Assembly (NCBI GenBank): GCA_021298655.1
Contig: JAJTFK010000014.1
Location: 1 to 32,686, forward strand
Length of the DNA: 32,686 nucleotides
Direction: 5' to 3'
Source of the DNA: Cryomorphaceae bacterium
GTDB taxonomy: Bacteria > Bacteroidota > Bacteroidia > Flavobacteriales > Schleiferiaceae
Of the stretch, positions 1 to 32,686 are shown piece after piece. The notes under the pieces were generated by a model. That model ran no database searches. It was not told where the DNA came from and was given only the letters and a program-made list of their open reading frames with translations. Each line of letters opens with the position of its first letter. Within the stretch, counting starts at the first letter, position 1. Made by a program: the position numbers and the translations under genes.

Positions 1-11
1 CGTTAAGTGCC

Positions 12-19
12 TAACTTTA
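12..19 (+). promoter_or_regulatory. -7-like promoter element of the first gene
   Basis: TAACTTTA resembles the Bacteroidota -7 consensus TAnnTTTG. It ends four bases before the ATG at 24. If it is functional, the transcript would start at or almost at the start codon. The -33 region lies outside the window. Confidence 0.4.
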
Positions 20-23
20 GGGC

Positions 24-500
24 ATGAATCCTACCCACCTTCACGTAATTCTGGTGCATGCCCCGGTGGCAGCCCTGCTCTTTGGGGCGCTGAGCCTCAA
101 AATCGGAACCTTTTGGAACTCGCGTCCGGCCCAATTCCTGGGCTACGCGACCATTTTTGCCGGAATCCTCGCAGCCTTTGCGGCCGGCGCTACGGGGGAA
201 GAAGCCGAAGAAGCCTTGGAAGCCGTTGGCGGATTTTCGCACGAGCTGATTCACGAACACGAAGAGGCCGCGGAGGGCTTCATGTTCGGAATTTGGTCGC
301 TCGCGGCGGTTGCGCTCGTCGGTTTTGCCCTGCTGCTTCTCAACCACGCCAAGGCCAAGCTCCTCGCGTGGATCGTGTTGATCTACGCCTCAGTGGTTTC
401 GCTGGGCGGAATGCGCGTTGGCTACCTCGGCGGCCAGATTAGCCACCCTGAGGCATACGACCAGGCGCCCGCTATTCACTCGGAGCTTCATGAAGAATAA
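24..500 (+). CDS. DUF2231-like small integral membrane protein
   Basis: A 158-residue protein with about four hydrophobic segments (near residues 8-25, 38-55, 92-108 and 113-130). The N-terminal HLHVILVHAPVA stretch and the late GYLGGQISH stretch resemble the conserved histidine and GYLGG features of DUF2231-type predicted membrane proteins. The middle (residues about 58-84) is rich in Glu and His and could bind metal, but that is inference. The ATG at 24 is supported by a -7-like motif four bases upstream. The reading frame overlaps the start of the following porin gene by 11 bases, so the two are probably co-transcribed and translationally coupled. The molecular function is unknown. Confidence 0.75.
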   Translation: MNPTHLHVILVHAPVAALLFGALSLKIGTFWNSRPAQFLGYATIFAGILAAFAAGATGEEAEEALEAVGGFSHELIHEHEEAAEGFMFGIWSLAAVALVGFALLLLNHAKAKLLAWIVLIYASVVSLGGMRVGYLGGQISHPEAYDQAPAIHSELHEE

Positions 501-1563
501 ACTCCTGCTTGCGGCGCTGTCGCTGCTTTCTGCTGCGGCACAGGCCCAAATCGTCAATCCCGGCTTTGCCGACAGCACGTCGGGCGTTCGCCTAGACAAA
601 GTCCATATTTCGGGCTACCTCGACACCTACGTGGGACTTGGTCCGCGCACCGCGGGCAGCATGCCCTACATGGTCAGCTCGGCCCGAATCGGCGAGGTCA
701 ACGTCAACTTGGCTGCGCTGGACCTGCGCTACCAGTCGGACCGGGTCCGCGCCCGAATCATGCCGGGCTGGGGCAGCTACATGGACGCCAACTACGCTCC
801 CGGCGACCCCAAGTTGGTGGAAGCGAGCGCGGGGTTCCGCCTCAAAAACCGCCGCGAGATTTGGGTCGATGCGGGCATTCTCGGTTCGCCCTTCACCAAC
901 GAGAGTGCGATTTCCAAGGACCATTTGATGTATACCCGTTCGCTGTCGGCGGAGTACGTTCCCTACTACCTCAGCGGCGTCAAGCTCAGCTACCTCGCCA
1001 GCTCCAAGTGGAACTGGTACGCCTACGTGGTGAACGGATGGCAGCAGATTCGGGATCAGGTTCGTGGTCCCGCGGCGGTGCTGCAAACGGAGTACCGACC
1101 CAACGCCCAAACCTTGATCAACGGCAACCTTTTTGCGGGCCGCGAAGTCACGCCGTCGGGCGAAGTGGGATTGCGCACGTTTGCCGACGCCTACATCGTT
1201 CGCCAAATTGGGACCCGCTGGCGGACCACCGCCGACGCCTACCTCGGGCGCCAGGTTACTCCCCAGGGCGCAGCCTGGTGGGCCCAGGCCAACCTGATCG
1301 CCGAGCGCAATCTGGCTAAAAACTGGCGCGCTTCAGGGCGCCTGGAGTACCTGCACGACCCCAAGAACGCCGTGGTCGCCTACCAGCGCGGCTACCCGGG
1401 ATTCCGCACGGCGTCGGCCTCGCTGGGGCTCGCCAAGCACGTGGACCACGGCCTTCTTCGCCTCGAATCGCGGCTCTTTTACAGCGCCAACGACAGCTAC
1501 CCCACGCGCGGATTGGGCAAGGTCGCGCCCTGGGCGGTCGCGAGCTATACCGTTTGGTTTTAA
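490..1563 (+). CDS. Outer-membrane beta-barrel porin, BBP2/OmpL-like
   Basis: The product has 357 residues from the ATG at 490. An in-frame start further upstream is possible, but only 490 places a signal peptide (MKNKLLLAALSLLSAAAQAQ) at the N terminus. The mature part has alternating polar and aromatic strands, and it follows the pattern of putative beta-barrel porin-2 proteins: a GYLDTYVG opening, an early SARIGEVNVNLAALDLRY strand, a region matching the family's glycine-rich 'aGilgSPftnE' portion, and a terminal aromatic residue (VWF) as expected for BAM recognition. It probably forms a channel in the outer membrane; the substrate is unknown. It overlaps the upstream membrane-protein gene by 11 bases and ends at a strong bidirectional terminator. 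Confidence 0.75.
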   Translation: MKNKLLLAALSLLSAAAQAQIVNPGFADSTSGVRLDKVHISGYLDTYVGLGPRTAGSMPYMVSSARIGEVNVNLAALDLRYQSDRVRARIMPGWGSYMDANYAPGDPKLVEASAGFRLKNRREIWVDAGILGSPFTNESAISKDHLMYTRSLSAEYVPYYLSGVKLSYLASSKWNWYAYVVNGWQQIRDQVRGPAAVLQTEYRPNAQTLINGNLFAGREVTPSGEVGLRTFADAYIVRQIGTRWRTTADAYLGRQVTPQGAAWWAQANLIAERNLAKNWRASGRLEYLHDPKNAVVAYQRGYPGFRTASASLGLAKHVDHGLLRLESRLFYSANDSYPTRGLGKVAPWAVASYTVWF

Positions 1564-1569
1564 CGAAAA

Positions 1570-1591
1570 AAGGGCCCCTCACGGGGCCCTT
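1570..1591. terminator. Bidirectional intrinsic terminator between porin and katG
   Basis: A perfect 9-bp stem (AAGGGCCCC / GGGGCCCTT) with a TCAC loop. On the minus strand it is followed by a run of T (complement of GAAAAAA); on the plus strand by CTTGATTT. It sits between the convergent porin and katG genes and can serve both. Confidence 0.8.
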
Positions 1592-1627
1592 CTTGATTTA
1601 TCCGGTTATACCCGGATTTCAAAAAAC

Positions 1628-3920
<2,293 letters not shown>

Positions 3921-3960
3921 CCTCGGGCGGAATTTTGGTCGCCTTGGCCCCTTCAACCCG

Positions 3961-3968
3961 TACTTTTA
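3961..3968 (+). promoter_or_regulatory. -7-like element of the YdeI/CDGSH gene
   Basis: TACTTTTA lies four bases upstream of the ATG at 3973. The surrounding sequence (motif, GGG-purine-rich spacer, ATGAATCC) closely resembles that of the first gene in the window (12-32). Confidence 0.4.
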
Positions 3969-3972
3969 GGGA

Positions 3973-4623
3973 ATGAATCCGGCGGTAGACCAGCTTTTGA
4001 CCGATGCCGCGCAGTGGCGCGAGGAACTGCAGTTTTTGCGCGCGCTGGTGCTCGAAGCTCCGCTGGTCGAAGAGGTGAAGTGGGGCCAACCCTGCTACAC
4101 CCACGAGGGCAAGAATATTGCGATTCTGGGCGGATTCAAAAACTACTTTGTGCTGTCGCTGATGAAGGGCGCGCTGGTTCCTGATCCCCAGGGTTTGTTG
4201 ACCAAGCCGGGCGAAAACACGCTCGAGGGACGCTGGATGAAGTTCACGTCGATGGCCGAGGCCGAGGCGGCGGCGCCCTATGTGGTGGATTACCTGCTCG
4301 AGGCCATCAAGGCGGAGCAGCAGGGGCTGCGGGTCGAGAAGCCGGCGAACGAGTTTGGGGTTCCGCCCGAGCTCGAAGCGGCCTACGAGGCTACGCCAGG
4401 GCTGCGTGAAGCGTTTGAAGCGCTTACCCCCGGGCGCCAGCGAGCCTACCTCATGTTTTTCACGGCCGCCAAGCAGTCGGCCACGGTTGCGGCTCGCATT
4501 GACAAGTTCACGCCGCGGATTTTACGCCGAAAAGGCATGAACGATTGCGTGTGTGGGCACAGCCAAAAGATGCCGGGCTGCGACGGCAGCCACAAGCTGT
4601 TCCCGGGGTCGGTGGCTTTTTAG
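3973..4623 (+). CDS. YdeI/OmpD-associated family protein with C-terminal CDGSH motif
   Basis: A 216-residue cytoplasmic protein. Residues about 15-115 resemble the DUF1801/YdhG-like fold (EVKWGQPCYTHEGKNIA, then GRWMKFTSM). Residues about 125-190 resemble the YdeI/OmdA 'bacteriocin-protection' domain (PPELEAAYEATPGLREAFEALTPGRQRAYLMFFTAAK). The last 30 residues carry C192-x-C194-x2-S-x3-P-x-C203-D-G-S-H207, an exact match to the CDGSH iron-sulfur signature with three Cys and one His, which would bind a 2Fe-2S cluster. I recall similar tails in other Bacteroidota YdeI proteins, but cannot check. Its biochemical role is unknown. It is divergent from katG and may share the OxyR-like site. Confidence 0.85.
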   Translation: MNPAVDQLLTDAAQWREELQFLRALVLEAPLVEEVKWGQPCYTHEGKNIAILGGFKNYFVLSLMKGALVPDPQGLLTKPGENTLEGRWMKFTSMAEAEAAAPYVVDYLLEAIKAEQQGLRVEKPANEFGVPPELEAAYEATPGLREAFEALTPGRQRAYLMFFTAAKQSATVAARIDKFTPRILRRKGMNDCVCGHSQKMPGCDGSHKLFPGSVAF

Positions 4624-4676
4624 TGGTTATTTAGTTGATTAGCAACTATTTATTGGAACATTGAGCGCCTGAATTG

Positions 4677-4846
4677 GCAACAAATTTGCATTGCTCTTTG
4701 TTGCGAACAGGTCAGATTTTGAGGGATTGCGCCCGCCGCGGAGCGGCCGGGCGCGTTCCCGGATGGTGGGTGGCTTCACTAAATCAAGTGCCCGCCTGAC
4801 ACCTCTCCAGGATGCCGTTCGCTCCAATGAATTCCGAAGCGAACAA
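4677..4846 (-). ncRNA. Candidate structured RNA of unknown class
   Basis: Four inverted repeats lie end to end. They are GCAACAAA/TTTGTTGC (8 bp perfect, 12-base loop, 4677-4704), a GC-rich 11-bp stem with one bulged base and a 3-base loop (4729-4754), a composite stem GGTGGC..GC-CACC around CACT/AGTG (4769-4803), and GTTCGCT/AGCGAAC (7 bp, 14-base loop, 4817-4844). The minus strand is chosen only because TATCTTTG, a -7 match, lies just upstream at 4853-4860. The right boundary is inferred from that motif; the left boundary is arbitrary. No T-tract terminator is seen. It does not show the signatures I know for RNase P RNA, tmRNA or SRP RNA. A dispersed repeat or a regulatory DNA region are alternatives. 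Confidence 0.3.
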
Positions 4847-4852
4847 GGGCGG

Positions 4853-4860
4853 CAAAGATA
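4853..4860 (-). promoter_or_regulatory. Minus-strand -7-like element without a gene downstream
   Basis: Reads TATCTTTG on the minus strand, matching TAnnTTTG exactly. No coding sequence follows on that strand before the convergent end of the YdeI-like gene, only the hairpin series. Confidence 0.35.
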
Positions 4861-4953
4861 GCGCGGGCTGCGTGCTTTTAGCGCCGTTCGCTGCCAAATT
4901 GGCCGATGTCGGGGTGCGGTGAACGAAGGAACGGGAATTGCGTTAAGGCAAGC

Positions 4954-5532
4954 ATGACCCCAGAAGACTTCGCACAGGCCTGGAACCGAGCCGTACCGAT
5001 TCAAACCTACCTCGACGACCAGCTTTCGGCTGTGGTGGACGAGGCCCATCCCTATGCTCCGTACTACAGCATCAACCAACAGCGGGTGCGGCGGTTGAGC
5101 CAGCGATTGCGCCTCGAGGCAGAGACCGAATCGTCGGCGCTGAATGCCAAAAGCGGCACGAAGTGGCTGATTTTGAGCGAGACATGGTGCGGAGACGCCG
5201 CCCAGAGCATGCCGGTATTGGCCGCAGTGGCACGCGCGAGCAACGGGCGAATCGAAGCCCGGGTGCTGTACCGCGACGAAAATTTGGACCTGATGGACCA
5301 GTTTCTGACGAATGGGGGACGCAGCATTCCCAAGGTGATTCAGCTCGACGGGTCGTTTGGCGTTACGGCCGATTGGGGTCCGAGGCCGGCCGAAGCCCAG
5401 GAGCTGGTTCAGCGCATTAAGTCCGACCCGGAACGCGCCCATTTGTACAATGAAGAGCTCCACAAGTGGTACGCCACCGACCGCCAGCAAGCGATTCAGC
5501 GCGAAGTCAGGGAATTGCTGGGGCGCGCTTGA
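4954..5532 (+). CDS. Thioredoxin-like family protein
   Basis: A 192-residue protein of the thioredoxin_9-like type that is common in Bacteroidota. The core has ETWCGDAAQSMPVLAAVA (C79), where a classical thioredoxin would have WCGPC, and a SIPKVIQLD segment with the cis-proline. The second redox cysteine is absent, so it is probably not a standard disulfide reductase; C79 might act alone. There is no signal peptide, so it should be cytoplasmic. The ATG at 4954 (MTPEDF) is preferred because the upstream in-frame ATG at 4906 adds a Cys- and Arg-rich stretch unlike the family. No clear promoter motif is seen directly upstream. Confidence 0.8.
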   Translation: MTPEDFAQAWNRAVPIQTYLDDQLSAVVDEAHPYAPYYSINQQRVRRLSQRLRLEAETESSALNAKSGTKWLILSETWCGDAAQSMPVLAAVARASNGRIEARVLYRDENLDLMDQFLTNGGRSIPKVIQLDGSFGVTADWGPRPAEAQELVQRIKSDPERAHLYNEELHKWYATDRQQAIQREVRELLGRA

Positions 5533-5582
5533 GCTGGCCAAATCCCGTAGCTTGATAACATCGGGCTAACATACCCGTAAAC

Positions 5583-5610
5583 TTGAGGTTAAGCGCTGGT
5601 GCGTGCTTTG
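5583..5610 (+). promoter_or_regulatory. Candidate promoter of the TonB-dependent receptor gene
   Basis: TTG (5583-5585), a 17-base spacer and GTGCTTTG (5603-5610), a variant of TAnnTTTG. The same TTG-N17-GTGCTTTGC arrangement occurs at 28601-28628, ahead of a candidate small RNA. The leader to the ATG at 5645 would be about 30 bases. Confidence 0.35.
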
Positions 5611-5644
5611 CACCCAGAACCATTCTGCCTTAGCACCTCGAGTT

Positions 5645-8467
5645 ATGAACCGCATCCTTCTCATTCTGTCGGCGTTACTATTTAGCACCACCGCACTGGC
5701 GCAGTCCGCCAAACTAACCGGAACCGTAGTGGACGGATCCACCGGCGAGACGATGCCCGGCGCCCAAATTCTCGTGGAGGGCACGTCGCTGACGACGTTG
5801 ACCAACTTTGACGGACTCTACAGCTTGAGCTTGGCCCCCGGCACCTACACAATCGTCGTAAAGTCGTTTGGATTCAGCAATAAAGCCATCACGGGCGTGG
5901 TCGTGCGCGCGGGAAGCGAGACGTCGCTCAACATCACCATGGAACTTTCAAAGGGCGAATCCCTGGACGAGGTGACGATTACGGCTTCGGCGGTGCGCGA
6001 AAACGTGAACGCCCTGTTCATCCAGCAAAAATCGCTTTCGTCGGTGTCAGACGGAATTTCGTCAGAAACGATTCGCCGCACGCCGGACCGCAACACGGGC
6101 GACGTGCTGAAGCGCGTTTCGGGTGCCTCGATTCAGGACAACAAGTTTGCTATTGTGCGCGGACTCAGCGACCGCTACAACGCGGCCTACCTCAACGGCG
6201 CTCCGCTGCCTTCGACCGAGTCAGACCGCAAGGCTTTTGCCTTTGACGTGTTCCCGGCGGCCCTGCTCGACAACCTGGTTATTGTGAAGACGGCTTCTGC
6301 GGAGCTTCCGGGCGAATTCGCCGGCGGCGTGATCCAGGTGAACACCAAGAGCTTTCCCGGCAAGGCGTTTCACGAGTTCAGCTTTTCGACGGGCTACAAT
6401 AGCCTTACGACGTTTAAGAACCGCCTCGACTACCAGGGCAGTTCAACCGACTGGCTGGGCTTAGACAACGGAGCGCGTGCGCTGCCCAAGGGCATGCCGA
6501 CGTCGAACGAAATGTTTTTGATGTCGTCTGCCGAGCGCGTTCAAGTGGCCAGCAAGTTCCAAAACGACTGGGGCCTTCAGAATAAAATGTTCCTTCCGTC
6601 TGTTTCGATGCAGTACAGCGGCGGCGGCAGCAAGGAACTCGGCACGACCAAGCGCCTCGGGTTTATTTATGCGCTGACCTACAACCAAAACAACCAGTAC
6701 AACACGACCCAGCGTCAGTCGTGGCAGAACGAGGTGGGCATGCCGGGCACGTCGCTTATGGAAAGCGACCTGAACGACGACAACTACATCGTCAATACGC
6801 TCGCGGGGGCCTTGGCCAACTTGACCTACAGCGCGGGTCCTAACACGACGATTGGCTGGAAGAACTTGTACTCGATTACGTCGCAAGACCGAGTACTGAT
6901 GCGCAACGGTACCCGTCAGCCCATCGACGCGCCCAACCAGGTGATTCGCCAAAGTGCGCGCTGGTTTACCAACAACCAGATCGTGAGCAGCCAACTGAAC
7001 GGCTCACACTACTTCGAGTCGTTCAAGGGCAAGTTTCAGTGGCTCGGCGCCTACAGCGGAATTTCGCGCAGCGTGCCCAACCTGCGCAACACGCTGTACT
7101 ACGGAGACACCGACGTGGCCGACACCGCGTGGCGCGCCGGCATCACCTCGACTTCAGTCGGCCCCGACTACTCCGGCAGCCGATTCTATGGCCTCAACCT
7201 CGAAGGAATCACTAGCGGCCAAGCAACGTTTGAAATGCCGGTAGATTTCGTGAAGATTGGTCTTCGCAACAACCTCAAGCTGGGTGCCGGAGCGCAGTAC
7301 CGCGACCGCTCCTACACGGCCCGTCAGTTCGGCTATGTGCTGGCCAACTTCATGTCGTTTGACCAGTCGCTGCTCAACCAGCCGATCGACGGCATTTTCG
7401 GGAACGACAACATGAACGCCACCACGGGCTTCTCGATGCGCGAGGGAACCAAGTCGTCGGATTCCTACCTGGCCAACGCGATGCTGGGCTATGGCTTTGT
7501 GCAGTTCGACACGCGCATCATGGAAAAAACCCGCATCAACTGGGGGGTGCGCGCCGAGAATTTCGAGCAAAACCTGTACTCGAAGACCGACAACAACGAC
7601 ACGGTTCAGGTTGAAAGCACCAAGCTCGACTTTTTGCCCTCAGTCAACTTCATTTACAGCATCAACGACGCCCAAAACCTGCGCCTGTCGTACTCGCGAA
7701 CGCTGAACCGCCCTGAGTTCCGCGAGCTGGCGCCCTTCGCGTTCTACGACTTCCAAACCCGCTATGTGGTAACGGGCAATCCGTCGTTGGTTCGTTCGAC
7801 GATCGACAACTTTGACGCGCGCTACGAGTGGTACCCCGGCAAGGGCCAAGTGCTTTCAGTGACCGGGTTCTACAAGAACTTCACCAACCCGATCGAGCAA
7901 GCCACGCGCGAAGACGTGGTGACCGAATACACTTACGTGAACGTTCCGAAGGCGGTCGATTATGGCCTCGAGCTCGAAGGGCGCTTGCTGCTCAGCACGC
8001 TGTTTGGCGCTGCCGACCACGCCGTTTGGAGTAAGCTGACGGTCTTCGCCAACTACGCTTTGATTCGTTCGCGCGTGACGTTGAATTCCGCCACGGCGAC
8101 TGACTCTGTGCGTCCGCTTCAGGGCCAGTCGCCCTATGTGATCAACGCGGGCATTCAGTACCAAAACGAGGAATCGGGAACCACGATCAGCGCCGCGTTC
8201 AACCAAGTGGGTGATCGCATCTTTATCGTTGGCTCAAGCCAAGAGCCTAGTGTGTGGGAAAAGGGGCGCGCCGTCCTCGACCTGTCGTTCAATCAGGAGG
8301 TGAATAAAAAGCTGAGCCTCAAGCTCACAGCTCGTGACCTGCTGACGCCCGACTTGATCTTCTACAACGACATTGACGCCAACCAAACGTGGTCAGAGGG
8401 CGACGACCAAATGTGGCGGACCAACTTTGGACCGACGGTAACCTTCGGTCTGACCTACCAGCTTTAA
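5645..8467 (+). CDS. TonB-dependent outer-membrane receptor with carboxypeptidase-like N-terminal domain
   Basis: A 940-residue outer-membrane importer. A signal peptide ends near residue 20 (MNRILLILSALLFSTTALAQ), which selects the ATG at 5645 over an earlier in-frame ATG. Residues about 22-105 form a carboxypeptidase-D regulatory-like domain (LTGTVVDGSTGETMPGAQI..TNFDGLYSL). Residues about 120-240 form the plug (ETIRRTPDRNTGDVLKRVSG, IVRGLSDRYNAAYLNGAPLP, GEFAGGVIQVNTKS). The rest is a beta-barrel rich in aromatic strands and ending in FGLTYQL. There is no SusD homologue next to it, so it is not a standard polysaccharide-utilisation pair. The next gene encodes a type IX-secreted surface protein that may help capture the ligand. 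The substrate is unknown. Confidence 0.93.
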   Translation: MNRILLILSALLFSTTALAQSAKLTGTVVDGSTGETMPGAQILVEGTSLTTLTNFDGLYSLSLAPGTYTIVVKSFGFSNKAITGVVVRAGSETSLNITMELSKGESLDEVTITASAVRENVNALFIQQKSLSSVSDGISSETIRRTPDRNTGDVLKRVSGASIQDNKFAIVRGLSDRYNAAYLNGAPLPSTESDRKAFAFDVFPAALLDNLVIVKTASAELPGEFAGGVIQVNTKSFPGKAFHEFSFSTGYNSLTTFKNRLDYQGSSTDWLGLDNGARALPKGMPTSNEMFLMSSAERVQVASKFQNDWGLQNKMFLPSVSMQYSGGGSKELGTTKRLGFIYALTYNQNNQYNTTQRQSWQNEVGMPGTSLMESDLNDDNYIVNTLAGALANLTYSAGPNTTIGWKNLYSITSQDRVLMRNGTRQPIDAPNQVIRQSARWFTNNQIVSSQLNGSHYFESFKGKFQWLGAYSGISRSVPNLRNTLYYGDTDVADTAWRAGITSTSVGPDYSGSRFYGLNLEGITSGQATFEMPVDFVKIGLRNNLKLGAGAQYRDRSYTARQFGYVLANFMSFDQSLLNQPIDGIFGNDNMNATTGFSMREGTKSSDSYLANAMLGYGFVQFDTRIMEKTRINWGVRAENFEQNLYSKTDNNDTVQVESTKLDFLPSVNFIYSINDAQNLRLSYSRTLNRPEFRELAPFAFYDFQTRYVVTGNPSLVRSTIDNFDARYEWYPGKGQVLSVTGFYKNFTNPIEQATREDVVTEYTYVNVPKAVDYGLELEGRLLLSTLFGAADHAVWSKLTVFANYALIRSRVTLNSATATDSVRPLQGQSPYVINAGIQYQNEESGTTISAAFNQVGDRIFIVGSSQEPSVWEKGRAVLDLSFNQEVNKKLSLKLTARDLLTPDLIFYNDIDANQTWSEGDDQMWRTNFGPTVTFGLTYQL

Positions 8468-8541
8468 GCGCTTAACATTGGCGTTGCATTGGAGTTACCG
8501 AAGTATAACGATGCGGTAAAACTGAGGTAGTATTGCGCGGG

Positions 8542-8549
8542 TAGGTTTG
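8542..8549 (+). promoter_or_regulatory. -7 element upstream of the large surface protein
   Basis: TAGGTTTG, an exact TAnnTTTG match and identical to the katG element, 21 bases upstream of the ATG at 8571. It suggests that the surface protein has its own promoter in the 103-bp gap after the receptor gene. Confidence 0.5.
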
Positions 8550-8570
8550 CGGCAAATTGTCAACCTACTC

Positions 8571-11500
8571 ATGAAAAAATTCCTACTCTTCCTTGCTGCG
8601 GCACTAACGACCTCGTCGTTTGCCCAAGTGAACTGGAAGTTTGAGCCCACGGACTACCGCGGTGCTTTTGCTCCAGCTCCGACCCCCATGTGGACCACCG
8701 GCTGGACCAACTGGGATCCGCAAACCACCGTGTATGCCGCGCCCACCGTTACGGTAGCGACCAACATCACGGCCAACACGACCTGGACTTCGAACAACGT
8801 GTACCTTTTGTCGGGCCCTATTTATGTTACCAACAATGCGGTACTGACGATTCAGCCTGGAACGGTGATCCGCGGAAACGCAGCAGCCGCAGGTTCAGCG
8901 CTCATCGTTACCAAAGGTGCGAAACTGATCGCTGCCGGTACGGCTTCTGCCCCCATCGTATTTACCTCGAGCGCTGCACCAGGCAGCCGCCAAATTGGCG
9001 ACTGGGGCGGCATCGTCCTGTTGGGTAAGGCGGCCAACAACCTTCCGGCCAATGCCGCTGCAGGAACGCCTGCTGGCATCGGCAACATTGAAGGGTTGCC
9101 CGTTTCGGCCAACTCGGAATACGGCGGTGGCGCAACCCCCGACGACAACGACAACAGCGGCGTGCTGAAGTACGTTCGCCTCGAATTCGGTGGCTACGCC
9201 TACCAAATTGATAAGGAAATCAACGGTTTCACGTTTGGCTCAGTAGGTGCCGGTACCGAAATCGACTACCTCCAAGCTTCGTTTGTCAACGACGACGCGT
9301 TTGAGTGGTTTGGTGGAACGGTCAACGCCAAGCACTTGGTGGCCTACCGTTGCTTGGACGACGATATGGACTGCGATTTCGGATTCCGCGGAAAGGTTCA
9401 GTTCGGACTCATCGTGCGCGATCCGAACATCGCGGACCAATCTTCAGGTTCAACCTCAGAAGGTTTTGAGTGCGACAACGACGGTAGCGGTTCAACGAAC
9501 ACGCCCAAGACGGCCGCCATGTTCTCGAACTTCACGGCCATCGGACCCCTTCGCGGCAACCCTTCAGCTACGATCAACAGCAAGTTTGAGCGCGCCCTTC
9601 GCCTTCGCCGCAACAGCGAAATGAAGATCCTCAACTCGATCTTTATGGACTGGAAGCGCGGTATCCACATCGACGGAACGGCTTCAGAAGCCCGTGCAAC
9701 CGAAGAGCTTCTTCGCTTTCGCAACAACATCATCGCTGGCTGCCAGCCTTCGAACAAAATCGTAACTACTTCGGCTACGTTCAATTCAAAGAAGTGGGTT
9801 GGTGACAACATGAACGACACGCTGGTTAGCGCTGCGGGCCTATTGGTGAGTCCCTACAACTACACGGCTCCGGACTACCGTCCCGCCGCCGGATCGCTTG
9901 CGTTGACGAACGTTGACTTCAACGACCAAGGCTTCCCGCAGTTCACGACGACGTCGTTCCGCGGTGCCTTTGCCCCCGCTCCAGAACCAATGTGGACCGA
10001 CTCGTGGACCAACTGGGATCCGGCCAACACGATTTACCCCGCTCCGACGGTAACGGTGGCTGCCAACATTACGGTTGACACGCGCTGGACGGCTAACAAC
10101 ACCTACCTCATCAGCGGCCCAATTTATGTGAACAACGGGGCGACCTTGACCATCGAGCCTGGAACGGTAGTTCGCGGCAACAAGACGGTAGCCGGTTCGG
10201 CCCTCATCATTACCAAAGGTTCGAAAATCGTCGCCAACGGCACGAAGACGGCCCCGATCGTGTTTACGTCAAGCGGCGGTGTGGGTAACCGCGCCATCGG
10301 TGACTGGGGTGGCCTGATCATCTTGGGTAAGGCCCAAAACAACCTTCCCGCCAACGCCGCTGCTGGAACGCCGGCTGGCATTGGTAACATCGAAGGACTG
10401 CCCGTATCAGCTGATTCGGAATACGGTGGCGGCGCAACCCCCAACGACAACGACAACAGCGGTGTCATTAAGTACGTGCGCATCGAATTCGGTGGCTACG
10501 CCTACCAAATCGACAAAGAAATCAACGGCCTTACGTTGGGTTCAGTGGGCCGCAACACGGTGATTGACTACGTGCAGACTTCGTACACGAACGACGACTC
10601 GTTTGAGTGGTTCGGTGGTACCGTAAACTGTAAGCACTTGGTAGCCTACCGCGGCCTAGATGACGACATGGACTGCGACTTCGGATACCGTGGTCAAAAC
10701 CAATTCGTTCTGATCGTTCGCGACCCGGCCATTGCCGACCAGTCTTCGGGTTCAACCTCTGAAGGTTTTGAGTGCGACAACGACGGCAGCGGTTCGACCA
10801 ACAACCCCAAAACCGCCGCTACGTTCTCGAACGTTACGGCTGTGGGCCCGCTTCGCGGCAACGTGAACGCCACGATCGACCCCAAGCACGAGCGCGCACT
10901 TCGCCTGCGCCGCAACAGCGAAATGAAGATCCACAACTCGATTTTCATGGACTTCAAAAAGGGCCTCTTCATTGACGGCGCAACGACTGAAGCCCAAGCT
11001 ACGAGCGGCAACCTGCTCTTCAAGAACAACATTCTTGCCGGCTACAAGCCCGCTCAAGGATTCTACAAGACGAGCGCGTCGTTCGACATCAAGACGTTCT
11101 TCGCAACCAACGCCAATGACTCTTTGGTTAGCTCGGCCAACATCTTGACGACTCCCTACAACTACACGGCACCGGACTACCGTCCTGCTGCGGGATCGGT
11201 TGCCTTGACTGGAGCCTCGTTCTCGGCTGCTCCTTTTGCCAACAACGTGGCCTGTGGCCTTGCCGCTCCTGCGGTAACTGGTTCTCTGACCGTGTGCCAA
11301 GGATCATCGACGACCTTGAGCGCTCCGGCTGGCTTCACCTACTTGTGGAGCACGGGGGCAACCACCCAGAGCATCAACGTAGCCACTGCGGGTACCTACA
11401 CGGTGACCATCACCGACGGTATCGGCTGTTCGAACAGCACCACCGCAACCGTGGTTGTTGAAGCACGTCCGACGGTAAGCGTTTCAGGTACGGCTACGGT

Positions 11501-12644
11501 ATGTGCCGGTCAAAGCGTTACGCTCACCGCCACCGGCGCCGCCACCTATGTGTGGAACAACGGTACGACCACCAACACCTTGACGCTGAGCCCCACGGCA
11601 ACGGCTACCTACACGGTAATCGGAACCAACGTAGCCGGCTGTGCCGACACCGCCACCTTCACGGTAACGGTAGACGCTGCTCCGACCATGACGGGTACTC
11701 CGACGATCACTGACGCAGGTTGCGGACTTTCGAACGGCTCCATCTCAGGGGTTACCGTGAACGGAACCGGCTTGACCTACAACTGGACCAACAGCGCCAA
11801 CGTAAGCGTAGGCACGACAGCCAACCTCAGCAACGTGCCCGCCGGCGTGTACAACCTCACGGCAACCAACGCCACGGGCTGTTCGGCGTCCTTTGGCCCC
11901 TACTCGATCGCTAACCCTTCAGCTCCGGCTGCAGCCAGCGTGACGGTAGTTGACTCGGTACTTTGTGCAGGCGAAACGATCCAGCTTACCGCCACCTCTT
12001 CGGTAACGGGCGCAACCTTTACGTGGAGCGGACCGAACTTCAGCGGCACCGGTGCCACGGTAACGATTGCGAATGCTACGGCGGCCAACGCCGGGGTGTA
12101 CTCGGTAACGGTTACGGCCAACGGCTGTACGAGCTCGGCTACGAGCAAGACGATTGTCGTCAACAACCTGCCCGCAGTAACCGTACTCGCCTTCAGCGAT
12201 ACGACCTGTGTGAACTACGCAGCGGTAACGCTTGCTGGCGCTCCAGCTGGCGGAACCTTTAGCGGCAACGGGGTAACCGGTGCAAGCTTTGACCCCGCTA
12301 CGGCTGGAACAGGTACCCACGTTATTACCTACAGCTACACGGACGCCAACGGCTGTGCCAACAGCGCTACCACAACCATCGTGGTTGACGCCTGTGTGGG
12401 CATGGACGAGTCCTCGCTCAACGCGATCCGGGTGTTCCCGAACCCGACCAACTCGGTAATCAATGTAGCGACGACCCGCGACGACCTCGCCGCCGTAGTC
12501 CTCACGAACAGCGTAGGCGAAGTTGTGGCTCGCTCGAACAGCACCCAGATCGACGCCACGCAGTTCGCCAACGGACTCTACTTCGTGACCGCCGTCTTCG
12601 CCGACGGCAGCACTTCGGTAGCCCGCGTTACGGTACTGAACTAA
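8571..12644 (+). CDS. Large secreted surface protein with duplicated beta-helix-like domain, Ig-like repeats and type IX sorting signal
   Basis: The product has 1357 residues. A signal peptide (MKKFLLFLAAALTTSSFAQ) sets the start at 8571. Residues about 29-462 and 463-885 are two tandem copies of one domain; both begin with [YF]RGAFAPAP.PMW and end with YNYTAPDYRPAAGS. Each copy contains IEPGTVVRG-like strands, GDWGG[IL][IV][IL]LGKA, and acidic patches (TPDDNDNSG, DDDMDCDFG, ECDNDGSGS), suggesting a calcium-binding right-handed beta-helix fold. Residues about 890-1270 are Ig/PKD-like and SprB-like repeats with regularly spaced cysteines. Residues about 1280-1357 form a type A sorting domain (VFPNPTNSVIN..LANGLY pattern), so it should be exported by the type IX system and attached to the cell surface. 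It follows a TonB-dependent receptor and may be its surface partner. Confidence 0.88.
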   Translation: MKKFLLFLAAALTTSSFAQVNWKFEPTDYRGAFAPAPTPMWTTGWTNWDPQTTVYAAPTVTVATNITANTTWTSNNVYLLSGPIYVTNNAVLTIQPGTVIRGNAAAAGSALIVTKGAKLIAAGTASAPIVFTSSAAPGSRQIGDWGGIVLLGKAANNLPANAAAGTPAGIGNIEGLPVSANSEYGGGATPDDNDNSGVLKYVRLEFGGYAYQIDKEINGFTFGSVGAGTEIDYLQASFVNDDAFEWFGGTVNAKHLVAYRCLDDDMDCDFGFRGKVQFGLIVRDPNIADQSSGSTSEGFECDNDGSGSTNTPKTAAMFSNFTAIGPLRGNPSATINSKFERALRLRRNSEMKILNSIFMDWKRGIHIDGTASEARATEELLRFRNNIIAGCQPSNKIVTTSATFNSKKWVGDNMNDTLVSAAGLLVSPYNYTAPDYRPAAGSLALTNVDFNDQGFPQFTTTSFRGAFAPAPEPMWTDSWTNWDPANTIYPAPTVTVAANITVDTRWTANNTYLISGPIYVNNGATLTIEPGTVVRGNKTVAGSALIITKGSKIVANGTKTAPIVFTSSGGVGNRAIGDWGGLIILGKAQNNLPANAAAGTPAGIGNIEGLPVSADSEYGGGATPNDNDNSGVIKYVRIEFGGYAYQIDKEINGLTLGSVGRNTVIDYVQTSYTNDDSFEWFGGTVNCKHLVAYRGLDDDMDCDFGYRGQNQFVLIVRDPAIADQSSGSTSEGFECDNDGSGSTNNPKTAATFSNVTAVGPLRGNVNATIDPKHERALRLRRNSEMKIHNSIFMDFKKGLFIDGATTEAQATSGNLLFKNNILAGYKPAQGFYKTSASFDIKTFFATNANDSLVSSANILTTPYNYTAPDYRPAAGSVALTGASFSAAPFANNVACGLAAPAVTGSLTVCQGSSTTLSAPAGFTYLWSTGATTQSINVATAGTYTVTITDGIGCSNSTTATVVVEARPTVSVSGTATVCAGQSVTLTATGAATYVWNNGTTTNTLTLSPTATATYTVIGTNVAGCADTATFTVTVDAAPTMTGTPTITDAGCGLSNGSISGVTVNGTGLTYNWTNSANVSVGTTANLSNVPAGVYNLTATNATGCSASFGPYSIANPSAPAAASVTVVDSVLCAGETIQLTATSSVTGATFTWSGPNFSGTGATVTIANATAANAGVYSVTVTANGCTSSATSKTIVVNNLPAVTVLAFSDTTCVNYAAVTLAGAPAGGTFSGNGVTGASFDPATAGTGTHVITYSYTDANGCANSATTTIVVDACVGMDESSLNAIRVFPNPTNSVINVATTRDDLAAVVLTNSVGEVVARSNSTQIDATQFANGLYFVTAVFADGSTSVARVTVLN
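8655..11228 (+). repeat. Tandem in-frame duplication within the surface-protein gene
   Basis: Copy 1 spans 8655-9956 and copy 2 about 9957-11228. The offset is 1302 bases, exactly 434 codons. The protein copies are very similar along their whole length, while the DNA differs at many third codon positions. This is therefore an old or diverged duplication, not an assembly duplication. Confidence 0.9.
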
Positions 12645-12668
12645 GCAGACCTCCCTCGGGAGTGAACG

Positions 12669-12697
12669 AGCCGCCTCCTTCGGGGGGCGGCTTTTTT
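12669..12697 (+). terminator. Intrinsic terminator after the surface-protein gene
   Basis: A 10-bp stem AGCCGCCTCC / GGGGGCGGCT (one G-T pair) closed by a TTCG tetraloop, followed by TTTTTT. It begins 25 bases after the stop codon. The T-run is on the plus strand only. Confidence 0.88.
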
Positions 12698-12741
12698 ATT
12701 TAGCGGATTGGTGTTCCCAGTACAGCGGGAAGTCGGTGCGT

Positions 12742-13749
12742 TCAGTCGCGCTCGCCCGACCAGCTGGCGGTCCACGCTGCGGCGCGCTTCGCTGTGGGCA
12801 AGGCCAAAACCAGCATCATCTTGACGACGGCCGCCTCGAGGATCATGCCGCCCGACTCCCACACTCCGCTCGCCTGGAGCACCTTGCCGGTGGCGTAGTT
12901 GGACGGACCCGACGACGCCGCACGGCACTGCGAAACGTGGGCCAGCGCCACGCCGGCATCGTGCGCCTCGCGCAGCAGTCCGGCAAGCCAAGGCCATGAG
13001 GGCGCGTTTCCGCTGCCCAAGGTGTGAAGGATTACCCCTTCGGCCCCGCTACCGAGGAGCATCGCCCTCAGGCTTGCCTCGGTCATTCCCGGGCTGAGGG
13101 TGGCAACCGCCACATTGGGGTTGAGGGCCGTTCGACGCCCCTGCGTCAGGTCAGGAGACCAAAGCCGCTTGCGGTGCAGCACAAGGTCCACGCCGCTTCG
13201 GCCGAGTTCGGGGTAGTTCGGGCTGTGAAACGCGTCAAACTGGCGCGCAGAATGCTTGTAGACGCGGTTTCCGCGAAACAAACGGTTATCAAAAAATACG
13301 GCCACTTCGCGCAGGAGGGGTCCGCCGTGGTCGCCCTGCAGCATGACGATCTCCAGGCTGGTCAAGAGGTTGTCGCGGCCGTCGCTGCGCAGCACGCCCA
13401 GGGGCACCTGGCTCCCGGTCAGCACCACGGGCTTGCCGAAGGCTCCGCCCAGCATAAAACTGAGCGCACTCGCGCTGTAGGCCATGGTGTCGGTGCCGTG
13501 CAGCACCACAAATCCGTCAAACTCCTCGCGGGCAGCCCAGAGGGCGTCGGCCATCGCGGTCCAATCCTCGGGGCCCATGTCGGACGAGTCCTTGGGCTGG
13601 CCCAGCGAACGGTATTCCACCTCGGCCTTAAGGCGAACCAGGTCGGGCACGTTGGCGCGCAGGGCGTCGGCGTGGAACGGAACCAGGCTTCCGTCGCGCT
13701 GGGCTACCATGCCAATGGTGCCGCCGGTGTAAAGGATCAGGAGTTTCAC
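12742..13749 (-). CDS. ansA: Type I L-asparaginase
   Basis: Hydrolyses L-asparagine to aspartate and ammonia. The 335 residues have no signal peptide, consistent with a cytoplasmic type I enzyme. Both catalytic threonine motifs are present: TGGTIG with T11 near the N terminus, and HGTDTM (residues 84-89) with T86/D87. The start is a GTG at 13749-13747 whose last two bases form part of the tatD stop (GTGA overlap of four bases); family alignment of the N terminus (KLLILYTGGTIGM) supports it. A longer open frame upstream runs into tatD and is not real. The overlap implies translational coupling with tatD. Confidence 0.93.
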   Translation of the reverse strand: MKLLILYTGGTIGMVAQRDGSLVPFHADALRANVPDLVRLKAEVEYRSLGQPKDSSDMGPEDWTAMADALWAAREEFDGFVVLHGTDTMAYSASALSFMLGGAFGKPVVLTGSQVPLGVLRSDGRDNLLTSLEIVMLQGDHGGPLLREVAVFFDNRLFRGNRVYKHSARQFDAFHSPNYPELGRSGVDLVLHRKRLWSPDLTQGRRTALNPNVAVATLSPGMTEASLRAMLLGSGAEGVILHTLGSGNAPSWPWLAGLLREAHDAGVALAHVSQCRAASSGPSNYATGKVLQASGVWESGGMILEAAVVKMMLVLALPTAKRAAAWTASWSGERD

Positions 13750-14519
13750 AGTCCGAAGATATGCCGTGCGTTGCGGGTGGTCACGTCGGCGACTTCGGCG
13801 AGCGGAATACCCAGCTCCGCCGCCAAATGCTCGGCCACGCGGCGCAGGTAGGCGCTCTCGTTGCGCTTGCCACGGAACGGAACGGGGGCCAAATACGGCG
13901 AATCGGTTTCGAGCACCACGCGGTCGAGGCCGGTTTCGCGCAGCACGTCGACCACCCCGGCCTTGGGGAAGGTGGCGACGCCCCCGATTCCGAGGTGAAG
14001 GCCCATGTCGATCAGTTCGGCGGCGATTTCGCGCGAGCCCGTGAAGCAGTGCAGCACGCCCCGCAGTCCCCTGCCCTTCCAAGCCCGCAGCACGTCCATG
14101 GTGGGGCCCCAGGCTTCGCGCACGTGCATGCTGAAGGGCTTGTCCCAGCGCAGGCACCACTCCAGCTGGCGCTCCAGTGCCGCCACCTGCCAGTCCAGCG
14201 TGGTTTTATCCCAGTAAAGGTCGAGTCCGAGTTCGCCCACAGCCACAAACGCTTCGGGAGTTGCCGTCCACAGCGCTTCGTATCGGTCGAGGACCTCGGT
14301 CCAGTCGGCGCCCACGTGGCAGGGATGCAGCCCGAGCATCAAGCGCACCGCCTCAGGGTACTGCGCCTGAAGGGCCAGCATTCGCGGCCAGCTTTCGTCG
14401 TCGACGTTGGGAATGAGCGCCATGCCCACGCCCGCTTGGCGCATGCGCGCGAACACCGCGGCCCGATCGGCGTCGAGCTGGGAATTATCCAGGTGCGTGT
14501 GGGTGTCGATCAGCTCCAT
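13746..14519 (-). CDS. tatD: TatD family metal-dependent deoxyribonuclease/hydrolase
   Basis: A 257-residue TIM-barrel amidohydrolase-like protein, close to the usual 255-265. The metal ligands expected for TatD are visible: H7 and H9 (DTHTHLD), E96 (VGELGLD), H132 (SMHVREA), H157 (LHCFTG) and D206 (ETDSPYL). Family members act as 3'-5' DNA exonucleases or DNA-repair/turnover nucleases. The ATG at 14519 (MELIDTHTHLD) is chosen over an upstream in-frame codon because the family starts here and a TACCTTTG motif lies four bases before it. It overlaps the asparaginase gene by four bases. Confidence 0.93.
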   Translation of the reverse strand: MELIDTHTHLDNSQLDADRAAVFARMRQAGVGMALIPNVDDESWPRMLALQAQYPEAVRLMLGLHPCHVGADWTEVLDRYEALWTATPEAFVAVGELGLDLYWDKTTLDWQVAALERQLEWCLRWDKPFSMHVREAWGPTMDVLRAWKGRGLRGVLHCFTGSREIAAELIDMGLHLGIGGVATFPKAGVVDVLRETGLDRVVLETDSPYLAPVPFRGKRNESAYLRRVAEHLAAELGIPLAEVADVTTRNARHIFGL

Positions 14520-14523
14520 ACCG

Positions 14524-14531
14524 CAAAGGTA
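14524..14531 (-). promoter_or_regulatory. -7 element of tatD-ansA
   Basis: Reads TACCTTTG on the minus strand, an exact consensus match with a four-base gap to the ATG at 14519. This suggests a leaderless or nearly leaderless transcript. Confidence 0.55.
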
Positions 14532-14554
14532 GACGGCCAATCAACCAGTTACTA

Positions 14555-14569
14555 GTAACTAGTTACTTG
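14555..14569. repeat. CTAG-containing palindromic repeat, copy A
   Basis: On the minus strand CAAGTAACTAGTTAC follows the sucB stop codon immediately. It includes the 12-bp palindrome GTAACTAGTTAC. The same 15 bases occur at 28736-28750, one base after another stop codon. A second overlapping palindrome, GTTACTAGTAAC, adjoins it. Confidence 0.6.
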
Positions 14570-15784
14570 CTAAAGGCCCAATCCCGCCTTCACGTCGCCG
14601 CCCATGAGCAGCTCGACCGGATTCTCGAGGGCCTCTTTGATGGCCACCAGGGTGCCAACCGACTCGCGTCCGTCGATGATTCGGTGGTCGTAGCTCATCG
14701 CCACATACATGATGGGGCGCACCACGATTTGGCCGTCGCGCACCACGGGGCGCTCGACGATGTTGTGCATGCCCAAAATTGCGCTCTGGGGCGGGTTGAT
14801 GATGGGCGTCGAAAGCATCGAGCCAAACACCCCGCCGTTGGTGATGGTGAAGCAGCCGCCGGTCATCTCGTCGACGCTAATCTTGCCGTCGCGGACCTTG
14901 GTTGCCAGGTCTTTGATGCCCATTTCGACGTCGGCGAAGCTCATTTTGTCGGCGTCGCGGAGCACGGGAACCATCAGGCCTTTCGGGCCGCTCACGGCCA
15001 CCGAAATGTCGGTCGTGTCGAACGAAATCATGTCGTCGCCGTCGATCATGCTGGCGACCGCCGGGAACATTTTGAGCGCACGCACCGAAGCCAAGGTGAA
15101 GAAGCTCATAAACCCAAGGCCCACGCCGTGCTTGGCGGCAAACGCGTCTTTGTACTCCTTGCGCAGGTCCATGATGGGCTTCATGTCGACCTCGTTGAAG
15201 GTGGTCAGCATCGCCGTTTCGTTTTTCACACTCACCAAGCGGGTCGCAAGCTTGCGGCGCAGCGCGCTCATGCGCGTGCGCGTTTCCCCGCGGCCAGCGG
15301 CGCTGGCCGAACTGCCCATCGCCACCTTGGCGTTCACCGCGTCTTCCTTGGTGATGCGGCCGTCCTTCCCGGTTCCGGAAACCTGGCTGGCGTCCATGCC
15401 CTTCTCGGCAAGAATTTTCTTAGCGGCCGGCGAAGCCGTCCCCGTAGCGTAGGTCGCCGCGGGCGCGGATGCCGGAGCGGCCGCCGCAACCGGCATCGGA
15501 TTCGGCGCGCTGGCCGCGGCCGGCTTCGCCCCGCCTTCGGGGGCGGCAGCCGACGTATCGATGCGGCAGACCACCTGGCCCACGGCCACGGTGGTTCCGG
15601 GCTCCACCAAAATCTCGATGACGCCGGCGGCCTCGGCGGGCAGCTCCAGCGTGGCCTTGTCGGAATCCACCTCGGCAATCGCCTGGTCCTTCTCGACGTA
15701 GTCGCCGGTGCTCACCAACCAGGTGGCGATTTCAACTTCGCTAATCGATTCGCCCGGAGAGGGCACCTTCATATCAAGGATCAT
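14570..15784 (-). CDS. sucB: 2-oxoglutarate dehydrogenase E2, dihydrolipoamide succinyltransferase
   Basis: Transfers the succinyl group from lipoamide to CoA in the TCA-cycle 2-oxoglutarate dehydrogenase complex. The 404 residues contain one lipoyl domain (residues 1-77, lipoylated K43 in DSDKAT), an Ala/Pro-rich linker, a peripheral-subunit binding domain (about 120-156, ASPAAKKILAEKG..GRITKEDA), and the catalytic acetyltransferase-like domain (about 170-404) with H367 and D371 in HRIIDG. A single lipoyl domain and the sequence identify it as the succinyl form. It begins 15 bases after sucA and is in one operon with it. The E3 (dihydrolipoamide dehydrogenase) gene is not in this window. Confidence 0.97.
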   Translation of the reverse strand: MILDMKVPSPGESISEVEIATWLVSTGDYVEKDQAIAEVDSDKATLELPAEAAGVIEILVEPGTTVAVGQVVCRIDTSAAAPEGGAKPAAASAPNPMPVAAAAPASAPAATYATGTASPAAKKILAEKGMDASQVSGTGKDGRITKEDAVNAKVAMGSSASAAGRGETRTRMSALRRKLATRLVSVKNETAMLTTFNEVDMKPIMDLRKEYKDAFAAKHGVGLGFMSFFTLASVRALKMFPAVASMIDGDDMISFDTTDISVAVSGPKGLMVPVLRDADKMSFADVEMGIKDLATKVRDGKISVDEMTGGCFTITNGGVFGSMLSTPIINPPQSAILGMHNIVERPVVRDGQIVVRPIMYVAMSYDHRIIDGRESVGTLVAIKEALENPVELLMGGDVKAGLGL

Positions 15785-15799
15785 GGTTCGAGGGGGATT

Positions 15800-18544
15800 T
15801 TAGCAATCAAAGGTTTCGGCAATCAGGCGGTGCTGAATCTGGTGGGCGGCCTTGTGGGAACCGGTGGCCGGAGCGGCCGAGGCCGGCGGCGACACGCGGT
15901 GCAGCTTCAGGTCGCAGTTCGCCAGCATAAACGTCCAAGCGCCCATGTTGGCGGGCTCTTCTTGGGCCCAAACCAGCTGGACTTCGCTGGGGTACTTCGC
16001 GAGCTCCGCGTGCATTTGGGCCGCAGGCAGCGGGTAAATCTGTTCCAGGCGCACGATGGCCGTGTCGGTGGCTCCGCGCTTGGTGCGCTCGTCGTCGAGC
16101 TCGTAGTACAGCTTGCCCGAGCAGAACACCACCTTCTTCACGTCGGCAGGCTTCACGGTCGTGTCGCCAATCAGCGGCTGGAACGTGCCGGCCGAAAGTT
16201 CTTCCACCGTCGACACCGCCTTCGGATGGCGCAGCAAACTCTTGGGGCTCATCACCACCACCGGCTTGCGGAAGCTCCAGTGCATGCTGCGGCGGAGCAG
16301 GTGGAAGTGGTTGGCCGGCGTCGTGGGGTTGCACACCGCCATGTTGTCTTCGGCGCAGAGCTGCAAAAAGCGCTCGAGGCGGGCCGACGAGTGCTCGGCG
16401 CCCTGGCCTTCGTAGCCGTGCGGAAGCAGCATCAGCAGTCCGTTTTGGGTATTCCATTTGTCTTCGGCCGCGCTGATGAACTGGTCGATGATGATCTGGG
16501 CTCCGTTGGCGAAGTCGCCGAACTGGGCTTCCCAAATCACCAGGGTTTCGGGGCTGGCCATGGCGTAGCCGTAGTCGAATCCGAGCACCGCGTACTCCGA
16601 AAGGTGCGAATTGTAGATGGCGAAGCGGCCCTTCTTGCCGGGCACCGCGTTCATGGGGATGTACTCCTCTTCGGAGTCCTCCATTTTCAGCACCGCATGG
16701 CGGTGGCTAAAGGTTCCGCGCTCGACGTCTTCGCCCGAAATCCGAACGCTAAATCCCTCTTGAAGCAGGGTGGCGTAGGCCAGGTTCTCGGCCATTCCCC
16801 AATCGATGGCATTGCGCTCAAAGACCATGGCGCGGCGGTCTTCGAGCAGGCGCGTGGCTTTGTTCAGGAACTTTTTGCCCTCGGGCAGGGTGGTCAGGGC
16901 CGTGGCCGCTGCCTCGAGCAGGTTCCGCTCCGCTCCCGTTTGGGGAAGTTGAAGCATGGCGTCGCCCGCGGCCGGCGGAAAGGGCGCCCACTCGTCTTCC
17001 ATGAAGGGCACGATGACGTTTTTGGCGATCTGCTTGGCTTCGTCGAAGTGGCCCTCGAGCAGCTGCTTGAATTCGGCCTCCAGTTCCTTCACCATGTTGG
17101 CGTGGGTTGCGCCCTGGGCCAGCAGCTTGGCGTGGTAGATTTCGCGCGGATTCGGGTGGCGGGCGATGGCCTTGTACAGCAGGGGCTGCGTGAAGCGGGG
17201 CTCGTCGCCCTCGTTGTGGCCGTACTTGCGGTAGCAGAGCAGGTCGATGAACACGTCGCGGCCAAAATGCTGGCGGTACTCCATGGCGAAGCGCATCGCG
17301 TGCACCACGGCTTCGACGTCGTCTCCGTTCACGTGAAGCACGGGCGCCAGGACCACTTTGGCCACGTCGGTGCTGTAGGTCGACGAGCGCGCATCGAGGT
17401 AGTTGGTGGTGAATCCGACCTGGTTGTTGATGACCAGATGGATGGTTCCGCCCGTGGCGTACCCGTCGAGGCGCTCCATTTGCACGACTTCGTAGACGAT
17501 GCCCTGGCCGGCCACCGCGGCGTCGCCGTGGATCTGGATCGGAAGCACCTTGGACCGGTCCATTCCGTAGTCGGTGTTGCCCTTGGCCCGCGCGATGCCT
17601 TCAACGACCGCATCCACGGCCTCGAGGTGCGAAGGGTTGGGCGAAATATTGAGCTTTAGGCTGCGGCCGTTGCGGAGTTCGCGGGTGGTCGTGTAGCCCA
17701 AGTGGTACTTCACGTCGCCGTCAAAGCCCTCTTTGTCGTCGAATTCCTTGCCCTCAAACTCGCTGAAAATCTGGCGGGCCGGCTTTCCAAAAATATTGGT
17801 GAGTACGTTGAGTCGGCCGCGGTGGGCCATTCCCAATACCACCTCTTCTACCCCCAGTTCGGCGGCGCGCTGCATCAAAAAGTCGAGACCCGGAATCATC
17901 GCCTCGGCGCCCTCAATCGAAAAGCGCTTTTGGCCCACAAACTTGGTGTTCAGGAAGTTCTCAAAAGCCACGGCCTCGTTGAGCTTGTGAAGGATGTGCT
18001 TCTTTTCGTCGGCGGCCAACGTCGGGTAGTTGTCGTTGGCGTGCACGTAGTTTTGGATCCACTTCACCACCTGCGGGTCGCGGATGTACATGTATTCAAC
18101 GCCGATGGAGCGGCAGTAAATGGCCTTGAGGTGCTCGACGATTTCGCGGAGCGGAGCGGGTCCGGGCAAGCCCACTTCGACCGCGGCCTGAAACACGCTG
18201 TCGAGGTCGGCCGAGCTGAGGCCAAAATTCTCAAGGTCCAAGGTCGGCTTGTAGCTGCGGCGCTCGCGGACCGGGTTGGTTTGGGTGAACAAATGGCCTC
18301 GGGTTCGGTAGCCGTTGATGAGGTTGAGCACCATGAACTCCTTTCGGAGCTCTTCGGGAACCTCCGGACCTACCGGAGCAACCAGCGACTCCAGGTCGTC
18401 TCCGTAGGGACTTCGGGCGAAATCATAGCCTTGAAAAAACGCACGCCACGACGGCTCAACGGAATCGGGGTTCTCGACGTACTGCTGGTAGAGTTCATCC
18501 AAGTAGGCGACGTGGGCGCTGCCGAGAAAAGAAAAGCGATCCAT
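15800..18544 (-). CDS. sucA: 2-oxoglutarate dehydrogenase E1 component
   Basis: The thiamine-diphosphate-dependent decarboxylase of the 2-oxoglutarate dehydrogenase complex. Its 914 residues match the family length. The N terminus has the YLDELYQQY..VEPSWRAFFQG segment typical of OdhA/SucA. Active-site motifs are visible: HRGRLN (241-246), the ThDP/Mg site GDAAVAGQG (340-348) with NN 373-374, and YGHNEGDEP (441-449). It is the first gene of sucA-sucB; the 36-bp gap to the upstream polyprenyl synthase gene contains a TAATTTTG -7 motif, so the pair can be transcribed on its own. Confidence 0.98.
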   Translation of the reverse strand: MDRFSFLGSAHVAYLDELYQQYVENPDSVEPSWRAFFQGYDFARSPYGDDLESLVAPVGPEVPEELRKEFMVLNLINGYRTRGHLFTQTNPVRERRSYKPTLDLENFGLSSADLDSVFQAAVEVGLPGPAPLREIVEHLKAIYCRSIGVEYMYIRDPQVVKWIQNYVHANDNYPTLAADEKKHILHKLNEAVAFENFLNTKFVGQKRFSIEGAEAMIPGLDFLMQRAAELGVEEVVLGMAHRGRLNVLTNIFGKPARQIFSEFEGKEFDDKEGFDGDVKYHLGYTTTRELRNGRSLKLNISPNPSHLEAVDAVVEGIARAKGNTDYGMDRSKVLPIQIHGDAAVAGQGIVYEVVQMERLDGYATGGTIHLVINNQVGFTTNYLDARSSTYSTDVAKVVLAPVLHVNGDDVEAVVHAMRFAMEYRQHFGRDVFIDLLCYRKYGHNEGDEPRFTQPLLYKAIARHPNPREIYHAKLLAQGATHANMVKELEAEFKQLLEGHFDEAKQIAKNVIVPFMEDEWAPFPPAAGDAMLQLPQTGAERNLLEAAATALTTLPEGKKFLNKATRLLEDRRAMVFERNAIDWGMAENLAYATLLQEGFSVRISGEDVERGTFSHRHAVLKMEDSEEEYIPMNAVPGKKGRFAIYNSHLSEYAVLGFDYGYAMASPETLVIWEAQFGDFANGAQIIIDQFISAAEDKWNTQNGLLMLLPHGYEGQGAEHSSARLERFLQLCAEDNMAVCNPTTPANHFHLLRRSMHWSFRKPVVVMSPKSLLRHPKAVSTVEELSAGTFQPLIGDTTVKPADVKKVVFCSGKLYYELDDERTKRGATDTAIVRLEQIYPLPAAQMHAELAKYPSEVQLVWAQEEPANMGAWTFMLANCDLKLHRVSPPASAAPATGSHKAAHQIQHRLIAETFDC

Positions 18545-18560
18545 AATGCGTAATTCCCCG

Positions 18561-18568
18561 CAAAATTA
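18561..18568 (-). promoter_or_regulatory. -7 element of sucAB
   Basis: Reads TAATTTTG on the minus strand, an exact TAnnTTTG match, 16 bases before the sucA ATG at 18544. It lies in the only gap between the upstream gene's stop and sucA. Confidence 0.5.
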
Positions 18569-18580
18569 CGGCCAAAAAGC

Positions 18581-19546
18581 CTAGGATTCGCGGGAAAAAA
18601 GCCACAAAGCGAGTTCCCTCAGGTCGCCCGTCGCGGCACCGAGTTCGCCGGCGCGGTTCAGGGCCTCAAGGGCCCGTTCGTAGTGGTCTTTTCGGCGTTG
18701 CTCGACGTAGGCGCGCACGCCCGTGGCCTCCAAGGCTTCGGTAAGTACTTCGACCCGTTCCGCCCCCTGAAGCGCAAGGGCTTCGTTGACGGACTCCGGA
18801 CTGCGCCGCGCGAGCTCGATCCAGAGCATGGTTTTCTTGCCCTGAATCAGGTCGCCTCCGGCCTGCTTGCCCGTTTTGGCGGGATCCCCAAAGGCGTCGA
18901 GCAGGTCGTCGTGGATTTGAAACGAGGTTCCGAGCTCCAGTCCAAACGAATACAGGGCCTTGGCCAGTTCGGTCGAACCGCCGCCGCTCCGAACCCCCAT
19001 TTCGAGTGCGCAGCCCAGCAGCACGCTGGTCTTGTACTGAATCATGCGCAGGTAGGCGCCTTCTTCGACGGACTCCTCATGCTCAAAATCCATGTCCCAT
19101 TGCTGGCCTTCGCAGACCTCGAGGGCGGTCTGGGTAAATACGCGGTAGAGCTCGGGCAGGGCTTCCTTGGGCGCTGATTCCAAGGCCTTAAAGGCCAGGG
19201 CAAAGAGCGCATCGCCGCTCAGAATTGCGGTGTTGACGCCCCAGCGCTCGTGCACCGTGGCCTGGCCGCGGCGCAGGGGCGCCGCGTCCATGATGTCGTC
19301 GTGAATCAGCGAAAAGTTGTGGAAGCGCTCCACCGCGTGCGCCGCGGGGAGCGCAACCTCGGCCTTGGCGCCGACGGCCTCGGCGCCCATCAACGCCAAA
19401 ACCGGGCGAAGGCGCTTGCCCCCCATGGCCAGAATGTAGCGCTGCGGGGCATAAAGGCGGTCCGGCTGGCGGCCCCACTCGGGCTCGCCCATGGATGCCT
19501 CAAGGGACTGAACAAAAAAGCGTTGGAGGCGTTCGACGGACTGCAT
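18581..19546 (-). CDS. Short-chain polyprenyl diphosphate synthase
   Basis: Condenses isopentenyl diphosphate with allylic diphosphates to make farnesyl or geranylgeranyl diphosphate for isoprenoids (quinones, carotenoids, undecaprenyl precursors). The 321 residues contain the first Asp-rich motif DDIMD (83-87) and the second DDLLD (213-217), as well as the GGKRLRP substrate-binding stretch (42-48). The residue five places before the first motif is F78, an aromatic chain-length stop as in short-chain synthases, and the first motif lacks the two-residue insertion of bacterial type II farnesyl synthases. The exact chain length cannot be settled by eye. It lies 43 bases after rfbA. Confidence 0.9.
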   Translation of the reverse strand: MQSVERLQRFFVQSLEASMGEPEWGRQPDRLYAPQRYILAMGGKRLRPVLALMGAEAVGAKAEVALPAAHAVERFHNFSLIHDDIMDAAPLRRGQATVHERWGVNTAILSGDALFALAFKALESAPKEALPELYRVFTQTALEVCEGQQWDMDFEHEESVEEGAYLRMIQYKTSVLLGCALEMGVRSGGGSTELAKALYSFGLELGTSFQIHDDLLDAFGDPAKTGKQAGGDLIQGKKTMLWIELARRSPESVNEALALQGAERVEVLTEALEATGVRAYVEQRRKDHYERALEALNRAGELGAATGDLRELALWLFSRES

Positions 19547-19589
19547 ACTGCGGGGTGGGGTTGGAAAAGGTGCGCTTAAACGGCTTAAT

Positions 19590-20450
19590 TCAGCGAAGGA
19601 GCGAGCGCAGGTAGGCTCCGTATCCGCTCTTCACCAGCGGCGCAGCGAGGCGCTCGAGCTGGGCGGCGTCGATGAAGCCTTGGCGGTAGGCCACCTCTTC
19701 AATGCAGCCCACCTTCAGGCCCTGGCGGCGCTCGATGATTTGCACGAATTGAGCCGCTTCCATCAAACTTTCGAAGGTTCCGGTGTCGAGCCAGGCGGTT
19801 CCGCGGTCCATGATTTGGACGCTGAGCTCTCCGCGGCGCAGGTACTCGCGGTTCACGTCGGTAATCTCGTACTCGCCCCGCGCCGACGGATTGAGGTTGG
19901 CGGCGATTTCAATGACTTGGTTGTCGTAGAAGTACAGCCCCGGGACCGCGTAGTTGCTCTTGGGCTGGGCGGGTTTTTCTTCGATCGACAGCGCCTTGCC
20001 CTGGGCGTCGAACTCGACCACGCCGTAGCGCTCGGGGTCGCTCACCGGGTAGGCAAAAACCACGCCCCCCTTGGGGTTTGCCGAGGCCTGAAGGATGCTC
20101 GGCATCTGGGTTCCGTAGAAAATATTGTCGCCCAAGACCAGCGCCACCGAGTCGTCGCCGACGAAGTCGCGGCCCAAGACAAAGGCCTGGGCCAGTCCGT
20201 TGGGCTCGTGCTGCACCGTGTACTCAAAGCGGCATCCGAGCTGCGAACCGTCGCCCAGCAGCTTGTGAAACAGCGGCGCGTCGTGGGGCGTGGTGATGAG
20301 CAAGATTTCGCGAATTCCGGCCTCCATAAGGGTGGAAAGCGGGTAGTAAATCATCGGCTTGTCGTACACCGGCATCAGCTGCTTGCTGATGCTGTGGGTG
20401 AGCGGATGGAGTCGGGTGCCGGAACCGCCGGCGAGGATGATGCCTTTCAT
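19590..20450 (-). CDS. rfbA: Glucose-1-phosphate thymidylyltransferase
   Basis: Makes dTDP-glucose from dTTP and glucose-1-phosphate, the first step of dTDP-L-rhamnose synthesis. The 286 residues match RfbA/RmlA length. The nucleotide-binding signature [11 protein letters not shown] lies at residues 8-18, followed by the family patterns [21 protein letters not shown] and LGDNIFYG. The other genes of the pathway (rfbB, rfbC, rfbD) are not in the window, so the gene is isolated from its usual cluster. Its start is only three bases from the stop of the exporter gene, which suggests co-transcription with it. Confidence 0.96.
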
Positions 20451-20453
20451 ACG

Positions 20454-22811
20454 TTATTCTTCGCCTTCCGAAAGATCGGCAAGGGACTTCTCTTGGTCCT
20501 TGGCCGACATGACCTTATCGAGGGTCATGAGCAGCGACGGCAATAAAATTAGGTTGGAGAACATCGCAAAACCCAGGGTCAGCGAGATGAGTAAGCCCAG
20601 CGCTTGAGTTCCGCCAAAATTTGACGCAAGGAAGATGAAAAATCCAGCAAACAGGACAACCGAGGTGTAAAACATGCTCACGCCCGACTCGCGAATGGCG
20701 ACCAACGCGGCGTTACCGATATTGCCTCCGTTGATGTGGAGCTCCTGGCGGTAGCGCGAAAGAAGGTGAAGGGTGTCGTCCACCGAGATACCGAAGGCGA
20801 TCGAGAAAATCAGCACCGTAGACGGCTTAACGGGAATGCCAAACCAGCCCATAATCCCCGCGGTCATGATCAGCGGAAGAAGGTTGGGCAAAATGGCCAC
20901 CACCATCATGCGCCACGAGCGGAAGAGGCCTGCCATCAGCAGGGAAATGACCACGACCGCAAAAATCAAGCTGCTCACGAGGTTGTTGATCAGGTACTCC
21001 GTCGAGCGCAAGAAAATCAAGCCTGCGCCCGAAAACGATACGTCCACCTGTTCCTTATCAAAGTGTTCGTCGGCCTTGGCCTGCACGGCTTCGACCACCT
21101 TGACCATCTCGGGCCGCGGTAGGTCCTTGACCTGCACGGTGATGCGCATGCGCTGGTTGTCTCGGTCGATGAGTCCCGTGGTCAGTGCGCGGTTCACGTC
21201 CTGCTTGCCCGTGGGGAGCAGCGCCGCAATCTGGCGGCGCTCGGATGCCGAGGGAAGCTCGTAGAACTCCTCGCCTCCGCCGTAGTAGGCCTGCCGGCTA
21301 AACTTCAAAAAATCGTTGATGCTCATGCTGCGCGACAGGTTGGGAATGCTGTCGAGCGAACGCTGAAAGGCCTCGGCCTGGCGGAGCACGCTGGATTGGA
21401 ACACGCCGCCCGGTTCCCGGCTGTTGACCACGACCTCGAGCGGAATGACGCCGCCCAACTTGTCTTCAAAAAACGTCATCTGCTGCACCAAGGGGTCGTC
21501 GGGTTGAATGTCGGTGGTAATGTTGCCGGTGGTCTCCATGCGCAGCATTCCGATAAAGCCCACCGCGGCCAAGGTGAGGGCGCCGGCGTAAACCCAGGTG
21601 CGGTGGTACTGGGCTACGCGCTCGAGCCAGCTCACGCCGTCGTTGAGCCACTTCTGCTCCAAATGCTTGTAATGCTGGGGCTTAGGGGCCGGCATCCAGC
21701 TGTAAAGCACCGGCAAAATCGTCATGGAAAGCACGAAGACCACGACGATGTTGATGGTGGCCGCCACGCCAAAGTGAATGAGGGCGTCGCTGGCCGTGAA
21801 CATGAAGGTCGAAAATCCGAGGGCCGTCGTGAGGTTGGTCATGAGCGCGACGCCGCCAATCTTCTTGACCGTGTGCAAAATGGCCAGTTGAACGTCCTGA
21901 TCTCGGGCGTATTCCTGGTGGTATTTGTTGATGAAGAAAATGCAGTTGGGTACCACAATTACGATGAGCAGCGGCGGAATGAGGGCCGAAAAGAGCGTGA
22001 GCTTGTACCCCAAGGCCCCGAGTACGCCAAACGAACCGACCACCCCGACTCCGACCACCACAAGGGCAATGATGGCCGCCCGGGTACTGCGCATCATGGC
22101 AAACATGATGACCAAGGTGACGATTGCCGTGAGGCCGAGGAAGAGGTTGATTTCGGATTTAATGCTCCGCGCATTGACCATCCTCAGGTAGGGAACGCCG
22201 GATATCTGTATGTCAATCCCGGTGCGGCGCTCGAACTTTTTGGCTTCGGCGGTAATGTGGTCGATCATTGGGAAGAACAGCTTGCTGTAGTTCGCCGTAT
22301 CGGAAATCTGTACCGCCATGAGCTGGGTGGTACCGTCGTTGGCGTTGAGAAGGCCCTCGTACACGGGCAGTTCACTCAATTTTTGACGCACCACTTCCGC
22401 CTCTTCGGGCTTGTCAATTCGTCCGTCGCAGATGGGAATGGGCTCAAAGCGGTCGTTGGAGTCCGGACCCAGGTACAGGTCGACGGCGTTGTGCCAGGAC
22501 AATACGCCCTTTACTTCGGGCGTTTGCTCAATGTTGTTCGCCAGCTCAATCCAGCTGTTCATGATGTAGGGCAGGAAGTAGCTGTTGTCGTGGGCGGCCA
22601 AGAAAATGACGCCCCCACTGCCCTGCTCAAAATTCTTGTTGAGCGCGACAAACTCGGTGTACACGCTGTCGTCCTCGGGAAGCATTTTGGCGAAGTGGTA
22701 GCTCACCTCCACATTTCGGCCCAAGTAGGCCATGACAAGCACGTAAAGCACCCAAAACGCCACCACCTGACGGCGGTATTTTTGAACAAAATGGCCGAGT
22801 TTCTCCCACAT
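20454..22811 (-). CDS. RND/MMPL family exporter
   Basis: A 785-residue inner-membrane protein with the symmetric RND layout. One membrane segment lies near residues 18-35, followed by a large periplasmic domain and five to six segments (about 225-420); then a further segment near 440, a second periplasmic domain, and another group of segments (about 625-770). It resembles the MMPL/sterol-sensing-like predicted exporters of Bacteroidota rather than tripartite AcrB pumps: it is shorter, and no membrane-fusion or TolC-like gene is adjacent. Such proteins move lipids or hydrophobic compounds; the substrate here is unknown. The ATG at 22811 (MWEKLGHF) is preferred because a TACCTTTG motif lies six bases upstream and the extended N terminus overlaps the neighbouring gene. 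Confidence 0.88.
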   Translation of the reverse strand: MWEKLGHFVQKYRRQVVAFWVLYVLVMAYLGRNVEVSYHFAKMLPEDDSVYTEFVALNKNFEQGSGGVIFLAAHDNSYFLPYIMNSWIELANNIEQTPEVKGVLSWHNAVDLYLGPDSNDRFEPIPICDGRIDKPEEAEVVRQKLSELPVYEGLLNANDGTTQLMAVQISDTANYSKLFFPMIDHITAEAKKFERRTGIDIQISGVPYLRMVNARSIKSEINLFLGLTAIVTLVIMFAMMRSTRAAIIALVVVGVGVVGSFGVLGALGYKLTLFSALIPPLLIVIVVPNCIFFINKYHQEYARDQDVQLAILHTVKKIGGVALMTNLTTALGFSTFMFTASDALIHFGVAATINIVVVFVLSMTILPVLYSWMPAPKPQHYKHLEQKWLNDGVSWLERVAQYHRTWVYAGALTLAAVGFIGMLRMETTGNITTDIQPDDPLVQQMTFFEDKLGGVIPLEVVVNSREPGGVFQSSVLRQAEAFQRSLDSIPNLSRSMSINDFLKFSRQAYYGGGEEFYELPSASERRQIAALLPTGKQDVNRALTTGLIDRDNQRMRITVQVKDLPRPEMVKVVEAVQAKADEHFDKEQVDVSFSGAGLIFLRSTEYLINNLVSSLIFAVVVISLLMAGLFRSWRMMVVAILPNLLPLIMTAGIMGWFGIPVKPSTVLIFSIAFGISVDDTLHLLSRYRQELHINGGNIGNAALVAIRESGVSMFYTSVVLFAGFFIFLASNFGGTQALGLLISLTLGFAMFSNLILLPSLLMTLDKVMSAKDQEKSLADLSEGEE

Positions 22812-22817
22812 AATGGG

Positions 22818-22825
22818 CAAAGGTA
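22818..22825 (-). promoter_or_regulatory. -7 element of the exporter gene
   Basis: Reads TACCTTTG on the minus strand, in the 19-bp gap after the cyclase gene and six bases before the exporter ATG. It would allow exporter-rfbA transcription independent of the genes upstream. Confidence 0.5.
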
Positions 22826-22830
22826 GCAGT

Positions 22831-23526
22831 TTATCCCTGCTCGGCAGGGAACAAAATGGGCCTGCTCGGAACGGCATCGCCGTGCATCGGCGCCAAGCTC
22901 AGGTTCAGCCGGTAGCACCCGTCGGCGCAGTCCGTGGGAACCTGAATGAGTTCGGTAATGCTGGCTTCGGGGTAGCGGGCTTGACGCAGGTCGCGTGCGC
23001 CCAAGGGCAATCCCCAAAATGCGCGGTGGGCCGCGAGGGCACCGCCGTCTTCTTCGGGGTCGACGCTGGGCAAGTCGATGAGCAGGTGGCGGATTCCGCG
23101 ATCGGCCAACCAGGCAAGGGCCGCCGGCTCCACCGCAGGGGGGTCGGTTCGGCGCCAGTCGCGCTGGCTAAGGTCGCCTTCTTGGGTGGCCAAAATCAAG
23201 GCGTCGTAGTCGGTGGCGGCGGCCGCGCTGGCCTTCAGTTGGTTGATCGTCAGCAGGCGTTCGACCGGAATCCGCAGCACCCGGGCCCGCATCCACGGCG
23301 AAATTCCGAGCTGCACCGCGTGGACCGGTTCGCGCACCACATGGCCCACCGACTCGGTGTGGGTTCCGTGGGCGTGGGGGTTAAAGTGCACGTCAAAAAA
23401 GTTGACGCTGCCGCCTTGGGCCACGTCGCCCACCCAATCGCCCATGCGCACCGCTTCACGGCGCGGACCCTCGATGTACCAGGCTCTGGGGCGTCCGAAT
23501 TCGACGGGAATGCTCAGGTCGTACAT
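22831..23526 (-). CDS. Cyclase/kynurenine-formamidase-like family hydrolase
   Basis: A 231-residue protein of the metal-dependent cyclase family (kynurenine formamidase, arylformamidase and related enzymes). The family motif HxGTHxD appears as H53-G-T-H56-T-E58, with Glu in place of Asp; H51 and H62 nearby may also bind metal. The later ALLIDLPSVDPE-like portion also fits the family. The true substrate cannot be told; it need not be N-formylkynurenine. The window also holds an ALDH8A1-like enzyme that would fit kynurenine degradation, but that lies 5 kb away. The ATG at 23526 is preceded by a TAGCTTCG motif four bases upstream. Confidence 0.8.
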   Translation of the reverse strand: MYDLSIPVEFGRPRAWYIEGPRREAVRMGDWVGDVAQGGSVNFFDVHFNPHAHGTHTESVGHVVREPVHAVQLGISPWMRARVLRIPVERLLTINQLKASAAAATDYDALILATQEGDLSQRDWRRTDPPAVEPAALAWLADRGIRHLLIDLPSVDPEEDGGALAAHRAFWGLPLGARDLRQARYPEASITELIQVPTDCADGCYRLNLSLAPMHGDAVPSRPILFPAEQG

Positions 23527-23530
23527 GCTG

Positions 23531-23538
23531 CGAAGCTA
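23531..23538 (-). promoter_or_regulatory. -7-like element of the cyclase-family gene
   Basis: Reads TAGCTTCG on the minus strand (consensus TAnnTTTG, one mismatch), four bases before the ATG at 23526 and within the 18-bp gap after hemW. Confidence 0.35.
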
Positions 23539-23544
23539 ACCGAA

Positions 23545-24678
23545 TCAGGCTTCTACACCAAACGCGTCGGCGGCCACGGCGTCGGCCCAAAGCCAACCCT
23601 CGCCCTGAAGGCGCCAACCCCGTTCGTCGGAGGCCAGCATCCCCTGGCGGATCCACTTGGTCCAAACGCGGTCCAGGTCGCGCCCCGAAGCCATGGAGCG
23701 GCTTAGGCCTTCTGCGCGGCGCAATTGGGTCAGCAGCTGCTCGTGAAAGCGTTCCTGGTCGCTGAGCACTTCGAGCTCAAACCAACCCGAGCGGCGCCCC
23801 TCGCTCAAAGCCTTTTGGTATTCGGGGTTGCTGCGCACGTTGGCTCGGCGGGTTCGGTGGCCGTCAAAGGAATGCGCTCCCGGGCCCAGCCCCAGGTAGG
23901 GCGAACCGCTCCAGTAGGCGCTGTTGTGCACGGCGCGCCATCCGGGCTTGGCGTAGTTGCTGACCTCGTAGGCTTCCCATCCCTGGCGTTCCAGTTCGGC
24001 GCGGAACCACAAAAAATCCTCGGCCGCGCGTTCATCGCGGGGTGGCTCGCTTCGGCCCGTGGCCACATCGTGGGCCAGTGCGGTGCGCGGCTCCACGGTC
24101 AACGCGTAGGCCGATAGGTGGGGCGTTCCGAGCTCGAGGGCCCGGCCGACCTGTTCCTGCCATTCGCCAAGGCTGCTGCCGGGCAGACCGTATATCAGGT
24201 CAAGGCTCAGGTTGCCAAACCCGGCGTCTTGGGCGCGGCGCACCGCATCTTTGGCATCCCGGCCCCGGTGGGGGCGTCCCATCCAATCCAGGCGTTCGTC
24301 GCGAAAGGTTTGAACCCCTATGCTCAGGCGGTTAAATCCGCCCGACCGCCACAAATCAAGGCGGTCTGCACGGACGTCCTCGGGGTTGACCTCCAGCGTG
24401 CATTCGGCCCCGTCGGCCAGGTCGAGGCGGTCCCGAATCGCGTCATTCAGGCTCAAAAACTCCGCGTCGGGAAGCACGCTGGGCGTGCCGCCCCCCCAAT
24501 ACAGCGTCGCGGTGCGCTGCCCCGAAGGGATGCGGAGTTCCGCCTCGCGCGCCATGGCGGCGACGACCGACGGAATTTGGCGCAAAACCGTAGAAAAATG
24601 AAAATCGCAGTAACGGCATGCGTGCCGGCAAAACGGCACATGCACGTAGACGCCGGCAGACTCGGAGGCCGAACTCAC
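23545..24678 (-). CDS. hemW: Radical SAM protein HemW (coproporphyrinogen III oxidase-like haem chaperone)
   Basis: A 377-residue radical SAM protein, matching HemW length. The iron-sulfur motif CRHACRYC is at C17, C21 and C24, preceded by VYVHVPFC; then come WGGGTPSVL and the LDLIYGLPG stretch typical of HemW/HemN-like proteins. HemW is considered a haem chaperone, not a true oxygen-independent coproporphyrinogen oxidase. The start is GTG at 24678-24676, which overlaps the stop of the upstream sensor kinase by four bases (GTGA). A longer frame upstream lies inside the kinase gene. The overlap means translational coupling with the kinase. Confidence 0.93.
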   Translation of the reverse strand: MSSASESAGVYVHVPFCRHACRYCDFHFSTVLRQIPSVVAAMAREAELRIPSGQRTATLYWGGGTPSVLPDAEFLSLNDAIRDRLDLADGAECTLEVNPEDVRADRLDLWRSGGFNRLSIGVQTFRDERLDWMGRPHRGRDAKDAVRRAQDAGFGNLSLDLIYGLPGSSLGEWQEQVGRALELGTPHLSAYALTVEPRTALAHDVATGRSEPPRDERAAEDFLWFRAELERQGWEAYEVSNYAKPGWRAVHNSAYWSGSPYLGLGPGAHSFDGHRTRRANVRSNPEYQKALSEGRRSGWFELEVLSDQERFHEQLLTQLRRAEGLSRSMASGRDLDRVWTKWIRQGMLASDERGWRLQGEGWLWADAVAADAFGVEA

Positions 24679-25856
24679 GGCAGCGGGAGCGCTAGGCGAA
24701 AGGTTGTTCCCTGTCCGGGTGCGCTGTGCAGCACCTGGAGTTGCCCGCCGTGGCCCTGAACCGCAATGCGGCGTGCCAGGCTGAGTCCGAGGCCCCATCC
24801 GCGCTTTTTGGTGGTAAACCCGGGGCGGAACACCGAACGGCGAACCTTGGCCGTCATGCCCTTGCCGCTGTCTTCGACGTCGACCACCACGCGATCGCCC
24901 AAGCGCTGAACCCGGACCGTGATGCGCCCCCGCTGGTCGGGAAGGGCATCGACCGCGTTCCGAATGAGGTTTTCAAGGACCCAGCCCAAGAGCACGGGCT
25001 GGTAGCGCACCGGAGGCAGTCCGGCTTCGAGCTCGTAGCGCAGGTCCACGCCCTTGGGAAGCCGTTTTTGCAGGTAGGCAACGCTGTGTTCCACAAGGGG
25101 CGCAAGGTCGGCCACTTCGCCCGGCTGGTCGGATCCGATTTTGGAGAAGCGGTCGGCCACGGTCTGCAGGCGCTCGAGGTCTTTGCGCACCTCGGCGAGC
25201 AGGGGCGCCAGGTTGGCCTGCCCCGCGGTTTCGTCTTCAAGCACCGTCAGCCACCCGTACAGGGCCGAAAGGGGGGTGCCCAGTTGATGGGCCGTTTCGC
25301 GGGCCATTCCCGTCCAAACCTGATCTTCTTCGGCCCGTCGCGCCCGATGGAATCCGTAGTAGGAAAGCAACAGAAACAAGGCCATAACCCCAAGCAGCAC
25401 CCGCGGATAGGTGCGAAGCTGGCCAAGCGTCGTCGATTCGTACTGATAAATGTACTGGTACATTCCAGGGACCAATTCCACGGCAATGGGCTCGGCGTAG
25501 GCCGCCATGCGCGACTTCCAAGCCAGCGTATCGGCCGCCGTGGCGTCCGTCCAAGGCACGTTTCGCGACGAGACAATGGTGCCCGCGTCGTCTACCAACA
25601 AAACGGGAATCGACTCGTTGTTTTCGATTATTTGGGTGGCCAGCGAGAGGTCCACCTCGTCGGCAGCGTGAACAATGTGCTGAATGGCCATGGCCCATCG
25701 GTCCACTTCACGGGCTTCGCGTCGGCGAAGGTTGGACGCCAAGGTTTCGGTATACCACAGGGTTACCGCCGCAATTACCACCGCAAAAACCAGCAGCCCC
25801 GCCTTCCAACGCCGGCGAAGTTGGTAAACCGAAACAACTTGAAATGGGTTACGCAT
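24675..25856 (-). CDS. Orphan sensor histidine kinase
   Basis: A 393-residue membrane kinase. Two membrane segments (about 20-38 and 152-168) flank a periplasmic sensor region of some 110 residues with no domain I recognise. The HisKA region has the phosphoacceptor H190 in AHQLGTPLS. The ATPase domain shows an N-box with N296 and N300 (LENLIRNAVDAL), a G1 box DSGKGM (329-334), a G2 box GWGLGLSL (353-360) and a GQGTTFRL end. There is no clear HAMP domain. No response regulator is adjacent, so its partner is elsewhere. The ATG at 25856 is supported by a TACCTTCG motif six bases upstream. It is divergent from the phosphoesterase gene with a 39-bp gap, and overlaps hemW by four bases. Confidence 0.9.
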   Translation of the reverse strand: MRNPFQVVSVYQLRRRWKAGLLVFAVVIAAVTLWYTETLASNLRRREAREVDRWAMAIQHIVHAADEVDLSLATQIIENNESIPVLLVDDAGTIVSSRNVPWTDATAADTLAWKSRMAAYAEPIAVELVPGMYQYIYQYESTTLGQLRTYPRVLLGVMALFLLLSYYGFHRARRAEEDQVWTGMARETAHQLGTPLSALYGWLTVLEDETAGQANLAPLLAEVRKDLERLQTVADRFSKIGSDQPGEVADLAPLVEHSVAYLQKRLPKGVDLRYELEAGLPPVRYQPVLLGWVLENLIRNAVDALPDQRGRITVRVQRLGDRVVVDVEDSGKGMTAKVRRSVFRPGFTTKKRGWGLGLSLARRIAVQGHGGQLQVLHSAPGQGTTFRLALPLP

Positions 25857-25895
25857 TGGTAGCGAAGGTAGCACGACCTTTGCACCCGTTTGTTT
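25857..25895. promoter_or_regulatory. 39-bp divergent promoter region (kinase / phosphoesterase)
   Basis: Holds a minus-strand TACCTTCG (25863-25870, six bases from the kinase ATG) and a plus-strand GACCTTTGCACCC (25875-25887, 9-14 bases from the phosphoesterase ATG). A TTG at 25856-25858 is 16 bases ahead of the plus-strand -7 motif. The two promoters must overlap, so their transcription may compete or be co-regulated. Confidence 0.45.
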
Positions 25896-27113
25896 ATGCG
25901 TTCCCCCGTTGCCTTCCTCTTCATCCTGGTGCTGTACTTCGCCATGGACCTGTACGTGTACCGCGGACTGCGGACCCTCGACCCGGGCACCTGGGTCAAG
26001 CGCAGCTACATGATTCTGCACGGTTTGGGCTACGCCTACGTGCTTTATGCCTTTTTCAAGTTTGATCCGGGCGCACCGGCCCACGAAATGCGCCGCGGAA
26101 TGCAAACGTTTATGGTGTGGTTCGTCCTGCTGTACGTTCCCAAACTCCCCATGATTGCCCTTTGGCTGGCCGAGGATTTTGTGCGCGGAGGCTACGCCCT
26201 GTTTGGCTCGAACGGTTGGCCGGAGCGGCGAAAAACCCTAACCTGGATCGCGGTGGCGGTGGGAAGCATCCCGTTTTTGAGCATTTTGGACGGTTGGCAA
26301 TTTGGTCGTTCGCGCTACCGAATCAAGCACCACGTTGCGCGCATCCCCGGACTGCCCGAGGCCTTTCGCGGATTCCGCGTGGTTCAAATCAGCGACATCC
26401 ACAGCGGAAGCTTCACCGACCCCAGCGAGGTCCAAAAGGGCATTGACGCGGTCCTCGAGGCCAAGGGCGACGCGGTCGTGTTTACCGGCGACCTGGTCAA
26501 CAACACCGCCGACGAAATCGAACCCTGGATGGAGCGATTCAGCCAAATCAAGGCCCCACACGGCGTGTTTAGCATTTTGGGCAACCACGACTACGGCGAC
26601 TACGTGCCCTGGTCGAGCCCCGAAACGAAGGAAGCCAACCTCGAGCGCCTCGCCCGAAACCACGCCAAAATGGGCTGGACCCTGCTCCGCAACGAGCGGG
26701 CGGTGCTTCGCAAAGACGGCGCCGAACTCGAAGTACTCGGAATTGAAAACTGGGGCCTTCCCCCTTTTCCGCAGTACGGTCGCCTCGACGACGCGCTCGC
26801 GCTCTGCCCCGATCCGGCCACACCCAAAATTTTGCTGAGCCACGATCCCTCGCACTTCGACGCCGAAGTACTGCCCAATTCCGCCAACATCGCGCTGACC
26901 CTGAGCGGCCATACCCACGGCATGCAGTTCGGAATTGAAATCCCGGGCTGGATCAAGTGGAGCCCGGTAAAGTGGAAGTATCCGCGCTGGGATGGGGCCT
27001 ACCCCGTCGGATCGAAAACGCTGTACGTAAACCGCGGTTTTGGCTACCTTGCGTTCCCCGGCCGCGTCGGAATGTGGCCCGAAATCACGGTCCACGAACT
27101 TCAACCCGCTTAA
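25896..27113 (+). CDS. Membrane-anchored calcineurin-like metallophosphoesterase
   Basis: The 405-residue product begins with an N-terminal membrane part of about four segments (near residues 3-20, 38-53, 71-92 and 115-131), followed by a YkuE-type calcineurin-like phosphoesterase domain from about residue 160. The dinuclear metal motifs are all present: D167-x-H169 (SDIHSG), D199 (TGDLVN), N230-H231-D232 (GNHDY) and H339/H341 (SGHTHGMQFG). Relatives act on phospholipid head groups or lipid A precursors such as UDP-diacylglucosamine; the substrate here is unknown. ATG at 25896 is preferred over the TTG two codons before. It is followed 15 bases later by the next gene. Confidence 0.92.
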   Translation: MRSPVAFLFILVLYFAMDLYVYRGLRTLDPGTWVKRSYMILHGLGYAYVLYAFFKFDPGAPAHEMRRGMQTFMVWFVLLYVPKLPMIALWLAEDFVRGGYALFGSNGWPERRKTLTWIAVAVGSIPFLSILDGWQFGRSRYRIKHHVARIPGLPEAFRGFRVVQISDIHSGSFTDPSEVQKGIDAVLEAKGDAVVFTGDLVNNTADEIEPWMERFSQIKAPHGVFSILGNHDYGDYVPWSSPETKEANLERLARNHAKMGWTLLRNERAVLRKDGAELEVLGIENWGLPPFPQYGRLDDALALCPDPATPKILLSHDPSHFDAEVLPNSANIALTLSGHTHGMQFGIEIPGWIKWSPVKWKYPRWDGAYPVGSKTLYVNRGFGYLAFPGRVGMWPEITVHELQPA

Positions 27114-27128
27114 GCACCATCGAAAACC

Positions 27129-27905
27129 ATGAAAAACCTGCTTTTCGTCCTCGCCGCCGCCGCCGTTGCGGTTCCGGCCTTTACTAATGCCAACGGTCCC
27201 GGTGGCGGGAAATCGGGCTCGCCCGCGTCCAACGGACAAACCTGTTCGGGCTGCCACAGCGGCGCCTCCATCTCTACCCAATCGGTAAGCATCACGACCG
27301 ACATTCCGTCGACCGGTTTTGTGCCCAATACCAACTACCAAATCACGGTAACGAACGCTACGGGCGGCGCGAGCAACCCCCGGAGCGGGTTTCAAGCTTC
27401 GGTGGAGTCAGCCGGCCACCAAGGCAGCCTGACGGCGGGCACGGGGAGCAAGCTGGTGAATTCCAATTTCGTAACCCACACCTCGAGCAGCATTGCCGTG
27501 AGCAACGGCCAGGCGGCTTGGACGTTCACCTGGAACAGCGGCAACGCCCCCGACGGCACTACAATCTACGTCTCGAGCCTGTTTGCCAACGGAAACGGCA
27601 ACGACAACGGCGACGCCGTGGCCACCCAAAGCCTTGCCCTGAGCCGCAGCACCATCGGCCTCGACGAGCCGCAGCTCCCGGTAGGCGTTTCGCCCAACCC
27701 GGCCCGCGACTTTGTTGGACTGGAGCTTCCCGAGGGCCTGATGGTGGTTCGGGCCTTCGCGCTGAGCGGAGCCGAAGTGTACCGCGCCGCCGGATTTGAC
27801 GGCATGCGCATTCCCACCGCCGACTGGCCCAACGGGGCCTACGTACTCGACGTGCGCCACGCGGACGGTCGCCAGTTTCGCGAGCGCATCCAGATTTCCC
27901 ACTAA
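27129..27905 (+). CDS. Secreted choice-of-anchor V-like protein with type IX sorting domain
   Basis: The product has 258 residues, including a signal peptide (residues 1-22). Directly after it comes the segment TCSGCHSG with C39-S-G-C42-H43, the CxxCH pattern typical of choice-of-anchor V (reeler-like) proteins. It resembles a haem c attachment site. Residues about 50-175 form a beta-sandwich-like domain (IPSTGFVPNTNYQITVT, GFQASVESAG, WTFTWNSGNAPDGTTIYVSS) related to eukaryotic reeler domains. Residues about 185-258 are a type A sorting domain (VGVSPNPARDFVGLELPEG..WPNGAYVLDV). The protein is probably on the cell surface. It likely shares an operon with the phosphoesterase upstream (15-base gap). 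The role is unknown. Confidence 0.85.
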   Translation: MKNLLFVLAAAAVAVPAFTNANGPGGGKSGSPASNGQTCSGCHSGASISTQSVSITTDIPSTGFVPNTNYQITVTNATGGASNPRSGFQASVESAGHQGSLTAGTGSKLVNSNFVTHTSSSIAVSNGQAAWTFTWNSGNAPDGTTIYVSSLFANGNGNDNGDAVATQSLALSRSTIGLDEPQLPVGVSPNPARDFVGLELPEGLMVVRAFALSGAEVYRAAGFDGMRIPTADWPNGAYVLDVRHADGRQFRERIQISH

Positions 27906-27962
27906 TTCCGGGTGCGGAGCGCGGCCCGCTTCGTTTGGCGCGGTGCTTGCGGTACCTACGGC

Positions 27963-28568
27963 ATGAAGCACGTACTTTTTGCCCTGCTCGGCCTGGCCCT
28001 TACGGCGCCGGCCTTGAGCCAATCGTCTGATTCAAAAATCAAAGCCTACCTGCGCGGCGGGGTTAACTACAACCTGAGCGGCGTCGGCCTCGACAGTGGA
28101 TTTACCAACGCCGGGAGCATCGCCCGCCTCGAGCGCCCGGTCAACGGCTGGCACGCCGGGCTTACCGTGCGCGAGCAACGCAAAGACGGGAGCTACCTGG
28201 CCTTGGAATCCCTTTTTTCGGCCCGCACCTACACGTTTCAGGGGGTGGACGCCAACGGGAACACGTTTGACGAAACACTCCAGTCCCAAAGCGTGCAGCT
28301 GGCCCTTTCGCCGGGATTCCGTTTCTTCAAGCTCGTGCGCGCCCAAGCCGGCATCAACGCGCTGTTCGAACTCAACGACGACTTCAAGTCGACCTTCGCC
28401 AACTACCAGCTAGGGTACCGCCTGGGCGTTGGACTCGACCTGGGCAAGAGCCTGACCCTGGACGTGGCGCTCAACAGTGCGTTCAATGCCCAGGGCGGAA
28501 CCTGGAACGGCCTGACCCTGAGCAATCGGCCTTCGGAATACCTGGTCTCCGTAGGCTACAAGCTCTAA
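27963..28568 (+). CDS. Outer-membrane beta-barrel protein
   Basis: A 201-residue protein with a signal peptide (MKHVLFALLGLALTAPALSQ), which sets the start at 27963 rather than an earlier in-frame ATG. The mature part has alternating beta-strands, Gly- and aromatic-rich, similar to the small PorT/OMP_b-brl_2 barrels common in Bacteroidota (KAYLRGGVNYNLSG, LALSPGFRFFKLVRAQAGINALFEL, YQLGYRLGVGLDLG). It ends in YLVSVGYKL. It is expected to have eight strands in the outer membrane. The function is unknown. A TACCTACG stretch (27953-27960) two bases before the ATG is a weak promoter candidate. Confidence 0.8.
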   Translation: MKHVLFALLGLALTAPALSQSSDSKIKAYLRGGVNYNLSGVGLDSGFTNAGSIARLERPVNGWHAGLTVREQRKDGSYLALESLFSARTYTFQGVDANGNTFDETLQSQSVQLALSPGFRFFKLVRAQAGINALFELNDDFKSTFANYQLGYRLGVGLDLGKSLTLDVALNSAFNAQGGTWNGLTLSNRPSEYLVSVGYKL

Positions 28569-28600
28569 TTTTTAGCCCGGCGCGCCGGTTTGGCACGCTT

Positions 28601-28628
28601 TTGGAATTTGACTACTCAGAGTGCTTTG
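28601..28628 (+). promoter_or_regulatory. Candidate promoter of a small RNA
   Basis: TTG (28601-28603), a 17-base spacer and GTGCTTTG (28621-28628). The element spacing and the GTGCTTTGC sequence are the same as upstream of the TonB-dependent receptor at 5583-5611. Confidence 0.3.
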
Positions 28629-28633
28629 CGTTT

Positions 28634-28718
28634 AGGTGATTTTGTGTTCAACGTTCATGCGTTTCGTTGACTAGTTAAGCACTCCTTCGAAGCCCCGGCC
28701 GTGTGCTGGGGCTTTTTC
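28634..28718 (+). ncRNA. Candidate small RNA between a promoter-like motif and a terminator
   Basis: About 85 bases from the predicted start after GTGCTTTG to the T-tract of a strong terminator. It contains a stem TCAACG/CGTTGA (28648-28653 with 28665-28670, 11-base loop) and a CTAG-containing stretch ACTAGTTAA. A five-codon ORF (ATG at 28658, MRFVD) ends at that TAG. No known RNA family is recognised. Alternatively this is only the 3' untranslated region and terminator of the beta-barrel gene that ends at 28568. The start coordinate is an estimate. Confidence 0.3.
28690..28718 (+). terminator. Intrinsic terminator
   Basis: A 10-bp stem AAGCCCCGGC / GCTGGGGCTT (one G-T pair) with a 5-base loop, followed by TTTTTCT. 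The T-run is on the plus strand only, so it does not serve the convergent aldehyde dehydrogenase gene. Confidence 0.85.
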
Positions 28719-28735
28719 TATTAATCTAGTTGCTC

Positions 28736-28750
28736 GTAACTAGTTACTTG
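28736..28750. repeat. CTAG-containing palindromic repeat, copy B
   Basis: On the minus strand CAAGTAACTAGTTAC, identical over 15 bases to 14555-14569. Here it begins one base after the stop codon of the aldehyde dehydrogenase gene. It is followed by a partial further copy, GAGCAACTAG. Confidence 0.6.
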
Positions 28751-28751
28751 T

Positions 28752-30191
28752 TTACAGCTTGACGAAGACGTTTTTGGGTTCGGTAAAGAAGCGCAGCGCT
28801 TCAAATCCGCCCTCACGGCCGAGGCCCGACTGCTTGACCCCGCCAAAGGGCGTGCGCAGGTCGCGCACCAACCAGCTGTTGATCCAAACGATTCCGGCCT
28901 CGAGCTCGTGGGCCACGCGGTGGGCCCGCTGCAGGTTGCTCGTCCAAAGGGTTGCCGCAAGGCCGTACTTGGTGGCGTTGGCCAGCGCCAGCGCCTCTTC
29001 TTCGGTGTCAAACGGCATGACCGTGACGACCGGTCCGAAAATCTCTTCTTGGTTGGTGCGGCAGCTCATGGGCAGTCCCGTGATCACCGTCGGGGCAACA
29101 AAGTAGCCGTTCGGGGCGCCGTCCACGGCGACGGGATGGCCGCCGCACTCGATGCGTCCGCCCTCTTCTTGAGCCAGCGCGATGTAGCTCAAAATCTTGT
29201 CGCGGTGCGGAGCCGAGACCACCGCCCCCACCTGGGTTTCGGGGTCGCTAGGCAGGCCCACCTTTAGGGCAGCCACGCGGGCGGTGAATTCCGCCACGAA
29301 ACGCGCGTAGATCGGACGCTCCACGAGGATGCGCGAGCCGCAAAGGCAAATTTGGCCCTGGTTGGCAAACGACGACTGCATGGTGGTGCGCAGCATGGCC
29401 TCAAAATCGCAGTCGGCAAAGATGACGTTGGGGTTTTTTCCGCCGAGTTCGAGGCTGAGCTTTTTGAAGCTGGGCGCGGCCAACGTATTGATGCGGGCGC
29501 CGGTGGCGGTTCCGCCCGTGAACGAAATCATCGGCACGTCGGGGTGCGTGACCAGCGGCTCGCCGACGCCCGGGCCGGTTCCGTGGACGATGTTGAGCAC
29601 GCCGGCCGGAAAGCCCACTTCGTCGAGGATTTCGCTCAGCAGGTAGGCCGTGTAGGGCGTGACCTCCGAGGGCTTGGCCACGACCGTGTTGCCGGCGGCG
29701 AGGGCCGGCGCAATCTTCCAGCTAAAGAGGTAGAGCGGCAGGTTCCAGGGGCTGATGCAGGCCGCCACGCCGATGGGACGGCGCAAGGTGTAGTTGAAGC
29801 CGTGGGCGCCCATGTCGTGGGTTTCGCTCCAGTCGTGCAGGATGGCGGTAGCGTAGAACGCGAAGTTGTCGCGGGCCCGCGGAATGTCGACCGTTCGGGC
29901 CAGCTTCAGGGGCTTGCCGTTGTCGCGCGATTCGGCGGCGGCGAGCTCCTCGAGGCGTTCCTCGATGCGGTTGGCCACGCGCATCAGGTGCTTGCTGCGC
30001 TCGGCGGCGGTCAGCGCGGACCAGCCCGGGTAGGCCTTTTTAGCGGCCGCCACGGCCGCAGCCACGTCGTCGGCGCCCGAGTCCGGAATCAAACTGTACA
30101 CCTCGCCCGTCGCGGGCTCGAGGTTGTCGAGGTAGGTTCCGCTCGCGGGCGCACAAAAGGACCCGTCGATGTAGTTGCGCAGCGTAATCAT
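28752..30191 (-). CDS. ALDH8A1-like aldehyde dehydrogenase (probable 2-aminomuconic semialdehyde dehydrogenase)
   Basis: A 479-residue NAD-dependent aldehyde dehydrogenase. Catalytic features are visible: N150 (SPWNLPL), E248 (LELGGKNP) and C282 (FANQGQICLC). The whole sequence is strikingly close to what I recall of human ALDH8A1, including the rare QICLC context, NFxFYA around residue 110 and the SWLVRDLRTPFGG region. ALDH8A1 oxidises 2-aminomuconic semialdehyde in kynurenine degradation of tryptophan. Related bacterial 2-hydroxymuconic semialdehyde dehydrogenases are an alternative. It overlaps the preceding SDR gene by four bases (ATGA) and is co-expressed with it. The other kynurenine-pathway genes are not nearby. 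Confidence 0.9.
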   Translation of the reverse strand: MITLRNYIDGSFCAPASGTYLDNLEPATGEVYSLIPDSGADDVAAAVAAAKKAYPGWSALTAAERSKHLMRVANRIEERLEELAAAESRDNGKPLKLARTVDIPRARDNFAFYATAILHDWSETHDMGAHGFNYTLRRPIGVAACISPWNLPLYLFSWKIAPALAAGNTVVAKPSEVTPYTAYLLSEILDEVGFPAGVLNIVHGTGPGVGEPLVTHPDVPMISFTGGTATGARINTLAAPSFKKLSLELGGKNPNVIFADCDFEAMLRTTMQSSFANQGQICLCGSRILVERPIYARFVAEFTARVAALKVGLPSDPETQVGAVVSAPHRDKILSYIALAQEEGGRIECGGHPVAVDGAPNGYFVAPTVITGLPMSCRTNQEEIFGPVVTVMPFDTEEEALALANATKYGLAATLWTSNLQRAHRVAHELEAGIVWINSWLVRDLRTPFGGVKQSGLGREGGFEALRFFTEPKNVFVKL

Positions 30192-30976
30192 AGGTTGGGT
30201 GTGCGGCCGCCGTCGACCGGAATGTTGATGCCCGTGATGTAGCTCGCCTCGGGCGACGCGAGGAAGGCCACGGCTGCTGCGATTTCGCTGGGGGCGGCAA
30301 AGCGTCCCATGGGCACCTCGGCCTTCATTTCGGCTTCGATTTCGGCGTAGGGTCGCCCGGTGCGGGCAGCACGGCCATCAATGATGGCGGTGAGGCGCTC
30401 GGTGGCGGTAGCTCCGGGGAGCACGTTGTTGACGGTGATTCCGTCGGGTGCCAGCTCGGTGGCCAGGGTTTTCGCCCAGTTGCCCACGGCGGCGCGCACG
30501 GTGTTGCTGACGCCCAGTCCGTGCAGCGGGGCCTTGACGCTGGTCGAAATGACGTTGACGATGCGGCCGTAGCCCGACTTCTTCATGCCCGGAACCAGCA
30601 CTTGGGCCAGACGCTGGTTGACCAGCAGGTGGTTCGTGAAGGCACTTAAAAAGGCTTCGGGGCTCGCGTCGAGGACGGGTCCCGCTGCGGGTCCGCCCGT
30701 GTTGTTGACCAAAATGTGGACGTCGCCCCAGGCGCGGACTTCGGCGGCCACCGCCGTGGCGAGGTCTTCGGGTTGGGCGTTGTCGACGCTGAGCCAGCGG
30801 TGCTTTTGGCCCGCAGGCGCGGGAAGGGCCGCCACAGCGGCCGCGAGGGATTCCGGGTTTCGCGCCAGCAAAAGAACTTCGGCGCCCAGTTCGGCGAGGG
30901 CCTGGGCCGCCGCGCGGCCGATTCCTTGGGATCCGCCGCCGACCACGGCGCGCTTCCCGGCGAGGGGGTGTTGCAT
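30188..30976 (-). CDS. Atypical SDR-family oxidoreductase lacking the catalytic Tyr and Lys
   Basis: A 262-residue Rossmann-fold protein of the short-chain dehydrogenase family. The cofactor motif GGGSQGIG (13-20) and the NNTGG stretch (91-95, normally NNAG) are present, as are a PG turn near residue 187 and a VDGG end. The catalytic Ser fits S144, but 13 residues later, where the Tyr of YxxxK should be, is S157, and the Lys position is R161 (GVSNTVRAA). Classical SDR chemistry is therefore doubtful. I recall this GVSNT version as recurring in Bacteroidota, so it is probably a distinct subfamily and not decay. It is the first gene of the pair with the ALDH8A1-like gene, with a four-base overlap. 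Confidence 0.85.
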   Translation of the reverse strand: MQHPLAGKRAVVGGGSQGIGRAAAQALAELGAEVLLLARNPESLAAAVAALPAPAGQKHRWLSVDNAQPEDLATAVAAEVRAWGDVHILVNNTGGPAAGPVLDASPEAFLSAFTNHLLVNQRLAQVLVPGMKKSGYGRIVNVISTSVKAPLHGLGVSNTVRAAVGNWAKTLATELAPDGITVNNVLPGATATERLTAIIDGRAARTGRPYAEIEAEMKAEVPMGRFAAPSEIAAAVAFLASPEASYITGINIPVDGGRTPNL

Positions 30977-30980
30977 GGGC

Positions 30981-30988
30981 TAAAGTTA
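30981..30988 (-). promoter_or_regulatory. -7-like element of the SDR-ALDH operon
   Basis: Reads TAACTTTA on the minus strand, identical to the element of the first gene (12-19), with the same four-base gap to ATG. Confidence 0.4.
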
Positions 30989-30997
30989 GACTAGCTG

Positions 30998-31006
30998 CTA
31001 GTTACT
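30998..31006. repeat. Partial CTAG repeat, copy C
   Basis: On the minus strand AGTAACTAG, the core shared with copies A and B. Here its TAG is the stop codon of the methyltransferase gene. A second CTAG lies 7 bases further on, at 30991-30994. Confidence 0.4.
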
Positions 31007-31849
31007 GGTGCGCAGCACCACGACGTCTTGAAAGTCGAAGGTGGTTCCGCCCCGGCCGCTCCAACGGCCGAAGTGGATTTCGACGCCCTCCCAGCCGGCT
31101 TGGCGGGCCATGGCTTCGACCTCTTCGGGGCGAAAGGCCACGTTGGCTCCGACCACGTTGGGGTCCATGTACCACACGCCGTCGCGCTCGACGGGGAAGG
31201 CGTAGGCTCCGCCCTGAGAAGCCCGCTGGGCCTCGGCGTCCATCAAAAAGAAGGTGGCCAAAAACCGACCGCCCGGACGCATCACCCGGCGCGTCTCGGC
31301 CAGGTAGCGCGCCACCTCGTTGCGGTCCATGTGGGTAAACACCGAAGTGGCCCAGGCAAAGTCAAAGTCCGCGTCGGCGTAGGGAAAGGTGAACTCCGCC
31401 GCCCGCTCGCCCTGGGCCGTGTAAAGGTCGTTGTGCAGCGGAACCCAGGTGAAGCGGAAACCCGGGTAGCGCGAAGTAATGCGGCGCGTACAGAGGTCCA
31501 CCGCCTCGCGGACCACGTCAAAGCCTTCGTAGGCATCGGGGCGCGTCAGGTAATCGGTCAACGGAATGGCCATGCGCCCCAAGCCGCTGCCGATGTCGAG
31601 CACGCGCTCGTCGGGGCGCAGTCCGCCCAGACCGGTGAAGTGGGCCTTAAACAGGAGTCCGTTGGACAAAAAATCGCCACCCCCTGTGAAGACCTCGCCG
31701 GGCAGGGGAAGCGGAATGCCGGCATAGGTCGGGCGGCCGCCGTGGCGAAGCAGCGTCCACAGATCTACCGGCAGCACCACCGCGCGCCGAACCGCACGCC
31801 GGGCACGGGGACCGAGGCGGTAAAACGCGGAACGCAGGAATTTCTTCAT
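30998..31849 (-). CDS. Class I SAM-dependent methyltransferase
   Basis: A 283-residue protein. The SAM-binding motif I is VLDIGSGLGR (83-92), followed by the acidic EGFDVV end of strand 2 and, later, FDFAWATSVFTHMDRNEVARYL, typical of methyltransferase domain 25/11 proteins. The first 45 residues are strongly basic and may contact a membrane or nucleic acid; this is inference. The substrate is unknown. Two starts are possible, GTG at 31855 and ATG at 31849; the ATG, six bases after the preceding stop, is preferred. It probably forms one operon with the small membrane protein and the aminopeptidase upstream. Confidence 0.85.
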   Translation of the reverse strand: MKKFLRSAFYRLGPRARRAVRRAVVLPVDLWTLLRHGGRPTYAGIPLPLPGEVFTGGGDFLSNGLLFKAHFTGLGGLRPDERVLDIGSGLGRMAIPLTDYLTRPDAYEGFDVVREAVDLCTRRITSRYPGFRFTWVPLHNDLYTAQGERAAEFTFPYADADFDFAWATSVFTHMDRNEVARYLAETRRVMRPGGRFLATFFLMDAEAQRASQGGAYAFPVERDGVWYMDPNVVGANVAFRPEEVEAMARQAGWEGVEIHFGRWSGRGGTTFDFQDVVVLRTSN

Positions 31850-31855
31850 CCGCAC

Positions 31856-32038
31856 TTAGTCCTTGCGCGCCGAACGCAGTCGAAGCCAATCCACCGCGGC
31901 GCCCAGCGCGACGCCGAGGGCGAGCCCAAATGCAATGCCGCGGCGGTAGTCCATGGACTTAAACCCGTACAGCGCACCGACGAGTACGCCAAAGGCGGCG
32001 CCCAAAACCATCCCGCTGTTCGATTTGGCCTGCTTCAT
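31856..32038 (-). CDS. Small hydrophobic membrane protein
   Basis: A 60-residue protein with two hydrophobic, Gly/Ala-rich segments (about residues 9-25 and 34-49) separated by a short basic loop, and a basic C terminus (RLRSARKD). The gene overlaps the aminopeptidase stop codon by four bases (ATGA) and precedes the methyltransferase by six bases. This tight placement supports it as a real gene despite its length. I do not recognise a family; the GxxxG-like pattern resembles small glycine-zipper membrane proteins. Confidence 0.65.
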   Translation of the reverse strand: MKQAKSNSGMVLGAAFGVLVGALYGFKSMDYRRGIAFGLALGVALGAAVDWLRLRSARKD

Positions 32039-32686
32039 CGCTGCGCCATAATTCGTTCAATCTCGTCCACCTCTTTGGGGATGGCCTTGGTCAGGTTGAT
32101 CGGCTCGCCCTTGGTGACAACGACGTCGTCTTCGATGCGGATTCCGAGCCCCTCTTCGGGAATGTAGATGCCGGGCTCGACCGTAAACACCATGCCTTCC
32201 TTGATTTCGGAACCGTCCCAGGGGCCGTAGTCGTGGACGTCGAGGCCGAGGTAGTGCGAGGTTCCGTGCATAAAGTACTTTTTGTAGGCCGGCCAGGCGG
32301 GGTCCTGCTTGGCCACGTCGTCGCGGGTAATGAGTCCGAGTCCAATCAGCTCTTCGGTCATCAGCTCGCCGACCTGCGCATGGTAATCGGGCAGGCGCAC
32401 GCCGGGCTTGAGCAGGTTCATCGCGGCCTTCTCCACGCGGAGCACCGCTTCGTAAACCTGGCGCTGGCGGGGCGTGAAGCGTCCGTTGGCCGGGAAGCAG
32501 CGCGTCACGTCGCAGGCGTAGTTGCCGTACACGGCTCCGACGTCAAACAACACCAAGTCGCCGTCGCGAACCGGGGCGTCGTTGGTGATGTAGTGCAGGA
32601 CGCAGGCGTTGGCGCCCGAACCAATAATGGGCGTGTAGGCAAATCCGTGGGACCGGCGGCGCACAAACTCGTGAAGGAATTCCGCC
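32035..32686 (-). CDS. pepP: Xaa-Pro aminopeptidase (M24), partial
   Basis: The C-terminal 217 or so residues of a dinuclear-metal aminopeptidase that removes an N-terminal residue before proline. The gene is cut by the right edge of the window; the frame stays open to 32686. Metal ligands of the pita-bread fold are visible: the two Asp in DVGAVYGNYACDVTR, the His in HGTSHYLGLDVHD, the Glu in VEPGIYIPE and the Glu in IRIEDDV. The HGTSHYLGLDVHD pattern is typical of aminopeptidase P. The stop codon overlaps the start of the small membrane-protein gene by four bases. Confidence 0.93.
   Translation of the reverse strand, partial: AEFLHEFVRRRSHGFAYTPIIGSGANACVLHYITNDAPVRDGDLVLFDVGAVYGNYACDVTRCFPANGRFTPRQRQVYEAVLRVEKAAMNLLKPGVRLPDYHAQVGELMTEELIGLGLITRDDVAKQDPAWPAYKKYFMHGTSHYLGLDVHDYGPWDGSEIKEGMVFTVEPGIYIPEEGLGIRIEDDVVVTKGEPINLTKAIPKEVDEIERIMAQR

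Follow-up and report, generated by a model that had tools for sequence, protein, structure and literature searches.

The tyrT operon of Escherichia coli carries 178-bp tandem repeats, each opening with 19 bases from the 3' end of the tRNA. For the RtT RNA of this operon, which I take to be RF00391, I know of neither a four-way junction nor a copy of the tRNA T-arm. The trailer elements discussed in this article likewise come in units of about 170-200 bp, in tandem and carrying the tRNA 3' end, whereas RtT RNA has its host in a different phylum and gave no Rfam match at the gathering threshold in the window analysed here or in two sets of 13 and 18 loci bearing the element. RtT RNA was described as a noncoding unit released from the E. 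coli tyrT tRNA operon transcripts (Bosl and Kersten, 1991, as cited in PMC4986893 and PMC2965389). Closer in taxonomy is subclass 2.6 of the TnpA-REP/RAYT proteins of Bacteroidetes, reported to be flanked by 'atypical secondary structures', canonical REPs being defined with a GT[AG]G foot (PMC6006769); its phylum agrees with that of the element, although the word 'tRNA' is absent from the main text of that paper, and I regard the subclass as a lead to a candidate enzyme. Inverted repeats in general are abundant around tRNA and tmRNA genes in 1,565 bacterial genomes (PMC10434271), but that survey, in its accessible text, counts simple repeats and describes neither an element in common nor a junction or T-arm copy. 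Intrinsic terminators share with the element a hairpin, P2, and its U-tract, whereas the element has in addition a closing stem (P1), a long arm (P3), the T-arm copy and repeated tRNA ends. Finally, integrative elements at tRNA 3' ends share the direct repeats of the tRNA 3' end, but units of about 170-200 bp leave no room for an integrase gene.

A gap beside the Thioredoxin_9 gene

The window, by which I mean the whole stretch of 32,686 nucleotides of Cryomorphaceae bacterium DNA that was analysed, holds a gap at 4624-4905 between two plus-strand genes recognised by profile matches: a DUF1801/OmdA gene at 3973-4623, whose CDGSH-like end falls slightly below the cut-off, and a Thioredoxin_9 gene at 4906-5532. 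On the minus strand at 1628-3817 lies a peroxidase gene (PF00141) matched in two stretches, which gives it a catalase-peroxidase look. An earlier note had read the gap as four hairpins with a minus-strand promoter motif, and all of these are present: an 8-bp perfect inverted repeat without assigned strand (4677-4684/4697-4704), a GC stem with one bulge and a 3-base loop (4729-4754), a composite stem (4769-4803), a fourth stem (4817-4844, minus strand) that folds as the 5' leader hairpin of a pre-tRNA, and the -7 motif TATCTTTG at 4853-4860 on the minus strand. The predicted fold of the minus strand over 4640-4853 has -82.9 kcal/mol, whereas 200 dinucleotide shuffles of it average -67.3 +/- 4.4 (z -3.59) and none reaches the same stability; the plus strand gives z -2.57, with one shuffle in 200 equally stable. 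The search against the same genome that the note had proposed found the gap matching itself alone (E <= 0.001). Rfam at gathering had zero matches over the window, and ARAGORN called 0 tRNA genes there; RF00005 had no match at the gap, so a functional tRNA gene is not present. The sole weak Rfam match in 4500-5000 at E <= 5, the CC0196 sRNA (RF01519), scored 15.9 bits against a gathering threshold of 35 (E 0.45) and was set aside as chance.

The relatives tell what the gap is. When 60 genomes were searched, the window's own (G000) included, the GC hairpin was matched at E < 0.005 in five genomes of the same genus (G001, G004, G006, G007 and G020; G-numbers denote compared genomes and L-numbers examined loci), and each match adjoins a tRNA-Ser with the hairpin downstream, while G002 and G015 are matched at the same threshold over different pieces of the gap. 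G001, G004, G007 and G020 have both flanking genes in synteny, and their gap contains an intact tRNA-Ser(GGA) on the TATCTTTG-bearing strand; in G006 the hairpin lies 3' of tRNA-Ser(TGA). BLAST also placed the GC hairpin (query bases 106-139) at L105-L110, within long ORFs that are dxs-like by eye, and these matches were discarded as chance. A search for Thioredoxin_9 in 22 genus genomes including G000 (E <= 1e-20) gave the gene in 11, and in all 10 of the other genomes with the gene found tRNA-Ser(GGA) stands divergently beside it, the G002 locus being cut by a contig end. In G009, G011, G013 and G015 tRNA-Ser(GGA) occurs at another genomic place, and a full-length match was not found in G003, G006, G010, G016, G017, G019 and G021, which are 63-95% complete. 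The homologues on which the earlier note had let its idea depend therefore exist, and its remark that no gene follows the promoter is better read as a loss, because the same promoter in relatives precedes an intact tRNA-Ser(GGA) whose body is missing in the window.

What survives can be followed along the minus strand from the promoter, which has the same motif upstream of the tRNA in relatives. The distance from motif to tRNA base 1 is 44 nt in the window, 44 in G020, 45 in G001 and 40 in G004 and G007, with leaders that in these four relatives hold stems of differing sequence (by eye); it is 15-17 nt in eight other listed genomes, four of them with TATATTTG. At 4798-4811 follows the remnant CCT GGAGAGGTGTC, made of 3 leader bases (4809-4811) and tRNA bases 1-11 (4798-4808), identical to G020 and G001 at 14 of 14 positions, its 11 tRNA bases occurring a single time in the window with both strands counted. 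The next 19 bases, 4779-4797, are probably the 3' arm left over from P1, the closing stem of a trailer element, as judged by eye from their likeness to the 3' arms of the G006 (L002), G007 and G004 copies, and they directly precede a C-rich spacer (4761-4778, minus strand; similar by eye to relatives in position and composition) and a T-arm-like hairpin, GGGAACGC...GCAATCCC (4723-4760, minus strand), as they do in intact copies. This hairpin, which includes the GC stem, is the distal end of the element by its BLAST matches; it agrees with the pattern used to search for such hairpins and fits the likeness to a host T-arm described below. These part-by-part homologies were taken from by-eye comparison with the relatives, since a whole-gap alignment misplaced the 5' part of the window.

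Compared with a tRNA-Ser(GGA) gene (RF00005), the window thus has the promoter, the leader, the first 11 bases and the neighbours, but no anticodon, variable or T arms and no tRNA call. Equally, the P1-P4 junction that elsewhere stands at a tRNA or tmRNA 3' end is not found in the window, where P2-P4 and the tRNA body are missing, and the silence of the first element model, R1, on the window (no match at E <= 10) is what would be expected if P2-P4 were lost. The loss seems to continue past the tRNA body through the first three arms of the element, and the promoter and leader left over would yield at most a non-functional transcript. With the neighbour as in intact loci and the promoter, spacing and 5' tRNA bases retained, the gap is very probably a minus-strand tRNA-Ser(GGA) locus whose body is gone from base 12 on, with the distal end of a trailer element left downstream; the identity of the locus rests on sequence comparison, namely the syntenic neighbours, the spacing of the promoter and the 5' bases identical to those of relatives. 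The composite stem at 4769-4803, a tRNA fragment paired with a trailer fragment, looks fortuitous. The hairpin at 4677-4704 is left without explanation by the tRNA-locus reading; it was not seen in the gaps of G001, G020, G004 and G007, where the alignment is poor, or at G006.

How the tRNA body came to be missing

A real deletion accounts for the missing body with about an even chance, a library, sequencing or assembly artefact comes somewhat behind it, and some other rearrangement takes the small share that these two leave. An artefact would mean that an intact tRNA-Ser(GGA) with its trailer exists and that the polymerase or the assembler jumped across the palindromes to make a false junction. 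Some contigs of relatives end at or near such loci, G020 at Gln and Met and G001 at Ser(GCT) being example cases, and Ser-TGA, Ser-GCT, Gln and Arg-ACG, which bear the element in relatives, are absent among the tRNAs of G000, whose assembly has 27 RF00005 matches, all typed, with Ser(CGA) as the sole serine tRNA. Neither is tRNA-Ser(GGA) among these 27, a DNA query giving partial matches only, yet its absence elsewhere in G000 is weak evidence because neither Ser(TGA) nor Ser(GCT) appears there. TCC codons are also in use, 40 of them across ten window ORFs, and the codons reported for a modified tRNA-Ser(UGA) are UCA, UCG and UCU, with UCC unlisted in the accessible text (PMC7661048), so that a true loss would be costly. 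Against an artefact, one breakpoint lies inside the tRNA D-arm and not at a hairpin base, and the contig runs on both sides without N. The missing serine tRNAs, the contig ends and the use of TCC together keep a copy elsewhere or a false junction likely.

That the promoter, leader hairpin and chimeric hairpins make up a functional small RNA or new riboregulator is very improbable: the promoter motif is retained, the fold has the stability given above and a terminator-like minus-strand site lies at 4588-4571 within the DUF1801 gene end, just past the gap (2 sites in the scanned region against 2.9 expected by chance), but the scan found no terminator-like site in the gap itself, the leader, tRNA fragment and GC hairpin each have a parent in the intact tRNA locus, the composite stem joins a tRNA fragment to a trailer fragment, and none of the 59 other genomes searched matched beyond one piece of the gap. 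Of the two possibilities that the earlier note had offered, a structured RNA not yet described and a dispersed repeat with secondary structure, a small RNA gene of its own is thus unlikely and the candidate is explained away as a damaged tRNA-Ser(GGA) locus, while the GC hairpin does belong to a structured, tRNA-linked repeat.

The trailer element behind tRNA and tmRNA genes

The element is a palindrome of about 105-150 nt, predicted to form a four-way junction and starting, in relatives, at the tRNA 3' end. In the predicted fold the closing stem P1 encloses P2, which resembles an intrinsic terminator and has a U-tract, P3 (about 60 nt), at whose base the U-tract pairs with an A-tract, and P4; past the palindrome comes first a C-rich spacer, then a hairpin that looks like the T-arm of the host tRNA. 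Since MAFFT alignments of divergent elements were poor, modelling began from four close copies, on which R1 was built with tRNA bases excluded. In 22 genus genomes R1 found 23 places at E <= 1e-3, both strands merged, 17 of them at a tRNA 3' end by ARAGORN (Ser of three types, Gln, Arg of two types, and Met); the remainder consists of 2 second tandem copies, 2 places at a contig edge with a partial tRNA by eye (G001 contig 193 and G010 contig 169) and 2 places without tRNA, L196 and L203, the former being the sole match in the window's genome. L196 (G000:C11) and a match in G020 (L204, G020:C3) are alike, have the look of bidirectional terminators and have no tRNA near.

A further model, R2, served for searching and for placing elements and was kept out of covariation counts: the quasi-palindromic nature of the element brought antisense rows into it, and as many as 6 tRNA end bases occur in some rows. 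R2 has matches in 59 of 88 genomes and 14 of 19 genera at the family level (E <= 0.01), in 25 of 196 genomes at the order level, 5 of them outside the family (E <= 0.001), and in 28 of 295 at the class level (E <= 1e-4), counts that include the non-tRNA match of the window's genome and from which the strict filters drop weak matches. Among 19 loci outside the genus from the family search, 18 start -9 to +6 nt from a tRNA 3' end and the last at a tmRNA 3' end. A further 31 picked family and order matches include 24 adjacent by ARAGORN, 2 tandem copies (L242), L235 and L244 beside a masked or cut tRNA (by eye), L253 beside the 3' half of a tRNA-Val (by eye), L237 without tRNA and L269, a plain hairpin. 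At the class level 26 of 27 loci are adjacent, two of them to tmRNA, and the last (L279) has a tRNA-Ser 3' end at a contig edge by eye. Another 22, mostly weaker, family matches gave 13 that are adjacent by ARAGORN, three where part of a tRNA or a tRNA 3' tail can be made out by eye (L301, L307 and L318) and 6 without tRNA, among which L311, L312 and L313 resemble plain terminators, L309 is ambiguous, and L299 (second match) and L308 (first match) bear full-looking elements. Over these four sets, outside which many weaker matches lie, 81 of 99 examined matches stand at a tRNA or tmRNA by ARAGORN, or 82 when the Rfam tmRNA of L218 is added, and the element is therefore mostly, not exclusively, tied to tRNA. 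In the 13 and 18 element loci Rfam recognised just tRNA and tmRNA, and the literature searched, mostly without subscription journals and in part through accessible text (PMC4986893, PMC2965389, PMC6006769, PMC9723704, PMC2864571, PMC10434271 and PMC7661048 included), yielded no description of the element, which is apparently an undescribed structured repeat that occurs across the class, in most cases 3' of a tRNA or tmRNA gene.

A loose descriptor of the fold (closing stem and at least three arms) was useless as a detector: besides 21 of 94 tRNA trailers it accepted 109 of 600 random windows; a strict one accepted 16 of 3000 random windows, 6 of these overlapping known elements by coordinates. 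Among 64 oriented tRNA- or tmRNA-adjacent elements, with a mean 5'-arm identity of 0.38, the first and last 16 bases pair at a mean of -17.1 kcal/mol against -5.5 +/- 0.4 in 2000 permutations (minimum -7.15), and P1 closes around exactly three arms in 57 of the 64 (median 17, 60 and 18 nt). The earlier note had also made its idea depend on covarying pairs, and long-range pairing is kept between divergent sequences, although most of these elements came from a search with a structure model and are thereby biased towards pairing. Of the 20 elements gathered first, two (L131 and L133) predate every model; across the 20, an element's own two arms pair at -21.0, arms of different elements at -9.1, and the G021 element pairs with itself no better than with 9 of the 19 others. 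The link to tRNA is independent of this bias.

The distal hairpin resembles the host tRNA. A search with the hairpin pattern found 14 places in 7 of 22 genus genomes, with 0 for the reversed-pattern control, and two of the 14 had no tRNA in the examined stretch (G007 contig 141 and G010 contig 116). The hairpin stem matches the T-stem of the host tRNA in 38 of 63 elements, one element whose T-loop was not recognised being left out, against 202 of 2332 comparisons (8.7%) with differing T-stems; a prior test on an overlapping set had given 22 of 63 against 40 of 959. At least 14 of the last 17 tRNA bases recur within 130 nt past the element in 11 of 63, against 105 of 3738 cross comparisons. Some copies are tandem at about 170-200 bp, with the tRNA's own 3' end: in L242 (G072:C24:57700-59200) tRNA-Val(TAC) is followed by three tandem units in 172-bp steps, units two and three each preceded by the last 17 bases of that tRNA, and tRNA-Ser(GCT) of G007 has two hairpins on its 3' side, 200 bp apart. 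Behind tRNA-Ser(GCT) the T-arm-like hairpin can itself occur three times in tandem, as in L179 (G001; 34-bp steps) and, similarly by eye, in L126 (G006). Separately, L128 (G000:C3:10589-13623), a stretch that ends in a tmRNA gene, holds the 3' half of a tRNA-Ser(GCT) and a degenerate second copy about 200 bp further, which look like integrated-element ends.

What the element may be

Place, fold, likeness to the T-arm and tandem units are shown by sequence and prediction; beyond these, the leading guess is a tRNA-anchored, amplifying or mobile non-coding element. In intact loci P2 would end the tRNA transcript, and the remainder of the element might be kept or amplified as folded DNA or as read-through RNA. 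Because the 3' arm of P1 lies beyond P2, the whole junction could exist only in RNA that reads through P2, or else in DNA that is single-stranded or extruded, and this favours a role at the DNA level, in recombination or amplification. Put in full, and held tentatively, at somewhat less than even chances, the proposal is that tRNA and tmRNA genes of Bacteroidia host undescribed, gene-free, T-arm-anchored units of about 170-200 bp which copy the T-arm and 3' end of the host distally, fold into a four-way junction and multiply in tandem through folded single-stranded DNA or a recombinase acting in trans, the window being a locus where such turnover destroyed the tRNA.

Two rival readings have to be weighed against this proposal, the first being that the element is nothing more than a bidirectional intrinsic terminator. 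A U-tract follows P2 and often, on the opposite strand, P4 (by eye), the non-tRNA matches L196, L203, L204, L311, L312 and L313 resemble plain bidirectional terminators (by eye), and full-looking elements in two genera (L299, G004:C2; L308, G010:C156; L237, G105:C117) are preceded by similar sequence, seemingly the end of one protein gene. A terminator leaves unexplained, however, the long-range pairing of P1 (own -17.1 against permuted -5.5 kcal/mol), the T-arm copy (38/63), the repeated tRNA 3' ends and the tandem units, and the gene after tRNA-Ser(GCT), coaE-like by eye, runs in the same direction; I consider this reading unlikely, if rated higher for the examined matches that have no tRNA. 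The second, that the elements are attachment-site relics of ordinary tRNA-integrating islands, is doubtful to a like degree. It draws on L253 (G029:C24:21298-28315), where two element copies stand about 6 kb apart, one at an intact tRNA-Val and one at the 3' half of a tRNA-Val (by eye), and the interval holds a 163-aa ORF (5358-5849, minus strand) that has a phage-integrase SAM-like domain; but this is a single case, at the one locus where islands were sought, and the same noncoding architecture occurs at many tRNA types and tmRNA in many genera.

The larger find, beyond one damaged serine tRNA locus, is one shared, elaborate fold that trails many tRNA genes in Bacteroidia, along with some tmRNA genes. 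Should the amplifying or mobile element proposed above indeed be mobile, it would be gene-free and parked at essential genes that it leaves intact; a role in RNA would make it a tRNA 3' trailer of a new kind; and it may account for tRNAs that are missing from these draft genomes or stand at their contig ends.
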